From positions 248,001 through 312,000 of the forward strand of contig NZ_WUMK01000002.1 of assembly GCF_009827055.1 (NCBI RefSeq): a stretch of 64,000 nt of DNA, read 5' to 3'. This document shows, piece by piece, positions 1-64,000 of this stretch. The stretch comes from Shinella kummerowiae. GTDB taxonomy: Bacteria; Pseudomonadota; Alphaproteobacteria; Rhizobiales; Rhizobiaceae. A program made the position numbers and the translations under genes. Every line of letters starts with the position of its first letter. The first letter of the stretch is position 1. The notes beneath the pieces are model-generated. The model was not told the origin of the DNA, ran no database searches, and saw only the letters and a program-made list of their open reading frames with translations.

Positions 1-329
1 TGGAGCAGCAGCGGCGTGCCGCGGATGACGGTGCAGAAAACACGCGCAGCAACCTTCAGCGGCCACGGTCCCGTCACCTGCACCAGTCCGATCGGCACGG
101 CGAGGAAGAAGCCGAGGATCGAGGTGCTGAAGAGCATCAGCAAGGTCACGCCGACGCCATGGACGAGACGGTCGGAATATTTCGGCACCCAGTCCCAGCG
201 CATGAACCAGATGACGCAGAAGACCAGAAGAGCGGCGATCGCCATCAGCACGATGCGATGCGGCTTGAACATGCTCGCTTTCGTCGGCAGTTCGGTCAGC
301 GCGAGGGCGGAAATGGTCGGATCGCTCAT
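1..329 (-). CDS. Amino-acid ABC transporter permease (HisM/ArtM-like), 3' end beyond window
   Basis: Inner-membrane channel subunit of a polar amino-acid importer. The visible 109 codons start MSDPTISALAL. A hydrophobic segment lies at about residues 28-46 (RIVLMAIAALLVF) and a second at about 62-85. The piece ends in RGTPLLL, a signature of the His/Arg/Glu permease family, where RGTP-L-Q follows the second membrane span. The start codon overlaps the TGA of the preceding permease by one base (TGATG), so the two are translationally coupled and presumably form a heterodimer. The EAA loop and the C-terminus lie outside the window. The family is certain; the substrate (arginine or a related cation) is inferred only from the neighbouring catabolic genes. 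Confidence 0.88.
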   Translation of the reverse strand, partial: MSDPTISALALTELPTKASMFKPHRIVLMAIAALLVFCVIWFMRWDWVPKYSDRLVHGVGVTLLMLFSTSILGFFLAVPIGLVQVTGPWPLKVAARVFCTVIRGTPLLL

Positions 330-1057
330 CAGGCGGCCCTCGCCATGCCGCGCCGGTAGTGGCGCTCGATCAGGCCGATCAGCACGTTGGAGACCAGCGT
401 GATCATCAGGTAGAGCACGCCGGCCGCGCAGAAGAACAGCAGGTAGGCCTTGGTGCTGCCCGCCGCCTGGCGCGTCACCAGCGTCAACTCGCTGAAGCCG
501 ACGACTGCGAGCAGCGCCGTGTCCTTGGTGGCGATCAGCCAGAGATTGGAGAGGCCGGGAATGGCGTGCGGCAGCATGGCCGGCAGGGTGATGCGGCGCA
601 TGATCTGCGTGGGCGCCATACCATAGGCGCGCGCCGCCTCGATCTGTCCCGCCGGCACCGCCTTGATCGCGCCGCGCAGCACCTCCGTCGAATAGGCGCC
701 CTGCACGACGCCGATGACGAAGATGCCGGCCGCAAGGCCGCTGATATCGACCGGGCCGAAACCGACCAGCGCGGAGAACTGGTTCAGCACATCCGTGCCG
801 GCATAATAGAGAATGAGGATCAGCACGAGTTCCGGCACCGCGCGCACCAGGGTCGTGTAGATCTCGAGTAGGTCCTTGGTGACCGGGCCGCCATAGAGCT
901 TGCCCATGGCGCCGCCGGTACCGAGGATCAGGCCGAGCGTATAACCGCCGACGGCAATCTGGAGCGATTGCCAGAGCCCCGCCAGCATTACCCCGCCCCA
1001 GCCGGGTGGGTCAAAGGCAAGCAGGCTCCAGTTGATCAGCGATCCGGCATCGGCCAT
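329..1057 (-). CDS. Amino-acid ABC transporter permease (HisQ/ArtQ-like)
   Basis: A 242-residue inner-membrane permease, normal length for the HisQ/ArtQ family. It carries several hydrophobic spans and, in the middle third, an EAA loop (EAARAYGMAPTQIMRRITLP) that would dock on the ATPase. VRAVPELVLILILYY follows the pattern where family members have R-P-L. It is third in a minus-strand operon: ATPase, binding protein, this gene, then the partial permease, with which it overlaps by one base. A strong hairpin in the 70-base gap before it separates it from the binding-protein gene. The product works with that binding protein and ATPase in importing a basic amino acid; specificity is inferred from context. 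Confidence 0.9.
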   Translation of the reverse strand: MADAGSLINWSLLAFDPPGWGGVMLAGLWQSLQIAVGGYTLGLILGTGGAMGKLYGGPVTKDLLEIYTTLVRAVPELVLILILYYAGTDVLNQFSALVGFGPVDISGLAAGIFVIGVVQGAYSTEVLRGAIKAVPAGQIEAARAYGMAPTQIMRRITLPAMLPHAIPGLSNLWLIATKDTALLAVVGFSELTLVTRQAAGSTKAYLLFFCAAGVLYLMITLVSNVLIGLIERHYRRGMARAA

Positions 1058-1085
1058 AGGGTCTCGTGTCCGTTCGAGGAGATTA

Positions 1086-1107
1086 GCCGGCGGCGAAAAC
1101 CGCCGGC
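1086..1107 (-). repeat. Perfect 8-bp inverted repeat between binding-protein and permease genes
   Basis: GCCGGCGG and CCGCCGGC flank the loop CGAAAA. The hairpin lies 21 bases beyond the binding-protein stop codon in the transcript and before the permease start. Such hairpins often protect the upstream message or cause partial termination, so that binding protein is made in excess of permease. It has no T-tract, so processing/stability is more likely than full termination. The pst operon in this window has the same arrangement. Confidence 0.7.
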
Positions 1108-1127
1108 ATCAGGCACAGGGCAGACGA

Positions 1128-1910
1128 TCAGCCGCCGTAGATGTCGAAGTCGAAATACTTCTTCGAGAAGGTGTCGTAGGTGCCGTTGGCGCGGATCGCC
1201 TTGATCGCGGCGTTGATCTTGTCCTTCAACTCCGTCTCGCCCTTGCGCAGGCCGACGCCGACGCCGAGCCCGAGGACCTCCGGATCGTCCTTGACCATGC
1301 CTTTCATGTCGCAGCAGGCAGCGCCCTGCTCGCTCTTGAGGAATTCCAGCATGGCGACGGAGTCGGCCTGCACCGCATCGATGCGGCCTGCGGCGAGGTC
1401 GTTGTTGGCCTCGTCCTGCGTCTGGTATTCCTTGACCGTCACACCGGCGGGCGCAAAATACTTGTTGGCATAGACCTGGTGGATGGTCGCCACCTGCACG
1501 CCGAGCGTCTTGCCGTTGAGGCCTTCCGGCGTCGGCTCGAACTTGACGTCCTTCGGTCCGATAACGCCGGGAAGCGAGTTGTAGTATTTGTCTGAGAAGT
1601 CGATGGTCTGCTGGCGTTCTGCCGTGACCGACATCGAGCCGATGATCATATCGATCTTATTGGTGGTCAGCGCCGGGATGATGCCGTCCCAAGCGACCGG
1701 CGTGATGACGCAATCGAGCTTCGCTTCGGCGCAGATCGCCTTCATGAAGTCGACTTCCCAGCCCTGCCAGTTGCCCGAGGCGTCCGGCGAGGTGAAGGGC
1801 GGATAGGGCTCGGCGGCAAAACCGACGCGAACCTGCTGGGCGGCGGCACCGGAGACGGCGGCAAGGCCGATTGCGGCGGCAAGGGCGATTGTCTTCAAGG
1901 CACTCTTCAT
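1128..1910 (-). CDS. Periplasmic amino-acid binding protein (Lys/Arg/Orn-type)
   Basis: A 260-residue solute-binding protein of the HisJ/ArgT family. Residues 1-25 form a Sec signal peptide (MKSALKTIALAAAIGLAAVS, then GAAAQQ). The mature part begins VRVGFAAEPYPPFTSPD, the typical first strand around the ligand site. Later come GWEVDFMKAIC, MIIGSMSVTAERQQTIDFS and the domain-two stretch LNGKTLGVQVATIHQVYA. Paired cysteines in GAACCD and the C-terminal DIYGG are common in this family. It is encoded between the ATPase and the permeases, so it is the capture component of the same importer. Arginine, a methylarginine or another guanidino compound is the likely ligand given the divergent genes, but the ligand residues do not settle this. 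Confidence 0.92.
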   Translation of the reverse strand: MKSALKTIALAAAIGLAAVSGAAAQQVRVGFAAEPYPPFTSPDASGNWQGWEVDFMKAICAEAKLDCVITPVAWDGIIPALTTNKIDMIIGSMSVTAERQQTIDFSDKYYNSLPGVIGPKDVKFEPTPEGLNGKTLGVQVATIHQVYANKYFAPAGVTVKEYQTQDEANNDLAAGRIDAVQADSVAMLEFLKSEQGAACCDMKGMVKDDPEVLGLGVGVGLRKGETELKDKINAAIKAIRANGTYDTFSKKYFDFDIYGG

Positions 1911-1938
1911 GATCTTCCCTCTGTTGGTTTTTTTGATC

Positions 1939-2712
1939 TCAGTGGATGGAACTGATGAATTTCTTCAGCCGCTCCGATTTCGGTGCTCCGAACAGTTCGT
2001 CCGGCGGCCCCTGTTCCTCGATGACGCCATTCGCCAGAAAGACGACGTGGCTCGCGACGTTGCGCGCAAATTTCATTTCGTGGGTAACGAGGATCATCGT
2101 GCGCTTCTCCTTGGCGAGGTCGCCGATGACGGAGAGCACCTCGCCGACCAGCTCCGGGTCGAGCGCAGAGGTCGGTTCGTCGAAAAGCATGACATGGGGC
2201 TGGATGGCGAGCGCCCGGGCAATCGCCGCACGCTGCTGCTGGCCGCCGGAGAGGAAGGCGGGATAGGCGTCGCGCTTCTCGTAGAGGCCAACGCGGCGCA
2301 ACAGCGTCTCGGCGCGGGCGATCGCCTCGTCCTTCCTGACGCCGAGCACGTGCACCGGCGCCTCGATGACGTTTTCGAGGATGGTCATGTGCTGCCAGAG
2401 ATTGAAGCTTTGAAACACCATGCCGAGGCGGGAGCGCAGGCGCTGTACCTGCTTGCGGTCGGACGGCATCATGCCGCCATGGCCGTCCGCCTTCATGGCG
2501 ATGGTCTCGCCGTGGATGGTCACCGAGCCGGCGCTCGGCAGCTCCAGCATGTTGATGCAGCGCAGAAATGTCGACTTGCCGGAACCGGAACCGCCGATAA
2601 TGGCGATGACGTCGCCTTCATGCGCGGTGAGCGAAACCCCCTTGAGAACTTCAAGCGGCCCGAAGCGCTTGTGCAGGTCCCGGACCGCGATTGCCTCGGC
2701 ACGTTCCGTCAT
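1939..2712 (-). CDS. Amino-acid ABC transporter ATP-binding protein (HisP/ArtP-like)
   Basis: A 257-residue cytoplasmic ATPase. Walker A is GGSGSGKST (residues 40-48), the signature is LSGGQQQR, Walker B is VMLFDEPTSALD and the switch histidine is in LVTHEMKFARN. Length and motifs are standard for the HisP/GlnQ group. The start is set at MTERAEAI: the open frame runs 41 codons further upstream, but that stretch has no family similarity and would cover much of the divergent promoter region. It is the first gene of the minus-strand import operon, and powers the two permeases downstream. Confidence 0.92.
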   Translation of the reverse strand: MTERAEAIAVRDLHKRFGPLEVLKGVSLTAHEGDVIAIIGGSGSGKSTFLRCINMLELPSAGSVTIHGETIAMKADGHGGMMPSDRKQVQRLRSRLGMVFQSFNLWQHMTILENVIEAPVHVLGVRKDEAIARAETLLRRVGLYEKRDAYPAFLSGGQQQRAAIARALAIQPHVMLFDEPTSALDPELVGEVLSVIGDLAKEKRTMILVTHEMKFARNVASHVVFLANGVIEEQGPPDELFGAPKSERLKKFISSIH

Positions 2713-2835
2713 CGTGGAGAGGTCTCCAGCGCACGGAAAATCGATGCATGGATCATGCCAAACTTCCCCTGTTTTCCAGCGTTCCCGCGGGCATCTTCGG
2801 CCCGTCGTGTCGTCTTGTTGAAAGCATCGTGGCAC

Positions 2836-2863
2836 TTGTTAAGAAATTATTCAAGCGTATAAT
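2836..2863 (+). promoter_or_regulatory. Sigma-70-like promoter for the amidinohydrolase gene
   Basis: TTGTTA (2836-2841), a 16-base spacer and a perfect TATAAT (2858-2863) lie about 60 bases before the start at 2927. The segment around it is clearly AT-richer than the flanking genes. CTTG...CAAG (2835-2838 and 2852-2855) forms an imperfect palindrome between the two hexamers, which could be the operator of the nearby TetR-family regulator; that link is a guess. Confidence 0.6.
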
Positions 2864-2926
2864 AGACCAACCGCTGACTTTTCCGGCAGCGCCCACCCAT
2901 GATCCATTTTCCAGCAGGAGCATTGA

Positions 2927-3805
2927 ATGACCGCCTACGGTTCGCAGGAAATGTCGGCCCCCCTGATGCGCGTTCTGATGCGCCGCCCCGGCAACAGCCT
3001 GAAGGCTGCCGATCCCGCCAAGTGGCATTACGGCCCGACGTTCGATGGCGCGCGCGCCGTGCACCAGTACAAGGCCTTCGCCGAGCTGGTCGAAAAGTCC
3101 GGTACCGAGATCATCTGGCTGGAAGACGAGGGCGACGGCCTCGCAGATGCGATGTTCACCCACGATCCGTCCTTGATGTCCGACCACGGCGCGATCCTGC
3201 TGCGCATGGGCAAGCCGCTGCGCGTGGCGGAAACCGCCCTGCATGAAAAAGCCTACGCCGAGCGCCAGATCCCGATCCTCGGCCGCATCGAGGGCGACGG
3301 CACCGTCGAAGGCGGCGATTGCATCTGGCTCGATGCCAAGACGCTGGTCATCGGCCGCGGCGTGCGCACCAACCAGGAAGGCATCGACCAGATCTCGAAG
3401 ATCCTGGCGCCGCATGGTGTCACCGTGCTCGCCTATGACCTGCCGCTCTGGCACGGCGAGGAAGCCTGCCTGCACCTGATGAGCGTGATGAGCCCGCTTG
3501 CCGAAGACCTGGCGCTGGTCTTCGCGCCGCTGCTGCCGGCCGCCTTCTACCAATTGCTCAAGAAGCGCGGCATCCGCCTCATCGAGGCGCCGGCCGACGA
3601 ATTTCATGCGAGCAACGGCCTGTCGCTGAACGTGTTGCCGACGCGGCCCTACGAGGTCATCATGGTGGAAGGATTCCCGGCCACCAAGGCGGCGATGGAA
3701 GCGGCTGGCTGCACGGTACAGGTGTTTGAAGCCGACGCGCTCTGCATCGCCTGCGAAGGTGGCCCGACCTGCCTGACTCGGCCGGTGCTGCGCCGCGCCG
3801 CCTAA
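2927..3805 (+). CDS. Dimethylargininase / arginine deiminase-superfamily amidinohydrolase
   Basis: A 292-residue enzyme of the guanidino-modifying superfamily (DDAH, arginine deiminase, amidinotransferase), which attacks a guanidinium carbon with a cysteine. Visible landmarks in order are FTHDPS (77-82, where relatives have F-x-R-D-P), VEGGD (127-131), CLHLMSVMSPL with the presumed catalytic His183, and EGGPTCLTRP with the presumed nucleophile Cys282. The length is close to DDAH and far below bacterial ArcA (about 410), which favours a DDAH-like reaction (methylarginine to citrulline plus a methylamine) or a related guanidino hydrolase. AGGAG six bases before the ATG supports the start. It lies divergent from a basic amino-acid importer and upstream of aruH/aruI-like genes. 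The exact substrate is not readable from sequence. Confidence 0.82.
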   Translation: MTAYGSQEMSAPLMRVLMRRPGNSLKAADPAKWHYGPTFDGARAVHQYKAFAELVEKSGTEIIWLEDEGDGLADAMFTHDPSLMSDHGAILLRMGKPLRVAETALHEKAYAERQIPILGRIEGDGTVEGGDCIWLDAKTLVIGRGVRTNQEGIDQISKILAPHGVTVLAYDLPLWHGEEACLHLMSVMSPLAEDLALVFAPLLPAAFYQLLKKRGIRLIEAPADEFHASNGLSLNVLPTRPYEVIMVEGFPATKAAMEAAGCTVQVFEADALCIACEGGPTCLTRPVLRRAA

Positions 3806-3827
3806 GGCACCAACGAACGAGGACAAG

Positions 3828-4466
3828 ATGGCCCGCCGGACCTTCCACCGCGCCCCAGAGGCCGAACGCCGCCACGATCTGATCGAGGCGACGCTCGACT
3901 GCATCGCCGAATACGGCTTGCAGGGCGCAACGGTCCGGCAGATCGCCATCAAGGCGGGTGTGACGGCAGGGCTCATCCGGCACTATTTCCAGTCCAAGGA
4001 GCATATCCTCCAGGAGGCCTACCGCCTCGTCATCGCGCGGCTGACCGAAAAGGCCGAGCGGGTGACGGGCGATCCGGAAACGCGCCTGCGCGACTTCATC
4101 GTCATCAACCTGACGGAGCCAGTCGCCAACAGCCGCAGCCTCTCGCTCTGGGCCTCGTTCATCAGCCGGGTCAGCGTCGATCCCGAACTCGCCGCGATCC
4201 ACCGGGAAGGTTATCTGAGCTTTCGCAACGCGCTCGAAAGCCTGCTCGCCGATTTCCTCGCTGCCCGCGGCGCGGATGCCTCGCCGGAGCGCTGCCGCAA
4301 GCTCGCCATCGCCGTCAACGGGCTGCTCGATGGCCTCTGGCTGGAGGGTTGCCTCGCCGGCGAACTTTTCGGGGAGAGCGAACTTGTCGAGGTCGCCCTG
4401 ACCTCGATCGAAACCCTGCTTGGATTACCCCTCAGGCCGGTCGACGCTGCGAGCGCCGATCGCTAA
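3828..4466 (+). CDS. TetR-family regulator, BetI-like
   Basis: A 212-residue DNA-binding regulator. The N-terminal helix-turn-helix reads GATVRQIAIKAGVTAGLIRH followed by YFQSKEHIL (about residues 30-62), typical of TetR proteins. The longer C-terminal ligand domain with LSLWASFISRV and RLAIAVNGLLDGLWLEG-type segments resembles BetI-like members. GAGGA five bases before the ATG supports the start. It sits 22 bases after the amidinohydrolase gene and 31 bases before the aminotransferase gene, so it is co-transcribed and most simply controls this operon and perhaps the divergent importer. The inducer is unknown; a guanidino compound is the obvious candidate. Confidence 0.85.
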   Translation: MARRTFHRAPEAERRHDLIEATLDCIAEYGLQGATVRQIAIKAGVTAGLIRHYFQSKEHILQEAYRLVIARLTEKAERVTGDPETRLRDFIVINLTEPVANSRSLSLWASFISRVSVDPELAAIHREGYLSFRNALESLLADFLAARGADASPERCRKLAIAVNGLLDGLWLEGCLAGELFGESELVEVALTSIETLLGLPLRPVDAASADR

Positions 4467-4497
4467 ACCACACCCAATTGAAATGCAGAGGACGGCC

Positions 4498-5688
4498 ATG
4501 CGCTACGCTTCCATCACAGACCGGCTTGCCAATCTCGGCTCGGAAAAATGGGCCATCCATGCCGAAGCCCGGCGGATGAAGAAGGACGGCAAGGCCATCA
4601 TCGAGCTCACCATCGGCGAGCCGGATGTCGCCCCGGACCCGATGCTGCTCGCCGAGGCCGTGCGCGCCATGCAGGCGGGCCGCCACCGTTATTCCAACGG
4701 CCGGGGAGAGCCCTCCGTCGTGGACGCCCTCGTGCGAAAATACCGCAAGCGCCGCAGCGATGTGACCGCCGAAAACGTGCTGTGTTTCCCGGGTACCCAG
4801 ACCGCCCTCTTCGCCGTCATGCTCGGCCTCGTCGAGGCGGGCGATACCGTGCTCGTCGGCGACCCGCTTTATGCCACCTACGAAGGCGTCATCCGCTCCA
4901 CTGGCGCCGAGCATATTGTTGTACCGCTGCGCCCGGAAAACGGTTTCCACATGAAGGCCGCCGATCTTGAGGCCGCGATCACGCCCGAATGCCGCGCGCT
5001 GCTGCTCAACACGCCGCACAACCCCACCGGCGCGGTGCTGAGCGCGCAAGAAATCGCCGAGATCGGTGCCGTTTGCCGCAAACATGATCTCTGGATCGTC
5101 TGCGATGAGGTCTACGAACAGCTCGTCTTTGGCGCCGCCTTTGCCTCGCCCTTCGACAATCCGGACCTCGCCGAGCGCACCATCGTCGTCTCTTCCATCT
5201 CGAAATCCCATGCCGCACCGGGCTTCCGCAGTGGCTGGGCGATCGGGCCGTCTGAATTCTGCACGCGACTGCTTTCGGTATCCGAAACCATGCTGTTCGG
5301 CGGCCAGCCTTTCATCGCCGACATGACAGCCTATGCGCTCGACAACCCGATCACCACCGCCGCCACGATGCGCCGGATTTACCAGGGGCGCGCCACCCGG
5401 TTCGCCACGGCGCTCGCCAAGGCTCCCGGTCTCGTGCCGTTGCCGCCGGAAGCCGGCATGTTCATCGTCGTAGACGTCGCGGGAACAGGCCTGAGCGGTG
5501 AGGATTTCGCCTGGGCGCTGCTGCGCGAGGAACTGGTCGCCGTCATGCCGGGATCGTCGTTCGGCGACGCGGCGGCAGACTATATCCGCCTCAGCCTGAC
5601 CGTGCCCGACGACCATATCGACGAGGCCTGCCGGCGCATCGCAGCGCTCGCCGCCCGATCCGCAAGCCCCAAGGAGCGCCGCGCATGA
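4498..5688 (+). CDS. aruH: PLP-dependent aminotransferase, arginine:pyruvate transaminase (AruH)-like
   Basis: A 396-residue class I/II aminotransferase. Motifs in order: GEPD near 40, NTPHNPTGAVLS (171-182), CDEVYEQLVFG (202-212) and the PLP lysine in SSISKSHAAPGFRSGW (Lys236). From memory, the N-terminus MRYASITDRLAN and the segments YSNGRGEPS and PLYATYEGVIRSTGAE follow Pseudomonas AruH closely. AruH converts L-arginine and pyruvate to 2-ketoarginine and alanine. The start at 4498 is chosen over ATG 4483 because AGAGGA lies at 4486-4491, correctly spaced for 4498. It overlaps the following AruI-like gene by four bases (ATGA). Pairing with an AruI-like decarboxylase makes the assignment stronger than for an isolated aminotransferase. 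Confidence 0.82.
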   Translation: MRYASITDRLANLGSEKWAIHAEARRMKKDGKAIIELTIGEPDVAPDPMLLAEAVRAMQAGRHRYSNGRGEPSVVDALVRKYRKRRSDVTAENVLCFPGTQTALFAVMLGLVEAGDTVLVGDPLYATYEGVIRSTGAEHIVVPLRPENGFHMKAADLEAAITPECRALLLNTPHNPTGAVLSAQEIAEIGAVCRKHDLWIVCDEVYEQLVFGAAFASPFDNPDLAERTIVVSSISKSHAAPGFRSGWAIGPSEFCTRLLSVSETMLFGGQPFIADMTAYALDNPITTAATMRRIYQGRATRFATALAKAPGLVPLPPEAGMFIVVDVAGTGLSGEDFAWALLREELVAVMPGSSFGDAAADYIRLSLTVPDDHIDEACRRIAALAARSASPKERRA

Positions 5689-7292
5689 CCACGAAAACCG
5701 TAGGCGAAGTTCTCGTCGACCTGCTCGAAGCCAATGGCGTCGAGGTGGTTTTCGGCATTCCGGGCGTGCATACGGTCGAGCTCTATCGCGGGCTCGCCGC
5801 CTCAAAAATCCGCCACATCACGCCGCGCCACGAACAGGGCGCCGGCTTCATGGCCGACGGTTATGCTCGCGTCTCGGGCAAGCCTGGCGTTGCCCTCGTC
5901 ATCACCGGCCCCGGCCTCACCAACACGATCACCGCCATGGCGCAGGCGCGGCAGGATTCCGTGCCGATGCTGGTCATCTCTGGCGTCAACCGGCGCGATT
6001 CGCTTGGCCATGGCCGTGGCCTGCTGCATGAACTGCCGGACCAGCAGGGCATGATGAAGACGCTGGCGCTCTATTCGCACACGCTACTCAACCCCGCCGA
6101 CCTGCCGCTCGTCGTGGAGCGCGCCTTCGCGGTTCTGCTCTCCGGTCGGCCCGGCCCGGTGCATATCGAAATCCCGACCGACGTGATGGCAAAACCCATC
6201 GAGACCGGCAGCTTTCCCGCGACCGTCGCGACCCGACCGCGCGCCGATGCCGAAACGCTTCAGCGTGCCGCGATCCTCTGCACCAACGCATCCCGCCCCG
6301 TCATTCTTGCCGGTGGCGGCGCGATCACGGCGGAAGAGGAAATCCGTGAACTCGCCGAGCGCATCGGTGCGCCCGTCGTCACCACGGTCAATGGACGCGG
6401 TCTGCTCGGCGGCCATCCGCTACGCATCCCGGCAAGCCCCAGCCTGAAGGCCGTGCGGCGGCTTCTTTCCGATGCCGATCTCGTCGTCGCCTTCGGCACG
6501 GAGTTCGGTCCGACCGACTACGACATCAATGTCGATGGCGGGTTCCCGCGCCTCAAGACATTGATCCGCATCGATATCGACGCCGCCCAGCTTGCCCGCA
6601 CGCCGCAATCCGCCCTGTCGATCTTCTCCAGCGCCAAGACGGCAGCAGCCGGCATGCTGGGTTTCCTCGAGGGCCACAAGCCGATCAGCAATGGCGCGGC
6701 GCGTGCCGAGACCGTGCGGAAAAACGCCTGGAACGAGCTGACGGCGAAAATGCAGTCGGAAGTGCGCGTCATCGATGCGATCTGGAAAACGCTGCCGAAG
6801 GCGATCATCGTCGGCGATTCCACGCAGGCCGTCTATGCCGGCAACTACTATTGCGATGCGCCGCGTGTGCGCAGCTGGTTCAACGCAGCGACCGGTTATG
6901 GCGCACTCGGTTTCGCGCCGCCGGCGGCCGTGGGCGCAGCCCTCGCCGAACCCGATGCACCGGTCATCTGCCTCGTCGGCGATGGCGGCTTGCAATTCTC
7001 GCTTTCGGAAATCGGATCGGCGGTGGATGCGGGAGCCTGCGTCGTCTTCCTTGTCTGGAACAATGACGGCTACCAGGAGATCGAGAACTACATGGTCGAT
7101 GCCGGCATCACGCCGGAGGGAGTAAAACCCTCGGCACCCGATTTCATCGCGATCGGCGCCGCCTACGGCCTGCCCTCCGAACGCCTGGCCGACGTGCGCG
7201 ATCTCCCGGCGTCCCTGGAGCGGGCCGCGGCTCGGACGGGCCCGAGCCTCGTCGAAATCCACCAGACGAAAACAATCGGAGCGACGGCGTAG
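5685..7292 (+). CDS. aruI: Thiamine-diphosphate decarboxylase, 2-ketoarginine decarboxylase (AruI)-like
   Basis: A 535-residue enzyme of the acetolactate synthase/benzoylformate decarboxylase family. The N-terminal PYR domain has VVFGIPGVHTVELYRG and the catalytic glutamate region PRHEQGAGFMADGYAR (about 48-63). The central domain has PVILAGGGAITAEEE. The C-terminal PP domain has the thiamine/Mg motif GDGGLQFSLSEIGSA followed by WNNDGYQEIENYM. Coupled by an ATGA overlap to the AruH-like aminotransferase, it is most likely the decarboxylase that turns 5-guanidino-2-oxopentanoate into 4-guanidinobutyraldehyde. A generic acetolactate-synthase-like role cannot be excluded from motifs alone. The dehydrogenase and guanidinobutyrase needed next are not in this window. 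Confidence 0.82.
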   Translation: MTTKTVGEVLVDLLEANGVEVVFGIPGVHTVELYRGLAASKIRHITPRHEQGAGFMADGYARVSGKPGVALVITGPGLTNTITAMAQARQDSVPMLVISGVNRRDSLGHGRGLLHELPDQQGMMKTLALYSHTLLNPADLPLVVERAFAVLLSGRPGPVHIEIPTDVMAKPIETGSFPATVATRPRADAETLQRAAILCTNASRPVILAGGGAITAEEEIRELAERIGAPVVTTVNGRGLLGGHPLRIPASPSLKAVRRLLSDADLVVAFGTEFGPTDYDINVDGGFPRLKTLIRIDIDAAQLARTPQSALSIFSSAKTAAAGMLGFLEGHKPISNGAARAETVRKNAWNELTAKMQSEVRVIDAIWKTLPKAIIVGDSTQAVYAGNYYCDAPRVRSWFNAATGYGALGFAPPAAVGAALAEPDAPVICLVGDGGLQFSLSEIGSAVDAGACVVFLVWNNDGYQEIENYMVDAGITPEGVKPSAPDFIAIGAAYGLPSERLADVRDLPASLERAAARTGPSLVEIHQTKTIGATA

Positions 7293-7307
7293 TCTCTCCC
7301 CTCCGTT

Positions 7308-7333
7308 GACGGCAGCAGTGTACGGCTGCCGTC
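7308..7333 (+). terminator. Hairpin after the aruHI-like operon
   Basis: GACGGCAGC and GCTGCCGTC form a perfect 9-bp stem with an 8-base loop, beginning 16 bases after the stop at 7292. There is no T-run after it, so it may be a transcript-end stabiliser or a Rho-assisted terminator rather than a classical intrinsic one. Confidence 0.5.
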
Positions 7334-7495
7334 CGTGAAAGTGCGCACGCGCCCTCTGGAGTGACCCATGAGCGCGGGAAACCCTGTTGGCGGGCTCACC
7401 TGCGCCTTTGCAAATCGTGTTTTATTTGTCATGGATGCGGCATTGTCTGCCGCCCAACCGCGCGCGCGGTAATCGAAAGCAAGTCGGATACAGGG

Positions 7496-8383
7496 GTGGC
7501 CAACCAATACACGTTTCCAGGACCGGTTTACAAACGGCTGCCGCCCGACATGCGGCCGCCGTCGCCGTCGCTTGCCCAGCGTTTTCTCGACTGGATACCG
7601 GTGCATGACTTTATGGCGGCCCGGTCCGGTTTTACCAGCCGCTTCAACCGCACCGTCGCACGCCTCGCCACGGAAGGCGGGTCGGGATTGTCCGCCGCGC
7701 AGAGCCACTTCCATTTTGGCGATGCCCTGTTCCTAACGATCGATCCGAAAATCGTGCGCACGCGACTGCGCGACAACTTTTTCGACGGCAACCGTCCACG
7801 GTGGATCGGCCGGCATTTTCTCGATGGCGGCGACTGGAGACCGATCCTGCAGCCGATCAACAGATCGTTCTCCCATGAGGAAATCGTGGAGATCTGCCAG
7901 CTGCGTCGGAATTTTCGCGAAGGCCTCTGCTATCGCCGTTATGCCGACAACATCAACAGCGGCGTAGCGGTGCGGCGAAATCGCGTGACCATCAATACGA
8001 TCGACAAGCTAGACAGCTACTTCGAGTACTATCTCGCCCTTATCGAGAACATCGAGGAGAATGGGATCGTGCCGCGTGGTGATCTCGGCCTGAAGGACCA
8101 GACCAGCCAATGGCACCGCTGGACACGTTCGCTGTGGCAGGATCTCGCCGAACGCGACATCGGCGTTGCGATCGATGCCAGCGGACGCCTTGTGCGCCAC
8201 ACCAGCGGCAAGCACCGCATGGCGGCAGCACTTGCCCTCGGTATCGACAGTGTTCCCGTCGAAATCCGCCTCGTTCATGCCGGCTGGCTGCTGCGACGCT
8301 CCGAGCGCCTGGGACTTTCTCCGGAGGAAGCCCTGCTTGCCACGATCAAGCGCGCCCGCCTGAAGGGATGGCCCGTAAAATAA
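7496..8383 (+). CDS. Unknown protein with C-terminal ParB-like (ParB/sulfiredoxin fold) segment
   Basis: About 295 residues from the GTG at 7496; ATG 7550 and a GTG at 7361 are alternatives. The frame upstream of 7496 is cysteine-rich and looks non-coding, so the longest version is unlikely. The one recognisable region is near the C-terminus: a DASGRLVRHTSGKHRMAAAL stretch followed by ALGIDSVPVEIRLVH matches the ParB-like pattern in which a Gly-x-His-Arg loop binds nucleotide and a hydrophobic strand follows. The earlier part is rich in Arg/Phe/Tyr (RRNFREGLCYRRYADN) with no known motif, no signal peptide and no membrane span. It stands alone between two inverted repeats, and its composition looks less GC-extreme than the neighbours. 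Function unknown; such domains in lone rhizobial proteins need not act in partitioning. Confidence 0.6.
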   Translation: MANQYTFPGPVYKRLPPDMRPPSPSLAQRFLDWIPVHDFMAARSGFTSRFNRTVARLATEGGSGLSAAQSHFHFGDALFLTIDPKIVRTRLRDNFFDGNRPRWIGRHFLDGGDWRPILQPINRSFSHEEIVEICQLRRNFREGLCYRRYADNINSGVAVRRNRVTINTIDKLDSYFEYYLALIENIEENGIVPRGDLGLKDQTSQWHRWTRSLWQDLAERDIGVAIDASGRLVRHTSGKHRMAAALALGIDSVPVEIRLVHAGWLLRRSERLGLSPEEALLATIKRARLKGWPVK

Positions 8384-8406
8384 AAGGCCCGGCGAGCCGG
8401 GCCTTT
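8383..8406. terminator. Bidirectional terminator between the ParB-like gene and mscL
   Basis: AAAGGCCCGGC and GCCGGGCCTTT form an 11-bp perfect stem around a minimal GA loop (effectively a tetraloop). With A-rich and T-rich flanks it can serve both converging genes: the plus-strand ParB-like gene ending at 8383 and mscL, whose stop is at 8432 on the minus strand. Confidence 0.8.
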
Positions 8407-8431
8407 CGTTCGAAAACGGGAGAGCAGCGCC

Positions 8432-8872
8432 TCAGACGGCTGGGCGGCTCTTCAGCAGATCGCGAATTTCGGTGAGAAGCAGCACGTCTTCCGGCGGCGG
8501 CGCGGGTTCGGCGGCACCGGCAGCCTTTTCCTTCTCCAGCGACGCACGCATACGATTCACGCCCTTGATCATCAGGAAGATGATCCAGGCGAGGATCAGG
8601 AAGTTGATCAGGACGGTGATGAAGCTGCCATAGGCAAAGACCGCACCCTGTTCGCGGGCCGCCGCAAGCGACGTCGCCGTCACATTGCCCGACAGTGCAA
8701 TGAAGTAGTTGGAAAAGTCGAAACCGCCACCCGTCAGGGCACCGACAATCGGCATGACGAGATCGTTGACGATGGATTCGACGATCTTGTTGAAGGCTGC
8801 ACCAATGATGACACCCACGGCGAGGTCCATGACATTGCCGCGGGCGATGAACGCCTTGAACTCATTGAGCAT
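8432..8872 (-). CDS. mscL: Large-conductance mechanosensitive channel MscL
   Basis: A 146-residue inner-membrane channel that opens under high membrane tension and protects against hypo-osmotic shock. The start [20 protein letters not shown] and the first pore helix [20 protein letters not shown] are diagnostic. The conserved turn [10 protein letters not shown], a periplasmic loop, the second helix (about residues 80-100, [20 protein letters not shown]) and a charged C-terminal bundle follow. The C-terminus is slightly extended by an Ala/Pro linker before a conserved [10 protein letters not shown] helix, normal for alphaproteobacteria. It is a single-gene unit ending at the shared terminator. 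Confidence 0.97.
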
Positions 8873-9058
8873 GAGGGTCTCCTTTTGCTGCGACGCAAAA
8901 GCAAACTAGTTTAGTTTTTCGCAAGAGGAAACTGCAATCCAATCAATATTTACGGGTTTACACAAGGTGTCTTCGGGACCCTACCTTAGCTGCAATTTCC
9001 TTCCGCACCGCTTTGGCCTATTCTGCCGGAAGACGGCCGAAGGACTGCGGGAGGAAGC

Positions 9059-12000
9059 ATGCCGGGTTCGCTGATATTCGCCTTGGCGCTCGCGTACCTG
9101 CTCCTGCTCTTCGCGGTCGCAAGTTACGGCGACCGGAAGGCCAAACGCTCCGGGCACACATCGAAGGGCCGGCCGCTGGTCTATGCGCTGAGCCTGGCGA
9201 TCTACTGCACGTCCTGGACCTATTTCGGCGGGGTCGGTCTCGCCACCACCCATGGCCTCGAATTCCTCGGCATCTATATCGGCCCGATCGTGATGTTCAC
9301 GCTCGGCATGCCGCTTCTGCGCCGCATCGTCACGCTCGCCAAATCCGAACGCCTCACCTCGATTGCCGACTTCGTCGCCGCGCGCTACGGCAAGAATCCG
9401 GGCGTCGCAGCCGTCGTCGCCCTCATTTCGCTGATCGGCTACATTCCCTATATCGCACTGCAGCTGAAGGCGGTTTCCAGCTCCGTCTCAGCCATGGTCG
9501 ATACGACCGGTTTCGGCATCGCGGCCTCGGGCGGGCTCATCGACCTGCCACTCGTGGTAACGCTGTTCCTCGCCTGTTTCGCCATTGTCTTCGGCACCCG
9601 CCACACCGACGCGACCGAGCACCAGGACGGCCTCATTCTCGCCATTTCGATGGAATCGCTGGTCAAACTCATCGCCATCGCCTCGGTCGGCCTCTACGTC
9701 ATCTATGTGATGTTCGACGGCCCGGGCGACCTCTGGCAGCGCGCATCCCAAAACGAGCGTATGATGCAGGCGTTGACCTACGAGACGCCGATCGCGCGCT
9801 GGATCCTGCTGATTACGCTCTCCGCCTTCGCCATCGTCATGCTGCCGCGCCAGTTCCACGTCACAGTGGTGGAAAACCGCACGGCCGGCGAGCTGCGCAC
9901 GGCGGGCATTCTCTTCCCGCTCTATCTCATCGCCATCAACCTCTTCGTGCTGCCCGTCGCCATCGGCGGCGTGCTGACCTTCAATGGCACGGGCGATCCC
10001 GATCTCTACGTGCTGACCCTGCCCGTCGCGCTCGACCAGCCGGTGCTGACGCTGGTGGCCTTCATCGGCGGCTTTTCGGCGGCGACCGCCATGGTCATCG
10101 TCGCCTCGGTGGCGCTGTCGATCATGGTGTCGAACGACATCGTCATTCCGGTGGTGCTGCGCCGCAACCTCATCGGCGGGGTCGAGCAGCAGGAAGACCT
10201 TTCGCGCATGCTGCTGCGCATCCGCCGCCTTGCCATCTTCTTCGTGCTGCTGCTCGGCTATGCCTATTATCGTGCGGCGACGGCGAATGCCGGCCTCGCC
10301 TCGATGGGCCTGCTGGCCTTTGCCGCCGTGGCGCAGGTGGCGCCGGCGCTGCTGGGCGGCCTGTTCTGGCGCAATGCCAATGCACGCGGCGCCATGGCCG
10401 GCATGATCTGCGGCCTCGTCGTCTGGGCCTATCTGCTCTTCCTGCCGAGCATCGGCGTCGCCGACAACGCCTATGTCGCCGAAACCGTGCTCGGCTTCCT
10501 GTTTCCCGGCTCCACCATCTTCACCGGCGAGGCGGCCGATCCGCTGGTCAATGCGACGCTGCTCGCCATGATGGTCAATATAGGCGCCTATGTGATCGGC
10601 TCGTTGACGCGCAATCCGACCTCGCTGGAACGCCTGCAGGCCGGAACCTTCATCCGCTCGAAACCGCGCCTCGAGCGCGCCTTCCGTGGCCGCCGCACCA
10701 AGGTGACCGTGCGCGACCTCAAGACCACGATCGCCAAATATCTCGGCGAGGAGCGCATGCAACGCTCCTTCCACACCTATGAGCGGCAGGTCGGCCGCTG
10801 GCTGGAGGACAATGCGCCGGCGGACGCCGCCATCGTGCATTTCTCGGAACAATTGCTCGGCAGTGCCATCGGCTCTTCGTCCGCCCGCCTCGTGCTCTCG
10901 CTGGTGCTCCAGCGCATCGATGACACGCCGACGGATACCGACTGGCTGCTTGACCAGGCCAGCGAAGCGCTGCAATACAATCAGGACATGCTGCAGACCG
11001 CGCTTGGCCAGATGGACCAGGGCATCGCCGTCTTCGACAGCGCCGGCAACCTCACCGTTTGGAACCGCCGTTTCCGCCAGTTGCTCGATTTGCCGGAATA
11101 TGTCGGCCAGGTCGGCTTTCCGCTCTCCGACATCGTCGAAATCCTCGTCGAGCGCGGCGACATCGCCGAGACCGATCGAGAATCGGCGATTACCCGCACC
11201 ATGACGTTTGACGAGCCCTTTGCCTTGGTGCTCGGCGGTGGCGAGCGCATCGTCGAAATCCGCACCAATGCCATGCCGGAAAAGGGATTTGTTTCCACCT
11301 ATACCGACATCACCGATCGTGTGGCGGCCGACCGGGCGCTGAAGCAGGTCAACGAAACGCTGGAGCAGCGTGTCGCACAGCGCACCGTCGAACTCACCCG
11401 CGTCAACACCGAGCTTGCCGAGGCACGCGCTGCGGCGGAAGAAGCCAATATCGGCAAGACGCGCTTCTTCGCCGCTGCCGGCCACGATATTCTCCAGCCT
11501 CTCAACGCGGCGCGCCTCTACTCCTCCTCGCTGGTCGAGCGGCTCGGCGAAACGGAAAATCGCGAGATGATCCACAACATCGATTCCTCGCTGGAATCGG
11601 TGGAAGCGATCCTCGGTGCGGTGCTGGACATTTCCCGCCTCGATACGGGGGCGATGAAGCCGCGTGTGCAGACGGTCCCGCTCAAGGATCTGCTGAAGCG
11701 CATCGAGACCGACTTTGCTCCGATGGCGCGGGCGAAGAACCTCAAGTTCACGGTGCTCCCCTCGTCGCTCGCCATCCGCACGGATCCAAACCTGCTGCGC
11801 CGCGTCGTGCAGAACCTGGTCTCCAACGCCATCAAGTATACCAATTCCGGCAAGGTGCTGGTCGGTGTGCGGCGCAAGGGCGGCCACGCCTTCATCCAGG
11901 TGCTCGATTCCGGCATCGGCATTCCCGCATCGAAGTTCCGTACCGTCTTCAAGGAATTCGCCCGTCTCGACGAAGGCGCGCGCACGGCGCCGGGCTTAGG

Positions 12001-12559
12001 ACTCGGTCTCTCCATCGTCGACCGCATCTCGCGTGTCCTCTCCCACCCGGTCGAGCTGCAATCGACGCCGGGTCGCGGGACCAGCTTCAAGGTGCGCGCA
12101 CCAATCGACGCCGCCGCCAGCCGCCACGTCGCTGACAAACCCGCGGGGGTGCCCGTGAGCGATGAGCCGCTGAAGGGGCTTCGTGTGCTGTGCATCGACA
12201 ACGAGCCGAAAATCCTCGACGGCATGCGGCTGTTGCTGTCCGGCTGGGGCTGCACGGTCACACTGGCGGAATCGGTTGCGGCGGTCGAGGCTATGGTCGC
12301 AAGCGGTGCGCCCCCAGTCGATGCGGTGATTGCCGACTACCACCTCGGCGACGGCACCGGGATTGCGGCGATCGGAAAGTTGCGTGCGGCGCTCGGTCGC
12401 GAGGTGCCGGCCCTGCTGGTCACCGCCGACCGCACGCCGGATGTGCGTGCCGAGGCCGAGCGCGACAATATCATCGTGCAGAACAAGCCTGTCCGCCCCG
12501 CATCCATGCGGGCCTGGCTGACGCAGCTTTCGACAATGCAGCGCGAGGCCGCGGAATAG
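9059..12559 (+). CDS. Sodium/solute symporter-like hybrid sensor kinase (SSS-PAS-HisKA-HATPase-REC)
   Basis: A 1166-residue membrane hybrid kinase. Residues 1 to about 510 form a PutP-like symporter domain with many membrane spans (TSWTYFGGVGLATTHGLEFLG, IADFVAARYGKNPG). A PAS domain begins near 641 (ALGQMDQGIAVFDSAGNLTV), then a coiled coil. The HisKA domain has AAAGHDILQPLNAARLY with phospho-accepting His809. The ATPase domain has QNLVSNAIKYTNSG, GIGIP and GLGLGLSIV. A C-terminal receiver has LRVLCIDNEP and acceptor Asp1093 in IADYHLGDG. GGGAGGAAG before the ATG supports the start. The architecture matches the CbrA/NahK-type kinases, where the symporter half senses or transports a small solute. 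It ends two bases from the stop of a convergent LuxR-type response regulator, a likely partner. Confidence 0.93.
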   Translation: MPGSLIFALALAYLLLLFAVASYGDRKAKRSGHTSKGRPLVYALSLAIYCTSWTYFGGVGLATTHGLEFLGIYIGPIVMFTLGMPLLRRIVTLAKSERLTSIADFVAARYGKNPGVAAVVALISLIGYIPYIALQLKAVSSSVSAMVDTTGFGIAASGGLIDLPLVVTLFLACFAIVFGTRHTDATEHQDGLILAISMESLVKLIAIASVGLYVIYVMFDGPGDLWQRASQNERMMQALTYETPIARWILLITLSAFAIVMLPRQFHVTVVENRTAGELRTAGILFPLYLIAINLFVLPVAIGGVLTFNGTGDPDLYVLTLPVALDQPVLTLVAFIGGFSAATAMVIVASVALSIMVSNDIVIPVVLRRNLIGGVEQQEDLSRMLLRIRRLAIFFVLLLGYAYYRAATANAGLASMGLLAFAAVAQVAPALLGGLFWRNANARGAMAGMICGLVVWAYLLFLPSIGVADNAYVAETVLGFLFPGSTIFTGEAADPLVNATLLAMMVNIGAYVIGSLTRNPTSLERLQAGTFIRSKPRLERAFRGRRTKVTVRDLKTTIAKYLGEERMQRSFHTYERQVGRWLEDNAPADAAIVHFSEQLLGSAIGSSSARLVLSLVLQRIDDTPTDTDWLLDQASEALQYNQDMLQTALGQMDQGIAVFDSAGNLTVWNRRFRQLLDLPEYVGQVGFPLSDIVEILVERGDIAETDRESAITRTMTFDEPFALVLGGGERIVEIRTNAMPEKGFVSTYTDITDRVAADRALKQVNETLEQRVAQRTVELTRVNTELAEARAAAEEANIGKTRFFAAAGHDILQPLNAARLYSSSLVERLGETENREMIHNIDSSLESVEAILGAVLDISRLDTGAMKPRVQTVPLKDLLKRIETDFAPMARAKNLKFTVLPSSLAIRTDPNLLRRVVQNLVSNAIKYTNSGKVLVGVRRKGGHAFIQVLDSGIGIPASKFRTVFKEFARLDEGARTAPGLGLGLSIVDRISRVLSHPVELQSTPGRGTSFKVRAPIDAAASRHVADKPAGVPVSDEPLKGLRVLCIDNEPKILDGMRLLLSGWGCTVTLAESVAAVEAMVASGAPPVDAVIADYHLGDGTGIAAIGKLRAALGREVPALLVTADRTPDVRAEAERDNIIVQNKPVRPASMRAWLTQLSTMQREAAE

Positions 12560-12561
12560 GA

Positions 12562-13215
12562 TCAGGCCGCCGCCTGTGCGGCGCCGATCTTGCCGAGCTG
12601 GATGACCGCCTGGGTGCGGCTGTCGACATTGAGTTTCAGGAGGATCGCCGAGACATGCGCCTTGATGGTCGCCTCGGAGACCCCGAGTTCGTAGGCAATC
12701 TGCTTGTTGAGCAGGCCCTCGGCGAGCATGGCGAGCACGCGGGACTGCTGCGGGGTGAGCGTGCGCAGCCGCGCGATGAGATCCGCCACCTCGCTGTCCT
12801 GCTCCGGACCGCGCACATAGCCGCCGGGCGTATAGATATTGCCCTCCAGCACCAGGCTGATGCCCTCGCGGATGTCCTCGATGGAGGCCGACTTGGAGAT
12901 GAAACCGGAGGCGCCGAGATCGAGCGCGCGGCGGATGGTAGCCGGGTCGTCGCTTGCCGAAACGATGACGACCGGCAGGCTCTGGAACTCCGCCCTGAGC
13001 GAGATAAGGCCGGAAAGGCCGCTGACGCCCGGCATGGCGAGGTCGAGCAGCAGCAGATCGGCATTGGGATTGCTCTCGGCCGCCTTGCGCGCCGCCTCGA
13101 AATCCCCCGCCTCGACGATATCGGGATTGCCATCCATTCCGGTCAGCGCCTGTTTCAACGCACCGCGGAACAGCGGATGGTCATCCGCTATGATGATCGT
13201 GAGTGCCGATGCCAT
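12562..13215 (-). CDS. Two-component response regulator, LuxR/NarL family
   Basis: A 217-residue cytoplasmic transcription regulator. The receiver has the acidic pair Asp11-Asp12 (IIADDHPLFRGAL), acceptor Asp58 in LLLLDLAMPGVSG, and the lysine in GFISKSASIEDI. The C-terminal LuxR helix-turn-helix runs from about 150 (LTPQQSRVLAMLAEGLLNKQ) to 205, with SEATIKAHVSAILLKLNV. GGGAGGG five bases before the ATG supports the start. It is convergent and almost abutting with the symporter-type hybrid kinase, a conserved pairing in alphaproteobacteria, so the kinase probably phosphorylates it directly or controls it through its own receiver. Target genes are not evident here. Confidence 0.92.
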   Translation of the reverse strand: MASALTIIIADDHPLFRGALKQALTGMDGNPDIVEAGDFEAARKAAESNPNADLLLLDLAMPGVSGLSGLISLRAEFQSLPVVIVSASDDPATIRRALDLGASGFISKSASIEDIREGISLVLEGNIYTPGGYVRGPEQDSEVADLIARLRTLTPQQSRVLAMLAEGLLNKQIAYELGVSEATIKAHVSAILLKLNVDSRTQAVIQLGKIGAAQAAA

Positions 13216-13290
13216 GCGCTCCCTCCCAAGAGTATATGGACCTCGTAACGGAGGCAGGCAGCACGGTCTCGGCCGGCGCGGGTTGCTCCG

Positions 13291-13719
13291 TCAGGTCTTC
13301 TGCGGGATCGTGTCCTTCCCGGGGGCGGTTTCCTCCTCGCCGTCCTCCAGGTTTTTCACGATGCCCATGAACCTTTGCATCATCTTTTCCATGATGCTCA
13401 TCGTCCGGTCAATCTCTTCATCCGTCGGTAGTGCGGGTTTTGCATCGCTCAGTGCGGTTGCACCGCCTTTTTCGAGGGCTTCGACGCGCTTGGTGAGCAG
13501 ATCGAGTTCCTTTTCGAACGCCGCGCGCTCGTCGGCGGCCATGCGGCAGACGATCTGGCCATCCTGCTCGCGGCACAACGAAACCTCGCCGGTCGTGGTG
13601 TCGAGGCGGACAAAACCGCCCTCGGTCTTCTCCATGCGATAACGCCCCTCGCCCTCGGCATGGGCGGACCCCGCCAGAAGGGTGGCGGCGACAATCACTG
13701 GCAGAGAGCAAATTCGCAT
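13291..13719 (-). CDS. Exported protein of unknown function
   Basis: A 142-residue protein with a clear Sec signal peptide (MRICSLPVIVAATLLAGSAHA, cut near residue 21). The mature part opens EGEGRYRMEKTEGGFVRLDT and contains two cysteines in LCREQDGQIVCRMA that could pair in the periplasm. An acidic/basic helical stretch (FEKELDLLTKRVEALEKG) suggests a short coiled coil, and the tail is polar and acidic. GGAGGATTTTGC before the ATG at 13719 fixes the start; the open frame extends 22 codons further without signal-peptide character. It is downstream of nothing obvious and convergent to nothing; function unknown. The general shape is common in rhizobial genomes. Confidence 0.75.
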   Translation of the reverse strand: MRICSLPVIVAATLLAGSAHAEGEGRYRMEKTEGGFVRLDTTTGEVSLCREQDGQIVCRMAADERAAFEKELDLLTKRVEALEKGGATALSDAKPALPTDEEIDRTMSIMEKMMQRFMGIVKNLEDGEEETAPGKDTIPQKT

Positions 13720-13827
13720 GCAAAATCCTCCAAGAGCCGGTTTCCGGGCCTGTCGCCGGTGGACATTCGCCGTTCTTTGCGGCAAGCGCTACCCTTGAAT
13801 GCGGTAGCCTTGGGAGAAACGGGCGAG

Positions 13828-14175
13828 ATGGCCAAAACAATCTACAAGATCGTTCCGGCAAGTCTGTGGCAAAAAACCAGGGAGACCGGGATTTTCGAGG
13901 GCGCCGCGATCGACCTCGCTGACGGCTTCATCCATTTCTCCACCGCCGCCCAGGCGCGGGAAACAGCGGCCCGTCATTTCGCCGGGCAGAGCGATCTTCT
14001 CCTCATCGCCGTTGATGGCGGCTCCCTCGGCGAAAAACTCGTCTACGAGCCATCGCGCGGTGGCGATCTCTTCCCGCACCTTTATGCCACCCTGCCGCTG
14101 TTCGCCGTGCTGTGGGAAAAGCCCCTGCCGCTTGGCCCCGACGGCACCCACCAGTTTCCGGAGATGCCCCTCTGA
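13828..14175 (+). CDS. DUF952 family protein
   Basis: A 115-residue soluble protein matching the DUF952 pattern from start to end: TIYKIVPASLWQKTRETGIF, DGFIHFSTAAQARETAARHF, LLLIAVDGGSLGEKLVYEPS, then FPHLYATLPLFAVLWEKPL. The DGFIHxS motif is the family hallmark. The biochemical role of the family is not established to my knowledge. Its stop codon overlaps the ATG of pyrD by one base (TGATG), so the two are made from one message with translational coupling, a close association with pyrimidine synthesis or simple co-regulation. Confidence 0.85.
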   Translation: MAKTIYKIVPASLWQKTRETGIFEGAAIDLADGFIHFSTAAQARETAARHFAGQSDLLLIAVDGGSLGEKLVYEPSRGGDLFPHLYATLPLFAVLWEKPLPLGPDGTHQFPEMPL

Positions 14176-15260
14176 TGTCGCTGCTTTCGACCCTTGGCCG
14201 CAAGGGCCTCTTCCTATTCGACCCGGAAACCGCGCACGGAATGTCGATTGCCGCGCTGAAGACCGGCATCGTGCCCGCCTGCCCGGCCAAGGCCGATCCG
14301 CGCCTCGCACAGACCATTGCTGGCCTCACCTTTCCCAACCCGATCGGCATGGCCGCCGGCTATGACAAGAATGCCGAAGTGCCCGAAGCCCTGCTGCGGC
14401 TCGGTTTCGGCTTCACGGAAATCGGCACGGTCACGCCCCGCGCCCAGGAGGGAAATCCGAAGCCGCGCATCTTCCGCCTGGTGGAAGACGACGCCGTCAT
14501 CAACCGCCTCGGCTTCAGCAATGCCGGCCATGCGGCAGCGCTCGAACGCCTGAAGGCCTGCCAGCGCGATGCGCTGATCGGCGTCAATATCGGCGCCAAC
14601 AAGGACAGTACCGACCGCGTCGCCGACTATGTCGCCGGCATCCGCACCTTCTACGACGTCGCCCGCTACTTCACCGCCAACATCTCCTCGCCCAACACGC
14701 CGGGCCTGCGCGACCTGCAGGCGAAGGATAGCCTGCATGCGCTGCTTTCCGCGGTGCTGGCCGCCCGCGCCGAGGAAGCGACCCGCAGCGGACGCCAGGT
14801 GCCGGTCTTCCTGAAGATCGCACCGGACTTGACGGAGGATGGCCTCGACGACATCGCCGAAGTCGCCCTTGCCCATCCGCTCGACGGCCTGATCGTCTCC
14901 AACACGACGCTGTCGCGCGCCGGCCTGCGCAATACCAGCCATGCCGGCGAGGCAGGCGGTCTTTCCGGCAAGCCGCTCTTCGAAAAATCGACGGTCGTGC
15001 TCGCCAAGATGCGCAGGCGCGTCGGCGAAAACCTGCCGATCATCGGCGTCGGCGGCGTCTCCTCGGCCGAGACGGCGGCGGAAAAGATCCGCGCCGGTGC
15101 GGACCTCGTGCAGCTCTATTCCTGCATGGTCTATGCCGGCCCCACCCTGCCGGGCGAGATCGTGAACGGTCTCTCGCGCCTTTGTGATCGCGAACAGATC
15201 GCCTCGATTTCCGCGCTGCGCGGCACGCGCACTGGCCATTGGGCGGACCGTCCCCTCTGA
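14175..15260 (+). CDS. pyrD: Dihydroorotate dehydrogenase, quinone-dependent (class 2)
   Basis: A 361-residue, membrane-associated FMN enzyme of pyrimidine synthesis that oxidises dihydroorotate to orotate with quinone. The N-terminal helix (SLLSTLGRKGLFLFDPETAH) is the quinone-tunnel extension of class 2. FMN and catalytic motifs are AAGYDKNAEVPEALL, GTVTPRAQEGNPKPRIFRL, INRLGFSNAG, NISSPNTPGLRDLQ (Ser as catalytic base), LIVSNTT and VGGVSSAETAAEKIRAGADL. Length is normal. The ATG at 14175 is chosen because it overlaps the DUF952 stop and begins the conserved N-terminus. Confidence 0.97.
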   Translation: MSLLSTLGRKGLFLFDPETAHGMSIAALKTGIVPACPAKADPRLAQTIAGLTFPNPIGMAAGYDKNAEVPEALLRLGFGFTEIGTVTPRAQEGNPKPRIFRLVEDDAVINRLGFSNAGHAAALERLKACQRDALIGVNIGANKDSTDRVADYVAGIRTFYDVARYFTANISSPNTPGLRDLQAKDSLHALLSAVLAARAEEATRSGRQVPVFLKIAPDLTEDGLDDIAEVALAHPLDGLIVSNTTLSRAGLRNTSHAGEAGGLSGKPLFEKSTVVLAKMRRRVGENLPIIGVGGVSSAETAAEKIRAGADLVQLYSCMVYAGPTLPGEIVNGLSRLCDREQIASISALRGTRTGHWADRPL

Positions 15261-15264
15261 TCAC

Positions 15265-15297
15265 AAGGGAACCAAAGGCCGCCGTGCGGGTTCCTTT
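15265..15297 (+). terminator. Intrinsic terminator after pyrD
   Basis: AAGGGAACC and GGTTCCTTT pair over nine positions (one G-U) around a 15-base loop, followed by TTTCTC. It starts five bases after the pyrD stop. Confidence 0.7.
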
Positions 15298-15395
15298 CTC
15301 GCGGGTGGAGTGTTCGGCAAAAGCCGATTCGCATCGACGGTAGCCTGCACCGATCCCGCCTCAAACGGCCGAAAAGGCCGGGAAGGGACGATAGG

Positions 15396-15740
15396 ATGGA
15401 TGATCACGACGAACGGATCCGGCAAAGAGCCCACGACATCTGGGAAGAGGAAGGTCGCCCGGAAGGCCGGGAATATTCGCATTGGCTGCGCGCCCGTGCG
15501 GAAATTCAGGAAGAGGACGGCGAGGCAATCGGCCTTGCGCAGCGCCGGGACCAGCCTTCGGGCCAGGCCATGGAACGCACGAGCAAGGCCGACATAGCCC
15601 TCAACGCGCTTCCACCCGGAACCGTGCCGGAAAATCCGACGGCAGAAAATCCCGACCGTATCGTCCGGCTGAAGCCGGGACAGGTGAAAAAGCCGCTGGA
15701 TGCGCGGGATATCGACGCCCAGCTTGACGAACCGTTCTGA
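15396..15740 (+). CDS. DUF2934 family protein
   Basis: A 114-residue soluble protein. The first 40 residues (DDHDERIRQRAHDIWEEEGR, EGREYSHWLRA) match the short DUF2934 helix pair, with the invariant R-A-x-x-I/L-W-E-x-E-G-R-P and H-W-x-x-A. The rest is polar and probably disordered, with a conserved-looking tail (RIVRLKPGQVKKPLDARDID). No function is known for this family; members are common in rhizobia, often in several copies. It is monocistronic, preceded by a 135-base gap holding the pyrD terminator and convergent with the MATE gene. Confidence 0.75.
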   Translation: MDDHDERIRQRAHDIWEEEGRPEGREYSHWLRARAEIQEEDGEAIGLAQRRDQPSGQAMERTSKADIALNALPPGTVPENPTAENPDRIVRLKPGQVKKPLDARDIDAQLDEPF

Positions 15741-15757
15741 ACGGCCAGGGTCGGAGC

Positions 15758-17119
15758 CTAGCTCCGGCCCGTCTCGGAAAACTGCTGCGCCGTCAGCGCC
15801 GGCACGCGAAGAGCAAGAAAAACTCCTCGGAACGCCAAAAACAGATTGAGCGCCAGCCAGAGCCCGTGATTGCCGAAGAGCGGCACGAAAAGGGCGAGTG
15901 CCACCAGATAGCCGGCAAAGGCTGCCAGCATCATGTTGCGCATGGCCGACGACCAGGTCGCGCCGATGAACACGCCATCCATCTGGAAGGCCAGCGCCCC
16001 GGTAATCGCCGTCAGTGCCGCCCAGGGCAGGTATTTTGCCGCCTCCGTCCTGACGCTTTCCGTTGTCGTCAGCAGGCCGATCACGTCCGCGCCGAACACA
16101 AGGAACAAGGCCGTCGTGATCGCGCCGAGCCCGAACGACCAAAACATGGTGAGCTTCACGGCGCGGTCGAAAGCCGGCCGGAAATTCGCACCGAACGCCC
16201 GGCCGACAAGTTGCTCCGCCGCATTGGCGAGGCCGTCGAGATAATAGCCGGCAACAAGGAAGATGTTCATCAGCACCGCATTGGCGGCAAGCACCAGCGG
16301 CCCCATGGACGAACCGATGCGGGTCATGATGGCGAAGGCGCCGATCAGCACGAAGGTGCGGATCATGATATCCCGGTTGAGCGAAAACAGCGCCCGCAGC
16401 CGGTCGCGCGAGAAGATCTCGGCCCGGGCGGGACGATGGGCGCGGTCGAAGCGCGACACGACGATGAGCAGGCCTGCCAGCATGCCGATCGTCTCGCCGG
16501 CAAAGGTGCCCCAGGCGATGCCGGCAATGCCCCAGCCTAGCCCGAGGCCAAGCCCAATCGACAGCACGATGTTGATGCCGTTGATGATCGCCTGCAGCAG
16601 CAGCCCCGTCATGCCCTGCCCGCGCCCCAGCACGAAGCCGAGCAGCGCATAGTTGGCGAGCGCCATGGGGGCGGACAGCACGCGGATCGTGAAATAGGTC
16701 GATGTCACGTCCGCCACGCCCGGCGACGGCGCCATCAGGACGAGCCCGGCCGACAAAAGCAATGGCGAGAGCAGCGTAATGGCAAGCCCGCAACAGAGCG
16801 CGATGATGAGCGAGCGCCAATAGACCGCCTGTTCCTCGCGCCGGTCGCCGCGGCCGAAAGCCTGTGCAACGAGCCCGGTGGTGGAGGCCCGCAGGAAATT
16901 GAAGCTGCCAAGCAGAAGATCGAAGATCACCGCACCGATGGCCAGGCCGGCAAGGGCGTCCGCCGAGCCGAGCCGGCCGGCAACCGCGGTATCCGTGAGC
17001 CCGATCAGCGGCGTCGTCAGGAAGCCGAGCGTCATGGGAATGGCGATCGCCAGCACCAGCCGATGCGTCACCTCGAAGGGGCCTGCCCCCTCGTTCTCGC
17101 CTGCTGCCGTAGCGCTCAT
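15758..17119 (-). CDS. MATE-family multidrug/toxin efflux transporter
   Basis: A 453-residue inner-membrane antiporter with about twelve hydrophobic spans. The first span region, VLAIAIPMTLGFLTTPLIGL followed by TDTAVAGRLGSADALAGLAI, is the standard MATE N-terminus, and the pseudo-repeat appears in the second half (ANAVLMNIFLVAGYYLDGLA followed by AAEQLVGRAFGA). It resembles the DinF/NorM group and would export cationic compounds in exchange for Na+ or H+. It is the last gene of a minus-strand run: DUF6460-like, CAP-domain lipoprotein, ABM-fold enzyme, then this gene 10 bases on. Substrate unknown. Confidence 0.92.
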   Translation of the reverse strand: MSATAAGENEGAGPFEVTHRLVLAIAIPMTLGFLTTPLIGLTDTAVAGRLGSADALAGLAIGAVIFDLLLGSFNFLRASTTGLVAQAFGRGDRREEQAVYWRSLIIALCCGLAITLLSPLLLSAGLVLMAPSPGVADVTSTYFTIRVLSAPMALANYALLGFVLGRGQGMTGLLLQAIINGINIVLSIGLGLGLGWGIAGIAWGTFAGETIGMLAGLLIVVSRFDRAHRPARAEIFSRDRLRALFSLNRDIMIRTFVLIGAFAIMTRIGSSMGPLVLAANAVLMNIFLVAGYYLDGLANAAEQLVGRAFGANFRPAFDRAVKLTMFWSFGLGAITTALFLVFGADVIGLLTTTESVRTEAAKYLPWAALTAITGALAFQMDGVFIGATWSSAMRNMMLAAFAGYLVALALFVPLFGNHGLWLALNLFLAFRGVFLALRVPALTAQQFSETGRS

Positions 17120-17129
17120 GCCCTGCCCT

Positions 17130-17450
17130 CTACTTGGCGCTCATCAGGATCGGCGTCACCGGCACGAGGCGGAGCGCACGGACCATGGAGGCCGTGAGCA
17201 TCTTGTACTTCTGAAAATGCGGCGTGGCGAGATGGGCCTGATACGCGTTTTCATCGGCATAGACTTCCAGCAGCCGGATCTTCTCCGGCGCTTCGAAGAG
17301 CGCCACCGCGTGCAGCATCAGGACGCCCGGTTCGAGGCGAACGGAAGCCTCGATCTCTTCCGCAAGCAAGGCGTTGTACGCGTCGAGTTGAGCGGGATCG
17401 ATCTCGAGTTCGGCAATCCGGACAATCCGCTGATCTCGACCTCGCTCCAC
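17130..17450 (-). CDS. Antibiotic-biosynthesis-monooxygenase (ABM) fold protein, putative quinol monooxygenase
   Basis: A 106-residue single-domain ABM protein. The pattern IVRIAELEIDPAQLDAYNAL, RLEPGVLMLHAV, IRLLEVYADENAYQAHLATP with the H-x-x-x-x-F segment (HFQKY) is typical of the dimeric ferredoxin-like YgiN/ABM group. These small proteins oxidise quinols or detoxify reactive carbonyl compounds without cofactor, but many members have no tested activity. The start is a GTG at 17450 with AGAGGG just before it. It lies 10 bases upstream of the MATE exporter gene and 33 after the CAP lipoprotein gene, so co-transcription with the exporter is likely. Confidence 0.78.
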   Translation of the reverse strand: MERGRDQRIVRIAELEIDPAQLDAYNALLAEEIEASVRLEPGVLMLHAVALFEAPEKIRLLEVYADENAYQAHLATPHFQKYKMLTASMVRALRLVPVTPILMSAK

Positions 17451-17483
17451 GCGTCCCTCTCTTGGCTATGAATATGGGCAAAC

Positions 17484-17975
17484 TCAGCCCGACAGCACCA
17501 TCGCCCAATAAGGCCGGTTGCCGGTTGCCGGATTGGAAACGACCGCAACGCCGAGACCCCGGAAGCGCGTCCCAAGCATGTTTTCCAGATGTTTTGGCGA
17601 CCGGTACCAAGCATCGAAAGCGTCCGTCGCGTTATCCTGTCCGGCGGCGATGTTTTCCGCAGCCGGCAGCGCCACCTCCATGCCCTTCATGCGTTTGGCG
17701 AAGTTCGCGCCGAAGCCGATATTGTGCTCCATCTTGCCGGCAGAGGCCATCCGGCTCGCCTGGTCCATCGCCGCCTGCTGCGCCGCTTTGTCGATGACGA
17801 GCGCCGGCACGCCGCGATCGGCCCTGAGCTTGTTGACAAGCGCAAGCGAGGCCGGCGTCTGGTCGCTTCCGGTGCCGGCCGACGGGCTCAAAACGCCGGT
17901 GGTGGAGCAGCCCGCAGCAAGCGCTGCGACGGTCGCCGCGGAAGCGGCAAGCAAGGATCGGCGGGAAAACAGCAT
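17484..17975 (-). CDS. CAP (SCP/PR-1)-domain lipoprotein
   Basis: A 163-residue exported protein. The N-terminus MLFSRRSLLAASAATVAALA runs into AGC, a lipobox with Cys23; the twin arginine at 5-6 makes Tat export possible. The rest is a compact CAP domain: LALVNKLRADRGVPALVIDK, AAMDQASRMASAGKMEHNIG with the His of the CAP cavity, AENIAAGQDNATDAFDAWYR, SPKHLENMLGTRFRGLGVAV and RPYWAMVLSG. All usual CAP landmarks are present. The start at 17975 is preferred to the in-frame TTG two codons earlier, which overlaps the stop of the upstream gene. Bacterial CAP lipoproteins have been tied to envelope maintenance, but no role is settled. Confidence 0.85.
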   Translation of the reverse strand: MLFSRRSLLAASAATVAALAAGCSTTGVLSPSAGTGSDQTPASLALVNKLRADRGVPALVIDKAAQQAAMDQASRMASAGKMEHNIGFGANFAKRMKGMEVALPAAENIAAGQDNATDAFDAWYRSPKHLENMLGTRFRGLGVAVVSNPATGNRPYWAMVLSG

Positions 17976-17977
17976 GT

Positions 17978-18244
17978 TCAACGACGGTAGCTGAAGAGAC
18001 GGATGAGAATGAAGACCGGGATGACGATGACGGCGCCAAGCAGCAGGTAATCGCCGAGACGACCGAGCGTCTTGAAGCCGGTGTTCCAGAGATCGAGGAA
18101 GAAATCGCGCACGGCAAACAGAATGTCATCCGGATAGAGCCCGAAGATCGACATCAGGAAGCCGACGGCCACCGACAGGATCAGGAGCTTGATGAGCACG
18201 CGCAGGGGGCTATCGCCCAGAAACCCGTTCACGCCATTCGACAT
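17978..18244 (-). CDS. Small two-span membrane protein, DUF6460-like
   Basis: An 88-residue protein starting MSNGVNGFLGDSPLRVLIKL. Two hydrophobic segments are visible, LLILSVAVGFLMSIFGL (about 20-36) and YLLLGAVIVIPVFILIRLF (about 66-84), with a short acidic/aromatic loop that includes DILFAVRDFFLDLW. This matches my memory of the DUF6460 family of alphaproteobacteria; the function is unknown. The longer open frame upstream of 18244 lacks family character. Its stop is two bases from the CAP lipoprotein ATG, so it heads the four-gene minus-strand run that ends in the MATE exporter. Confidence 0.75.
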   Translation of the reverse strand: MSNGVNGFLGDSPLRVLIKLLILSVAVGFLMSIFGLYPDDILFAVRDFFLDLWNTGFKTLGRLGDYLLLGAVIVIPVFILIRLFSYRR

Positions 18245-18388
18245 CCGCTGATTCTCCAAAAACTCGTATTCCTTCAGATAAGCGGTCAGCCCCTCTACCG
18301 CAAGCAAAGGCGGCGCCCTGAGAATTCGCTTGCCTTTTGCCGCGGCCCTGCCATGTAGCTGCGCCAGCTTCCCCATTTTCGAGCACCC

Positions 18389-19333
18389 ATGACGAGCCCG
18401 CATTTCTCCTCCGGCGATCTCATCGCCGACCGCCGCGCCGACTACGCCCGCATGTTTGCGGAATCGGGCGAGTTCGCGGAGGCGCACGAGGTCATGGAAC
18501 AGGCGCTCGAACAGGTGCCGACCTGGGCCGCCGGCTGGTTCCGGCTCGCCGAATATGCCGAAAAATCAGGCCGCAAGGAGGCGGCGACCCTCGCACTCGA
18601 AAAAGTCGTGGCTCTCGACCCGACCGACATTTTCGGCGCTGGCCTGAAACTCGCCGTGCTCGGCGCGAAAGATGCACCCGCCACGCCCCCGAGTTCCTAT
18701 GTCGAACGCCTCTTCGACGACTACGCCGACCGCTTCGACACGGCCCTCGTCGAGCGGCTGGACTATACCGTGCCGCAGACGCTGGCCCGGCTCGTGCGCA
18801 AACATGCGGGTGAAAACGCCCATTTCGACCTCGTCTCGGATATCGGCTGCGGCACCGGCCTGTTCGGCGCAGAAATCCGCGCCCATGCCGGCCGCCTCGA
18901 AGGCTTCGACCTTTCCGCCGGCATGCTGGCCAAGGCACAGGACAAAGCGGTCTACGACCGTCTGGCACAGGCCGACCTGTCACTCCCGGCAAAAATAAGC
19001 GGCCTGTTCGCCGATGACGCGGGGCAAGCGCGCGCCGACCTCGTCAGCGCCGCCGACGTGCTGATGTATCTCGGCGATCTGGCGGAGGTTTTCCCGAGTG
19101 CTGCGCTCCTCACCAAACCTGGTGGTCTCTTCGCCTTTTCGGTCGAGGATGGCGGTGAAGCCGATGCCCCTTTGCTGCGCCCGTCGCTGCGGTATGCGCA
19201 TCCGGAAACCTTCATCCGCCGGCGGATGGCGGAAACCGGTTTTGATTTCGTCGCGCTCGAAAAAAGCGTCATCCGGCGCGATGCCGGTCAGCCGGTGCAC
19301 GGTCTGCTCTTCCTCGCGCGGCGGCAGGGATAG
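18389..19333 (+). CDS. TPR-fused class I SAM-dependent methyltransferase
   Basis: A 314-residue protein. The first 90 residues read as two TPR-like helix pairs (EFAEAHEVMEQALEQVPTWA, AAGWFRLAEYAEKSGRKEAA). A linker with SSYVERLFDDYADRFDTALV follows. Then comes a methyltransferase core: motif I LVSDIGCGTGLFGAEIR (about 150-166), the acidic end of strand 2 in EGFDLSAGMLAKA, and SAADVLMYLGDL as motif IV. This arrangement is seen in a predicted TPR-methyltransferase family common in alphaproteobacteria, with no confirmed substrate. It is divergent from the DUF6460-like gene, with about 145 bases between starts, and is a single-gene unit. Confidence 0.85.
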   Translation: MTSPHFSSGDLIADRRADYARMFAESGEFAEAHEVMEQALEQVPTWAAGWFRLAEYAEKSGRKEAATLALEKVVALDPTDIFGAGLKLAVLGAKDAPATPPSSYVERLFDDYADRFDTALVERLDYTVPQTLARLVRKHAGENAHFDLVSDIGCGTGLFGAEIRAHAGRLEGFDLSAGMLAKAQDKAVYDRLAQADLSLPAKISGLFADDAGQARADLVSAADVLMYLGDLAEVFPSAALLTKPGGLFAFSVEDGGEADAPLLRPSLRYAHPETFIRRRMAETGFDFVALEKSVIRRDAGQPVHGLLFLARRQG

Positions 19334-19386
19334 GCTTGCACGGACGGCGCGACCCGATACAACACACAGACCACCGGAGATCAGGC

Positions 19387-20022
19387 ATGGACGTTGATAA
19401 GCGGCGTTTCGGCTTCTGGAACCCCACCCCGACCCGCCATACCCCGCTGGAAGATGCGCAAGGCCTCTTCGCCAGCAGTATGATCGCCGCCCTCGGCCTT
19501 GCCTTGATGAGCAGCGCCGGGCTGGTGGCGAGCGGCACGGCCGGCGTCGCCTTCATCCTGCACTATCTCACCGGCTACAGCTTCGGCCTGTTCTACACCG
19601 TCGTGAATATCCCCTTCTACGTGCTGGCGCTGAAGCGCCTCGGCTGGGCCTTCACGATCAAGACGATCATCGCCGTCTCCCTCACCTCCGCCATCACCGA
19701 GCTGCAGCCGCATTTCGTGCGCATCGAGAGCATCGATCCGATGTGGACGGCGGTGCTGGCCGGCATCCTGCTCGGTTTCGGCCTGCTCGGCCTCTACCGT
19801 CACCGCGCCAGCCTCGGCGGGGTCGGCGTGCTCGCGGTCTATCTGCAGGAGCGCTTCGGCATCCGCGCCGGCCTCGTGCAGCTCGCCTTCGACCTTTTCG
19901 TGCTGGTCGCCGCCTTCCTGGTCGCCCCGCCCTTCATCGTGCTCTGCTCGGTCGTCGGCGCCGTGGTGTTGAACCTCTTCCTCACCGTCAACCACCGCGC
20001 CGACCGCTATATCGCCATGTGA
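19387..20022 (+). CDS. YitT-family membrane protein
   Basis: A 211-residue inner-membrane protein. About five to six hydrophobic segments are visible, with the YitT signature GLVASGTAGVAFILHYLTGY followed by FGLFYTVVNIPFYVLALKRL. A later GGVGVLAVYLQERFGIRAG repeats the Gly-rich motif. The family is widespread, and its function (perhaps transport) is not known. The start at 19387 is chosen because the conserved protein begins there and AGATCAGG lies just upstream; the frame extends 17 codons further without support. It is 12 bases before a second small membrane-protein gene. Confidence 0.85.
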   Translation: MDVDKRRFGFWNPTPTRHTPLEDAQGLFASSMIAALGLALMSSAGLVASGTAGVAFILHYLTGYSFGLFYTVVNIPFYVLALKRLGWAFTIKTIIAVSLTSAITELQPHFVRIESIDPMWTAVLAGILLGFGLLGLYRHRASLGGVGVLAVYLQERFGIRAGLVQLAFDLFVLVAAFLVAPPFIVLCSVVGAVVLNLFLTVNHRADRYIAM

Positions 20023-20034
20023 CGGCCCTGAGAG

Positions 20035-20283
20035 ATGAAGACCTTTGGCCGCCTCCTGCTGTCCGCCGTGCTGTCGTTTGTAACCAGCCTGATCGTGGCC
20101 GGACTGTTTCTGCCGGTCTATGGCATCTTCGAAGGTGGGCCATACAATTGCCTGAACGACGGCGTTGCGACGTGCCTTTCCGGCATTCCGTTGAGCGCGC
20201 TGATTTACGGGCCGCTGTTTTCCATCGCGGGCACCGTGATCGGCACGCCGATTTTCATGGTGATCCTCGCGTTTCGCGACTGA
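20035..20283 (+). CDS. Small membrane protein of unknown function
   Basis: An 82-residue protein with two strong hydrophobic segments: GRLLLSAVLSFVTSLIVAGL (about 5-28) and YGPLFSIAGTVIGTPIFMVI (about 58-77). The loop between them contains two cysteines (NCLNDGVATCLSG) that could pair on the periplasmic side. It follows the YitT gene by 12 bases with GAGAG before the ATG, so it is probably co-transcribed. I do not recognise a family; size and position suggest an accessory of YitT or an independent envelope protein. Confidence 0.65.
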   Translation: MKTFGRLLLSAVLSFVTSLIVAGLFLPVYGIFEGGPYNCLNDGVATCLSGIPLSALIYGPLFSIAGTVIGTPIFMVILAFRD

Positions 20284-20374
20284 CCGCCGTCGCTCCGTCA
20301 GCATGGGCTTGCGGCCGTCAGCTATTTTTCGGGCGACTGCTTCACATTCCCCCGGCGACGACTAGCTTAGCCCG

Positions 20375-22900
20375 GTGAGCATCATCGATTCTGCCGCCGG
20401 CCTCCACCTCCTTCCCTCCCCCTTCGCCGACTGGTTTGCGGCCAAGGGCTGGCAGCCGCGCGCGCACCAGATGGAGCTTTTGGCCCGCGCGACGGCCGGC
20501 GAGAGCCTGCTGCTGATTGCTCCCACCGGCGCCGGCAAGACGCTGGCGGGCTTCCTCCCTGCCCTGACCGACCTGACGCGCCGCGGAAAAATCCCGCCCG
20601 GCAGCGCCTTCACCGGCGTCCACACGCTGTATATCTCGCCGCTCAAGGCACTTGCCGTCGATATCGAACGCAACCTGATGAAGCCCGTTTCGGACATGGG
20701 CCTGCCGATCTCCGTCGAGACCCGCACCGGCGACACGCCACAGGCCAAGCGCCAGCGGCAGCGGCTCAATCCGCCCGACATCCTGCTGACGACGCCAGAA
20801 CAGGTCGCCCTCCTCATCGCCAACGGCGAGGCGGAGCGCTTCTTCAAAGACCTGAAATACGTGATCTTCGACGAGCTGCATTCGCTCGCCACCTCCAAGC
20901 GTGGCCATCTGCTGTCGCTCGGCCTCGCAAGGCTGCGCCGCCTCGCGCCGGACCTTCGCACCATCGGGCTTTCCGCCACCGTCGCCGAGCCGATGGATCT
21001 GCGCCGCTGGCTTGTCGCACAGTCGCCGGACAGGGAAAACCACGCCGGTCTCGTCACGGCACCGGGTGGGGCAAAGCCGATCATCACCATCCTCAAGAGC
21101 GAGGAGCGCGTGCCGTGGTCCGGCCATCAGGCGAAATACGCCATGCCGGAGGTTTATGAGGCAATCAAGGCGCACCGCACCGCACTGCTCTTTGTCAACA
21201 CGCGCAGCCAGGCGGAAATCCTCTTTCAGGCACTCTGGAGCATCAATGAGGACACGTTGCCGATTGCGCTGCACCACGGCTCGCTTGATGTCGGCCAGCG
21301 CCGCAAGGTGGAGGCCGCCATGGCGGAAAACCGGCTACGCGCCGTCGTCGCCACCTCGACGCTCGACCTCGGCATCGACTGGGGCGACGTCGACCTCGTC
21401 ATCCATGTCGGCGCGCCGAAGGGAGCTTCGCGGCTGGCCCAGCGCATCGGCCGCGCCAACCACCGCATGGACGAGCCGAGCCGCGCCATCCTCGTTCCCG
21501 CCAACCGTTTCGAGGTGATGGAGTGCCAGGCGGCGCTCGACGCCAACTATCTCGGCGCGCAGGACACGCCGCCGGTCGGCGAGGGTACGCTCGACGTGCT
21601 CGCCCAGCACGTGCTCGGCATGGCCTGTGCTGCGCCGTTCGACGAGGATGCGCTCTTTGCCGAGGTCATCTCCGCCTCGCCCTATACAAGGCTTGCCCGC
21701 GAAAAATTCGGCCGCATCGTGCAATTCGTCGCCACCGGTGGCTATGCACTGAAAACCTACGAACGCTACGCCCGCATCCGCAAGACGATCGACGGGCTCT
21801 GGCGCATCTCCAACCCGCAAGTCGCGCAGCAATACCGCCTCAACCTCGGCACGATCGTCGAAATGCCGATGCTGAACGTGCGCATGGTCAAGCGCGGCGC
21901 GCGCGGCGCCGTCGGCCGCGGCGGCGCGTCGCTTGGCAAGGTGGAGGAATATTTCCTCGAAATGTTGGCGCCCGGCGACACGTTCCTGTTTTCCGGCAAG
22001 GTGCTGCGCTTCGAGGGCATCCGCGAGAACGAATGCCTCGTTTCCCAGGCCTTCTCGCTCGACCCGAAGGTGCCCGCCTATGCCGGCGGCAAATTCCCGC
22101 TCTCGACCTATCTCGCCGATCAGGTGCGCTCGATGCTGGACGACCCGCAGCGCTGGGGCGCGCTGCCCGAACAGGTGCGCGACTGGCTTGCCCTGCAACG
22201 CGACGTTTCCGCGCTGCCGAAGCGCGACGAGTTGCTGATCGAAACCTTTCCGCGCGGCAGCCGGCACTACATGGTCGCCTATCCGTTCGAGGGGCGGCTG
22301 GCGCACCAGACCCTCGGCATGCTGCTCACGCGCCGGCTGGAGCGCGCCGGCCGCCGGCCGCTCGGCTTCGTCGCCACCGACTATTCGCTCGCCGTCTGGG
22401 CGCTCGACGATCTCGGCTATTCGTTCGCCGTCGAACGCCCGTCGCTGGAAAACCTCTTCGACGAGGACATGCTGGGCGACGATCTGGAGGCCTGGCTCGA
22501 CGAAAGTTTCATGCTGAAGCGCACCTTCCGCAATTGCGCCGTGATTGCCGGTTTGATCGAGCAGCGCCATCCGGGCAAGGAAAAGACCGGGCGGCAGGTC
22601 ACCGTCTCCGCCGACCTGATCTACGACGTGCTGCGCAGCCACGAGCCGGACCACATCCTGCTCGAAGCGACGCGCAACGATGCAGCGGCCGGGCTTTTGG
22701 ATATTCAGCGATTGGGCGATATGCTGATGCGAATCAAAGGCCACATCACGCATCGGCGGCTCGACCGCATTTCGCCGCTCGCCGTGCCGATCATGCTGGA
22801 AATCGGCAAGGAGCCGGTGGCAGGCGAGGCGCAGGATTCGCTGCTGGCGGAAGCGGCAGACGACCTGATCGCCGAGGCGATGGGCGAGACACAGATTTAG
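20375..22900 (+). CDS. Ligase-associated DNA-damage-response DEXH-box helicase (Lhr-type)
   Basis: An 841-residue SF2 helicase beginning at a GTG. The N-terminal RecA domain has IAPTGAGKTLAGFLPAL (Walker A), LYISPLKALAVDIERNL, TTPEQVALL, FDELHSLATSKRG (DEXH box) and IGLSATVAEP. The second RecA domain has LLFVNTRSQAEILFQ, VATSTLDLGIDWG and RLAQRIGRANHRMDEP. The C-terminal Lhr-specific winged-helix/DUF part carries FPRGSRHYMVAYPFEGRLAH. Length matches the ligase-associated subgroup (about 800) rather than full-length Lhr (about 1500). It is 13 bases upstream of pdeM, its usual partner. The ATP-dependent ligase and exonuclease that complete the four-gene set elsewhere are not next to it. Confidence 0.93.
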   Translation: MSIIDSAAGLHLLPSPFADWFAAKGWQPRAHQMELLARATAGESLLLIAPTGAGKTLAGFLPALTDLTRRGKIPPGSAFTGVHTLYISPLKALAVDIERNLMKPVSDMGLPISVETRTGDTPQAKRQRQRLNPPDILLTTPEQVALLIANGEAERFFKDLKYVIFDELHSLATSKRGHLLSLGLARLRRLAPDLRTIGLSATVAEPMDLRRWLVAQSPDRENHAGLVTAPGGAKPIITILKSEERVPWSGHQAKYAMPEVYEAIKAHRTALLFVNTRSQAEILFQALWSINEDTLPIALHHGSLDVGQRRKVEAAMAENRLRAVVATSTLDLGIDWGDVDLVIHVGAPKGASRLAQRIGRANHRMDEPSRAILVPANRFEVMECQAALDANYLGAQDTPPVGEGTLDVLAQHVLGMACAAPFDEDALFAEVISASPYTRLAREKFGRIVQFVATGGYALKTYERYARIRKTIDGLWRISNPQVAQQYRLNLGTIVEMPMLNVRMVKRGARGAVGRGGASLGKVEEYFLEMLAPGDTFLFSGKVLRFEGIRENECLVSQAFSLDPKVPAYAGGKFPLSTYLADQVRSMLDDPQRWGALPEQVRDWLALQRDVSALPKRDELLIETFPRGSRHYMVAYPFEGRLAHQTLGMLLTRRLERAGRRPLGFVATDYSLAVWALDDLGYSFAVERPSLENLFDEDMLGDDLEAWLDESFMLKRTFRNCAVIAGLIEQRHPGKEKTGRQVTVSADLIYDVLRSHEPDHILLEATRNDAAAGLLDIQRLGDMLMRIKGHITHRRLDRISPLAVPIMLEIGKEPVAGEAQDSLLAEAADDLIAEAMGETQI

Positions 22901-22913
22901 GAATAGAACGCGC

Positions 22914-23639
22914 ATGCAGAGGCTGGCTCTGGCATCGATTGACATACAGGATTTCGGCGCCGTCTCGGCGCGCACCGTCGTCGCCGGCGTCGAGGCCGTG
23001 TGCGATCCGCTCGGCGCGCTCTACTTGCCGGAAACCCGACTGCTCGTCGTCTCCGATCTGCATCTCGAAAAGGGCGCCGCCTTCGCGCGCCGGGGCATGA
23101 TGCTGCCGCCCTACGACACGCTCGCGACGCTCAAGGTGCTGGAAGCCGTCATCACCCGGCACGATCCGGCCATCGTCGTCAGCCTCGGCGACAATTTTCA
23201 CGACCGCGTCGGCTCGGCCCATCTGCCGGATGTCTTCCGCAGCAAGATCGCGGAACTGGCGCGCGGGCGCGACTGGATCTGGATCAACGGCAACCACGAT
23301 CCGGATGGCACGGTGGATCTGCCCGGCCAATCGGCCGATGAGCTGCACTATGCCGGCCTCGCCTTCCGCCATGAGCCATCGCTGATTTCCCCCGCCGGCG
23401 AGATCGCCGGACATCTGCATCCTGCCGCCACCGTCATCCGCCGCGAGAAGGCGGTGCGCCGCCCCTGTTTCGCGACGGACGGGCGGCGGCTGCTGATGCC
23501 CGCCTTCGGCCTCATGACCGGCGGCCTCGACCTGCGCCACAAGGCGATGACCGGCCTCTTCAACCGGCCAAGCCTCGTCGCCCACATGCTCGGCCGTGAC
23601 CGCATCTATTCGGTGCGGTTCGCCAACCTGATCGGCTGA
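22914..23639 (+). CDS. pdeM: Ligase-associated DNA-damage-response endonuclease/phosphoesterase PdeM
   Basis: A 241-residue calcineurin-like metallophosphoesterase. The metal-binding blocks are all present in order: VVSDLHLEKGAAFARRG, LGDNFHDRVG, INGNHDPDG, then FRHEP and GHLHPAATV. It follows the Lhr-type helicase by 13 bases in the same transcript, the standard context for PdeM, thought to process DNA ends during repair. The stop is 11 bases from the convergent sugar-dehydrogenase gene, with no clear terminator between them. Family assignment is secure; the DNA substrate is established only by analogy. Confidence 0.92.
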   Translation: MQRLALASIDIQDFGAVSARTVVAGVEAVCDPLGALYLPETRLLVVSDLHLEKGAAFARRGMMLPPYDTLATLKVLEAVITRHDPAIVVSLGDNFHDRVGSAHLPDVFRSKIAELARGRDWIWINGNHDPDGTVDLPGQSADELHYAGLAFRHEPSLISPAGEIAGHLHPAATVIRREKAVRRPCFATDGRRLLMPAFGLMTGGLDLRHKAMTGLFNRPSLVAHMLGRDRIYSVRFANLIG

Positions 23640-23650
23640 GGCGTCGCCGT

Positions 23651-24868
23651 TTAGCTTTTCACCAGCCGCAGGATCGTCGACTCGCCACCGCGCTGCTCCG
23701 TCACAGCAAACACCGTGCCGTCCGGCGCGACCTTCACGTCGCGAATGCGGGCGTCGAGCGGCACCCGCTCCTCGCGCGCCACCTTGTCGCCCTCCATATG
23801 CAGCACGACGAGGCCCTGGCTGACGAGGCCACCGATCAGGAAAGCGCCCTTCCATTCGGGGATGGCGTCGCCGTTGTAGAAGGCCATGCCTGAGGGGCCG
23901 ATCACCGGATCCCAGTAATAGGCCGGCTGCTCGGTGCCCTGTAGCGTGGTGATGCCCTCGCCGACCGGGCCGCCGCTATATTCGATACCGTAGGTCACCT
24001 TCGGCCAGCCGTAGTTCTTGCCCGCTTCCGGGCGGTTCAGCTCGTCGCCACCCTTCGGCCCATGTTCGACGGTCCACAGTCGTCCCTGACCATCGAGCGT
24101 CGCGGCTTGCAGGTTGCGGTGGCCATAGCTCCAGATTTCCGGCAGCGCGCCTTCCTGCTTGGCGAAGGGATTGTCCGATAGCGCCTTGCCCTCCGCATCG
24201 ATACGGAAAACTTTGCCGAAGCCGCTGCCGAGATCCTGCGCGCCGACGCGCGTCTCCCGGTCCGAGCGCTCGCCGACCGTGACATAGAGCTGTCCCTCCG
24301 GCCCGAAGATCAGCCGCGAGCCAAAATGTTTGTCGCCGTCATAGGTCGGCATCTGCTGGAAGATGACCTTCACGTCCTGGAGCGCCAGCTTGCCCTCCTC
24401 CTCGGTCAGCCGCGCCGAGGCGACCGACGTGCCGTTGCCGCCCTCGCGCGGCTCGGAGAAGGAGAAATAGATGCGGCTCGAACTTTCGAAATCGGGCGCC
24501 AGCGCCACGTCGAGCAAACCACCCTGCCCCTCGGACATCACCGCCGGCACGCCCTCGATCGGCGGGCTCGCCTCGCCGTTTTCCTGCGAGACGACATGCA
24601 TGGCGCCGCCCTTGGTCGTCACCAGAATGCGGCCGTCCGGCAGGAATTCCATGGACCAGAGATGCGGCAGGCCATCCGCCACGACATCGACGCTAATCTG
24701 CGGCACGACATCAGGAAGGGCCGCACGCGTCTGGTTTTCAAAGGCCGGCGTCTGGTCCGGTGCATTGGCATTTTCGGTTTCGGCCGTCTTTGCCGTCTGG
24801 GCGAAAGCGGGAGCAGCCAGAAGCGTGGCGGCGAGCATGGTTCCGGCGAGACATGTGTTCGTGCGCAT
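23651..24868 (-). CDS. Exported PQQ-dependent aldose/glucose-type dehydrogenase (YliI/GDH-B family)
   Basis: A 405-residue periplasmic six-bladed propeller enzyme. Signal peptide at 1-24 (TCLAGTMLAATLLAAPAFAQ). Family landmarks: VADGLPHLWSMEFLPDGRIL, EGQGGLLDVALAPDFESS, DGDKHFGSRLIFGPEGQLYV, GHRNLQAATLDGQGRLWTVE, HGPKGGDELNRPEAGKNYGW (catalytic and PQQ-binding region) and DPVIGPSGMAFYNGD. Known relatives oxidise aldoses with PQQ and pass electrons to a periplasmic acceptor. The start at 24868 places the signal peptide at the N-terminus; 16 extra upstream codons are unlikely. No PQQ synthesis genes are seen here, so cofactor supply is unknown. Confidence 0.9.
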   Translation of the reverse strand: MRTNTCLAGTMLAATLLAAPAFAQTAKTAETENANAPDQTPAFENQTRAALPDVVPQISVDVVADGLPHLWSMEFLPDGRILVTTKGGAMHVVSQENGEASPPIEGVPAVMSEGQGGLLDVALAPDFESSSRIYFSFSEPREGGNGTSVASARLTEEEGKLALQDVKVIFQQMPTYDGDKHFGSRLIFGPEGQLYVTVGERSDRETRVGAQDLGSGFGKVFRIDAEGKALSDNPFAKQEGALPEIWSYGHRNLQAATLDGQGRLWTVEHGPKGGDELNRPEAGKNYGWPKVTYGIEYSGGPVGEGITTLQGTEQPAYYWDPVIGPSGMAFYNGDAIPEWKGAFLIGGLVSQGLVVLHMEGDKVAREERVPLDARIRDVKVAPDGTVFAVTEQRGGESTILRLVKS

Positions 24869-24985
24869 GTGGGTTCCCTTGTTCGATCGCAAACGAGACG
24901 GCGGGTTGCGCGTCACAACCCGCCTTAGCGCCGCAAAGGGTCAACACCGAGATTTGTTTCAACACATCTCTTCAAGAAATGTTTA

Positions 24986-25540
24986 TCAGGCGCTCGCCGG
25001 CGCATAGCGTGCGAGAATTGCACCGTTCGACAACGGCTTGGCCTCGACGAGGTCGAAATCGCGCCGGTCGCCTTCCTTGAAGAAGGGCGTGCCCTTGCCG
25101 AGCTGCACCGGCACGATCGCCAGCATCACCTCGTCGACGAGCCCGGCCTTCAACAGCGAATCCGTCAGGTCGGCACTGCCGAAGACATAGATCGTCTTGT
25201 CGAGCGCTTGCTTGCGCTTCGCGAGTTCACCGACAATGTCGGCCGTCACTTCCGTGTTGTTCCAGTCGGACGAGGTGACCGTGCGCGAGGCAACAAGCTT
25301 CGGCAGGGCATTCATGTATGCCTTTACCTCGCCCTCGTCCTCCGCCGTCGTCCAATAGACCTTCATGCCTTCATAGGTCACGCGGCCGAAGACGAGCAGG
25401 CCGGCGGATCTGCCGAAGTCGCTGCTGAGCTTTTCCAGTTCCGGCCCCCAGGCGCGGTTGTGGAAGTCGAGGTCCCATTTCTTCTCACCCTCGAAGAAGC
25501 CGTCGAGCGTCACGAGGTTCCAGACGATTAGCTTTGCCAT
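24986..25540 (-). CDS. Dihydrofolate-reductase-fold (RibD C-terminal family) reductase
   Basis: A 184-residue soluble NAD(P)H-dependent reductase-like protein. The opening AKLIVWNLVTLDGFFEG and then LLVFGRVTYEGMKVYWTTA, KLVASRTVT, TIYVFGSADLTDSLLKAGLV, DEVMLAIVPVQLGKGTPFF follow the RibD C-terminal domain pattern common in small stand-alone reductases. The start MAK at 25540 is preferred to ATG 25546 because GGAGG lies eight bases before it and only two before the other. It is divergent from an HxlR-family gene across a 114-base gap with two palindromic operators. HxlR regulators commonly control such reductases in response to electrophiles or drugs; that use is inference. Confidence 0.82.
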   Translation of the reverse strand: MAKLIVWNLVTLDGFFEGEKKWDLDFHNRAWGPELEKLSSDFGRSAGLLVFGRVTYEGMKVYWTTAEDEGEVKAYMNALPKLVASRTVTSSDWNNTEVTADIVGELAKRKQALDKTIYVFGSADLTDSLLKAGLVDEVMLAIVPVQLGKGTPFFKEGDRRDFDLVEAKPLSNGAILARYAPASA

Positions 25541-25580
25541 CTGCATGTCCTCCGTTGCGGGCGCATGCCACGCCACCTCT

Positions 25581-25605
25581 AACCAGTTGCGATTTGCAAC
25601 TGGTT
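25581..25605. promoter_or_regulatory. Operator-like palindrome 1 in the HxlR/reductase intergenic region
   Basis: AACCAGTTGC and GCAACTGGTT form a perfect 10-bp inverted repeat with spacer GATTT. It lies about 40 bases before the reductase start on the minus strand, in the zone expected for its promoter. Most likely it binds the divergently encoded HxlR regulator. Confidence 0.7.
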
Positions 25606-25614
25606 GATGAATAG

Positions 25615-25645
25615 CAAAACCGCTTGTATTCTGCAAGCGGTTTTG
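25615..25645. promoter_or_regulatory. Operator-like palindrome 2 overlapping the HxlR translation start region
   Basis: CAAAACCGCTTG and CAAGCGGTTTTG form a perfect 12-bp inverted repeat with a 7-base spacer. It ends at the GGAG ribosome-binding site of the HxlR gene. It could be an autoregulatory operator, or in RNA a hairpin that hides the ribosome-binding site. Confidence 0.65.
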
Positions 25646-25654
25646 GAGATTATG

Positions 25655-26161
25655 ATGAAAGACACCCACCGTTCCGGCTGCCCGATCAACCTGACGCTGG
25701 AAATCCTCGGCGACCGCTGGAGCCTGATCATCCTGCGCGACATGATGTTCGGCAACCGCCGCCATTTCCGTGAACTGCTGACGAAATCGGAGGAAGGCAT
25801 AGCCTCCAATATCCTGGCGGACCGGCTGCGGCGGCTTGTCGACGAAGGCCTGATCAGCAAGGCGGATGATCCGAGCCACAAGCAGAAGGCACTCTACAGC
25901 CTGACGGAAATGGGTGTCGCGCTGGTGCCGGTCTTCGCCATGATGGGCGCCTGGGGCCGGCGCTTCCTGCCGGTGACGGAGGACCTGTCGATCCGTGCCG
26001 AACTGCTGGAGGATGGCGGGCCGGCCATGTGGGACGCCTTCATGGAGGAGCTGCGCGCCATCCATCTGGGCACGCCGCCACCCGCCCGCTCGGTCTTCAG
26101 CGAGTTGCAGGCCGCCTATGAGGCGACCGTGGCCGGAATGCGGGCGCAGGCCGCGGGCTGA
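25655..26161 (+). CDS. HxlR/MarR-like winged-helix regulator
   Basis: A 168-residue regulator. The HxlR domain is complete: CPINLTLEILGDRWSLIILR, DMMFGNRRHFRELLTKSEEG, IASNILADRLRRLVDEGLI, then the wing KQKALYSLTEMGVALVPV. Cys9 just before the first helix matches the conserved N-terminal cysteine used for redox or electrophile sensing in YodB/HypR-type members. An unusually long C-terminal helical tail (about 115-168) follows. GGAG six bases before the ATG at 25655 supports this start; ATG 25652 is an alternative. Divergent from the RibD-like reductase, with two perfect palindromes between them. Confidence 0.85.
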   Translation: MKDTHRSGCPINLTLEILGDRWSLIILRDMMFGNRRHFRELLTKSEEGIASNILADRLRRLVDEGLISKADDPSHKQKALYSLTEMGVALVPVFAMMGAWGRRFLPVTEDLSIRAELLEDGGPAMWDAFMEELRAIHLGTPPPARSVFSELQAAYEATVAGMRAQAAG

Positions 26162-26956
26162 TCAATCCTTGCGGTAGACGACGCTGGCGAGCCAGCCCGT
26201 GACAAGGGCGAGGAAGACGGAAAACGCGCCGTAGGCCAGCGAGTTGTTGTAGGCGGCATTGGAGATCATCTGCTCGATGCCGGTCTTCATCACCCTGAGC
26301 GGCAACGCCTTTTCGGCAATGAACACGCCGTCGCGGAACAGATGCGCGCGCACGACATGGGTGCCGTTCGGCACGCTTGCCGGCAGTTTCACCGTCGCCT
26401 TGAACAGGCTGGCGCTGATGAACTGCACGCCGCCCGGATCCTTCTGGTAGAACCCGCCGCTCTCCTTCAGTCTGCGGAAAGCGTCGCGGAATTCGGTGAG
26501 ATTGCTGCCGTCGCCGAGATAGCCGACCGGCGACAGGCGGATATGCTGGATGCCGACACCCACGCCGTTCAGCATGGCAGGCTCGGCGATCGTCTCGACA
26601 TCGCGCGTGCTCGACAGTGAATAGGATTCCGGCACCAGTTCGAAGGTCATCGAGCGGCGGTTGACCCAGATGCCGAAGACGCGCTCCTTCACGCGCACCG
26701 TATTGTTGTCCTTCGGTCCTTCGAGCGCCACGACGATGTCGTATTTGCCCTGGGTCAGCAGGGCGGGATCATAGCTTTCGATCGCGCCGAAGATCGTCAG
26801 GTCGGCGCCGCGGAAATCCGAGGAGATGGCGATCTCGTCCGTCGAAATGCCGATTTCGAGCTTTTCGGGAAACTCCACCGGCCTGTCTTCCAGCACCTGG
26901 GCGGCGGCGGGAAAGGCGAGACCAAGCGCCAGCAGAAGGGCGGGGATCGCTCTCAT
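26162..26956 (-). CDS. TIGR02186-type exported membrane-anchored protein
   Basis: A 264-residue protein with a signal peptide (AIPALLLALGLAFPAAAQ), a beta-rich periplasmic body and one C-terminal membrane span (SLAYGAFSVFLALVTGWLAS) ending VVYRKD. Body segments such as LEIGISTDEIAISSDFRGAD, LTIFGAIES, YDIVVALEGP and RRSMTFELVPESYSL fit the TIGR02186 family as I recall it. The gene overlaps the TSUP transporter gene by four bases (ATGA), a pairing that recurs in alphaproteobacteria, so the protein probably assists that transporter on the periplasmic side. Function is not established. Confidence 0.82.
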   Translation of the reverse strand: MRAIPALLLALGLAFPAAAQVLEDRPVEFPEKLEIGISTDEIAISSDFRGADLTIFGAIESYDPALLTQGKYDIVVALEGPKDNNTVRVKERVFGIWVNRRSMTFELVPESYSLSSTRDVETIAEPAMLNGVGVGIQHIRLSPVGYLGDGSNLTEFRDAFRRLKESGGFYQKDPGGVQFISASLFKATVKLPASVPNGTHVVRAHLFRDGVFIAEKALPLRVMKTGIEQMISNAAYNNSLAYGAFSVFLALVTGWLASVVYRKD

Positions 26957-27879
26957 CGATAGACCCCCTCGCTGACCACGGAATAGAGATCCCGCGGCGT
27001 GACGACGAGATCTATCGCAAGGCGGGCGCCGACGGCGAGAACCAGCAGCGCCAGCAGCGCGCGCAACTGTTCGCCGCGCAGCCGCTGGCCGACCCGCACG
27101 CCATATTGCGCGCCGATCACGCCCGCCACCATCAGGATGAAGGCCAGCACGATATCGACCGAATAGTTGGTCGTCGCCTGCACGACGGTCGTATAAGCGG
27201 TGACGAAGATGATCTGGAACAGCGAGGTGCCGACAACCACATTGGTCGGAATGCGCAAGAGATAGATCATCGCCGGCACCATGATGAAGCCGCCGCCGAC
27301 ACCCATGATGGAGGTCAGGATGCCAATGCCGAAGCCGAGGCCCACCACCGGAATGACGCTGAGATAGATCTTCGACTTCTTGAAACGCATCTTCAGCGGC
27401 AGGCGGTGCACCCAGCTGTGCTGGCCGGGGCGGCGCAGCGAGACCGGCTGGTTGGTGGCCGCGCGGCGCAGCGCCCGGATGCTTTCCAGCAGCATCAGCG
27501 TGCCAACCGTGCCGAGCAGCACGACATAGAGCAGCGAAATGACGAGATCGAGCTGGCCGACGCTGCGCAACAGCGCGAAGATCCATATGCCAACGGTGGC
27601 ACCCGCAAGGCCGCCCGCAAGCAGCACGGTGCCGAGCTTGATGTCGAGCGTGCCGCGCCGGAAATGCGAGAGCGCGCCCGAGACCGACGAGGCGACGACC
27701 TGGTTGGCGCCCGTCGCCACGGCAACGATCGGCGGGATGTTGTAGAAGATCAGAAGCGGCGTGATCAGGAAGCCGCCGCCCACCCCGAACATGCCGGACA
27801 GGAAACCGACGGCCGCGCCCATGCCGAGAATGATGAAGATATTCACCGAGAGCTCTGCAATGGGCAGATATACAGTCAC
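26953..27879 (-). CDS. TauE/SafE (TSUP)-family anion/sulfite exporter
   Basis: A 308-residue inner-membrane transporter. It shows the duplicated TSUP motif: GFLSGMFGVGGGFLITPLLI (about 25-44) and again GILTSIMGVGGGFIMVPAMI in the second half, separated by a cytoplasmic basic loop. Seven to eight spans are visible. Family members move sulfite, sulfoacetate, thiosulfate or other organic and inorganic sulfur anions. It is coupled by ATGA overlap to the TIGR02186-type gene downstream. The 455-base region before its start is gene-free and contains two sets of direct repeats. Confidence 0.9.
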   Translation of the reverse strand: MTVYLPIAELSVNIFIILGMGAAVGFLSGMFGVGGGFLITPLLIFYNIPPIVAVATGANQVVASSVSGALSHFRRGTLDIKLGTVLLAGGLAGATVGIWIFALLRSVGQLDLVISLLYVVLLGTVGTLMLLESIRALRRAATNQPVSLRRPGQHSWVHRLPLKMRFKKSKIYLSVIPVVGLGFGIGILTSIMGVGGGFIMVPAMIYLLRIPTNVVVGTSLFQIIFVTAYTTVVQATTNYSVDIVLAFILMVAGVIGAQYGVRVGQRLRGEQLRALLALLVLAVGARLAIDLVVTPRDLYSVVSEGVYR

Positions 27880-28334
27880 AACAATACCCCGATCGGCAAT
27901 TTTTCCCGCACGCGCGGACTTATTCTCGCAGTCGCATTCACCTTCATTGCCTCCCGACGAGGCACCTCATCGGCAAGCTGCGGATGCACGGAAGCGCCGC
28001 GCCGCGGGAAGGGAGGCCCCCTCCATCGGCCGGTCGCGCCTTGCATCGCGCAAGGATCGGTCAATCGGCGCCGCCAATGCGGCGCGCCGTTGCCACCCTC
28101 TAGGATAAGACGTCTGACGGACGCGTATCATCTTGGGGCGACACATAATTTTTCTACTGCATAATTCCCGTAATCAGGGCCGATTTAAGGATAAGACGTG
28201 CAGCGCATACAAAATGCCACAGCGACCTTTGCGTATCATTAACGACACGCGGTGCTGTGGGGAGCGTCATGCCCGTGGGGGGTATGGTCAGGTCAACCGG
28301 AGGGCCGCTTTCGCGGCTCCCCGGCGCTTGAACG
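27880..28334. other. 455-base gene-free region between podJ and the TSUP gene, with direct repeats
   Basis: No convincing coding sequence. Its middle (about 28120-28250) is AT-richer than its surroundings. AGGATAAGACGT occurs at 28101-28112 and 28188-28199, and GCGTATCAT at 28122-28130 and 28231-28239, in the same order. In the first block GGATAA and CGTATC are 15 bases apart, which looks like an extracytoplasmic-function sigma promoter pointing right, but the second block has a 37-base gap. A hairpin at 28297-28324, just past the podJ stop, may end the podJ message. The promoter of the TSUP gene must lie in the left part; I see no strong hexamers. Confidence 0.6.
28297..28324 (-). terminator. 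GC-rich hairpin after podJ
   Basis: CCGGAGGGCCGC and GCGGCTCCCCGG pair around TTTC with one mismatch and one wobble, 10 bases beyond the podJ stop codon in the transcript. There is no T-run, so termination strength is uncertain. Confidence 0.45.
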
Positions 28335-31300
28335 TCAGCTCGGCTGCTTGTTGCGCTTCAGCAATTCCGTCACCAGCGCATCATCGATCTCGCCGGTTTC
28401 CTTCTGGCCCACCGACTTCTGGAAGGACTTGATGGCGGCGACCGTCTTCTTGCCCATCGCGCCGTCGGGTGTGCCGGCGTTGAAGCCGTTGTTGTTGAGG
28501 ATCGCCTGGATGTTGCGGATCGCCTTTTTCATGTCGACGCTGGCGGTCTTCGTCGGCTTGCCGACCCATTCGTCCGGCAGGTCGGCGGAGTTGGTCTTCT
28601 CGTCGAGCGGCTGCGGCTTCCAAAGCTCCATCTTCGCCTTGGCGCTCGTCAGCTGTTCCGGCCGCATGGCATTCGCCACTTCGTCGCGCTTTTCCGCGGC
28701 GTCCTTGTCACCGTCGCGGGCGGCGATGGCGAACCACTTGTAGGATTCTTCCAGGTCCTGCTTCACGCCGTTGCCGCGCGCATAGAGGATCGCCAGATTG
28801 AACTGGCTGTCGCGGACACCGAGTTCGGATGCCTTCTGGAACCATTTTGCCGCACCGTCGAAGTCTGGCTGCGCCGTGCCGATGCCGGTCGCGAGCAGAA
28901 CCGCGAGGTTGTGCATGGCGCTCGCATTGCCCTTGTTGGCGGCGATTTCGTACAGTTCACGGGCGCGGGCAAGGTCCCGCTCGACGCCCTGGCCCTTTTC
29001 ATAAAGGTTGGCGAGACGATATTCCGCCGGTGCAAAGCCACGGGCGGCGGACAGCTCGTACCAGCGGGCTGCCTCCGCAAGATCCATCGCCACGCCGCGG
29101 CCTTCCGTATAGCGCGCGCCGATCTCAAACAGTGCCAGCGCATCGCCTTCGGTCGCCGCCTTGGAGAGCGAGGCCGGGGTGATGACGTCCGGAACGACGA
29201 TCGCCGCCGTCTGGGTCTGGTTGACCGGTGCGGTCTCGGCAGCAGCGCCGGTGTCCTTGGTGTCCGCAAGCGGCTCGGCTTCCGGCGTCGTGACCGGCTC
29301 GAAACCTGCCGTCGCATTGCCGTCGGTCGTGGCCGGAGCCGTCAGGGCGTCGGAGCCGGTTGCCGAGGTATGTGTCGGCGGCGTCTCGATGACAGGATCC
29401 GTCTCCGTGCTTTGCTGCGTCTCGGTGCCGGAAAGGCCGCGCTCGTCCGCGCCCTCGGCAGGGGTCGGATCGGTCACCGCCTCTTCGCCGGCAACCGGTG
29501 CAGCGGCGGTGTTGGCGGTCACGGCTTCGCCCGAGCCGGTCGTGGTTTCGACCGGTGCGGTCTCGTTCGTGTCGATCACGGTCTGCTCGACGACAACAGG
29601 AGCCTCGTCGCCCGTCACCAGCGTGCTGACCAGCGGATAGGACATGATCGCCAGAAGCACGGCGCCGACGGCAAGCAGGATCGGCCGGCGGTGACGCGAC
29701 AGGGCGGAGGCCGGCTTTTCGCCCTTCGCCACCTTGTCGTCCTTCTTGGCCGGGGCAACGCGGGAAATCGCGTCGGTTTCCTCGGCGGCAACCTTTGCGG
29801 CACGGCGGGCGGCGGCGATCTGCTGGGCTGCCTTGTCGCCATCGACGCCCGTTGTCGGACGATTGCCCGAGGCCTGACCGGCGCGCACGCGCTCCAGGAT
29901 ACGGCGGACGTCAGGCACGCCGGAGCCCGGCTCCAGCAACTGGTTCGCTTCTTCCGGCGCCAGCTCGTCGGTGGGATCGATCGAGGGTGTCGGATCGATC
30001 TGGCGGCGCTCGGTTGGTGGCGTGGCGTCCTTGCGGCCCGGCACGAGGCGGCGCTTCAGGCCGGCCAGCAGGCCGACCTTGGGCTGGGCGCCGGCGGGCT
30101 GGTCCTTCGCAAGGCCGGCTGCCTCTTCCACGACGGTCTCTTCCAGCTCCGGGCGCTCCGGCACGGGGATGTTCTCGACCTCGATCTCGGCGTAGCGGCT
30201 TTCCTCGCGCGGCTCCTCGACTTCGGCCTGGCGGGTCTCGCGCGAGCCGAAGCCGTCGTCGTCAAAAGGGTAGTCGTTACCGTACGCGTTGGTGGCGGAC
30301 TCGGCGGCGCGGCCGAAATCCATGGCCGGCATGTCGGCGCGTGGCATTTCTGCACGCGGGAGCGCGGTCTCACGGCGGCCGAAGGTTTCGCGCGGCGCAT
30401 CGAGCTGTTCCAGGCGGCCCGCGATCTGCACCAGCGTGTCGTGCAGGGCATCGAAGGTGCGGGCGGTGCGGTCCTCGCTCGAGCGGGTCAGCTCTTCCAG
30501 CGCGCGCAGGTCGTCGGCAAGGCCGGCGATCGCGTCCATGTCAGTCGAGGCGGATGCCGCGGGGCCGGCATGGCGATAGGCTTCCATCACCGCTTCGGCG
30601 GCCTGGCGGGCGGCCTCGACGATATATTCGTCATTGGTCGCCATGTAGTCCTCGATCGTCGCCAGACGGCTCTCGAACTCGTTGGGCATGGCGGCGACCG
30701 TGGAAGACGGCGTGCTGATCAGCGTGGACAGATGGGCGATCTGCGCCTCGAGGCCGCGCAACGCTTCCTGGTCGCCGGCAGGCGCGACGCGGGTCGCATC
30801 CAGCCGATCGGCGATGGCCGAGAGCCGGCCTTCGATATGCGAGAAGCGATCCTCCTGGAATGGCGAGCCGACCGGCGTGTCGAGGCCGTCGATGCGGCGA
30901 GCGAGTGCGTCCAGGCGTTCGGCCAGCTGGTCGTTGACGCTGCCCTGGTCGAGGGCGTCGATCTTGCGGGAAATGTCGGAGAGATAGAGAGCAAGGTCTT
31001 CGTTTTCGCGGACGGGAGCGGCCTGCTGGCTCTGTTCCAGCATCAGCGAAAGCTGCTCGATGCGCTCTTCGAGACGCAGCGCCGCACGCTCGTTCGACAG
31101 TTCCTCGATGCGGCCGGCGAGCGCATCCAGACGCAGGCCAAGGCCCTGTTCCTGCACGGGCGCCGGGCGGTGGGCGATCACGTCGAGCTGACCGGCAAGG
31201 TCGGCGATGCGGCTTTCGAGACGCTGCATCATGGGGTTGTCGGCGGCAGACGACTGCTGCATGCGGCCGGCGGCGGCAATCGCGCGGCTGATTTCGTCGA

Positions 31301-32228
31301 GGCGCGCATCCAGTCCTTCGAACTGCGTTGTGACGGCGGAAGCAAAACGGCTGTCTTCCGGCTTGGCCTGGCGCGCCAGCATGTCGATGGCGCGGGCAAT
31401 GGTCTCCATCTTGCCTTCCAGCGCGTGGATCGCCGGCGTGGCGCTGACCGCGCCGATCTGGTTCTTCAATTCATCGAGCCGATAGGCAAGCGCCACCAGT
31501 TCGTCGTCGCGGGTCTGGTCGAAAGCCGAGAGCTTCTTTTCGACGCCCGTCCAGCGGTCTTCCATGCGGCGAACCGAATCCTCGCGGGCAAGCCCGTCGA
31601 GCACGGAACGCAGTTCGTCGAACTCGACGCGCAGCCCTTCCGTCTGGCCAGACTGGCGGCCGAGCTGGTTGATGCCGGTGGAGAGCCTGAGCAGCTCCTC
31701 GCGCAGGTCATCATTGTTGCCGCGGCCTTCGGCCGTCTGGCGGATGCCGCGGATTTCCGAGCGCAGCGACTGCATCTCGCGCTCCAGCCCGTCGGCAATG
31801 TCCTTCTTCAGGTCCTGGCGCAGCGAAACGAGCGCCTTGGCAATGTCCTCGACGGACCCTTCGGCGCGGGCGGGCGCGGCAGCCTGGTGGCCGCCATAGG
31901 CGGCATGGGCCTGTTGGGCCGCAGCATAATGATCGCCGGAAACCGGGCGACGCTCGACACGCTGGGCGACACGATCACGACCGCCTTCGATGGCGCGCTG
32001 GCGCTGCATGATTTCGGAGACCGGGTCGTCCCGCAGCGGGATGGTGCGCGTGGGTTCGTAACGCGCCTGTTCGCCGCGCGGCGCAAGACGCTCCTCACCG
32101 CGGCCGCGTGTGTCGCGACCGGTCGCCATCAGTCCCTCGATGCGGGCCTCGAGCCCTTCGATCGTGCGATTGAGCGCATCCAGCGAGGATCTTTCGCCTG
32201 GGCGTTGCGGGTTTCGCGATCCGTTCAT
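28335..32228 (-). CDS. podJ: Polar organelle development/localization factor PodJ
   Basis: A 1297-residue cell-polarity scaffold. Residues 1 to about 600 are charged, Arg/Glu/Ala-rich coiled coil (repeated LDALAGRIEELS-type heptads). A proline- and acid-rich linker follows, then one membrane span near 847-865 (ILLAVGAVLLAIMSYPLV). After a Thr/Pro-rich stretch come four Sel1-type TPR repeats (about 1020-1183; ALFEIGARYTEGRGVAMDLA and relatives) and a C-terminal peptidoglycan-binding domain (about 1231-1294; IQAILNNNGFNAGTPDGAMG). This is the domain order of Caulobacter and Agrobacterium PodJ, which marks the old or new pole and steers polar growth and division. The start at 32228 (MNGSRNPQRPGE) is chosen as the point where rhizobial similarity should begin; 60 upstream in-frame codons look non-coding. 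Confidence 0.88.
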   Translation of the reverse strand: MNGSRNPQRPGERSSLDALNRTIEGLEARIEGLMATGRDTRGRGEERLAPRGEQARYEPTRTIPLRDDPVSEIMQRQRAIEGGRDRVAQRVERRPVSGDHYAAAQQAHAAYGGHQAAAPARAEGSVEDIAKALVSLRQDLKKDIADGLEREMQSLRSEIRGIRQTAEGRGNNDDLREELLRLSTGINQLGRQSGQTEGLRVEFDELRSVLDGLAREDSVRRMEDRWTGVEKKLSAFDQTRDDELVALAYRLDELKNQIGAVSATPAIHALEGKMETIARAIDMLARQAKPEDSRFASAVTTQFEGLDARLDEISRAIAAAGRMQQSSAADNPMMQRLESRIADLAGQLDVIAHRPAPVQEQGLGLRLDALAGRIEELSNERAALRLEERIEQLSLMLEQSQQAAPVRENEDLALYLSDISRKIDALDQGSVNDQLAERLDALARRIDGLDTPVGSPFQEDRFSHIEGRLSAIADRLDATRVAPAGDQEALRGLEAQIAHLSTLISTPSSTVAAMPNEFESRLATIEDYMATNDEYIVEAARQAAEAVMEAYRHAGPAASASTDMDAIAGLADDLRALEELTRSSEDRTARTFDALHDTLVQIAGRLEQLDAPRETFGRRETALPRAEMPRADMPAMDFGRAAESATNAYGNDYPFDDDGFGSRETRQAEVEEPREESRYAEIEVENIPVPERPELEETVVEEAAGLAKDQPAGAQPKVGLLAGLKRRLVPGRKDATPPTERRQIDPTPSIDPTDELAPEEANQLLEPGSGVPDVRRILERVRAGQASGNRPTTGVDGDKAAQQIAAARRAAKVAAEETDAISRVAPAKKDDKVAKGEKPASALSRHRRPILLAVGAVLLAIMSYPLVSTLVTGDEAPVVVEQTVIDTNETAPVETTTGSGEAVTANTAAAPVAGEEAVTDPTPAEGADERGLSGTETQQSTETDPVIETPPTHTSATGSDALTAPATTDGNATAGFEPVTTPEAEPLADTKDTGAAAETAPVNQTQTAAIVVPDVITPASLSKAATEGDALALFEIGARYTEGRGVAMDLAEAARWYELSAARGFAPAEYRLANLYEKGQGVERDLARARELYEIAANKGNASAMHNLAVLLATGIGTAQPDFDGAAKWFQKASELGVRDSQFNLAILYARGNGVKQDLEESYKWFAIAARDGDKDAAEKRDEVANAMRPEQLTSAKAKMELWKPQPLDEKTNSADLPDEWVGKPTKTASVDMKKAIRNIQAILNNNGFNAGTPDGAMGKKTVAAIKSFQKSVGQKETGEIDDALVTELLKRNKQPS

Positions 32229-32740
32229 CTTTCGCCTCACTTTGGCGGCCGTCCGGCCTGCCGGGAGATACCCTTGAAGGCACTGCCGCCCGGCTGCGCC
32301 CTTAATTCCATTTCGGCGGGAGGTTTCTTGACCGCCGTCAAACACCGCATGCGCAGTGGGGAAACAGCATCGTCCCTGTCTAATCCGGACCTGCCGCCCG
32401 GGGTTCACAGGGGGAAACGAATGATTCCCGATCCCACGCCCTCAAGCGCCACAATTCATGAAACGTGGTAAACAAGGGGTTAACCGCCCCGGAATTTTTT
32501 TAACGATTTGCTCATAGAATGCTCTTTGGAGGGAAAGACGACCGGTTGCGGCACAGCCGCGGTCGTCGATGGGAGGCATATCCAGCGCGGTCGCGCGCAC
32601 CGCCCACCTCACAGTCCATTCGCCCCAAGGAAAAATTCGCGGCCGTTTGCGTTTTGACGTTTACGCAAACGTCAAAGTTTTATAGTATCCCGCTCCAAGG
32701 ACCGGACTCATGTCCGCGGGATAGGTGAGGAACGCGAAAA
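32229..32740. other. 512-base divergent control region between podJ and the beta-oxidation operon
   Basis: No supported gene. The left part is the podJ leader, with one GANTC methylation site (GATTC, 32423-32427) and a T/A-rich patch around 32480-32515 that includes GGTTAACC and a TTTTTTTAACG run. The right part ends in nested perfect palindromes at 32644-32675 followed by TATAGT (32681-32686), about 55 bases before the acyl-CoA dehydrogenase start. A 69-codon open frame at 32519-32728 has no ribosome-binding site or family features and is ignored. Confidence 0.7.
32644..32675. promoter_or_regulatory. Nested palindromic operator at the beta-oxidation promoter
   Basis: Two overlapping perfect inverted repeats share bases. 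CGTTTGCGT (32644-32652) pairs with ACGCAAACG (32663-32671). TTGACGTTT (32654-32662) pairs with AAACGTCAA (32667-32675). The second contains a TTGACG-like -35 element, and TATAGT follows at 32681. From memory, LiuR-type MerR regulators of acyl-CoA and branched-chain degradation bind sites with TTGACGTTTACG-type cores; this is suggestive only. Confidence 0.7.
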
Positions 32741-34537
32741 ATGCCGATCTACAAGGCCCCTGTGAATGACACGCTTTTCATCCTGAACGACGTTCTGGCG
32801 CTGGAGCGGTACAACAACCTGCCCGGCTTCGCCGACGCGACGGGCGACATGGTGGAGGCAATTGCCGGCGAGGCCGCGAAGGTCGCCGAGGAAGTGCTGT
32901 TCCCGGTCAACCTTTCGGGTGACCAGGAAGGTTGCGTGCGCAACGACGACGCGACCGTGAAGACGCCGAAGGGTTTCAAGGAAGCCTACGACCTCTACCG
33001 CCAGGGCGGTTGGATGGGCCTCGCCGTGCCGGAAGAATTCGGCGGCCAGGGCCTGCCCTATGTGCTGCACACCGCCGTCGGCGAATACATGTCGTCTGCC
33101 AACATGGCGCTCACCATGTATCCGGGCCTGACGCAGGGCGCGATCGCCGCGATCCTCGTGCACGGCTCCGACGAACAGAAGGCCGCTTATCTGCCGAAGA
33201 TGGTGGAAGGCACCTGGACCGGCACGATGAACCTGACGGAGCCCCATTGCGGCACCGACCTCGGCCTGCTGCGCACCAAGGCCGTGCCGCAGGGCGACGG
33301 TTCCTACAAGATTTCCGGCCAGAAGATCTTCATTTCCGCCGGCGACCACGACATGTCGGAGAACATCGTGCATCTGGTGCTCGCCCGCATTGAGGGCGCA
33401 CCGGAGGGCGTGAAGGGTATTTCGCTTTTCATCGTGCCGAAGTTCCTGCTCAAGGACGACGGTACGCCGGGCGACAAGAACGGCGTCTCGTGCGGCGCGA
33501 TCGAACACAAGATGGGCATCCACGGCAACGCCACCTGCGTCATGAACTATGACGAAGCGAAGGGCTTCCTCATCGGCGCGGAGAACAAGGGCCTCAACGC
33601 CATGTTCGTCATGATGAACGAGGCCCGTCTCGGCGTCGGCCTGCAGGGCCTGTCGATTGCCGAGGTCGCCTACCAGAACGCCGCCAGCTATGCCCGCGAG
33701 CGCCTGCAGGGCCGCTCGCTTTCCGGCGTCAAGAACCCGGGCGGCAAGGCCGATCCGCTGATCGTGCACCCGGACATCCGTCGCACGCTGATGACCATCA
33801 GGGCCTGGACCGAGGGCGGTCGTGCCTTCACGCTGTGGACCGCGCTGAAATCCGACATCGCCCACCGCGCCACGGACGAAAAGGAACGCCAGGACGCCGA
33901 CGACATCCTCGGCTTGATGACGCCGATCCTCAAGGGCGTCTTGACCGACAAGGGATTCGACCACGCCGTCATGGCCCAGCAGGTTTTTGGTGGCCACGGC
34001 TATATCGAAGAACATGGCATGAGCCAGTATGTGCGTGATGCGCGCATCGCCATGATCTATGAAGGCGCGAACGGCATTCAGGCCCTCGACCTCGTCGGCC
34101 GCAAGCTCGGCATGAATGGCGGCCGCGCCGTCATGGCCCTCTTCAAGGAAATCGGCGATTTCTGCGAGGAGAACCGCAATGACGAAAAGCTCTCCGCTTT
34201 CACCAAGAGCCTCAAGAAGGGCTTGAACGACCTGCAGGCCGGAACCATGTGGTTCATGCAGAACGCCATGGCCAAGCCCGACAATGCCGGCGCCGGCTCG
34301 ACCGATTACATGCACCTCTTCGGCCTCGTCGTCATCGGCTACATGTGGGCCAAGATCGCCAAGGCGGCCGAGGAAGGCCTTGCAAACGGTGCGGGCGAGC
34401 GTGAGGATTTCCTGAAGAACAAGCTCACCACGGCAAAGTTCTTCATGGAGCGCCTGATGCCGGAAACCGCTCTGCGCAAGACCCGCATCGAGGCCGGTGC
34501 GGACACGACGATGGAACTGGCGGCAGAGGCGTTCTGA
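32741..34537 (+). CDS. Acyl-CoA dehydrogenase (FadE/DmdC-like)
   Basis: A 598-residue FAD enzyme for the first step of beta-oxidation. Family landmarks: the N-terminal [19 protein letters not shown] extension typical of the long alphaproteobacterial group, [40 protein letters not shown] (FAD/substrate site), [12 protein letters not shown]-like strand, [20 protein letters not shown] and the catalytic base Glu441 in [19 protein letters not shown]-terminal extra helical domain completes the length. Similar proteins are annotated 3-methylmercaptopropionyl-CoA dehydrogenase, so short or branched substrates are possible. First gene of a plus-strand run to 39150, controlled from the palindromic region upstream. 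Confidence 0.92.
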
Positions 34538-34569
34538 AGCACAAGTAAGCCGCATCTTCGGGGGGAGAA

Positions 34570-34809
34570 ATGGCAACGAAAGCTGATCTGACTGATTGGG
34601 TGGTCGAAGCTCTTAAAGCCAACAATGGCACGGCTTCGATCCTCTTCGTCGCACAACACATTTGGTCGCACCACGAAAAGGAACTTCGCGAAAGCGAACT
34701 GTTCTATTCATGGCAATATGACATGCGATGGGCGGCGACCGAGTTGAGAAAGAAGGGACGGCTTGTCTCTGCCGAAGATGATCGGCGAGGCAAGTGGACC
34801 TTAAAGTGA
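34570..34809 (+). CDS. Small winged-helix-like protein of unknown function
   Basis: A 79-residue soluble protein with a strong ribosome-binding site (GGGGGGAG before the ATG). The sequence (ADLTDWVVEALKANNGTASI, LFVAQHIWSHHEKELRE, DMRWAATELRKKGRLVS, then DRRGKWTLK) reads as three helices and a beta wing, the shape of a small winged-helix DNA-binding or restriction-like Mrr N-terminal domain. I cannot name a family. It sits between the acyl-CoA dehydrogenase and thiolase genes in the same direction (gaps of 32 and 57 bases), so it is likely co-transcribed, which makes a local regulatory role plausible. Confidence 0.65.
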   Translation: MATKADLTDWVVEALKANNGTASILFVAQHIWSHHEKELRESELFYSWQYDMRWAATELRKKGRLVSAEDDRRGKWTLK

Positions 34810-34866
34810 ATTTCGGGTGCGCCTGCACCGATAGCGACCGAATGGCCGCAGTGAGGAGAAACTGAA

Positions 34867-36075
<1,209 letters not shown>

Positions 36076-36077
36076 CC

Positions 36078-36476
36078 ATGGCGAACCCGACCCGCCGCAG
36101 CTTCCTCACCCTCATCGGGGCAGGTCTCATCACCTCCTCCGCCGAGGCCGGTGATCGCTTCGTCCTGTCGGGCACTGTCACCAATGTGGCGAGCGGTCCC
36201 GTTCCTGTTGGCCGGCTAACGATCCGGCTGGAGGAGCAGGGCATCATGGATGCCCCGGCGCAGCGCATCGCTCAGACCACAGTCATCAGCAGGGGCAATC
36301 GGCATTCCATCCGCTTTTCGATGCGGGTGAATCGCTCGGCGCTCCGCAAGGCGGTCGCACCGGGCTTCACCATCCGCCTCGAGCGTGACGGCCGGCTCAT
36401 TGCGATCAACACGACGAAACAGGCGTATGGCGGCGAAGGCAAAGCCTCGCTGCACATCGAACCCATTCTCTACTGA
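36078..36476 (+). CDS. Exported YbaY/YscW-like beta-barrel domain protein
   Basis: A 132-residue protein. The N-terminus [20 protein letters not shown] carries a twin-arginine motif (TRRSFL) and a short hydrophobic core, ending near AEA: a Tat-type signal. The mature part, [40 protein letters not shown] and later [16 protein letters not shown], resembles the YbaY/YscW lipoprotein domain (V-x-G-x-V, L-x-D-x-S-x-x-D-A-P, I-A-x-Q), but no lipobox cysteine is present. Family role unclear. Its position, two bases after fadA and 12 before fadJ, is unusual for a periplasmic protein and implies co-expression with beta-oxidation. Confidence 0.7.
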
Positions 36477-36488
36477 GGGGGAGAACCC

Positions 36489-38699
36489 ATGAGCGCATAC
36501 AAGAATTTCACCATCGAGACCGACGCCGACGGCATTGCTCTGGTCACCTGGGACATGCCCGACAAGTCGATGAACGTCTTCACCATCGAGGTGATGGACG
36601 AGCTGGACACCATCATCGACCAGGTCGTGGCAGACAGCGCCGTCAAGGGCGTGGTCATCACCTCCGGCAAGTCCTCCTTCTCCGGCGGCGCCGATCTCTC
36701 CATGATCAAGGCGAGCTTCGACCTCTTGAAGGACGCACGCGCGACCGATCCCGCGACCGCCGTGCAGAGACTGTTCGAAGCCACCGGCCGCATGACCTGG
36801 CTGTTCCGCAAGCTCGAAACCTGCGGCAAGCCCTGGGTGTCGGCCATCAACGGCACCTGCATGGGCGGCGCCTTTGAAATGTCGCTCGCCTGCCACGGCC
36901 GCGTTGCCTCGAATGCCAAGTCCGTCAAGATCGCCCTGCCTGAAGTCAAGGTCGGCATCTTCCCGGGCGCTGGCGGCACCCAACGCGTGCCGCGCCTTGC
37001 CAATGCGCAGGACGCGCTGCAGATGATGACGACCGGCTCGTCGCTGACGGCCGCCCGCGCCAAGGCGATGAACCTCGTGCACCAGGTGGTCGAGCCCGAC
37101 CAGCTCATCCCGGCCTCCAAGCAGATGATCAAGGACGGCCTCAAGCCGGTCCAGCCGTGGGACGAAAAGGGCTTCAAGGCTCCCGGCGGCGGCATTTGGA
37201 CGCCCGCTTCGGCCCAGCTCTGGCCAGCGGCACCGGCAATCCTGCGCCGCGAGACCGCCGGCAACTATCCGGGCGCGCTCGCCATCCTGAAATGCGTCTA
37301 TGAAGGCCTGCAAGTGCCCTTCGAGACGGGCCTGAAGATCGAGCAGCGCTACTTCACCTATATCCTCCAGACGACCGAAGCCTTCTCGATGATCCGGTCG
37401 CTGTTCATCTCCATGCAGGAGCTCGGCAAGGGCGCACGCCGCCCGGCCGGCGTCCCGAAGTCGGAGATCAAGAAGGTCGCCGTCGTCGGCGCCGGCTTCA
37501 TGGGCGCCTCCATCGCTTACGTCACCGCCGCTGCGGGCATTCCGGTCGTGTTGATCGACCGCGACCAGGAGGCCGCCGACAAGGGCAAGGCACACTCCGA
37601 GGGCCTCGTCACCGGCGCTATCGGCAAGGGCCGCATGTCGAAGGAGGATGGCGAAAAGCTGCTCTCCCTCATCACGCCGACACCCGACTATGCCAGCCTC
37701 GCCGATGCCGACCTCGTCATCGAGGCCGTCTTCGAGGACCGGAACGTCAAGAAGGAGGTCACGGAAAAGATCGAGGCCGTGCTGCGCGAGGACGCCATCT
37801 TCGCCTCCAACACCTCGACCTTGCCGATCACCGGTCTTGCGAAGAATTCCAAGCGCCCGAACCAGTTCATCGGCATCCACTTCTTCTCGCCGGTCGACAA
37901 GATGATGCTGGTCGAAGTCATCCTCGGCAAGGAGACGGGCGACAAGGCGCTCGCCACGGCACTCGACTATGTCGCCGCCATCAAGAAGACGCCGATCGTC
38001 GTCAACGACACGCGCGGCTTCTACGTCAACCGCTGCGTCTTCCGCTACATGGCTGAGGCCTATGACATGCTGATCGAAGGCGTGCCGGCGGCGATGATCG
38101 AGAATGCCGCCAAGATGGCCGGCATGCCGGTCGGCCCGCTGTCGCTCAACGACGAGGTCGCCGTCGATCTGTCCTACAAGATCTTCAAGGCCTCCATCGC
38201 CGATCTTGGCCCCCAGTCGGTCGATCCGCGCCACATGGAACTCGTGACGAAGATGGTCGAAGGCGAAGGCCGCCTCGGGCGCAAGGCCGGCAAGGGCTTC
38301 TACGACTACCCGCCGAAGCCGGCTAAGAAAAAGCTGTGGCCGGGCCTGAAGGACCTCTACCCGCAGCAGAAAGCGGAGGATGTCGACGTCAAGGTGCTGA
38401 AGGAGCGCCTGCTCGTCACCATCGCGCTGGAAGCCGCCCGCACCATGGAAGAGGGTATCGTCACCGACCCGCGCGAGGCCGATGTCGGCTCCATCCTCGG
38501 CTTCGGTTTTGCGCCCTATACCGGCGGCACGCTGTCCTATATCGACGGCATGGGCGTGAAGACGTTCGTGGACCTGTGCGAAACGCTTGCCGCGAAATAC
38601 GGCAGCCATTTCCAGCCGACGCCGCTGCTGAAGGACATGGCCGCCAAGGGCGAGACCTTCTACAGCCGCTTCGCCCCGCAGGAGAAGAAGGCGGCCTGA
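36489..38699 (+). CDS. fadJ: Bifunctional enoyl-CoA hydratase / 3-hydroxyacyl-CoA dehydrogenase (FadJ/FadB-type)
   Basis: A 736-residue two-domain enzyme. The N-terminal crotonase half has ITSGKSSFSGGADLSMIKAS (oxyanion hole), NGTCMGGAFEMSLACHGRVA and LPEVKVGIFPGAGGTQRVPR with the acid/base region. The dehydrogenase half begins near 328 with VAVVGAGFMGASIAYVTAAA (NAD site), then FASNTSTLPIT, FIGIHFFSPVDKMMLVEVI (catalytic His) and RGFYVNRCVFRYMAEAYDML. Length and order fit the FadJ group. It performs hydration and oxidation between the FadE and FadA steps encoded just upstream. Whether it is better named fadB or fadJ cannot be decided from sequence reading. Confidence 0.93.
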   Translation: MSAYKNFTIETDADGIALVTWDMPDKSMNVFTIEVMDELDTIIDQVVADSAVKGVVITSGKSSFSGGADLSMIKASFDLLKDARATDPATAVQRLFEATGRMTWLFRKLETCGKPWVSAINGTCMGGAFEMSLACHGRVASNAKSVKIALPEVKVGIFPGAGGTQRVPRLANAQDALQMMTTGSSLTAARAKAMNLVHQVVEPDQLIPASKQMIKDGLKPVQPWDEKGFKAPGGGIWTPASAQLWPAAPAILRRETAGNYPGALAILKCVYEGLQVPFETGLKIEQRYFTYILQTTEAFSMIRSLFISMQELGKGARRPAGVPKSEIKKVAVVGAGFMGASIAYVTAAAGIPVVLIDRDQEAADKGKAHSEGLVTGAIGKGRMSKEDGEKLLSLITPTPDYASLADADLVIEAVFEDRNVKKEVTEKIEAVLREDAIFASNTSTLPITGLAKNSKRPNQFIGIHFFSPVDKMMLVEVILGKETGDKALATALDYVAAIKKTPIVVNDTRGFYVNRCVFRYMAEAYDMLIEGVPAAMIENAAKMAGMPVGPLSLNDEVAVDLSYKIFKASIADLGPQSVDPRHMELVTKMVEGEGRLGRKAGKGFYDYPPKPAKKKLWPGLKDLYPQQKAEDVDVKVLKERLLVTIALEAARTMEEGIVTDPREADVGSILGFGFAPYTGGTLSYIDGMGVKTFVDLCETLAAKYGSHFQPTPLLKDMAAKGETFYSRFAPQEKKAA

Positions 38700-38715
38700 G
38701 CCGCCTTTCCCGGCC

Positions 38716-39150
38716 ATGACGCGGGACCTCTCGGCCCGTCTCCTGGAAATCATCGAAGCGTTGCCCCTTAAACCGGGGCAACGCGTTCTCGAAATCGGCT
38801 GCGGCCCGGGCGCCATGGCCCGTGAGATCGCCCGCCGCATCGGCGACGGACACGTCCTGGCGATCGACCGTTCCGAAACCGCGATCCGGCAGGCCGTTGC
38901 CGGGTCGGAAGCCGAAATCGCCTCTGGCTGCCTCGCCTATCGCTGCGTCGCCGCCGAAGATTTCGTGCTCGAACCCGGCGAAGTGCCGTTCGATCTTGCC
39001 GTTGCCATCCGTGTCGGCGCGCTTGACAGGCGCCATCCCGAGGCCGGTCGACTTGCCCGGGCTCGGATCGCAAAAGCCCTTGTGGCCAGCGGACAGCTCT
39101 TCATCGATGGCGGCAAGCCGCTGAAAACCGTTGCGCTCGACGACGCCTAG
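38716..39150 (+). CDS. Small class I SAM-dependent methyltransferase
   Basis: A 144-residue protein, short for the class. Motif I is complete: PLKPGQRVLEIGCGPGAMAR (about 17-36), followed by ARRIGDGHVLAIDRSETAIR with the acidic end of strand 2. A variant motif IV (PFDLAVAIRVGALDRRHPEA) lies where most relatives have D-x-V. The usual C-terminal strands are reduced, so the protein may be a minimal methyltransferase or a degenerate SAM-binding protein. It starts 16 bases after fadJ and overlaps the convergent glyoxalase-family gene by four bases at its 3' end. Confidence 0.75.
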   Translation: MTRDLSARLLEIIEALPLKPGQRVLEIGCGPGAMAREIARRIGDGHVLAIDRSETAIRQAVAGSEAEIASGCLAYRCVAAEDFVLEPGEVPFDLAVAIRVGALDRRHPEAGRLARARIAKALVASGQLFIDGGKPLKTVALDDA

Positions 39151-39575
39151 AAGGTGATCTTCACGGACGGCGTGCTGCGTTTCGCATCGCCGTGATAGAC
39201 CGCCTCTATATTGTTGCCGTCGGGATCGATGAGGAAGGCGGCGAAATATCCGGGATGGTAGGGCCGCTCGCCCGGTCCGCCATTGTCCTTGCCGCCGGCC
39301 TCCAGGCCAGCCACATGGAACGCTTCGACCATGGCCTTGTCCGCGGCCTGAAAGGCCAGGTGGTGCCGCCCGGTCAGCTTTCCGGCCGCCGCTTCGCTGT
39401 CGATGCTCGAGATGAACACCTCATCCGCCCAGAAATAATCCGCACCCGTGCCGGCTATCGGAATTTTCAGCGCGTCGAAAACCGCTTCGTAGAAGCGGCG
39501 GCTTGCGGCCAGATTGTGCACGACGAGTTGGATATGGTCGATGAGACGACCGCGATGGAGTTCCTGCGTTTCCAT
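39147..39575 (-). CDS. VOC (glyoxalase/bleomycin-resistance fold) family protein
   Basis: A 142-residue single-domain VOC protein. It has the two half-repeats: RLIDHIQLVVHNLAASRRFY (metal His in DHIQL), YFWADEVFISSIDSE, GRHHLAFQAADKAMVEAFHV (second metal His) and the terminal YFAAFLIDPDGNNIEAVYHG (metal Glu). So a 2-His-1-carboxylate site is preserved. AGGAG seven bases before the ATG supports the start. Members isomerise, dioxygenate or sequester small molecules; the substrate is unknown. It is transcribed towards the beta-oxidation run; upstream lies a perfect palindrome shared with the small-peptide gene. Confidence 0.85.
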   Translation of the reverse strand: METQELHRGRLIDHIQLVVHNLAASRRFYEAVFDALKIPIAGTGADYFWADEVFISSIDSEAAAGKLTGRHHLAFQAADKAMVEAFHVAGLEAGGKDNGGPGERPYHPGYFAAFLIDPDGNNIEAVYHGDAKRSTPSVKITF

Positions 39576-39640
39576 GCCTGACGCTCCTTTGACGATGAAA
39601 ACCCTCTAGCTAGGTCAGCCGCGCCGCGCGTCAACGGCGC

Positions 39641-39658
39641 CTGTTCCATACGGAACAG
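39641..39658. promoter_or_regulatory. Perfect palindrome in the VOC/small-peptide intergenic region
   Basis: CTGTTCC and GGAACAG flank ATAC, an 18-bp perfect inverted repeat about 66 bases before the VOC start and 80 before the peptide start. It is placed as a shared operator would be. It is not the direct-repeat GTTC-N7-GTTC LexA box of alphaproteobacteria. Confidence 0.55.
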
Positions 39659-39737
39659 CGCGATGGAAGGCGATGTGGGACAGTCTGATCACTGGATGAG
39701 AGAGGCTCATCCCCAACCAGAGATCAGGAGAGACCCC

Positions 39738-39914
39738 ATGCGCAAGTTCATCGTTTCCGCCACCGTTGCCCTCGTTGCCGCGGTTTCCTTCGCCGCTCCC
39801 TCGCAGGCCGGCTACTACAGCTACGACTACCAGCCCTATTGCTTCATCAAGAAGATCAAGTCCTACGACTACTACGGCAATGTCATCATCAAGCGGATCA
39901 AGGTCTGCAAGTAA
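39738..39914 (+). CDS. Small exported tyrosine- and lysine-rich peptide
   Basis: A 58-residue protein with a clear signal peptide (FIVSATVALVAAVSFAAPSQ, cut after AGA/QA-type site near residue 24). The mature 34 residues, starting GYYSYDYQPYCFIKKIKSYD and ending KRIKVCK, contain seven tyrosines, many lysines and two cysteines likely to form a disulfide. AGGAG seven bases before the ATG supports the start. Similar tiny YDYYGN-containing secreted proteins are common in Rhizobiaceae as I recall, without known function. It is monocistronic and followed by a hairpin. The strongly cationic, aromatic mature peptide could bind the cell wall, membrane or polysaccharide. Confidence 0.8.
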   Translation: MRKFIVSATVALVAAVSFAAPSQAGYYSYDYQPYCFIKKIKSYDYYGNVIIKRIKVCK

Positions 39915-39943
39915 GCCGCATCGTCACTGACCTCCCAGGACGG

Positions 39944-39967
39944 CCCGGATGTTCCCCTGCATCCGGG
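39944..39967. terminator. Hairpin between the small-peptide gene and the converging kinase operon
   Basis: CCCGGATG and CATCCGGG form a perfect 8-bp stem with an 8-base loop, 29 bases after the peptide stop and 26 before the kinase stop. Followed by TCGTTTGCTT on the plus strand. Plausible bidirectional terminator. Confidence 0.6.
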
Positions 39968-39993
39968 TCGTTTGCTTGCGCGGCAAACAAAAC

Positions 39994-41049
39994 TCACGCC
40001 GGGCGGGTGGCGTCTCCCATGCGGACCAGCAGCTCTGCCCGTGTCCCGGCAGCGCGCGCGGCATATTCCAGCTTGGCGCCGAGGCTGCCGGCCATCGCGC
40101 CGATGATCTTGGAGCCAAGGCCGGTGCCGCGCACAGGCCCCTCGCCGCGCCAGCCGATGCCATCGTCCTCGACAAAGAGCAGCGCGTTTTGCGCATCGAG
40201 CCGGGTGAAGCCGACGCGCACCTCGCCGCCCGTCTCGCCATAGGCGTATTTGAAGGCATTGGTGACGAGCTCGGTGACGATCACGCCGAGCGAGACGGCG
40301 CGGTCGGTCGGGATATGCAGCGGCTCCAGCATGCGGTTGAGGCGCACGTTCCGGCTCTGGCTCTTCATCGAGGTGTCGAGTTCGGACAACAGCGTCGAGA
40401 GATAAGCGCCCATGTCGACGTTGCGCACATCCTCGGACGTATAGAGCCGACGGTGAATACCGGCGATGGCGGTGATGCGGGCCTGCGTTTCGGCGAGCGC
40501 GTCCTTCACCGCCGCGTCGGATGCGCTCGACATCTGCAGCCGGATCAGGGCCGCGACGAGCGCCAGCGAATTGCCGACACGGTGGTTCACCTCGGCGAGC
40601 AGCACTTCGGCCCGCTCCTTGGCGGCGCGGATTTCCTGTTCGGCCCTCTGCTTTGCCCGTTTCAGTTCCGCATTCTCCAGCGCCTGGCCGAGCGCGTTGG
40701 CGAGCAGCGGCATGAAGTCGTCACCGACGGATTTGATGACATAGTCCGCCGCTCCGGCCTTCAGCGCCTCGACGGCAACCTGGGCATCGCTGGACCCCGT
40801 CACATAGACGACCGGAACGGCGCCGGGCGCATCCGCAAGCTCCATGAGGAAGGACAGGCCCGTGCCGGATTTCAGGAAATGGTCCAGCACGACGGCATCG
40901 AAACCACCTTCGGCAAAAAGCGCGCGGCCCCGCTCCACGTCCTCCGCATGCGACACCTCGTAACCGAGACGGCCAAGCGCCCGCTCGGCGAGCCGGGCAA
41001 GGATCGGGTCGTCGTCGATATAGAGAATGCGGACGGGGCCTTCCTTCAT
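39994..41049 (-). CDS. Receiver-HisKA_2 (HWE/HK2-type) histidine kinase
   Basis: A 351-residue soluble hybrid protein with the order reversed from usual hybrids. The receiver comes first (residues 1-120): acidic pocket in [13 protein letters not shown], acceptor Asp56 in [10 protein letters not shown], Lys106 in ADYVIKS. A coiled coil rich in Arg/Glu (130-150) leads to a HisKA_2 domain with [20 protein letters not shown] and phospho-accepting His156. The ATPase domain has [28 protein letters not shown] and [14 protein letters not shown]. HisKA_2 kinases with input receivers act in general-stress type phosphorelays. It is the last gene of a three-gene operon after a CHASE3 kinase and an Rcp1-like receiver, and begins one base after the receiver stop. 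Confidence 0.9.
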
Positions 41050-41496
41050 TTACTGCGTCTCGGGAATCTGGATCACGGAAAAGAACAGGCCGAGCTGGCG
41101 GATCGCATGCGCGAAGCTCTCGTATTCGACAGGCTTCGTGATGTAGACATTGGCACCGAGATCGTAGCAGCGCTGGATTTCCCGCTCGTCGTCCGTCGTC
41201 GTGAGAATGACGACCGGCAGGCGCTTGGTGTGGGTGTTGGTCTTGATCTTCTGCAGGATATCGATGCCCGACATGTCCGGCAGGTTTAGGTCGAGCAGGA
41301 TGAGCAGGAACCGTCCGGCGCTGGCAAGACCCGAGCGATCCTTGCCGAGCACGAAATCGAGGGCCTCCGTGCCGTTGGTGAAGGGCACGACCTCGTTGTG
41401 TACGCCGGCGCGGCGGATATTCTTCTCGATGAGGCGCGCATGGCCCTCATCATCCTCGATCATGACGATGGTGACTTCCTTGCCCAGTCCGTTCAT
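41050..41496 (-). CDS. Rcp1-type single-domain response regulator
   Basis: A 148-residue stand-alone receiver. The acidic pocket is VMIEDDEGHARLIEKNIRRA (Asp15, Asp16), the acceptor is Asp69 in LLILLDLNLPDMSGIDIL, and the switch threonine and lysine lie in VVILTTTDDEREI and NVYITKPVEYESF. The short C-terminal extension and the EDDEGHARLI opening are typical of Rcp1-like receivers coupled to phytochrome and CHASE3 kinases. It overlaps the CHASE3 kinase gene by four bases and abuts the receiver-kinase gene, so it likely carries phosphate between them. It has no output domain. Confidence 0.92.
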   Translation of the reverse strand: MNGLGKEVTIVMIEDDEGHARLIEKNIRRAGVHNEVVPFTNGTEALDFVLGKDRSGLASAGRFLLILLDLNLPDMSGIDILQKIKTNTHTKRLPVVILTTTDDEREIQRCYDLGANVYITKPVEYESFAHAIRQLGLFFSVIQIPETQ

Positions 41497-42989
41497 GCCT
41501 GCATACTCCTGACAACTTTGCTGAGGTCGGGCGGCAGACGAAGCACGAAGGTCGTCCCCTGCCCGAGTTCGGATTTGACAACAATATCACCACCAAGATT
41601 GCGCATCAGTGAACGCACATGCGCCAGGCCAATGCCTTCACCGGGCCGATCCTGCGTGCCGGAGCGACGAAACAGTTCGAACACCCGCTCGTGATCCTCC
41701 GGCGCGATGCCGCGGCCATTGTCGGTGAACTCGATATAGAAACCGGCCCGGCCCGCATTGCGCGCCGTGACGGAAATGCGCAGCGGCCGATCCGGCGACT
41801 GATATTTGATGGCATTGTCGAAGAGGTTGCCGAACACCTGCTCGAGCGACAGCCGGTCGGAAATGACGGTGGGCAGTTTTTCATCGATGGTGATCTCGCC
41901 ATCGGATTCGCTGACCTGGTGATTGACCGCTGCGGCCCCCGTCTCGATGAGCGTCTTGATGTCGACGCGCTCGATCTTGAGTTCGCGTCGCCCGTCGCGC
42001 GAAATCTTCAGGATGGCATTGATGAGCCCGTCCATCTTCTTGGTGGAGGAGCGGATGAAGCCGATTGCCTCCGGCAGATCCTCGGAGACGGCGCGACGTG
42101 CCTCGAGGATATCATCGACGCTTGGCGGCTTTTCGTCGGCCAGCACGTAGCCCTGGATGGCGGCAAGCGAGGCCTGCAGCTCGCTGGTGAACCCCATGAT
42201 GTTGACGAGGGGCGCGCGCAGATCGTGCGTGACGATATAGGCGAAACGCTGCACTTCCTGGTTGGCGCGGATCAGTTCCTCCGTCCGCTCGTCGACGCGC
42301 TTTTCCAGCGTGGCGTTCAGCGTCTCGACCTCGCGGCGCGCGACGACGATGTCGCGGGTATATTGCGCAACGATGACCGCAGCGCCGCCCAGCACGGCGA
42401 TGATGGCAATCGCCCCGATGACCGTCGTCCATCGGAGCGCACCGGCTGACCACAGCGTGTCGATCACGCCCGCTTCCAGGCGGCGATCCGCGTCGGCCAT
42501 GATGTCACCGAGCTGGTCACGGAGTTGATCCATCAGCAGGCGGCCACGGTCGGTTTTGACGAGCGTGACGGCATTCGCCGCTTGCCCGCTTTCGACAGCA
42601 ACAACCGTTTCGGCAAGCTCCGCGAGCTTGTCGGCAACGAGGCGATTTATCTCGGGGATACGCTCGGCATAGGCGGGAAAGCCGGCAGCCTTTTCGCCAA
42701 GCAGCCGCTGCCGTTCGGCCACGGCCTTCAATGCCTCATCATAGGGCTCGCGGAAACTCACCTCACCAGTGATGACGAAACCGCGCTGGCCCGTCTCGGC
42801 GTCTTTCAGCGTGGACAACAGATCGGCGGCGGAGCTGCGCACTTCACGCACATCGACCAGTTCGGCAAAATAGGTCTGCACCTTGCTGACAAGCCAAAGC
42901 GACGTGCCGACAATGCCGAGCAACGCGATCATGCCTGCTACCAACAGGATGATGGTCGACCGCACGAATGCGGCGTTCGATATTGGCAT
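41493..42989 (-). CDS. CHASE3-domain membrane sensor histidine kinase
   Basis: A 498-residue inner-membrane kinase. TM1 is about 11-34 (STIILLVAGMIALLGIVGTS), the periplasmic CHASE3 domain is 38-180 with its hallmark DAETGQRGFVITGEVSFREP, and TM2 is about 187-209. A coiled coil (VETLNATLEKRVDERTEELI) leads to HisKA with His255 in FAYIVTHDLRAPLVNIMGFT. The ATPase domain has NLFDNAIKYQSPDRPL, DNGRGIAPEDHERVFELFRR and GEGIGLAHVRSLMRNLGG. CHASE3 is thought to bind an extracellular signal not yet identified. First gene of the three-gene phosphorelay operon; overlaps the receiver gene by four bases. Confidence 0.94.
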   Translation of the reverse strand: MPISNAAFVRSTIILLVAGMIALLGIVGTSLWLVSKVQTYFAELVDVREVRSSAADLLSTLKDAETGQRGFVITGEVSFREPYDEALKAVAERQRLLGEKAAGFPAYAERIPEINRLVADKLAELAETVVAVESGQAANAVTLVKTDRGRLLMDQLRDQLGDIMADADRRLEAGVIDTLWSAGALRWTTVIGAIAIIAVLGGAAVIVAQYTRDIVVARREVETLNATLEKRVDERTEELIRANQEVQRFAYIVTHDLRAPLVNIMGFTSELQASLAAIQGYVLADEKPPSVDDILEARRAVSEDLPEAIGFIRSSTKKMDGLINAILKISRDGRRELKIERVDIKTLIETGAAAVNHQVSESDGEITIDEKLPTVISDRLSLEQVFGNLFDNAIKYQSPDRPLRISVTARNAGRAGFYIEFTDNGRGIAPEDHERVFELFRRSGTQDRPGEGIGLAHVRSLMRNLGGDIVVKSELGQGTTFVLRLPPDLSKVVRSMQA

Positions 42990-43104
42990 TCCACCCCCCG
43001 GTTAAAGCTGCCAGCTCGACGGCGACAATATCGTCATGCGGTGTGTACGCAACCGACGAAAAACGAAAATCAAGGATTCTTTTGGTTGTTTCGCAACTTA
43101 GCGC

Positions 43105-43986
43105 TCATGTGGGCACCCCGAAACGGGCACGAAAACGCTCGGTGGCGATGATGATCAAGCCAGCGGAAACGATCAGCGCAGCACCGACAAAGACATTCGA
43201 GCCGGGCACGTCGCTCCAGATGAGATAACCGAGCCCGAAGGCCCAGATGAGCGAGGAATATTCGAACGGCGCCAGCACCGAGACGGGCGCCCGGCGCATG
43301 CCCTCGAACAGGGCAAACTGGCCAATACCGGCAAGCACGCCCGTTCCCGCCATCAACACGAGGTCGAGGGACGATATCGGCTGCCAGACGAAGGGCACGA
43401 CCAGGGCGGTGTAGAGGACGAACAGGCCGCTCGATATGACCATTTGCACCTGCGTGCGCTCCTGCAGCGCCGTCTTGCGCAGAAGCACCGTCGCGATCGC
43501 CCAGAAGATGGCGGCCTGCAGGGCGAGATAGACGGGCAGCGACAGTTCCAGCCCCTTGACCGCAACTCCGCAGGCGATGACCACGCCGACGAAACCGGTC
43601 GCAACGGCAAGCCAGCGATAGCCCGGCACCTTCTCGCCGAGGATCGGTACGGACAGGATCGTCATGACGACCGGCGAGGCGTAGTACAGCGTCGTCAACT
43701 CGGCGAGCCCGAGATCGCGTGCCGCCGTATAGTAGGAAAGCCAGGCTGCCAGCAGCAGGAGATTGCGCAGGAAGAGCGGCTTCAGCACCGGCGAACGATA
43801 CGCGGCCTTGAGGACCGGTGGCCCACCGAAGGCGAAGCAGAGCGAAAAGATCGTGACGCTGCGCACGAAAAGGATCTGCCAGACCGGCAGGGCCACCACG
43901 AGCCATTTGACGGAAGCGTCCTGCACGGAAAACAGGAAATAGGCAAACGACGTCAACAAAATGCCGGAAGAAACAGTCTTGTGCAC
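43105..43986 (-). CDS. EamA/DMT-family exporter (ten-span)
   Basis: A 293-residue inner-membrane transporter with ten hydrophobic spans and two EamA repeats: FAYFLFSVQDASVKWLVVAL with LFVRSVTIFSLCFAF in the first, and AAIFWAIATVLLRKTALQER in the second. LPVWQILFVRS and YASPVVMTILSVPILGEKVP are usual DMT landmarks. The start is taken as GTG 43986, with GAGG eight bases upstream; the frame is open further but without membrane-protein character. Such exporters move amino acids, nucleosides or siderophores. It is divergent from a second, distinctly different EamA gene, 198 bases apart. Confidence 0.87.
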   Translation of the reverse strand: MHKTVSSGILLTSFAYFLFSVQDASVKWLVVALPVWQILFVRSVTIFSLCFAFGGPPVLKAAYRSPVLKPLFLRNLLLLAAWLSYYTAARDLGLAELTTLYYASPVVMTILSVPILGEKVPGYRWLAVATGFVGVVIACGVAVKGLELSLPVYLALQAAIFWAIATVLLRKTALQERTQVQMVISSGLFVLYTALVVPFVWQPISSLDLVLMAGTGVLAGIGQFALFEGMRRAPVSVLAPFEYSSLIWAFGLGYLIWSDVPGSNVFVGAALIVSAGLIIIATERFRARFGVPT

Positions 43987-44184
43987 GGGATGAACCTCGA
44001 CGGCGCAGCGAAAGCGCGCCTGCGCCTTGATAGCGCGCCGTTCGCCGCCGCGAAAGTGGCTGGAAATCAGGGGGTAGGAAATTTTTCTCCCTCTTTGCGC
44101 CTTGCCGCGTAAACCACCACGAAAAGTCCGGTGAGGCGCAAGTTTGCACGTGCAAGCAGGGCGGGACGGGTATATGCGCGGACC

Positions 44185-45090
44185 ATGGATTCCAAACGAC
44201 TCGGCTACGGCTTCACGCTGCTGGCGATCCTGATCTTCAGCCTGCAGGACGCCATCTCTAAACATCTCGGCAGCGCCTATCCGCCTGTCTTCATCGCGAT
44301 GCTGCGCTTCTGGGCCTTTGCCATCTTCGTCATGGCATTGGGCGCGCGCAGCCCGGGCGGCCTGAAAGTCGTGGCGGCGACGAAACGGCCGGTCCTGCAA
44401 ATCCTGCGCGGCATTCTTCTCGCCGTCCAGATTGTCATCACCATCACCGCCTTCACCATCGTTGGCCTTGCCCATTCGCAGGCGCTCCTGGCATCGGGGC
44501 CGATCTTCGTCGCGCTGCTTTCGATGCCGCTGCTCGGCGAGCGTGTCGGCTGGCGGCGCTGGACAGCGATCGGCGTCGGCCTATGTGGCGTGCTGGTCAT
44601 CCTTAACCCCGCCGGCAGCGACTTCGACCTCCCCGTTCTGCTGCCGCTCGTCTCTGCATTGATGTTTGCGCTCTATGTGATCGCAACGCGCCTTGTCAGC
44701 CGGGATGACACGGCTTCGACAAGCTTCTTCTACACCGGCGTGGCGGGGGCTGCGGCAATCTCCCTCGTCGGCCCTTTCTTCTGGACCAATCTTGCCCCTG
44801 TCGACTGGCTCTGGATGGGGCTGCTCTGCATCACCGGCATGTCGAGCCACTATTTCCTGATCCGGGCCTACGACCTGCTCGACGCCGCCGCCGTCCAGCC
44901 ACTGACCTATCTGCAGGTCGTGCTGGCGGCGATTATCGGCGTCAGCATCTTCGGCGAAACGCTGAACTTCAATATGGTTCTGGGCTCCGTCATCGTCGTT
45001 GCCGCCGGCATCTTCACCATCTGGCGCGAAAGCGTCGTGGCGCGGCGGCGCGCAGCCGAAAATCGGGCGGAAAACGATACAGGAAAATAA
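44185..45090 (+). CDS. EamA/DMT-family exporter (ten-span), second
   Basis: A 301-residue inner-membrane protein with ten spans. The opening YGFTLLAILIFSLQDAISKH and FIAMLRFWAFAIFVMALGAR match the first EamA repeat; SALMFALYVIATRLVSRDDT and TGMSSHYFLIRAYDLLDAAA match the second, followed by QPLTYLQVVLAAIIGVSIFG. The start ATG 44185 is where the conserved N-terminus begins. It is not a recent duplicate of the neighbouring DMT gene: the two share only the family pattern. Substrate unknown. Its stop is followed after 94 bases by the S24 repressor gene. Confidence 0.87.
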   Translation: MDSKRLGYGFTLLAILIFSLQDAISKHLGSAYPPVFIAMLRFWAFAIFVMALGARSPGGLKVVAATKRPVLQILRGILLAVQIVITITAFTIVGLAHSQALLASGPIFVALLSMPLLGERVGWRRWTAIGVGLCGVLVILNPAGSDFDLPVLLPLVSALMFALYVIATRLVSRDDTASTSFFYTGVAGAAAISLVGPFFWTNLAPVDWLWMGLLCITGMSSHYFLIRAYDLLDAAAVQPLTYLQVVLAAIIGVSIFGETLNFNMVLGSVIVVAAGIFTIWRESVVARRRAAENRAENDTGK

Positions 45091-45100
45091 TCCTTTTTTC

Positions 45101-45129
45101 TTTACTCGCAAACCGTCCTTGGCTATGCT
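45101..45129 (+). promoter_or_regulatory. Putative promoter of the S24 repressor gene
   Basis: TTTACT (45101-45106), a 17-base spacer and TATGCT (45124-45129) lie after a T-rich patch that may also end the upstream DMT transcript. A perfect palindrome begins 11 bases after the -10 element. Confidence 0.45.
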
Positions 45130-45140
45130 TCCGATCAATC

Positions 45141-45160
45141 GGACCGGCACTGGCCGGTCC
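45141..45160. promoter_or_regulatory. Palindrome at the start of the S24 repressor transcript
   Basis: GGACCGGC and GCCGGTCC flank ACTG in a perfect 8-bp inverted repeat, 25 bases before the repressor start codon. It is either an autoregulatory operator near +1 or a leader hairpin. Confidence 0.5.
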
Positions 45161-45184
45161 GCCGCCTTGGCAGGGTTTTACAAC

Positions 45185-45847
45185 ATGTTCTCCCATGACC
45201 GGATCTGGGCCGCGATCGACGCCCTTGCCGAACGCAACCGACTCTCCCCGTCCGGGCTTGCCCGCCGTGCCGGGCTTGATCCGACGTCTTTCAACAAATC
45301 GAAGCGCCAGGGCACGGACGGCCGCCAGCGCTGGCCTTCGACCGAATCGATCGCCAAGGTGCTCGACGCGACGGGCGCCTCCATTGACGAGTTCTTCACG
45401 CACACCGATGCGGTGCGCGAGGCCGTTCTGCCGCAGGACAGTTTTCCTCCCCAGATCGGCACCATTCCCCTGCTCGGTTTCGCTCAGGCAGGCGCCGGCG
45501 GCTTTTTCGACGACGGCGGCTTTCCCGCTGGTCAGGGCTGGGACGTGGTGGAATTTCCCGCCTCGCCGGACCGCAAGGCGGGCGTCTATGCGCTTGAGGT
45601 GCAGGGCGACAGCATGATGCCGCTCTATCGCGACGGCGACGTGCTGATCGTCGAGCCGGGTGCGCAGGTGCGGCGCGGCGACCGCGTCGTCGTGAAGACC
45701 CGGGAGGGCGAGGTCATGGCCAAGGTGCTGCACCGCCAGAGCCCGCGCACCATCGAGCTCGTCTCGCTGAATCCGGAGCACCCGAACCGCAACTTCGAGA
45801 TGGACGATATCGACTGGATCGCCCGCATCATCTGGGCGAGCCAGTAA
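45185..45847 (+). CDS. LexA/CI-like S24-family transcriptional repressor
   Basis: A 220-residue repressor with an N-terminal helix-turn-helix (SPSGLARRAGLDPTSFNKSK, about 21-65) and a C-terminal S24 peptidase fold. The catalytic serine is Ser143 in VQGDSMMPLYRDGDVLIV and the lysine is Lys180 in GEVMAKVL. An Ala-Gly pair in FAQAGAGGFF (about 99-108) is placed as the self-cleavage site would be. So it has every part needed for RecA-stimulated self-cleavage, but it is not LexA itself, whose N-terminal fold differs. Alphaproteobacteria carry chromosomal copies of such CI-like proteins outside prophages, and no phage genes are nearby. Targets unknown. Confidence 0.87.
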   Translation: MFSHDRIWAAIDALAERNRLSPSGLARRAGLDPTSFNKSKRQGTDGRQRWPSTESIAKVLDATGASIDEFFTHTDAVREAVLPQDSFPPQIGTIPLLGFAQAGAGGFFDDGGFPAGQGWDVVEFPASPDRKAGVYALEVQGDSMMPLYRDGDVLIVEPGAQVRRGDRVVVKTREGEVMAKVLHRQSPRTIELVSLNPEHPNRNFEMDDIDWIARIIWASQ

Positions 45848-45867
45848 CCGGCTGGAAAAACCCTCAC

Positions 45868-46746
45868 TCAGCCGCCGTAGAGGTTGATCGGGAAATACCG
45901 CAGGTAGATTTCCTGCAAGCGGCCGTTGCGCGACAGGGCCAGCAGCGCATGGTCGATCGCCTCGGCCAGCACGGCGTCCTCCTTGCGGACCATGATGGCC
46001 AATCCTTCGCCGAGAAACAGTTCGGACAGGTAGGGACCGTCAAAGAGGCGGCAGCAATTGGCGGAATCCGTCCCGTTCGTCCAGAAGGCCAGTTGCAGGC
46101 CATCGCCGAAGACGGCCTCCACCTTGCCATCCTTCATGGCGGAAAACAGCGCCGCACGATCGGGAAACGCCTCCGGCTGAATGCGCGGGAAGAACGTGCC
46201 CAGCATCGCCTGATGCGCGCTGCCGGCGATGACACCCACCCGTTTTCCATAGAGCGCCGCGGCTGTCTCATCGGCCGGCGCTGTCTTCTTTGCCACCGCG
46301 AAGCGGGCGGGCAGGCGCATGAACGGCCGGGAAAAGACGAAACGCTCCCGCAGCGCTGCCGTGACGGCCACGCCCGCGGCGACCGCCTCGCCATTGCCGT
46401 CGACCAGCGCCTTCTCCAGTTCCGGAAAAGTCACGGCCTGGACCTGGCATTTGTCCGTCAGGGCGAGTTCGCGGCAGATTTCACGAATGAGATCCACGTG
46501 AAAGCCGGCGAGCTTGCCTGTCTGGTCGATGAAATTGAACGGCGGGAAATCCACGGTGGTCAGAAAGCGCAGACGGACGATCCCCGAAAGGTCCGGGCGG
46601 GCGATGCGTTCACGCGTGTCAAAGAGGATCGGCAGATCGACCGACGGCCGTTCCTGCGCGGCAGCACCCGGCGGGCCCACCGCTATCAACAGGCAAAGCG
46701 CAAGAAGCCAGTGTAATTTAAAGGATGAAATTCCGTTGTACACCAT
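45868..46746 (-). CDS. Orphan periplasmic solute-binding protein (amino-acid type)
   Basis: A 292-residue exported protein. The signal peptide spans about residues 1-31 (LHWLLALCLLIAVGPPGAAA). The mature part carries the bacterial SBP family-3 pattern: VRLRFLTTVDFPPFNFIDQT, GKLAGFHVDLIREICRELAL, VAAGVAVTAALRERFVFSRP, and ends INLYGG like ordinary amino-acid binding proteins. No permease or ATPase is adjacent, so it either borrows components from another importer or serves as a sensor. It is divergent from a membrane glycosyltransferase gene with only 57 bases between starts, which suggests shared control. ATG 46746 is preferred; a TTG three codons earlier is possible. Confidence 0.83.
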   Translation of the reverse strand: MVYNGISSFKLHWLLALCLLIAVGPPGAAAQERPSVDLPILFDTRERIARPDLSGIVRLRFLTTVDFPPFNFIDQTGKLAGFHVDLIREICRELALTDKCQVQAVTFPELEKALVDGNGEAVAAGVAVTAALRERFVFSRPFMRLPARFAVAKKTAPADETAAALYGKRVGVIAGSAHQAMLGTFFPRIQPEAFPDRAALFSAMKDGKVEAVFGDGLQLAFWTNGTDSANCCRLFDGPYLSELFLGEGLAIMVRKEDAVLAEAIDHALLALSRNGRLQEIYLRYFPINLYGG

Positions 46747-46775
46747 TACAATCAACTTGGGGTTTCAATAGGGCG

Positions 46776-46793
46776 CTGCCGTTTGCACGGCAG
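46776..46793. promoter_or_regulatory. Palindrome in the binding-protein/glycosyltransferase divergent gap
   Basis: CTGCCGT and ACGGCAG flank TTGC in a perfect 7-bp inverted repeat, 11 bases before the glycosyltransferase ATG and 30 from the binding-protein ATG. It could be a shared operator or a leader hairpin near the ribosome-binding site. Confidence 0.5.
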
Positions 46794-46803
46794 TGGTGGC
46801 TGC

Positions 46804-48747
46804 ATGCGATTGGCAGAATATCCCGACGACGTCGCTTTCGCCACTGCAATCGGCATCGCGCCCGTATGCCCGGCGCCACAGGCCGAACTGCATGTTCCCC
46901 CGCGTCTGATGTCGGAAGCCCGCCTCTTCCGCAGGCTGGGTCTTTCCAAAACGCTGATCTCGACGATGCTGGTGCAGGCGGGCCGGCATGGAACGACGCT
47001 TGAGGCCGAACTCCTCGCCAGCGGCGCGGTGTGCGAGGCAACATATTATGAAGCGCTCGCCGAAATCCTGGACCTGCCGTTCCTGCCGCACCTGGATCCA
47101 GAGCAGATCGAAGATCTGCCTGACGCCGACACGCAGTTGATCGAGCCAACGATCGTCCGCGTTCGCCACCCCACCCGCGCGCCCCTCACGGTGATCGTGC
47201 CAAGCGCCGAAAGGCTCAGCTATCTGGGCGAAAGCCTGCATTTCTCTCCCGCCCTGCGCTCGATGCTGGCGGCCACCACGCCCACCGCCCTGCGTGCCGC
47301 GCTGTGGCAGGCTGGCCACAAGCGGCGCCTTCGCGAGACGGTCGACCAGCTCTATCGCGGCATGCCCGAGGCGAGCGCCCGTATCACATTGTGGGGACAG
47401 CAGGGATTTTATACCGGCGCGGCGCTGTCGATCATGCTTGTGCTGACCATCGCCGAGCCGGAGATCGCGCTGCTCCTGCTGCATATCGTGCTCAGCTTCT
47501 TCTTCTTCGCGTCGTTTTCAATTCGCCTGGCAGCATTGCGCGCCGGCAAACGCACCGGAAACCGACCCCTTCCCCGCCCGCCGGCGGTTCGGCGCCCCGT
47601 CTACTCCGTCTTCGTCGCGCTCTACCGGGAAGCCGCCGTTGTGCCGCAACTCATCGACACGCTGAACCGGCTGGAATGGCCGGCCGCCTGTCTCGACATC
47701 AAACTGATCTGCGAGGCCGACGACCAGGAAACGCTCGATGCGCTTGCCGCCATCCGCCTCGGTCGGCAATACGAGGTGGTCGAAGTCCCGCCCGGTCACC
47801 CCCGTACAAAGCCGAAAGCGCTGTCTTATGCGCTCGGCGCGGCGCGCGGCGATTATCTGGTGATCTACGATGCCGAGGACCGGATCGACCCTCTGCAGCT
47901 CGAAGAAGCCTGGCGCACATTCGAGGCCGGCTCGCCGGATGTCGCCTGCTTGCAGGCGCCGCTCGTTATCACCAATGCACGCGAGAGCTGGCTGAGCGCG
48001 CTCTTCGCCCTGGAATATGCCGGGCTGTTCCGTGTGCTTCTGCCGCGTCTTGCCGCCGCCCGCCTGCCGATGCCGCTTGGCGGTACGTCGAACCATTTTC
48101 GCACCCGCGTTCTAAAGCAGGTGCGCGGATGGGATCCCTACAATGTGACGGAGGATGCCGATCTGGGCCTTCGGCTCTACCGGCTGGGATATCGCTGCGG
48201 CACGATCAGCCGGCCGACCTGTGAAGAGGCGCCCACCACGGTGCAGGCCTGGCTCGGCCAGCGCACACGATGGTTCAAGGGCTGGCTGCAAACCTGGCTG
48301 GTGCTGATGCGCCAACCCGCACAGGTCGTACGGGACATGGGGCTGGGGCCCTACCTTGTCTTCCAGGTGCTGATCGGCGGGCTTATTCTGTCATCGCTGG
48401 CCCACCCGCTGATTGTCGGCTATCTCGGCCTCATCGCCTGGCAGCTCGCCTCCCAACAGGCCTACCTTGCCGGGCCGCTTCACCTCACCCTCTTTGTGAT
48501 GGACATCATCAACATTTTCGGGAGCTACGCCGTCTTCATAGCGCTCGGCCGCAGAGGCATGACACCCCAGCAGCGGGCTGCAGTCGGCTGGCGCTGGACG
48601 ATGACACCCGTCTACTGGCTGCTCGTCTCCCGGGCAGCATGGCGCGCGGTCGGCGAACTGCGCAGCAACCCCTTCTTCTGGAACAAAACGACCCATCGCC
48701 CGACGCAACCGGCGCCAGAGAGCCCATCAGCAACCGGAACTGTTTAA
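46804..48747 (+). CDS. Membrane GT2 glycosyltransferase with GspE/MshEN-like N-terminal domain
   Basis: A 647-residue processive-type GT2 enzyme. Residues about 35-110 resemble the GspE/MshE N-terminal domain (LEAELLASGAVCEATYYEAL, AEILDLPFL), which in some proteins binds cyclic di-GMP. Two spans at 200-240 are followed by the catalytic domain: PVYSVFVALYREAAVVPQLI (from 265), VIYDAEDRIDPLQLEEAWRT (D-x-D, near 356), NVTEDADLGLRLYRLGYRCG (acceptor Asp, near 450) and QRTRWFKGWLQTW (Q-x-x-R-W, near 486). Several C-terminal spans form the export channel part. The motifs match cellulose-synthase-like enzymes making an unknown surface polysaccharide. ATG 46804 is used; a TTG at 46783 is an alternative. 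No BcsB/C-like partner is adjacent. Confidence 0.88.
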   Translation: MRLAEYPDDVAFATAIGIAPVCPAPQAELHVPPRLMSEARLFRRLGLSKTLISTMLVQAGRHGTTLEAELLASGAVCEATYYEALAEILDLPFLPHLDPEQIEDLPDADTQLIEPTIVRVRHPTRAPLTVIVPSAERLSYLGESLHFSPALRSMLAATTPTALRAALWQAGHKRRLRETVDQLYRGMPEASARITLWGQQGFYTGAALSIMLVLTIAEPEIALLLLHIVLSFFFFASFSIRLAALRAGKRTGNRPLPRPPAVRRPVYSVFVALYREAAVVPQLIDTLNRLEWPAACLDIKLICEADDQETLDALAAIRLGRQYEVVEVPPGHPRTKPKALSYALGAARGDYLVIYDAEDRIDPLQLEEAWRTFEAGSPDVACLQAPLVITNARESWLSALFALEYAGLFRVLLPRLAAARLPMPLGGTSNHFRTRVLKQVRGWDPYNVTEDADLGLRLYRLGYRCGTISRPTCEEAPTTVQAWLGQRTRWFKGWLQTWLVLMRQPAQVVRDMGLGPYLVFQVLIGGLILSSLAHPLIVGYLGLIAWQLASQQAYLAGPLHLTLFVMDIINIFGSYAVFIALGRRGMTPQQRAAVGWRWTMTPVYWLLVSRAAWRAVGELRSNPFFWNKTTHRPTQPAPESPSATGTV

Positions 48748-48856
48748 GGGAAAATGCAGACAGGGCCACAACAAGAATGGAAGCTGTAAAACTTCCTGTA
48801 GAATCGTCCGAAACAGGATCGGCTTAAATGTCGCGCGATATCCAGAAAAATCGGGC

Positions 48857-48930
48857 TGGAGCGGGTAGCGGGAATCGAACCCGCGCGTTCAGCTTGGGAA
48901 GCTGACAGGCTACCATTACATCATACCCGC
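48857..48930 (-). tRNA. tRNA-Gly (anticodon CCC)
   Basis: Read on the minus strand the 74-base gene starts GCGGGTATG and ends GCTACCCGCTCCA, with CCA encoded. The acceptor stem is GCGGGTA/TACCCGC, the D-arm holds AATGGTAG, the anticodon arm is TCAGC-TTCCCAA-GCTGA giving anticodon CCC, and the T-arm contains GGTTCGATTCC. All stems pair, and it closely resembles the E. coli glyU product. No integrase or direct repeat lies next to it, so it is not in use as an attachment site here. The next 200 bases to 49131 hold nothing I can support. Confidence 0.95.
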
Positions 48931-49131
48931 AGGGCAGCGCGATGGCGCAGTCATTCAACAGTTCGCGGGGCGTGTCAAGCGGAGGAGCGCGGCACCACCT
49001 AATCGAGGCGAAAGAGCTTCACGCTCCGATGGCATCCGGAATTCCGCCGAACGCCGCCTGACAGGTCAGAGGCTTTGTCGGGCGAATAAGTCGCATAAAG
49101 GCACGCGACAGAAAGGCCTTCGCGAGCAGCT

Positions 49132-50244
49132 TCACCCGACGCGAAAATGCTTCGAGAGCTTCAGCCCTTGCGCTTGGTAGTTCGATCCGAGTCCGGAGCC
49201 GTAGAGGCCCTCCGGCGTGTCCAGCATGTGTTCATAGACGAGGCGGCCGACGATTTGGCCGTGTTCGAGGATGAAGGGCACTTCGTGGCTGCGCACTTCG
49301 AGCACGGCGCGGCTACCGGAACCGCCGGCCGGGGCGTGGCCGAAGCCAGGGTCGAAGAAACCGGCATAATGCACGCGGAACTCGCCCACGAGCGGGTCGA
49401 AGGGCGTCATTTCGGCGGCATAGAGCGGTGGGACGTGCACGGCTTCGCGCGAGACGAGGATGTAGAATTCGTCCGGATCGAGGATCAGTTCGTTGCGGCC
49501 GCGGCTGAACAGTGGCTCCCAGAAATCGAAGATGTCGTGCTGGTTCTTGCGATCGACATCGACGACGGAGGTGTGGTGCTTGCCGCGGTAGCCGATCAGG
49601 CCATCCGGTCCGGTGCCCTTGAGGTCGATCGACAGTGCAATGCCGCCGCCGGAGACATTCGGCGTTTCGCTGGCAACCAGCGTATCGCTCACATGCAGCG
49701 CCAAAAGTTCGCTCTCGCCGAGCAGCGCCTTGCCCTTGCGAAAGCGGATCTGCGACAGGCGCGAGCCGCGGCGCACGACGATCGGGAAGGTGCGCGGCGA
49801 GATTTCGAGATAGAGCGGACCGGAGTAACCCGCCGGGATCTTGTCGAATTCCTGCGCGCGATCGGTGATGACGCGGGTGAAGATATCGAGGCGACCGGTC
49901 GAGCTTTTCGGGTTTGCCGAGGCGGCGAGTTCCGCCGGCAGGTCGAGGCTTTCCATCAGCGGCACGATATAGACGCAGCCCGTCTCGAGCACCGCACCCT
50001 CGGACAGATCGATGACGTGCAGTTTCAGCCGATCGAGCTTGTCGGCGACGAGATGGGCCGGGCCGGGCAGGAAACTGGCGCGCACGCGAAAGGCCACCGC
50101 GCCAAGACGCAGGTCCAGGCTTGCCGGCTGGATCTGGTCGTCGTCGAGAGACGCCTCGCTCTTCAGCCGTCCGCTGTCGAACAAGCCGCGAATGGCGGTG
50201 TCCGCCAGAATGCCCGTGCTGCGCACCGCAGAAGCCATCATCAT
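49132..50244 (-). CDS. dcd: 2'-deoxycytidine 5'-triphosphate deaminase, long form
   Basis: A 370-residue enzyme of the dCTP deaminase/dUTPase fold, about twice the length of E. coli Dcd (193). It reads as two fused trimeric-dUTPase-type units: the first has IQPASLDLRLGAVAFRVRAS and ANPKSSTGRLDIFTRVITDR, the second has ELILDPDEFYILVSREAVHV, FRVHYAGFFDPGFGH and VRSHEVPFILEHGQIVGRLV. This long form is the usual one in alphaproteobacteria. It supplies dUTP for thymidylate synthesis. Three consecutive ATGs (50244, 50241, 50238) make the exact start uncertain by two residues. Divergent from metZ. Confidence 0.9.
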   Translation of the reverse strand: MMMASAVRSTGILADTAIRGLFDSGRLKSEASLDDDQIQPASLDLRLGAVAFRVRASFLPGPAHLVADKLDRLKLHVIDLSEGAVLETGCVYIVPLMESLDLPAELAASANPKSSTGRLDIFTRVITDRAQEFDKIPAGYSGPLYLEISPRTFPIVVRRGSRLSQIRFRKGKALLGESELLALHVSDTLVASETPNVSGGGIALSIDLKGTGPDGLIGYRGKHHTSVVDVDRKNQHDIFDFWEPLFSRGRNELILDPDEFYILVSREAVHVPPLYAAEMTPFDPLVGEFRVHYAGFFDPGFGHAPAGGSGSRAVLEVRSHEVPFILEHGQIVGRLVYEHMLDTPEGLYGSGLGSNYQAQGLKLSKHFRVG

Positions 50245-50286
50245 ACCGTCCCGTGAGAAGGCCCGCACAAAACCAAATGCCGGCAA

Positions 50287-50315
50287 TTGACGCAAGCACG
50301 GCCGCGCAGTAATAA
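50287..50315 (+). promoter_or_regulatory. metZ: Promoter of the metZ leader
   Basis: TTGACG (50287-50292), a 17-base spacer and TAATAA (50310-50315) predict a transcript start near 50322, just before the SAM-II aptamer. The spacing fits the riboswitch position well. Confidence 0.6.
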
Positions 50316-50324
50316 CAAGGTTAT

Positions 50325-50381
50325 CCCGTGGTGATTTGGCCGGCCGGCTTGCAGCCACGTAAAACAAGTAGCTAAAAAGGC
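50325..50381 (+). promoter_or_regulatory. SAM-II riboswitch (metA/metZ leader)
   Basis: The element shows the SAM-II layout: stem CGTGG (50327-50331) with CCACG (50355-50359), the conserved TGATTTGG just inside it, a TTGCAG before the closing strand, and the diagnostic 3' block TAGCTAAAAAGG (50369-50380), which forms the pseudoknot. SAM-II aptamers occur almost only in alphaproteobacteria, before metA and metZ-type genes, and reduce expression when S-adenosylmethionine is plentiful. Here it lies 60 bases before metZ. Confidence 0.9.
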
Positions 50382-50420
50382 CGGGTTTGAAACCGGCCTG
50401 CTTTTGCGGCCGGTTTTTTT
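50379..50420 (+). terminator. Attenuator-type terminator between the SAM-II aptamer and metZ
   Basis: AAACCGGCC (50390-50398) and GGCCGGTTT (50408-50416) form a 9-bp stem followed by a T-run to 50420. A competing stem, GGCCGG (50379-50384) with CCGGCC (50393-50398), would break the terminator and uses the last GG of the aptamer. So SAM binding should free the terminator, giving transcriptional control. Confidence 0.75.
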
Positions 50421-50439
50421 GTTTGAAGGCGACGATCAC

Positions 50440-51624
50440 ATGAGCAAGTCCTGGCGCGCTGCCACCCAACTCGTTCACGGCGGAACCACCCGCTCCCAGC
50501 ACGGCGAAACCGCGGAAGCCATCTTCCTCACGCAGGGTTTCGTCTACGACACGTCGGCTGCGGCCGAAGCCCGTTTCAAGGGCGAGACGGACGGCTTCAT
50601 CTACGCCCGTTACGGCAGCCCGACCAACGACATGTTCGAAAAGCGCATGTGCCTGCTGGAAGGTGCCGAAGATGCCCGCGCCACCGCCTCGGGCATGGCA
50701 GCCGTGACGGCCGCGATCCTCTGCCAGCTGAAGGCCGGCGACCATATCGTCGCGGCCCGCGCGCTTTTCGGCTCCTGCCGCTGGGTGGTCGAGACGCTCG
50801 CGCCGAAATACGGCATCGAATGCACGCTGGTTGATGGCCGCGACCTCTCCAATTGGGAAAGGGCCATTCAGAAGAACACAAAAGTGTTCTTCCTCGAAAG
50901 CCCGACCAACCCAACGCTGGAAGTGATCGACATTGCCGGCGTGGCGAAGCTCGCCAACCAGATCGGCGCCAAGGTCGTCGTCGACAACGTGTTTGCAACC
51001 CCGCTCTTCCAGAAGCCGCTGGAGCTTGGCGCGCATGTCGTCGTCTATTCCGCCACCAAGCATATCGACGGCCAGGGCCGCTGCCTCGGCGGCGTCGTGC
51101 TGTCCGACAAGGAATGGATCAACGAACATCTGCATGACTACTTCCGCCACACCGGCCCGGCCATGTCGCCGTTCAATGCCTGGACGCTGCTGAAGGGGAT
51201 TGAAACCCTTCCGCTGCGCGTCAAGCAGCAGACGGAGAATGCCAGCCGCATCGCCGATTTCCTCGCCGAGCAGAAGCAGGTCGCCAGCGTGATCTATCCG
51301 GGCCGCAAGGACCATCCGCAGGCCGATATCGTCGCCAAGCAGATGACGGGCGGCTCGACGCTCGTCTGCTTCGAACTGAAGGGCGGCAAGGAAGCGGCCT
51401 TCGCGCTGCAGGACGCACTGGAGGTCGTAAAAATCTCCAACAATCTCGGCGACGCCAAGAGCCTGATCACCCATCCGGCGACGACGACGCACAAGAACCT
51501 GACGGACGAGGCACGCGCCGAGCTCGGCATGTCGGCCGGCACGGTTCGCTTTTCCGCCGGTATCGAGGACAGCGAAGACCTGCTCGAGGATTTTTCGCGC
51601 GCGCTCTCCAAGGTCAATGCCTGA
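50440..51624 (+). CDS. metZ: O-succinylhomoserine sulfhydrylase
   Basis: A 394-residue PLP enzyme of the Cys/Met-metabolism family that makes homocysteine from O-succinylhomoserine and sulfide. Key blocks: FIYARYGSPTNDMFEKRMCL, AVTAAILCQLKAGDHIVAAR, FLESPTNPTLEVIDI, VVDNVFATPLFQKPLELGAH and the PLP lysine Lys207 in VVYSATKHIDGQGRCLGG, then the C-terminal SLITHPATTTHKNLTDEAR. The family members cystathionine gamma-synthase and O-acetylhomoserine sulfhydrylase are close alternatives, but the SAM-II leader and alphaproteobacterial context favour MetZ. The ATG at 50440 starts the conserved MSKSWRAAT. Confidence 0.92.
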   Translation: MSKSWRAATQLVHGGTTRSQHGETAEAIFLTQGFVYDTSAAAEARFKGETDGFIYARYGSPTNDMFEKRMCLLEGAEDARATASGMAAVTAAILCQLKAGDHIVAARALFGSCRWVVETLAPKYGIECTLVDGRDLSNWERAIQKNTKVFFLESPTNPTLEVIDIAGVAKLANQIGAKVVVDNVFATPLFQKPLELGAHVVVYSATKHIDGQGRCLGGVVLSDKEWINEHLHDYFRHTGPAMSPFNAWTLLKGIETLPLRVKQQTENASRIADFLAEQKQVASVIYPGRKDHPQADIVAKQMTGGSTLVCFELKGGKEAAFALQDALEVVKISNNLGDAKSLITHPATTTHKNLTDEARAELGMSAGTVRFSAGIEDSEDLLEDFSRALSKVNA

Positions 51625-51651
51625 TCGCGGCTTACAGAACGGACAAATGCG

Positions 51652-51680
51652 GAGGCACCGGCCGACGAGGCCGGTGCCTC
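51652..51680 (+). terminator. Intrinsic terminator after metZ
   Basis: GAGGCACCGGCC and GGCCGGTGCCTC form a perfect 12-bp stem with loop GACGA, followed by TTTGCTT. It lies 28 bases after the metZ stop. Confidence 0.85.
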
Positions 51681-51747
51681 TTTGCTTATCCTTGACGAAA
51701 CCACAATCCTGTAGAATAGCAGGAGCTAATCAGTTCAAGGCTTGCCT

Positions 51748-52140
51748 ATGTATCGTGCGCTGACCCGCGACATCGAAGTGACCGTCGAGCCGTATTATCT
51801 GGCCGACCAATCAGACCCCGACGACAGCCGGTATGTCTGGGGATACAGGGTCGTCATATCCAACCATTCCGACATCGCCGTGCGGCTGATGACGCGCTAC
51901 TGGCACATCACCGACCAGAACGGGCAGGTCGACGAGGTCAACGGCCCCGGCGTCATCGGCGAACAACCGACGCTGCGTCCTGGTGATACGTACGAATATT
52001 CCTCCGGATGCCCGCTGGAAACGCCATCGGGCATCATGTTCGGCCGCTACCACATGGAAGCGGAGAATGGCGAAGCCTTCGACGTCGCCATTCCGGCCTT
52101 TTCGCTGGATACACCGGGGCAACCGCGCACGCTGAACTGA
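51748..52140 (+). CDS. apaG: ApaG domain protein
   Basis: A 130-residue all-beta protein. It begins [20 protein letters not shown] and contains the conserved core [60 protein letters not shown] and [20 protein letters not shown]. All blocks of the ApaG family are intact and length is typical (about 125-130). ApaG has been linked to cobalt/magnesium homeostasis, but the molecular role is not settled. Single gene, placed between the metZ terminator and a RIME-like element. Start ATG 51748 is preferred to an in-frame ATG two codons upstream. Confidence 0.94.
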
Positions 52141-52155
52141 GCGACGCGGGGATTT

Positions 52156-52315
52156 CCCCCTCATCCGGCCTGCCGGCCACCTTCTCCCCGCAAGCGGGGC
52201 GAAGGGGCAAAACCGATCTGTTTTCCTGACATCATCCTTCAGAGCAAGGCCAAACCTCGCATCCTTCCCTTCTCCCCGCTCGCGGGGAGAACGTGGCGGC
52301 AGCCGGATGAGGGGC
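52156..52315. repeat. RIME-like intergenic mosaic palindrome
   Basis: A 160-base element between the converging apaG and hslO genes. Its ends are inverted copies: CCCCTCATCCGGC at the left and GCCGGATGAGGGG at the right. Inside are two hairpins with the same core, CTTCTCCCCGC-AA-GCGGGG (52181 on) and TTCTCCCCGC-TC-GCGGGGAGAA (about 52270-52293). End and core sequences match what I remember of Rhizobium intergenic mosaic elements (RIME). They are non-coding repeats present in many rhizobial genomes; this one may also end both transcripts. Confidence 0.8.
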
Positions 52316-52325
52316 ATGCGCTGCC

Positions 52326-53321
52326 TTACTGCGGCAGGACTTCCGCCGCTTCGAAGCGGTAAGTCGTCGAGCAGAACTCGCAGGTGACCGCGATCTCGCC
52401 CTTGTCATCCGCCGTGTGCGCGATGTCCTCGGCGCTGAGGCCCGCAATCACGCTCTTCAGCTTCTCGCGCGAGCAGGAACAGCGGTCGAAGACCCGCTGC
52501 GGCTCGTAGACGCGCACGCCGCGCTCGTGGAAGAGACGGAACAGCAGCCGCTCGGTGCCGACAGTCGGGTCGGTCAATTCGTCGGCGTCGATCGTCTCGA
52601 CCATCGCCTTGGCTTCGGCCCAGTTGTCGTCGTCATCGATCTTGTGGCCGACATCGTCACCATCGCCACCCGGCAGGTCGGCCTGGCGCATGCGCTCCGG
52701 CGCCTGCGGCAGGAACTGTGCGACCATGCCGCCGGCCCGCCAGCGATGGCGTGCCTTGCCCGCCTCGTCGCGGTCGAAGAGTTCGGCGACGCCAAGGCGC
52801 ACCCTGGTCGGGATCTGTTCCGACTGGCGGAAATAGACGCCGGCAATCTCTTCCAGCGTCTCGCCATCCAGCGGCACGATGCCCTGGTAGCGCTGCGTGT
52901 GCGCACCCTGGTCGATCGTGAAGGCCAGAATGCCCTTGCCGAGCAATTCGTGCGGCTCCGTCGTGCCGGCGGCGATGGCAGCATCGAGGGCTGCCTGGTT
53001 GAAGCGGGCATAGGCGCGCACGTTTTCCGGTGCGGAGAAATCGGCGACAAGCAAGTCGACCGGGCCGTCGCTCTTCGTCTGGACGATCAGCTTGCCTTCG
53101 AACTTCAGCGACGTGCCGAGCAGGACGGTCAGCGTAATCGCCTCGGCGAGCAGGCGCGCGACGGGCGCGGGATAATCGTGCCGGCCCAAAATACCGTCGA
53201 GCATCGGGCCGAGCTGCACGGCACGGCCGCGCACGTCGAGACCCTCCACCTGAAACGGCAGGATATGGTCGTCGCCGGAATAACCGAGCTCACCGAGTTT
53301 CAGGGCGTTGTCAGCCATCAT
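52326..53321 (-). CDS. hslO: Redox-regulated chaperone Hsp33
   Basis: A 331-residue cytoplasmic holdase that is switched on by oxidation. The N-terminal substrate-binding part has DHILPFQVEGLDVRGRAVQL and GKGILAFTIDQGAHTQRYQG, IVPLDGETLEEIA. The C-terminal zinc redox switch is complete: C-x-C in DRCSCSREKL and C-x-x-C in VTCEFCSTTYRF. Rhizobial forms are longer than E. coli (292) because of an acidic insert (about residues 225-245), present here as GDGDDVGHKIDDDDN. Three ATGs lie in a row; 53321 is seven bases from AAGGAG. It is the last gene of the argD-argF-hslO run. Confidence 0.93.
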   Translation of the reverse strand: MMADNALKLGELGYSGDDHILPFQVEGLDVRGRAVQLGPMLDGILGRHDYPAPVARLLAEAITLTVLLGTSLKFEGKLIVQTKSDGPVDLLVADFSAPENVRAYARFNQAALDAAIAAGTTEPHELLGKGILAFTIDQGAHTQRYQGIVPLDGETLEEIAGVYFRQSEQIPTRVRLGVAELFDRDEAGKARHRWRAGGMVAQFLPQAPERMRQADLPGGDGDDVGHKIDDDDNWAEAKAMVETIDADELTDPTVGTERLLFRLFHERGVRVYEPQRVFDRCSCSREKLKSVIAGLSAEDIAHTADDKGEIAVTCEFCSTTYRFEAAEVLPQ

Positions 53322-53511
53322 CATTCTGCTCCTTGCACACCGGGAAGCCACCGGGCCATGGGCCCGGCTGCTTTCGACCGGCATTCTACCGTGATTCAGC
53401 GCTATTGCCCGATCATTCCATACCGGGCGGGCATGCGCCAGAGAAAGCGCCCTTCAGCGCTTCGTGATGGCCCCTAGATCGTGTCGGTCGCCGTGTTTTT
53501 CAAGACGGCCG

Positions 53512-54423
<912 letters not shown>

Positions 54424-54450
54424 GATATGTCCTGTCTGTCCCGGTCCTGC

Positions 54451-55641
54451 TTATGCGGCCTTCGCCGCCGTCAGCTTTTCGGCTGCGCGCTCAATGCGGG
54501 CGAGCCCTTCGCGTGCCTCCTGCGCTGTCACGGTGAGCGGCGGCAGCAGCCGCAGCACATTGTCGCCAGCGGGCACGGCGAGCAGTTGTTCCGCGCGCAC
54601 GGCCTTCAGCAGATCCGCGACAGGGATCTTTGCCTTGATGCCGAGCATCAGGCCTTCACCACGGACATCCTCGATGATCTCGGGGAAACGGTCCTTGAGT
54701 GCTGCAAGGCCCTGGCGGAAGACGAGGGCAACGTCGCGGATGTGATCGAGGAACCCGTCTTCCAGCACGACGTCGAGCACGGCATTGCCGACGGCCATGG
54801 CGAGCGGGTTGCCGCCATAGGTGGAGCCATGCGTGCCGGCGACCATGCCGGCGGCCGCCTCGTTCGTGGCAAGGCATGCACCGAGCGGAAAGCCACCGCC
54901 GATGCCCTTGGCGACCGCCATGATATCCGGCGTGATGCCCGCCCATTCATGGGCGAACAGGCGGCCCGTGCGGCCGACACCGGACTGCACTTCGTCGAGG
55001 ATCAGCAGCAGGCCGTATTCGTCGCAGAGCTGGCGAAGTTCCTGCATGAACTCCTTCGGAACGGGGCGGATGCCGCCCTCGCCCTGCACGGGCTCGATCA
55101 GGATGGCGGCCGTTTCCTCGGTGATCGCATCCTTGACGGCGGTGAGGTCGCCGAAGGGAACCTTGAGGAAGCCGGGCGCCTTCGGGCCGAAGCCCTCGAT
55201 GTACTTCTCCTGCCCGCCGGCGGCGATCGTCGCGATCGTGCGGCCATGGAAGGCGCCATCGAAGGTGATAATGTGGAACTTGCCAGGGTGGCCATTGGCG
55301 AAATGGTAGCGGCGCGCGGTCTTGATCGCGCATTCCAGCGCTTCCGCCCCGGAATTGGTGAAGAACACCTTGTCGGCGAAGGTGGCTTCCGTCAGCCGGC
55401 GACCGAGGCTTTCCTGGCCCGGAACCTCGTAGAGGTTGGACAGGTGCCAAACCTTTTCGGCCTGATCCTTCAGGGCCGCGACGAGATGGGGATGCGCATG
55501 GCCAAGCGAATTGACGGCGACGCCGGCGGCGAAATCGAGATATCGCTCGCCATTTTCGGCGATCAGCCAGACGCCCTCCCCCCGCGTGAACCGGAGCGGC
55601 GCACGCATATAGGTTTCATAGAGCGGCGCGGCATCGGCCAT
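54451..55641 (-). CDS. argD: Acetylornithine aminotransferase
   Basis: A 396-residue class III PLP aminotransferase of arginine synthesis, often also acting on succinyldiaminopimelate in lysine synthesis. Key blocks: [78 protein letters not shown] and the PLP lysine Lys245 in [17 protein letters not shown]. Length is normal. First gene of the minus-strand argD-argF-hslO run. Its start lies 424 bases from gcrA, transcribed the other way, with a cluster of GANTC sites nearer gcrA. Confidence 0.95.
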
Positions 55642-56065
55642 GGCGCGGATCCTCCAAAAGAGATGCGGAAAGATTCGTTTACGACTTGACTTTTCCAGGC
55701 TCCGGAAAAATCAAAAACCGCCTTTCGGCGGCATGCCGCACTATCGGCATTTCCCCCTGCAATGTCAATGAAATGCGCGTCTGAAATGCCGCTGAACCTA
55801 CCGCAACGTGAGGATTCACGGTACGCGCGCAAGGTGTCGCTCTTGAGTCACACCAGGGCAGCAAGTTGGGGAAAACTCCGAAATCGATTCGCACCGATTC
55901 CTGCGACTCTTGTCACAGAGTCCCCCGAACTCTAGGTTAAAGACCAATTACTAGACTGCAAGCGGCGGAACTAGTCACCAAAAGAGTTAGGGCGTTCAAG
56001 TTCCGGACCCATCCGGAACGCGATGAGGGATTCCCGCATCGCGAGCGTCGAACGGAGACGAGAAG
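55642..56065. other. 424-base divergent argD/gcrA control region rich in GANTC sites
   Basis: No coding sequence is supported. Seven GANTC (CcrM methylation) sites occur: 55672, 55813, 55845, 55886, 55896, 55905 and 55918 (first base of each). Six fall within 110 bases, against less than one expected by chance. Downstream of them, 55930-56065 forms the gcrA leader. The argD promoter should lie in 55645-55800, which has several A/T-rich runs (TTTTTG, AAAAATC) but no hexamer pair I would defend. Confidence 0.75.
55813..55922. promoter_or_regulatory. Cluster of six CcrM (GANTC) methylation sites upstream of gcrA
   Basis: GATTC at 55813, GAGTC at 55845, GATTC at 55886 and 55896, GACTC at 55905 and GAGTC at 55918. 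In Caulobacter and relatives GcrA acts at sigma-70 promoters that carry methylated GANTC, so such a cluster before gcrA fits cell-cycle and self control. Confidence 0.8.
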
Positions 56066-56602
56066 ATGAACTGGACAGACGAGCGGGTCGAGAAACTCAA
56101 GAAGCTCTGGAGCGAAGGTCTGAGCGCGAGCCAGATCGCAGCACAGCTCGGCGGCGTCAGCCGCAACGCCGTCATCGGCAAGGTGCACCGGCTGAACCTA
56201 CCGGGTCGCGCAAAGGCCGGCGGCACACCGAGCGCCGCCCGCCCGAAGCGCCCGGCCGTTGCAACGCCGCGGCCCTCGAACTTCGCGGCCCGTCCGGTCC
56301 CCGCCCGCGTTGCGGCGCGCCCGGCTGGTGCGATCGTCGCCAAGGAAGACATCGACGCCGATTTTGACGCACAGATCGAACAGCTGCCGGTTCCCGCCAA
56401 CGGCAACAAGGTGGTCGTGCCGATGTCGCGTAAGCTGGAACTGACCCAGCTCACCGAGCGCACCTGCAAGTGGCCGATCGGCGATCCGCTGAACGACGAC
56501 TTCCATTTCTGCGGTAACGAGTCCCCGGACAACTCGCCCTACTGCACCTACCACCAGCGCCTGGCCTACCAGCCTTCCGCCGAACGGCGCCGGATGCGCT
56601 AG
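56066..56602 (+). CDS. gcrA: Cell-cycle regulator GcrA
   Basis: A 178-residue sigma-70 cofactor that controls S-phase genes at methylated GANTC promoters. The N-terminal DNA-binding domain is highly conserved: NWTDERVEKLKKLWSEGLSA, SQIAAQLGGVSRNAVIGKVH, RLNLPGRAK. A basic Ala/Pro-rich linker (50-100) follows. The C-terminal sigma-binding domain is complete: LTQLTERTCKWPIGDPLNDD, FHFCGNESPDNSPYCTYHQR, LAYQPSAERRR, with its conserved cysteines. Length is typical. Monocistronic, ended by a hairpin at 56628-56645 and convergent with phoB. Confidence 0.96.
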   Translation: MNWTDERVEKLKKLWSEGLSASQIAAQLGGVSRNAVIGKVHRLNLPGRAKAGGTPSAARPKRPAVATPRPSNFAARPVPARVAARPAGAIVAKEDIDADFDAQIEQLPVPANGNKVVVPMSRKLELTQLTERTCKWPIGDPLNDDFHFCGNESPDNSPYCTYHQRLAYQPSAERRRMR

Positions 56603-56627
56603 CAGACGCGAAAAACGGAATGCGATG

Positions 56628-56648
56628 AGGGCCCGAAGGGGCCCTTTT
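56628..56648 (+). terminator. Intrinsic terminator after gcrA
   Basis: AGGGCCC and GGGCCCT form a 7-bp stem around GAAG, followed by TTTT and CTTT. It lies 26 bases after the gcrA stop. Confidence 0.8.
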
Positions 56649-56690
56649 CTTTGGCTGGTGAGGCAGGCGCGAGGCTCCAAAACGCAAACA

Positions 56691-56704
56691 GGCCCCGAAG
56701 GGCC
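56691..56704 (-). terminator. Hairpin after phoB
   Basis: GGCCC and GGGCC pair around CGAA, 30 bases beyond the phoB stop on the minus strand, followed in that direction by TGTTTGCGTTTTGG. Short stem but with a T-containing tail; a modest terminator. Confidence 0.5.
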
Positions 56705-56734
56705 CATTTCCGTCCTTGGGAGGAAACATCTGGC

Positions 56735-57418
56735 TCAGGTTTCCAGCGAATAGCCGGCACCGCGGACAGTGCGGATGACGTCCTGCATATTGGCGAAGTT
56801 GAGCGCCTTGCGCAGGCGCCCGACATGCACGTCGACGGTGCGTTCGTCGACATAGATGTCATGGCCCCAGACGCCGTCGAGAAGCTGAGAGCGCGAGAAG
56901 ACGCGGCCGGGCGAGGTCATCAGGAACTCCAGCAGACGAAATTCCGTTGGGCCGAGGCGGACTTCGCGGGTACGGCGATGCACACGATGAGTCTCGCGGT
57001 CGAGCTCGATATCGCCGCAGCGCAGCACCGTCGAGACGACCTCGGGTTTGGCCCGGCGCAGCATGGCGCGAACGCGGGCGACGAGTTCCGGCGTCGAGAA
57101 CGGCTTGACAACATAGTCGTCGGCGCCGGTCGCGAGCCCGCGCACGCGCTCGCTCTCCTCGCCGCGTGCCGTCAGCATGATGATCGGCAGACGCTCGGTT
57201 TCCGGACGCTGGCGCAACCGCCGGCACAGCTCGATGCCCGAAACGCCCGGCAACATCCAGTCGAGGATAAGAAGGTCCGGCAGGCGCTCCTGCAGACGGA
57301 CCTCGGCCTCGTCACCGTTCAGGATCGTATCGACCTCAAAACCTTCGGCCTCGAGATTGTAGCGCAGGAGGACGCTGAGCGCCTCCTCGTCTTCGACGAC
57401 GGCAATTCTGGGCACCAT
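56735..57418 (-). CDS. phoB: Phosphate-regulon response regulator PhoB
   Basis: A 227-residue OmpR-family regulator. The receiver has the acidic pair in IAVVEDEEALSVLLRYNLEA, acceptor Asp53 in LLILDWMLPGVSGIELCRRL and the lysine in GADDYVVKPFSTPELVARVR. The winged-helix output domain (about 130-225) has RLGPTEFRLLEFLMTSPGRV, FSRSQLLDGVWGHDIYVDER, TVDVHVGRLRKAL. PhoR phosphorylates it in low phosphate; it then binds PHO boxes such as the one before pstS. Last gene of the phoR-pstSCAB-phoU-phoB run, 14 bases after phoU. Confidence 0.97.
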   Translation of the reverse strand: MVPRIAVVEDEEALSVLLRYNLEAEGFEVDTILNGDEAEVRLQERLPDLLILDWMLPGVSGIELCRRLRQRPETERLPIIMLTARGEESERVRGLATGADDYVVKPFSTPELVARVRAMLRRAKPEVVSTVLRCGDIELDRETHRVHRRTREVRLGPTEFRLLEFLMTSPGRVFSRSQLLDGVWGHDIYVDERTVDVHVGRLRKALNFANMQDVIRTVRGAGYSLET

Positions 57419-57432
57419 GGAGGGGAAACTCC

Positions 57433-58161
57433 TTACTCGGAGGCGTCGGTTACGTCGGCAGTGACGACCGACGTCGTGGTATCGTCCTTCGGGCGTTCAC
57501 CCTCGGGCTGCGAGCCGGTCGCCATGTAGTAGATGGTTTCCGCGATGTTGGTCGCGTGGTCGCCGATGCGCTCGATGTTCTTGGCGCAGAACAGGAGGTG
57601 CGTGCAGGGCGTGATGTTGCGCGGATCTTCCATCATGTAGGTCAGGAGTTCCCGGAACAGCGACGTGTAGATCGCGTCGATCTCGTCGTCGCGCTCGCGG
57701 ATCGCCTTGGCCTTCTCGACCGAGCGGGTCGCGTAGACGTCGAGCACTTCCTTGAGCTGGATCAGCGTGAGTTCGGCCAGGTGCTCGAGGCCGCGGGCGA
57801 GCGTGCGCGGCATGCCGGAGCTCTGCACGGCGATGACGCGCTTGGCGGTGTTCTTGCCGAGATCGCCGACGCGCTCCAGTTCGGCGGCGATACGGATCGC
57901 ACCCATGATTTCGCGCAAGTCCGCCGCCATCGGCTGGCGCTTGGCGATGGTGACGATCGCCTTCTCGTTGATCTGGCGTTCGGCATTGTCGAGGATGACG
58001 TCTTCCGAGATCACCTTCTGCGCCAGCGCGCCATCGGTGGTGACGAGCGCACGGACGGAATCCGCGACCATCTGCTCGGCCGTGCCGCCCATCTCAGAGA
58101 TGCGGCGGGAGAGGTATTTCAATTCTTCGTCATAGATCGAGACAATATGGGTCGATGACAT
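57433..58161 (-). CDS. phoU: Phosphate-signalling protein PhoU
   Basis: A 242-residue, all-helical protein made of two similar three-helix bundles that links the Pst transporter to the PhoR kinase and keeps it off in high phosphate. It carries both metal-binding repeats: AERQINEKAIVTIAKRQPMA, ADLREIMGAIRIAAELERVG, DLGKNTAKR in the first, and RERDDEIDAIYTSLFRELLT, CTHLLFCAKNIERIGDHATN, IAETIYYMATG in the second. The C-terminal tail is polar. Located between pstB and phoB, the usual order. Confidence 0.96.
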   Translation of the reverse strand: MSSTHIVSIYDEELKYLSRRISEMGGTAEQMVADSVRALVTTDGALAQKVISEDVILDNAERQINEKAIVTIAKRQPMAADLREIMGAIRIAAELERVGDLGKNTAKRVIAVQSSGMPRTLARGLEHLAELTLIQLKEVLDVYATRSVEKAKAIRERDDEIDAIYTSLFRELLTYMMEDPRNITPCTHLLFCAKNIERIGDHATNIAETIYYMATGSQPEGERPKDDTTTSVVTADVTDASE

Positions 58162-58211
58162 GGTTCTGTCCTTAATGCGCTCGGGTTTTCAGGGCTTTGG
58201 CGACGGCAACG

Positions 58212-59027
58212 TCAGCCGAAGCGGCCCATGATATAGTCCTGCGTGCGCTGGTCATCCGGGTTGGTGAACATCTTGTCGGTGTCATTCTCCTCGACAAGGT
58301 TGCCGAGGTGGAACATGGCGGTACGCTGCGAAACGCGGGCCGCCTGCTGCATCGAGTGCGTCACGATGACGATCGTGAAGTTGGCGCGCAGCTCGTGGAT
58401 CAATTCTTCGACCTTGGCCGTCGCGATCGGATCGAGCGCCGAGCAGGGCTCGTCCATCAGGATGACTTCCGGGCTGACGGCGACGGCGCGGGCGATGCAC
58501 AGACGCTGCTGCTGGCCGCCGGAGAGGCCGGTACCGCCTTCGTGAAGGCGATCCTTCACCTCGTTCCAGAGGCCGGCCTTCTGCAGGCTGGACTCGACGA
58601 TCCCGTCCATATCGGCCTTCGCCTTGGCAAGGCCATGGATGCGCGGGCCATAGGCGACGTTCTCGTAGATCGATTTCGGGAACGGATTCGGCTTCTGGAA
58701 GACCATGCCGACGCGGGCGCGCAGTTCCACCACGTCGATGTTCGGATCGTAGATATCATCCGTATCGAGTGTGATGCGGCCGGTGACGCGGCAGCCTTCG
58801 ATCGTGTCGTTCATGCGGTTCAGCGTCCGCAGGAACGTGGACTTGCCGCAGCCCGACGGACCGATGAGGGCGGTCACGGTGTTTTCGCGGACATTGAGGT
58901 TGACGTCGTAGAGCGCGCGCTTGTCGCCGTAATAGACCGAAACGTCCTTGCCGATCATCTTGTAGGAAATGTCGTTCATTTTCTTGTCCAGCGCTTTCTC
59001 GACTGCTGCTTCTGACATGATGTTCAT
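58212..59027 (-). CDS. pstB: Phosphate ABC transporter ATP-binding protein PstB
   Basis: A 271-residue ATPase of the high-affinity phosphate importer. Walker A is GPSGCGKST (56-64), the Q-loop region is [20 protein letters not shown], the signature is [14 protein letters not shown], Walker B is [20 protein letters not shown] and the switch histidine lies in [20 protein letters not shown]. The C-terminal [19 protein letters not shown]-type end is typical of PstB. The N-terminal extension of about 20 residues before the conserved core is common in rhizobia. 14 bases after pstA. Confidence 0.97.
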
Positions 59028-59041
59028 CTGTCTATAACCTT

Positions 59042-60370
59042 CTACCAGCGCCGTTCAAAACGGCGGCGCAACAGGATTGCACCCACATTCATGAGGATGA
59101 GGAAGATGAGGAGGATGATGATCGCTCCCGACGTGCGCTCCACGAAGGCGCGCTCCGCCTCGTTCGCCCACATGTAGATCTGCACCGGCAGGGCCGTTGC
59201 GGGCTCGAGCGGCGTCGAAGGAATATCGGCGACGAAAGCGACCATGCCGATCAGCAGCAGCGGTGCCGTTTCACCGAGCGCGTGCGCAAGGCCGATGATC
59301 GTGCCTGTGAGGATGCCAGGCATGGCGAGCGGCAGCACGTGGTGGAATACAGTCTGCATCTTGGAGGCGCCAAGGCCCAGCGCCGCGGCTCGGATCGACG
59401 GCGGCACGGCTTTCAGCGCGGAACGCGTCGCGATGATGATCGTCGGCAGCGTCATGAGCGTCAGCACCAAACCACCGACAAGCGATGCCGAGCGCGGAAA
59501 GCCGGCAAAATTCACGAAGACGGCGAGACCGAGCAGACCATAGACGATCGACGGTACGGCAGCGAGGTTGTTGATGTTGACCTCAATAAGGTCCGTGAAG
59601 CGGTTTTTCGGCGCAAACTCCTCGAGGTAGATCGAGGCCGCGACGCCGATCGGCAGCGCCAGTACGAGCACGATCAGCATCATGTAGAGGGAGCCGACGG
59701 CAGCAACCCCAACGCCAGCGGCTTCCGGGCGGCTCGACGCGCCGTTGACGAAGATGCCGGTGTTGAAGTGCTTGGCAAGCGCGCCACTTTCGGCGAGCTG
59801 GTTCATCCAGCCGATCTGCTTGTCCGAAATCTTGCGGTTGTTCTCGGCAACCGAAAGATCGATCTGCCCCTTGAAGGCGGAATCGAGATCGCCGTGCGCC
59901 AGGAAGCTCACAGTCCGGGTGGTGCCGATAATCGACGGATCGGCCGTGACAAGATCGCGGAGCTGCGTGCGGACGCTGTCCGAGATCATGCCGTTGATGG
60001 CGCGCAGGCCCTGGCGATCGTCCTCGCTGACGCCAAGCACCTTGGCAAGCGCATTGCGGGCAACGACCGGATAGTTGGCCGAGACCAGCTTCTGCGGATT
60101 GGTGGCACGCTCGTTGTCCTTGTCGATGATCTGTTCCGAAAACTCGACCGGAATGGTGATCATCGACTGCTGGAATGCGGTGTAGCCCTTGGAGACCACC
60201 GAGAACAGCAACAGGAACAGGAAGACAAGGCCAAAAGCGATTGCGGCCATGCCGTAGAGGCGGAAGCGGCGTTCGGCGGCATAGCGACCGCGCAGGCCGA
60301 TATCGCGGCGTTCGGGTTTGGCGGTGGCGCCAAGGGCGGCCATCGAAGGGCTCGTGGAGACCTGGCTCAT
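59042..60370 (-). CDS. pstA: Phosphate ABC transporter permease PstA, long form
   Basis: A 442-residue inner-membrane permease, about 145 longer than E. coli PstA (296). The extra N-terminal part (about residues 20-200) has one span ([20 protein letters not shown]) and a large periplasmic domain of the DUF3333 type ([40 protein letters not shown]). The permease core follows, with [58 protein letters not shown] and the EAA-like loop [20 protein letters not shown]. The start at 60370 gives [10 protein letters not shown] and overlaps pstC by four bases (ATGA). Confidence 0.95.
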
Positions 60371-61851
60371 TCGTACTGCTCCCGGTATTTGCGCACGATA
60401 TAGAGGGCGTAGATATTGAGGCAAAGTGTGATGACGAACAGCGTGATGCCGAGCGCGAAGGCCACCAGCGTCTGAGGCGAGGTGAATTCGAGATCGCCCG
60501 TCAGCTGGCTGACGATCTTGACCGTCACGGTCGTCATCGGCTCGAAGGGGTTGATCTGTATACGGGCAGCCACACCGGCCGCAAGCACCACGATCATCGT
60601 TTCGCCGACGGCGCGCGAGGCGGTCATCAGGAGCGCGCCGACGATGCCCGGCAGCGCGGCCGGCAGGATGACGCGCTTGATCGTCTCCGAGCGGGTGGCA
60701 CCAAGGCCGAGCGAACCGTCACGCAGGGCACGCGGCACGGCCGTGATGATGTCGTCCGACAGCGACGAGACGTAGGGAATCAACATGATGCCCATAACGA
60801 AACCCGCCGTCAGTACGCTTTGTGCCTGGATGAAGTTGGAATAATCGCCGGTAACGAGACCGCTCAGCTGGGCGGAAAGGTCGCGCAGGAACGGACCCAC
60901 CGTCACGAGAGCGAAGAAGCCGTAGACGATGGTGGGAATGCCGGCCAGCACCTCAAGCAGCGGCTTTGCGACCGAACGGACATGACGCGAGGCGTATTCC
61001 GACATGTAGATCGCCGCGAACAAACCGACCGGTACGGCAACCAGCATGGCGACGAAACCGATATAGAGCGTGCCGGCGAGCAGCGGGATGAGGCCGAACT
61101 GGCCGGACGAATCCGTCGAACCGGCGGCGGCAAAACGCGGATCCCAGACCGTACCGAAGAAGAACTCCCAGGCCGGAACCCTGTTGAAGAAATGAACGGC
61201 TTCCGTCAGCATGGAGGCCACGATGCCGACCGTCGTCAGGATGGCGATCGACGATGCGGCGATGAGACCAACCAGCATGACGCCTTCGACGCGGTTGCGC
61301 GCGCGGAACTTTGGCGCGATCACGCGGTAGGAGAAAACCGCCCCGGCCAGAGCCGTGAGGACCACGACGATCGCCAGGAAGGTGCTGCTCGCCTGCGACA
61401 TGCGATTGAGGCTGTCGGCCGAGGTCAGCATATAGGGTGCAGGATCGGCGGCGAGCGGCACGCCCTTGCCGGCGAGCACAGTGCGGGCCGTGCTGCCGTC
61501 CTTGAAAATCGCTTCGCGCTCTTCCGGCGCCAGGACCCTCAGGCCCCGCGCAATGGCGCTGATCATGTTGTAGCCGAGGTTCTGCTCAGCTTGCGACGTC
61601 GCCTTCACCTCTTCGGGGAAGCCGGCGCGGACGGTCGAACTGATGTAGATCGGGCTGGCGACGATCCAGACCAGGAGAACGACGACCGCAGGAAGCATGG
61701 ACCATACGGCAACGTAGGAGCCGTAATAGCCTGGCCGGGAATGCAGGCTCGAAAGCTTGCCGCCGGCAAGCGCGTTGGCGCGCCAGCTGCCGATCAGATA
61801 GCCCGCCACGCCGATGATGGCGACGATGAGCAAAAGAAAGGAAATACTCAT
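60367..61851 (-). CDS. pstC: Phosphate ABC transporter permease PstC, long form
   Basis: A 494-residue inner-membrane permease, about 175 longer than E. coli PstC (319). The N-terminal third has spans near 2-20 and 50-70 and a periplasmic region (RAGFPEEVKATSQAEQNLGY, NMISAIARGLRVLAPEEREA) not found in the short form. The core is standard: FFFGTVWDPRFAAAGSTDSS, GLIPLLAGTLYIGFVAMLVA, IYMSEYASRHVRSVAKPLLE, VLAGIPTIVYGFFALVTVGP and the EAA-like loop RDGSLGLGATRSETIKRVIL. It is separated from pstS by 174 bases holding a strong hairpin, and overlaps pstA by four bases. Confidence 0.95.
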   Translation of the reverse strand: MSISFLLLIVAIIGVAGYLIGSWRANALAGGKLSSLHSRPGYYGSYVAVWSMLPAVVVLLVWIVASPIYISSTVRAGFPEEVKATSQAEQNLGYNMISAIARGLRVLAPEEREAIFKDGSTARTVLAGKGVPLAADPAPYMLTSADSLNRMSQASSTFLAIVVVLTALAGAVFSYRVIAPKFRARNRVEGVMLVGLIAASSIAILTTVGIVASMLTEAVHFFNRVPAWEFFFGTVWDPRFAAAGSTDSSGQFGLIPLLAGTLYIGFVAMLVAVPVGLFAAIYMSEYASRHVRSVAKPLLEVLAGIPTIVYGFFALVTVGPFLRDLSAQLSGLVTGDYSNFIQAQSVLTAGFVMGIMLIPYVSSLSDDIITAVPRALRDGSLGLGATRSETIKRVILPAALPGIVGALLMTASRAVGETMIVVLAAGVAARIQINPFEPMTTVTVKIVSQLTGDLEFTSPQTLVAFALGITLFVITLCLNIYALYIVRKYREQYE

Positions 61852-61978
61852 TTAGGAAATTCTCCCGGCGAGATCATCCGCCCTGGACGCGCAAAATCGC
61901 CCGCCCCGACCGTTCGACAAGGCGCCCCATTCCCGGTCGAAGAATATGACGTGGGCGAAAGGCCGCCCGATAGGGAGC

Positions 61979-62017
61979 GGCCGGCGCGGTGTTTCTCAAG
62001 GAAATGCCGCGCCGGCC
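61979..62017 (-). repeat. Strong hairpin between pstS and pstC
   Basis: GGCCGGCGCGG (61979-61989) and CCGCGCCGGCC (62007-62017) form a perfect 11-bp GC stem with a 17-base loop, beginning nine bases after the pstS stop. A smaller hairpin (GGGCG/CGCCC, 61953-61968) follows. It probably stabilises the pstS message or lets only part of transcription through, so that binding protein exceeds permease. Confidence 0.75.
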
Positions 62018-62025
62018 AAGTCGAA

Positions 62026-63060
62026 TTACATGATCTTGCCGTCGACGAAAGCCTTACGGATTTCTTCGCGCTCTGCGTCCGGTGCCGAGACGAGACCGTA
62101 TTCAGCCAGCGGGGAGTCGGGGCCAATCATGTCGTCGCTCGTGAAGAACTCGACATATTCCTTCAGGCCCGGGATAACGCCGAGATGTGCCTTCTTGACG
62201 TAGAAGAACAGCGGGCGCGAGACCGGGTATTCGCCGGAAGCGATCGTTTCCGTCGACGGAACGATGCCGTTGATGGTGGCGACCTTCAGCTTGTCGGCGT
62301 TGTTTTCGTAGAAGGACAGGCCGAACACGCCGATACCGGACTTGTTGGCAGCGATACGGGCAAGCGTTTCCGTGTAGTCGCCGTCGATGTCGACAGCCAT
62401 TCCGTCCTTACGAACGGCTACGCACTTTGCGAGCTGTTCCTTGGCGTCGGCGATAGCAGCCTTAATGACGTCCTGAGCGCCGGAGTCCTTGCAGCCGTGA
62501 GCGAGGACCTTCTCTTCGAAGACTTCGCGCGTGCCGTGCTTGGAGCCCGGGATGTAGGCGGCGATTTCAGCTTCCGGCAGAGCGGCGTTGACTTCCGACC
62601 ACTTCTTGTAGGGGTTGGCGACCAGCTTGCCATCGACGACAACTTCAGCGGCGAGCGCCAGGTAGAGGTCCTTCGGCTCGAGCTTCAGGTCGGCATTGCC
62701 GGCGTCGGTTGCGAAGACGATGCCGTCGTAGCCGATCTTTACTTCCTGGATTTCCGTTACGCCGGCCGTCTTGCAGGCTTCGACTTCGTCAGCCTTCATC
62801 GCACGCGATGCATTGGCGATGTCGATGGTGTCCGGGCCGACGCCCTTGCAGAATTCCTTGAGACCACCGCCCGTGCCGCCGGATTCGACGATCGGGGTCT
62901 TGAAGTCAGGGAAGGTCTCGCCGAACGTCTCAGCGACGATCTTGGCGTAGGGAAGAACGGTGGAGGAGCCGGCGATCTGGACCTGGTCGCGCGCAACGGC
63001 AACGCCTGCGAAAGCGGCGGAAGCAACAAGCGCCGCAACAGTGAGCTTAAGAGATTTCAT
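62026..63060 (-). CDS. pstS: Periplasmic phosphate-binding protein PstS
   Basis: A 344-residue exported phosphate receptor. The signal peptide is SLKLTVAALVASAAFAGVAV, cut near ARA/ARD at about 23. The phosphate site begins VQIAGSSTVLPYAKIVAETF (Ser/Thr of the first loop), then PIVESGGTGGGLKEFCKGVG with the second binding loop, and PGSKHGTREVFEEKVLAHGC with the third. The form with this spacing is typical of rhizobial PstS rather than E. coli. First in the pst operon, behind a PHO-box-like repeat and after phoR, with a hairpin downstream that should raise its relative expression. Confidence 0.96.
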   Translation of the reverse strand: MKSLKLTVAALVASAAFAGVAVARDQVQIAGSSTVLPYAKIVAETFGETFPDFKTPIVESGGTGGGLKEFCKGVGPDTIDIANASRAMKADEVEACKTAGVTEIQEVKIGYDGIVFATDAGNADLKLEPKDLYLALAAEVVVDGKLVANPYKKWSEVNAALPEAEIAAYIPGSKHGTREVFEEKVLAHGCKDSGAQDVIKAAIADAKEQLAKCVAVRKDGMAVDIDGDYTETLARIAANKSGIGVFGLSFYENNADKLKVATINGIVPSTETIASGEYPVSRPLFFYVKKAHLGVIPGLKEYVEFFTSDDMIGPDSPLAEYGLVSAPDAEREEIRKAFVDGKIM

Positions 63061-63159
63061 CTGGGTTCTCCCGAAGAGGACATATATGGGAAGCGCTGTT
63101 CTTGCGCTCTCTGCCGTTGACCGGCGGCTCTTCTCTAAACCCCGATCGCCCTCTCTTTT

Positions 63160-63188
63160 ATGTCAGTTTGACGAAACATTTGTGACAC
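63160..63188 (-). promoter_or_regulatory. PHO-box-like repeat before pstS
   Basis: On the minus strand three 7-base units are spaced by 11 bases: GTGTCAC, GTTTCGT and CTGACAT, against the PhoB consensus CTGTCAT (matches 5, 4 and 6 of 7). They lie about 100 to 130 bases before the pstS start in the AT-rich gap between phoR and pstS, where PhoB would activate the operon. Confidence 0.6.
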
Positions 63189-63249
63189 ATCAAGCGCCTG
63201 AAATTATTACGTAATTTCAATCAATGCAAAAGAAGTACGACTTTTTGTG

Positions 63250-64000
63250 TCAGAACTTGACGGTAAAGACCGTCCCCTTGCCCACTTCGGACTTCACCAC
63301 AAGGCGGGCACGGTGGCGGGTGAGGATGTGCTTGACGATCGCCAGGCCAAGACCTGTGCCTTTCTTGGAACGGCTCGCCTCGACGTTAACCCGATAGAAA
63401 CGTTCGGTTATCCGCGGCACATGCTCCGGCGGGATGCCGGGGCCATAGTCCGTGACGCTGAATTCGACGGGCGTGTCGCCGCCTCCGGAGAGCACGACGT
63501 CCACGCGCTTGCCCTCCTGGCCATATTTGCAGGCGTTTTCGATGAGATTTTCAAAAACCTCGACCAATTCGTCGCGGTCGCCCGGAACAAGGACGGGATG
63601 TTTTGGCAGATCGAGGTTGATTTCGACCCCAAGATCCGACGCCAGCGGCTGTAGGCTGTCGCGCACATGGCCGAGCAACGGCGCGAGATCGACCGTCTGT
63701 TCCGGCGCAAGGTTCGAGCGCAGCTCGAGGCGGGAGAGCGAGAGAAGGTCATCGACGAGGCGGCTCATGCGCGTCGCCTGCTCGTGCATGATGACGAGGA
63801 ACCGTTCATGCGCCTTGACGTCGTTCTTGGCCGGTCCCTGAAGGGTCTCGATGAACCCGCGCAACGAGGCAAGCGGCGTACGCAGCTCATGGCTGGCATT
63901 GGCGATGAAGTCGGAGCGCATGCGGTCGATGCGGCGCGCATGGGAGACGTCGCGAAAGGTCAGCAGCCACAGCGGCTCCGTCGTCGGGCCGGCAAGCGGG
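63250..64000 (-). CDS. phoR: Phosphate-regulon sensor kinase PhoR, 5' end beyond window
   Basis: The C-terminal 249 codons of a membrane histidine kinase. The last part of a PAS-type domain is visible (PLWLLTFRDVSHARRIDRMR), followed by HisKA with FIANASHELRTPLASLRGFI (phospho-accepting His) and an ATPase domain with FENLIENACKYGQEGK, TDYGPGIPPEHVPRITERFY and KGTGLGLAIVKHILTRH. The order phoR-pstS-pstC-pstA-pstB-phoU-phoB identifies it as PhoR. It phosphorylates PhoB when phosphate is low and is silenced through Pst and PhoU. The membrane part and start codon lie outside the window. Confidence 0.95.
   Translation of the reverse strand, partial: PLAGPTTEPLWLLTFRDVSHARRIDRMRSDFIANASHELRTPLASLRGFIETLQGPAKNDVKAHERFLVIMHEQATRMSRLVDDLLSLSRLELRSNLAPEQTVDLAPLLGHVRDSLQPLASDLGVEINLDLPKHPVLVPGDRDELVEVFENLIENACKYGQEGKRVDVVLSGGGDTPVEFSVTDYGPGIPPEHVPRITERFYRVNVEASRSKKGTGLGLAIVKHILTRHRARLVVKSEVGKGTVFTVKF

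Follow-up and report, generated by a model that had tools for sequence, protein, structure and literature searches.

The locus analyzed here poses a question of substrate: on what does a DDAH-like enzyme act when its gene lies between a basic amino-acid ABC importer and a pair of genes of arginine-catabolic type? The answer that we tentatively favor, giving it nearly an even chance of being right from the sequence comparisons below, is that the block is an arginine-derivative scavenging unit and the enzyme a second, separately evolved DDAH lineage, most likely acting on N-omega-methylarginine. DDAHL denotes the DDAH-like enzyme, AT the aminotransferase, and TPP the AruI-family decarboxylase; the window is the whole 64,000-nucleotide stretch of Shinella kummerowiae DNA that was analyzed.

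The divergent gene block

An earlier note on this DNA described an importer divergent from a four-gene operon. The open reading frames and family profile searches bear this out; the block is real and has the following features:

1..329, minus strand: HisM-type ABC permease, C-terminal part, cut at the window edge (whole gene, L093 9511-10329)
329..1057, minus strand: HisQ-type ABC permease (PF00528; HisQ model 179 bits, below the cut-off of 319)
1128..1910, minus strand: periplasmic binding protein, lysine/arginine/ornithine-histidine (LAO/HisJ) type (TIGR01096, 240.7 bits; cut-off 256.35)
1939..2712, minus strand: ABC ATPase, HisP/GlnQ type (start at 2712 placed from 257-aa homologues)
2836..2863, plus strand: sigma-70-like promoter, TTGTTA-16-TATAAT, ahead of DDAHL
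2927..3805, plus strand: DDAHL, predicted DDAH-like guanidino-group hydrolase, 292 aa (D74, D80, R99, E128, R147, H183, C282)
3828..4466, plus strand: TetR-family regulator with a BetI-type C-terminal domain (family searches)
4498..5688, plus strand: AT, class I/II PLP aminotransferase, AruH/AspC-like (start placed from 396-aa homologues)
5685..7292, plus strand: TPP, TPP-dependent 2-oxo acid decarboxylase, AruI family (NF005712, 790 bits; cut-off 500)
L093 8327-9496, minus strand, outside the window: M20D amidohydrolase (TIGR01891, 381 bits; cut-off 153.75)

The M20D gene adjoins HisM on its downstream side, and the block extends beyond the window edge. The AT and TPP genes are adjacent and overlap by four bases. 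The closest solved structures to the binding protein are the cationic amino acid, HisJ, and LAO binding proteins; from this family membership and the conserved linkage, both observed, we infer that the importer carries a cationic amino acid. The gene order, which the earlier note proposed to compare across Rhizobiaceae, recurs there and so is not unique to this genome; the 84 blocks of the synteny set were mostly picked for holding DDAHL and are not a random sample.

The regulator was called BetI-like, and the description holds at that level: the C-terminal domain is of BetI type, and the score against the BetI model TIGR03384 is 99 bits, below the cut-off of 201. A role in controlling both divergent operons is proposed for this TetR protein. 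Within the intergenic region, the bases surrounding the second promoter hexamer are among the best conserved, and a scripted search of the window's divergent region for an inverted repeat that could serve as a TetR operator found none that passed its filter.

Active site and family placement of DDAHL

Cys282, His183, and the VEGGD motif, all noticed in the first reading, are in place. DDAHL residues D74, D80, R99, E128, R147, H183, and C282 align to P. aeruginosa DDAH D60, D66, R85, E114, R132, H162, and C249, of which Asp66 contacts the guanidino group and Asp60, Arg85, and Arg132 the amino-acid end. These seven DDAHL residues are identical in 78 of 78 aligned homologues, which represent 73 distinct sequences because some genomes were reached through two tools (of the 84 sequences gathered, the truncated gene L092 was excluded on length and the Cys-less L086-L090 were kept separate). 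Besides the catalytic triad, DDAHL shares with DDAH one guanidino Asp and the residues contacting the amino acid. Both the arginine deiminase motif HxD and the DDAH motif HxK are missing, and HLM stands in their place; the His+2 position (Met185) is Met in 77 of the 78 rows and Leu in one. Excerpts of PMC11659421 and PMC9007349 describe a guanidino-binding role for the second Asp, that of HxD, in arginine deiminase. The former ties the Lys found at this place in DDAH to room for the dimethylamino group and is a partial source for the DDAH contact-residue roles at the guanidino and amino-acid ends.

The AF2 model of DDAHL has a pLDDT of 91, and its best Foldseek match is P. aeruginosa DDAH (E 7.6e-20); VIA superposes it on 1h70 with a Z of 30.9 (251 residues, rmsd 2.0). 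Predicted model and alignment together place a catalytic Cys, His, and Glu in an alpha/beta-propeller fold, as in a DDAH. The VIA Z values of arginine deiminases are similar, at 30.3 to 32.5, and because deiminases, DDAH, NnhA, and ArgZ come out at similar ranks in both Foldseek and VIA, the fold does not settle the function.

DDAHL lies far below the dimethylargininase equivalog cut-offs (82 of 340, 75 of 450, and 23.5 of 300 bits) and below that of the arginine deiminase model TIGR01078 (64 of 489 bits); the arginine dihydrolase (ArgZ) models NF052232 and NF052231 give no match at E 0.001. In the tree, DDAHL forms its own clade (support 98/95), and the DDAH group (100/100) includes P. aeruginosa DDAH, the sole characterized DDAH in that tree. 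The signatures read FTHD/HLMS/EGGPTCLTRP in DDAHL versus F[VI]ED/H[LF]K/SC[ML]SLR in DDAH. Membership in the Pseudomonas-type DDAH family was rejected on tree and signature, and identity with ArcA or ArgZ on family scores and signature. The original label of DDAH-like enzyme is accurate for residues and fold, but it does not extend to ancestry or to the active-site signature. Viral relatives of DDAHL were sought and none was confirmed.

These data bear on a rival reading, which we consider unlikely, in which DDAHL is a deiminase or dihydrolase of plain L-arginine in an ordinary arginine-use operon, with a citrulline/ornithine branch and a transamination/decarboxylation branch. The importer, AT, and TPP are of arginine/ornithine types, the structural scores do not part deiminase, DDAH, and ArgZ, and, in an excerpt of PMC7268258, arginine and ornithine are substrates of S. 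meliloti AspC, and IlvB1 favors 5-amino-2-oxopentanoate sevenfold over the guanidino acid. However, the Asp of the deiminase HxD is Met in DDAHL, the genome holds a separate ArcA-type protein (L094, 398 bits to PF02274), the dihydrolase models find no match, and the mutual exclusion described below is left unexplained.

The catalytic Cys is lost only in one DDAHL clade away from the importer (L086-L090, G009, and G113; G094 is L086). It is kept in G080, where the importer is on another contig, and in the 57-58% relatives L158-L160, which have no importer in the stretch read (that of L158 stops 0.8 kb beyond the gene). The 37-43% sister clade likewise keeps the Cys and has no importer in the stretch read. 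Given these relatives and the sister clade, a DDAHL-type enzyme is not bound to the importer everywhere.

Distribution of DDAHL and Pseudomonas-type DDAH

Two samples were searched, one of 151 Rhizobiaceae genomes (family) and one of 297 genomes (order level). Cut-offs were fixed before the cross-counts, at E 1e-100 or 1e-40 for DDAHL, 1e-25 for DDAH, and 1e-95 or 1e-90 for the binding protein; no natural break marks the last of these, and it misses at least one true block (G081). DDAHL (at least 55% identity) occurs in 41 of the 151 family genomes, with the importer binding protein at most 3 kb away in 36. Pseudomonas-type DDAH occurs in 24, and the two enzymes never share a genome, with 6.5 such genomes expected under independence. 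The order-level sample repeats the pattern (DDAHL in 30, DDAH in 39, both in none). The hypergeometric values for exclusion, 2.3e-4 (family) and 0.012 (order), are overstated since the genomes are kin.

Counting by importer gives a similar picture. The binding protein is found in 50 family genomes, 37 with DDAHL, 11 with DDAH, and 2 with neither, so that exactly one enzyme is present in 48. At order level it is found in 15 (10 DDAHL, 3 DDAH, 2 neither), 12 of which are new relative to the family sample (7, 3, and 2, respectively). Four importer genomes have neither enzyme: G083, G140, G204, and G240. Replacement also occurs within the block: L114, L115, and L116 carry a DDAH with 38-40% identity to the P. 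aeruginosa enzyme and lack DDAHL. This in-block DDAH is confined to one importer clade (3 genomes), and DDAH lies outside the block in 8 of the 11 DDAH-bearing importer genomes. On the importer tree, the DDAHL label takes seven changes, at least five of them forced; by our reading of that tree, seven importer lineages lack DDAHL, of which four have DDAH in the genome, one is mixed, and two have neither.

The comparison DDAHs are themselves only candidates, because 18 of the 24 have Asp at the position of the P. aeruginosa catalytic Glu114 and the five that were scored reach 199.6 to 235 of 450 bits. PF19420 proteins were considered as a second DDAH, one that would have broken the exclusion, in nine DDAHL genomes with a 25-29% second match, and were rejected: the four sequences read (family scans were run for two) have HID and no alpha-amino Asp, and the remaining five genomes have no protein at E 1e-25 against P. 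aeruginosa DDAH.

The exclusion between DDAHL and Pseudomonas-type DDAH is the best clue to the substrate, and it is a correlative pattern. The earlier note envisaged an uptake and catabolic unit for methylarginines or other guanidino compounds; the conserved importer and arginine-type genes agree with that outline, and the exclusion and in-block replacement narrow it toward methylarginine. Hydrolysis of another substituted guanidino amino acid of plants or microbes, such as canavanine, N-hydroxyarginine, or homoarginine, has in our view a low probability. The pocket residues would suit an L-amino acid whose guanidino group is substituted, Met185 may provide a hydrophobic leaving-group side, and the named DDAHL hosts are mostly Rhizobium relatives, but the alternation with Pseudomonas-type DDAH favors methylarginine, and the literature listed for canavanine yielded no canavanine gene cluster of such make-up.

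Companion enzymes, proposed pathway, and known systems

The downstream pair was first read as an AruHI unit. TPP exceeds the AruI-family cut-off; AT reaches no curated cut-off among the best 25 of 92 families (the nearest named is GntC, 244 of 415 bits) and is often missing from the block. The pair also looks less guanidino-specific than that reading implied, since an excerpt of PMC7268258 describes S. meliloti AspC and IlvB1 as promiscuous. It further reports that aspC deletion lowers nodule nitrogenase activity by 51% and, in that excerpt, ilvB1 is not among the symbiosis genes. By their locus numbers, aspC and ilvB1 seem to sit in a DDAHL-less version of the block. The later pathway genes, noted as lacking, are indeed absent from the block, but eight matches to the ureohydrolase family lie elsewhere in the genome (one weak; two at contig ends may be one gene).

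The variable presence of AT raises a reading that we regard as very improbable: DDAHL would take 2-ketoarginine or 4-guanidinobutyrate, products of the AT/TPP route, as its substrate, and the block would form a single linear route ending in a ureido acid and GABA. DDAHL lies near TPP with no AT above cut-off in 16 of the 41 DDAHL genomes (13 of the 16 have an Ldh_2-family gene), the DDAHL and TPP frames overlap by four bases in G062 (L225), and in L158 a 58% DDAHL stands beside an aldehyde dehydrogenase and an isochorismatase-fold protein, with the same sizes and order in L159. Against this, the alpha-amino contact Asp74, which neither substrate would need, is conserved in all 42 DDAHL rows of the tree alignment, and in some blocks importer and DDAHL occur while no AT, TPP, or M20D reaches its cut-off (G102 and G032, as well as G064, which has an Ldh_2 gene; also G095, whose block is cut by a contig end).

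The methylarginine proposal would work as follows. The M20D enzyme would release a cationic amino acid from an N-acyl conjugate, and the ABC importer would bring that amino acid in. In DDAHL, by comparison with DDAH, Cys282, His183, and Glu128 would attack the guanidino carbon, Asp80 would hold one guanidino side, and Asp74, Arg99, and Arg147 the amino-acid end. The enzyme would cleave N-omega-methylarginine (NMMA/ADMA), releasing citrulline together with methylamine or dimethylamine. Two points suggest this substrate: the second guanidino Asp of the deiminase is Met here, and each of DDAHL and Pseudomonas-type DDAH seems to be a stand-in for the other. AT and TPP would convert arginine, ornithine, and perhaps symmetric dimethylarginine, which DDAHL would not use, to 2-oxo acids and then C4 aldehydes, which general dehydrogenases would finish, judging from S. 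meliloti AspC and IlvB1.

A bolder generalization, which we hold as possible but doubtful, is that DDAHL founds an independent HLM-type dimethylargininase class replacing the Pseudomonas type in many Rhizobiaceae and in Ancylobacter (Xanthobacteraceae). Its partner would be a dedicated methylarginine importer with two interchangeable companions, either amidohydrolase plus transaminase or an enzyme of Ldh_2 type, that supply the 2-oxo acid decarboxylase. Free methylarginines arise from turnover of methylated proteins, and none of the papers listed by our literature search dealt with how rhizobia take up or use methylarginines. Should DDAHL prove to be a dimethylargininase, the annotation ‘arginine deiminase family protein’ would conceal a whole clade of such enzymes, and S. 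meliloti aspC would belong to a wider arginine-derivative unit.

Four known systems provide the closest comparisons. First, DDAH of the P. aeruginosa type (EC 3.5.3.18) shares with DDAHL the fold, the Cys-His-Glu triad, the first guanidino Asp, the alpha-amino Asp, two carboxylate Arg residues, and the lack of HxD, and in 8 of 24 genomes its gene neighbors this importer or a similar one; DDAHL differs in its separate clade, about 25-27% identity to the P. aeruginosa enzyme, and scores far below the family cut-offs. Second, arginine deiminase ArcA shares the superfamily, the triad, and the first Asp, but has HxD and about 400-430 aa in solved structures versus 292 aa, and the genome encodes its own ArcA-type protein. 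Third, LAO/HisJ-type importers with M20D amidohydrolases share the layout of a four-gene importer with an amidohydrolase gene after it, whereas the present importer is also linked across to DDAHL, AT, and TPP. Fourth, the block resembles AruH-AruI of Pseudomonas and AspC-IlvB1 of S. meliloti in its AruI-family TPP and in the adjacency of AT and TPP, here with a 4-base overlap, and the S. meliloti gene order, deduced from locus tags, is the same as here; in the present block, in contrast, DDAHL and the regulator precede AT and TPP, and AT is absent from many versions of the block.

The gene block and its recurrence

The block at the left end of the window is a real, conserved catabolic unit. 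ORF listing and family searches recovered every gene that the earlier note had named, in an importer unit divergent from one led by DDAHL, a 292-residue DDAH-like guanidino-group hydrolase (DDAH, dimethylarginine dimethylaminohydrolase):

Minus strand, leftmost gene truncated by the window edge: four genes of a LAO/HisJ-type ABC importer
Beyond the window edge, after the importer: M20D amidohydrolase, 389 aa (locus L093, read on past the edge)
Plus strand, divergent from the importer: DDAHL, TetR regulator, class I/II aminotransferase (AT), AruI-family decarboxylase (TPP)
2836-2863, upstream of DDAHL: sigma-70-like site, TTGTTA-16-TATAAT
7361-8383, plus strand: 340-aa ORF without Pfam or NCBIfam match

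The AT and TPP reading frames overlap by 4 bases. The sigma-70-like site (one found, 0.1 expected from shuffles) sits within a conserved stretch. Homologues of the 340-aa ORF, at 57-64% identity, adjoin the block in some Shinella loci.

The genome containing the window is 6.3 Mb, and it is close to Shinella, the source of the named DDAHL matches at 94-97% identity in a sequence search. With the window's family taken as Rhizobiaceae, 41 of the 151 genomes sampled from it encode DDAHL (identity of at least 55%), and the next group lies at 34% or below. Named hosts include Shinella, Rhizobium, Pararhizobium, and Mycoplana; so do Ancylobacter (Xanthobacteraceae) and Martelella (Aurantimonadaceae), which tree labels place outside the family. 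The full set (importer and M20D, divergent from DDAHL, TetR, AT, and TPP), which contains the four-gene order that the earlier note proposed to check, recurs in 45 of 84 compared blocks, picked mostly via DDAHL. At the cut-offs used, the importer's binding protein lies within 3 kb of 36 of the 41 DDAHL genes, and TPP, AT, and M20D are near 32, 18, and 11 of them, respectively. Five genomes have no near binding-protein match: G081 carries a 60% copy under the cut-off (L176); G080 has its importer on a separate contig (L233) and a DDAHL that retains the catalytic Cys; in G009, G113, and G094, no importer was seen and the Cys is replaced by Gly. Some DDAHL genomes also encode a pair formed by a ~530-aa M20-like protein and a HID-type PF19420 protein (L234, 10780-13318; L235-L237), ~1.8 kb from the block in L234.

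DDAHL fold, active site, and phylogeny

The DDAHL structure is confidently predicted (pLDDT 91), and P. aeruginosa DDAH is its top match in both sequence and Foldseek searches. VIA scores, however, place deiminases, DDAH, NnhA, and ArgZ all within about 4 Z units. A residue-by-residue comparison with DDAH showed that DDAHL shares its catalytic triad and its amino-acid contacts, together with the first guanidino Asp. Operon-type DDAHLs display the signature FTHD (or a near variant), HLMS, and EGGPTCLTRP; a sister clade at 37-43% identity retains HLMS and GGPTC, with Y replacing F. Pseudomonas-type DDAHs carry F[VI]ED, H[LF]K, and SC[ML]SLR, and a third group of eleven other relatives has HxD, the motif of the second guanidino Asp in arginine deiminase, in all except a Haladaptatus protein. 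PMC11659421 links this second Asp with the guanidino group, and a Lys in its place with space for a dimethylamino group; the two-Asp rule also appears in PMC9007349. The earlier note's likening to DDAH holds in the searches, yet in the tree DDAHL forms a separate group: each group falls on its own side of a branch (support 98/95 for DDAHL, 100/100 for DDAH, 98/97 for the others) in an unrooted topology with a long P. aeruginosa branch and a program warning of long branches meeting.

Two distant relatives have their own surroundings. The 31% Haladaptatus caseinilyticus plasmid protein (L099, 6953-7831), with neither HxD nor catalytic Cys in the alignment, is near a nitrilase-type hydrolase and adjoins an aminotransferase; a 30% HID relative on a Kozakia baliensis plasmid (L097, 5875-12464) shares its neighborhood with polysaccharide-deacetylase genes, a pair of M20 genes, and an importer for amino acids, which would make this another putative guanidino-type cluster.

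Catalytic Cys282 is also Gly in the lone named loci L086-L090 (10001-10879), where the L086 sequence is identical to those of G094 and L128. These Cys-less DDAHL genes form a single clade, so the loss was one event, and the Cys282Gly protein is possibly non-catalytic or repurposed. Two importer-less members of this clade (L130, L197) still adjoin AT. Loss of Cys without the importer is not general: 57-58% relatives from other families (L158-L160) keep it, with no importer found in the stretch read. In L158 (6453-9370), the neighbors of the 58% DDAHL are an isochorismatase-fold protein and an aldehyde dehydrogenase, which puts the same enzyme family in another pathway setting. The 37-43% sister clade (L161-L169), with its HLMS signature, occurs in other Hyphomicrobiales families among varied neighbors, where no importer of the block's type was seen.

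The aminotransferase-decarboxylase route and its variants

TPP scores above the AruI-family cut-off. PMC7268258 describes S. meliloti AspC (SMc02262) as a transaminase that uses pyruvate and accepts arginine, agmatine, ornithine, and putrescine. For IlvB1 (SMc02263), it gives a sevenfold better decarboxylation of 5-amino-2-oxopentanoate than of the guanidino acid. A table in PMC4941405 lists SMc02259 as a lysine-arginine-ornithine binding protein, so by locus number these S. meliloti genes seem to match the DDAHL-less block of binding protein, ATPase, TetR, AT, and TPP found in L118, L119, and L133.

Binding protein, DDAHL, and TPP occur with no AT over the cut-off in 16 of the 41 genomes; in the regions read, the only AT relative is in L231 (36% identity). 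Thirteen of these 16 have an Ldh_2-family gene in the importer operon, at the position of M20D in other blocks; it also lies beside the separate importer of G080 and is absent from L224, L226, and L231. The label comes from a PF02615 scan of L216, L218, and L177, and elsewhere from ~60% or higher identity to the L218 protein. The nearest solved relative of that protein is delta1-piperideine-2-carboxylate reductase (E 1.7e-46; next, 8e-32). A further substrate of this reductase is delta1-pyrroline-2-carboxylate, which arises when 5-amino-2-oxopentanoate cyclizes. Since this is a form of IlvB1's preferred substrate, the AT and Ldh_2 versions both seem centered on an arginine-family 2-oxo acid. 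Reduced versions comprise importer and DDAHL without AT, TPP, or M20D (L129; L132 looks the same, but lies at a contig end, and AT and TPP are at the start of another contig of that genome), or importer, DDAHL, TetR, and AT without TPP (L131 and the Rhizobium sp. AB2/73 plasmid L098).

Mutual exclusion of DDAHL and Pseudomonas-type DDAH

Of the readings weighed, the likeliest is that the unit scavenges arginine derivatives, methylated ones among them, by means of a predicted DDAH-type enzyme of separate evolutionary origin. The main support is a correlative exclusion pattern. First, Pseudomonas-type DDAH (35-43% identity with P. aeruginosa DDAH) occurs in 24 of the 151 genomes and never with DDAHL (0 versus 6.5 expected). 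Sampling the order more widely (297 genomes, six of which also belong to the first set) yielded 30 with DDAHL (cut-off E 1e-40, thus including the 37-43% clade), 39 with DDAH, and none with both. Second, among 50 binding-protein genomes, 37 have DDAHL, 11 DDAH, and two neither (G083, G140); in the order sample, the split of 15 is ten, three, and two. DDAH is present in 11 of 13 genomes with binding protein but no DDAHL, versus 13 of 97 with neither (Fisher P 3.5e-7, relatedness of genomes not removed). Third, DDAH sits within the block, adjoining HisM or M20D, where DDAHL is missing (L114-L116, three genomes of two genera), leads a paralogous importer operon whose last gene is M20D (L117, L120), or adjoins a similar importer (L182, L190, L191), so that 8 of the 24 DDAHs are next to an importer of this type; in 8 of the 11 importer genomes having DDAH, it lies outside the block and the link is co-presence only. 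In the importer-protein tree, the DDAHL label changes at least seven times, five forced by well supported branches; by reading, four of seven DDAHL-less lineages have DDAH in the genome, one is mixed, and two have neither. The DDAHs used for comparison are predictions too: five tested reach 199.6-235 bits versus the 450 asked by the equivalog model, and Asp replaces the P. aeruginosa catalytic Glu114 in 18 of 24, in Rhizobiaceae (for example, L114, L116, L117, L120), while Cys and Lys are retained in all 24.

In our literature search, no publication describing this unit stood out. Its parts are of known kinds; the enzyme lineage and its pairing with an AruI-type route amount to a new version of them.
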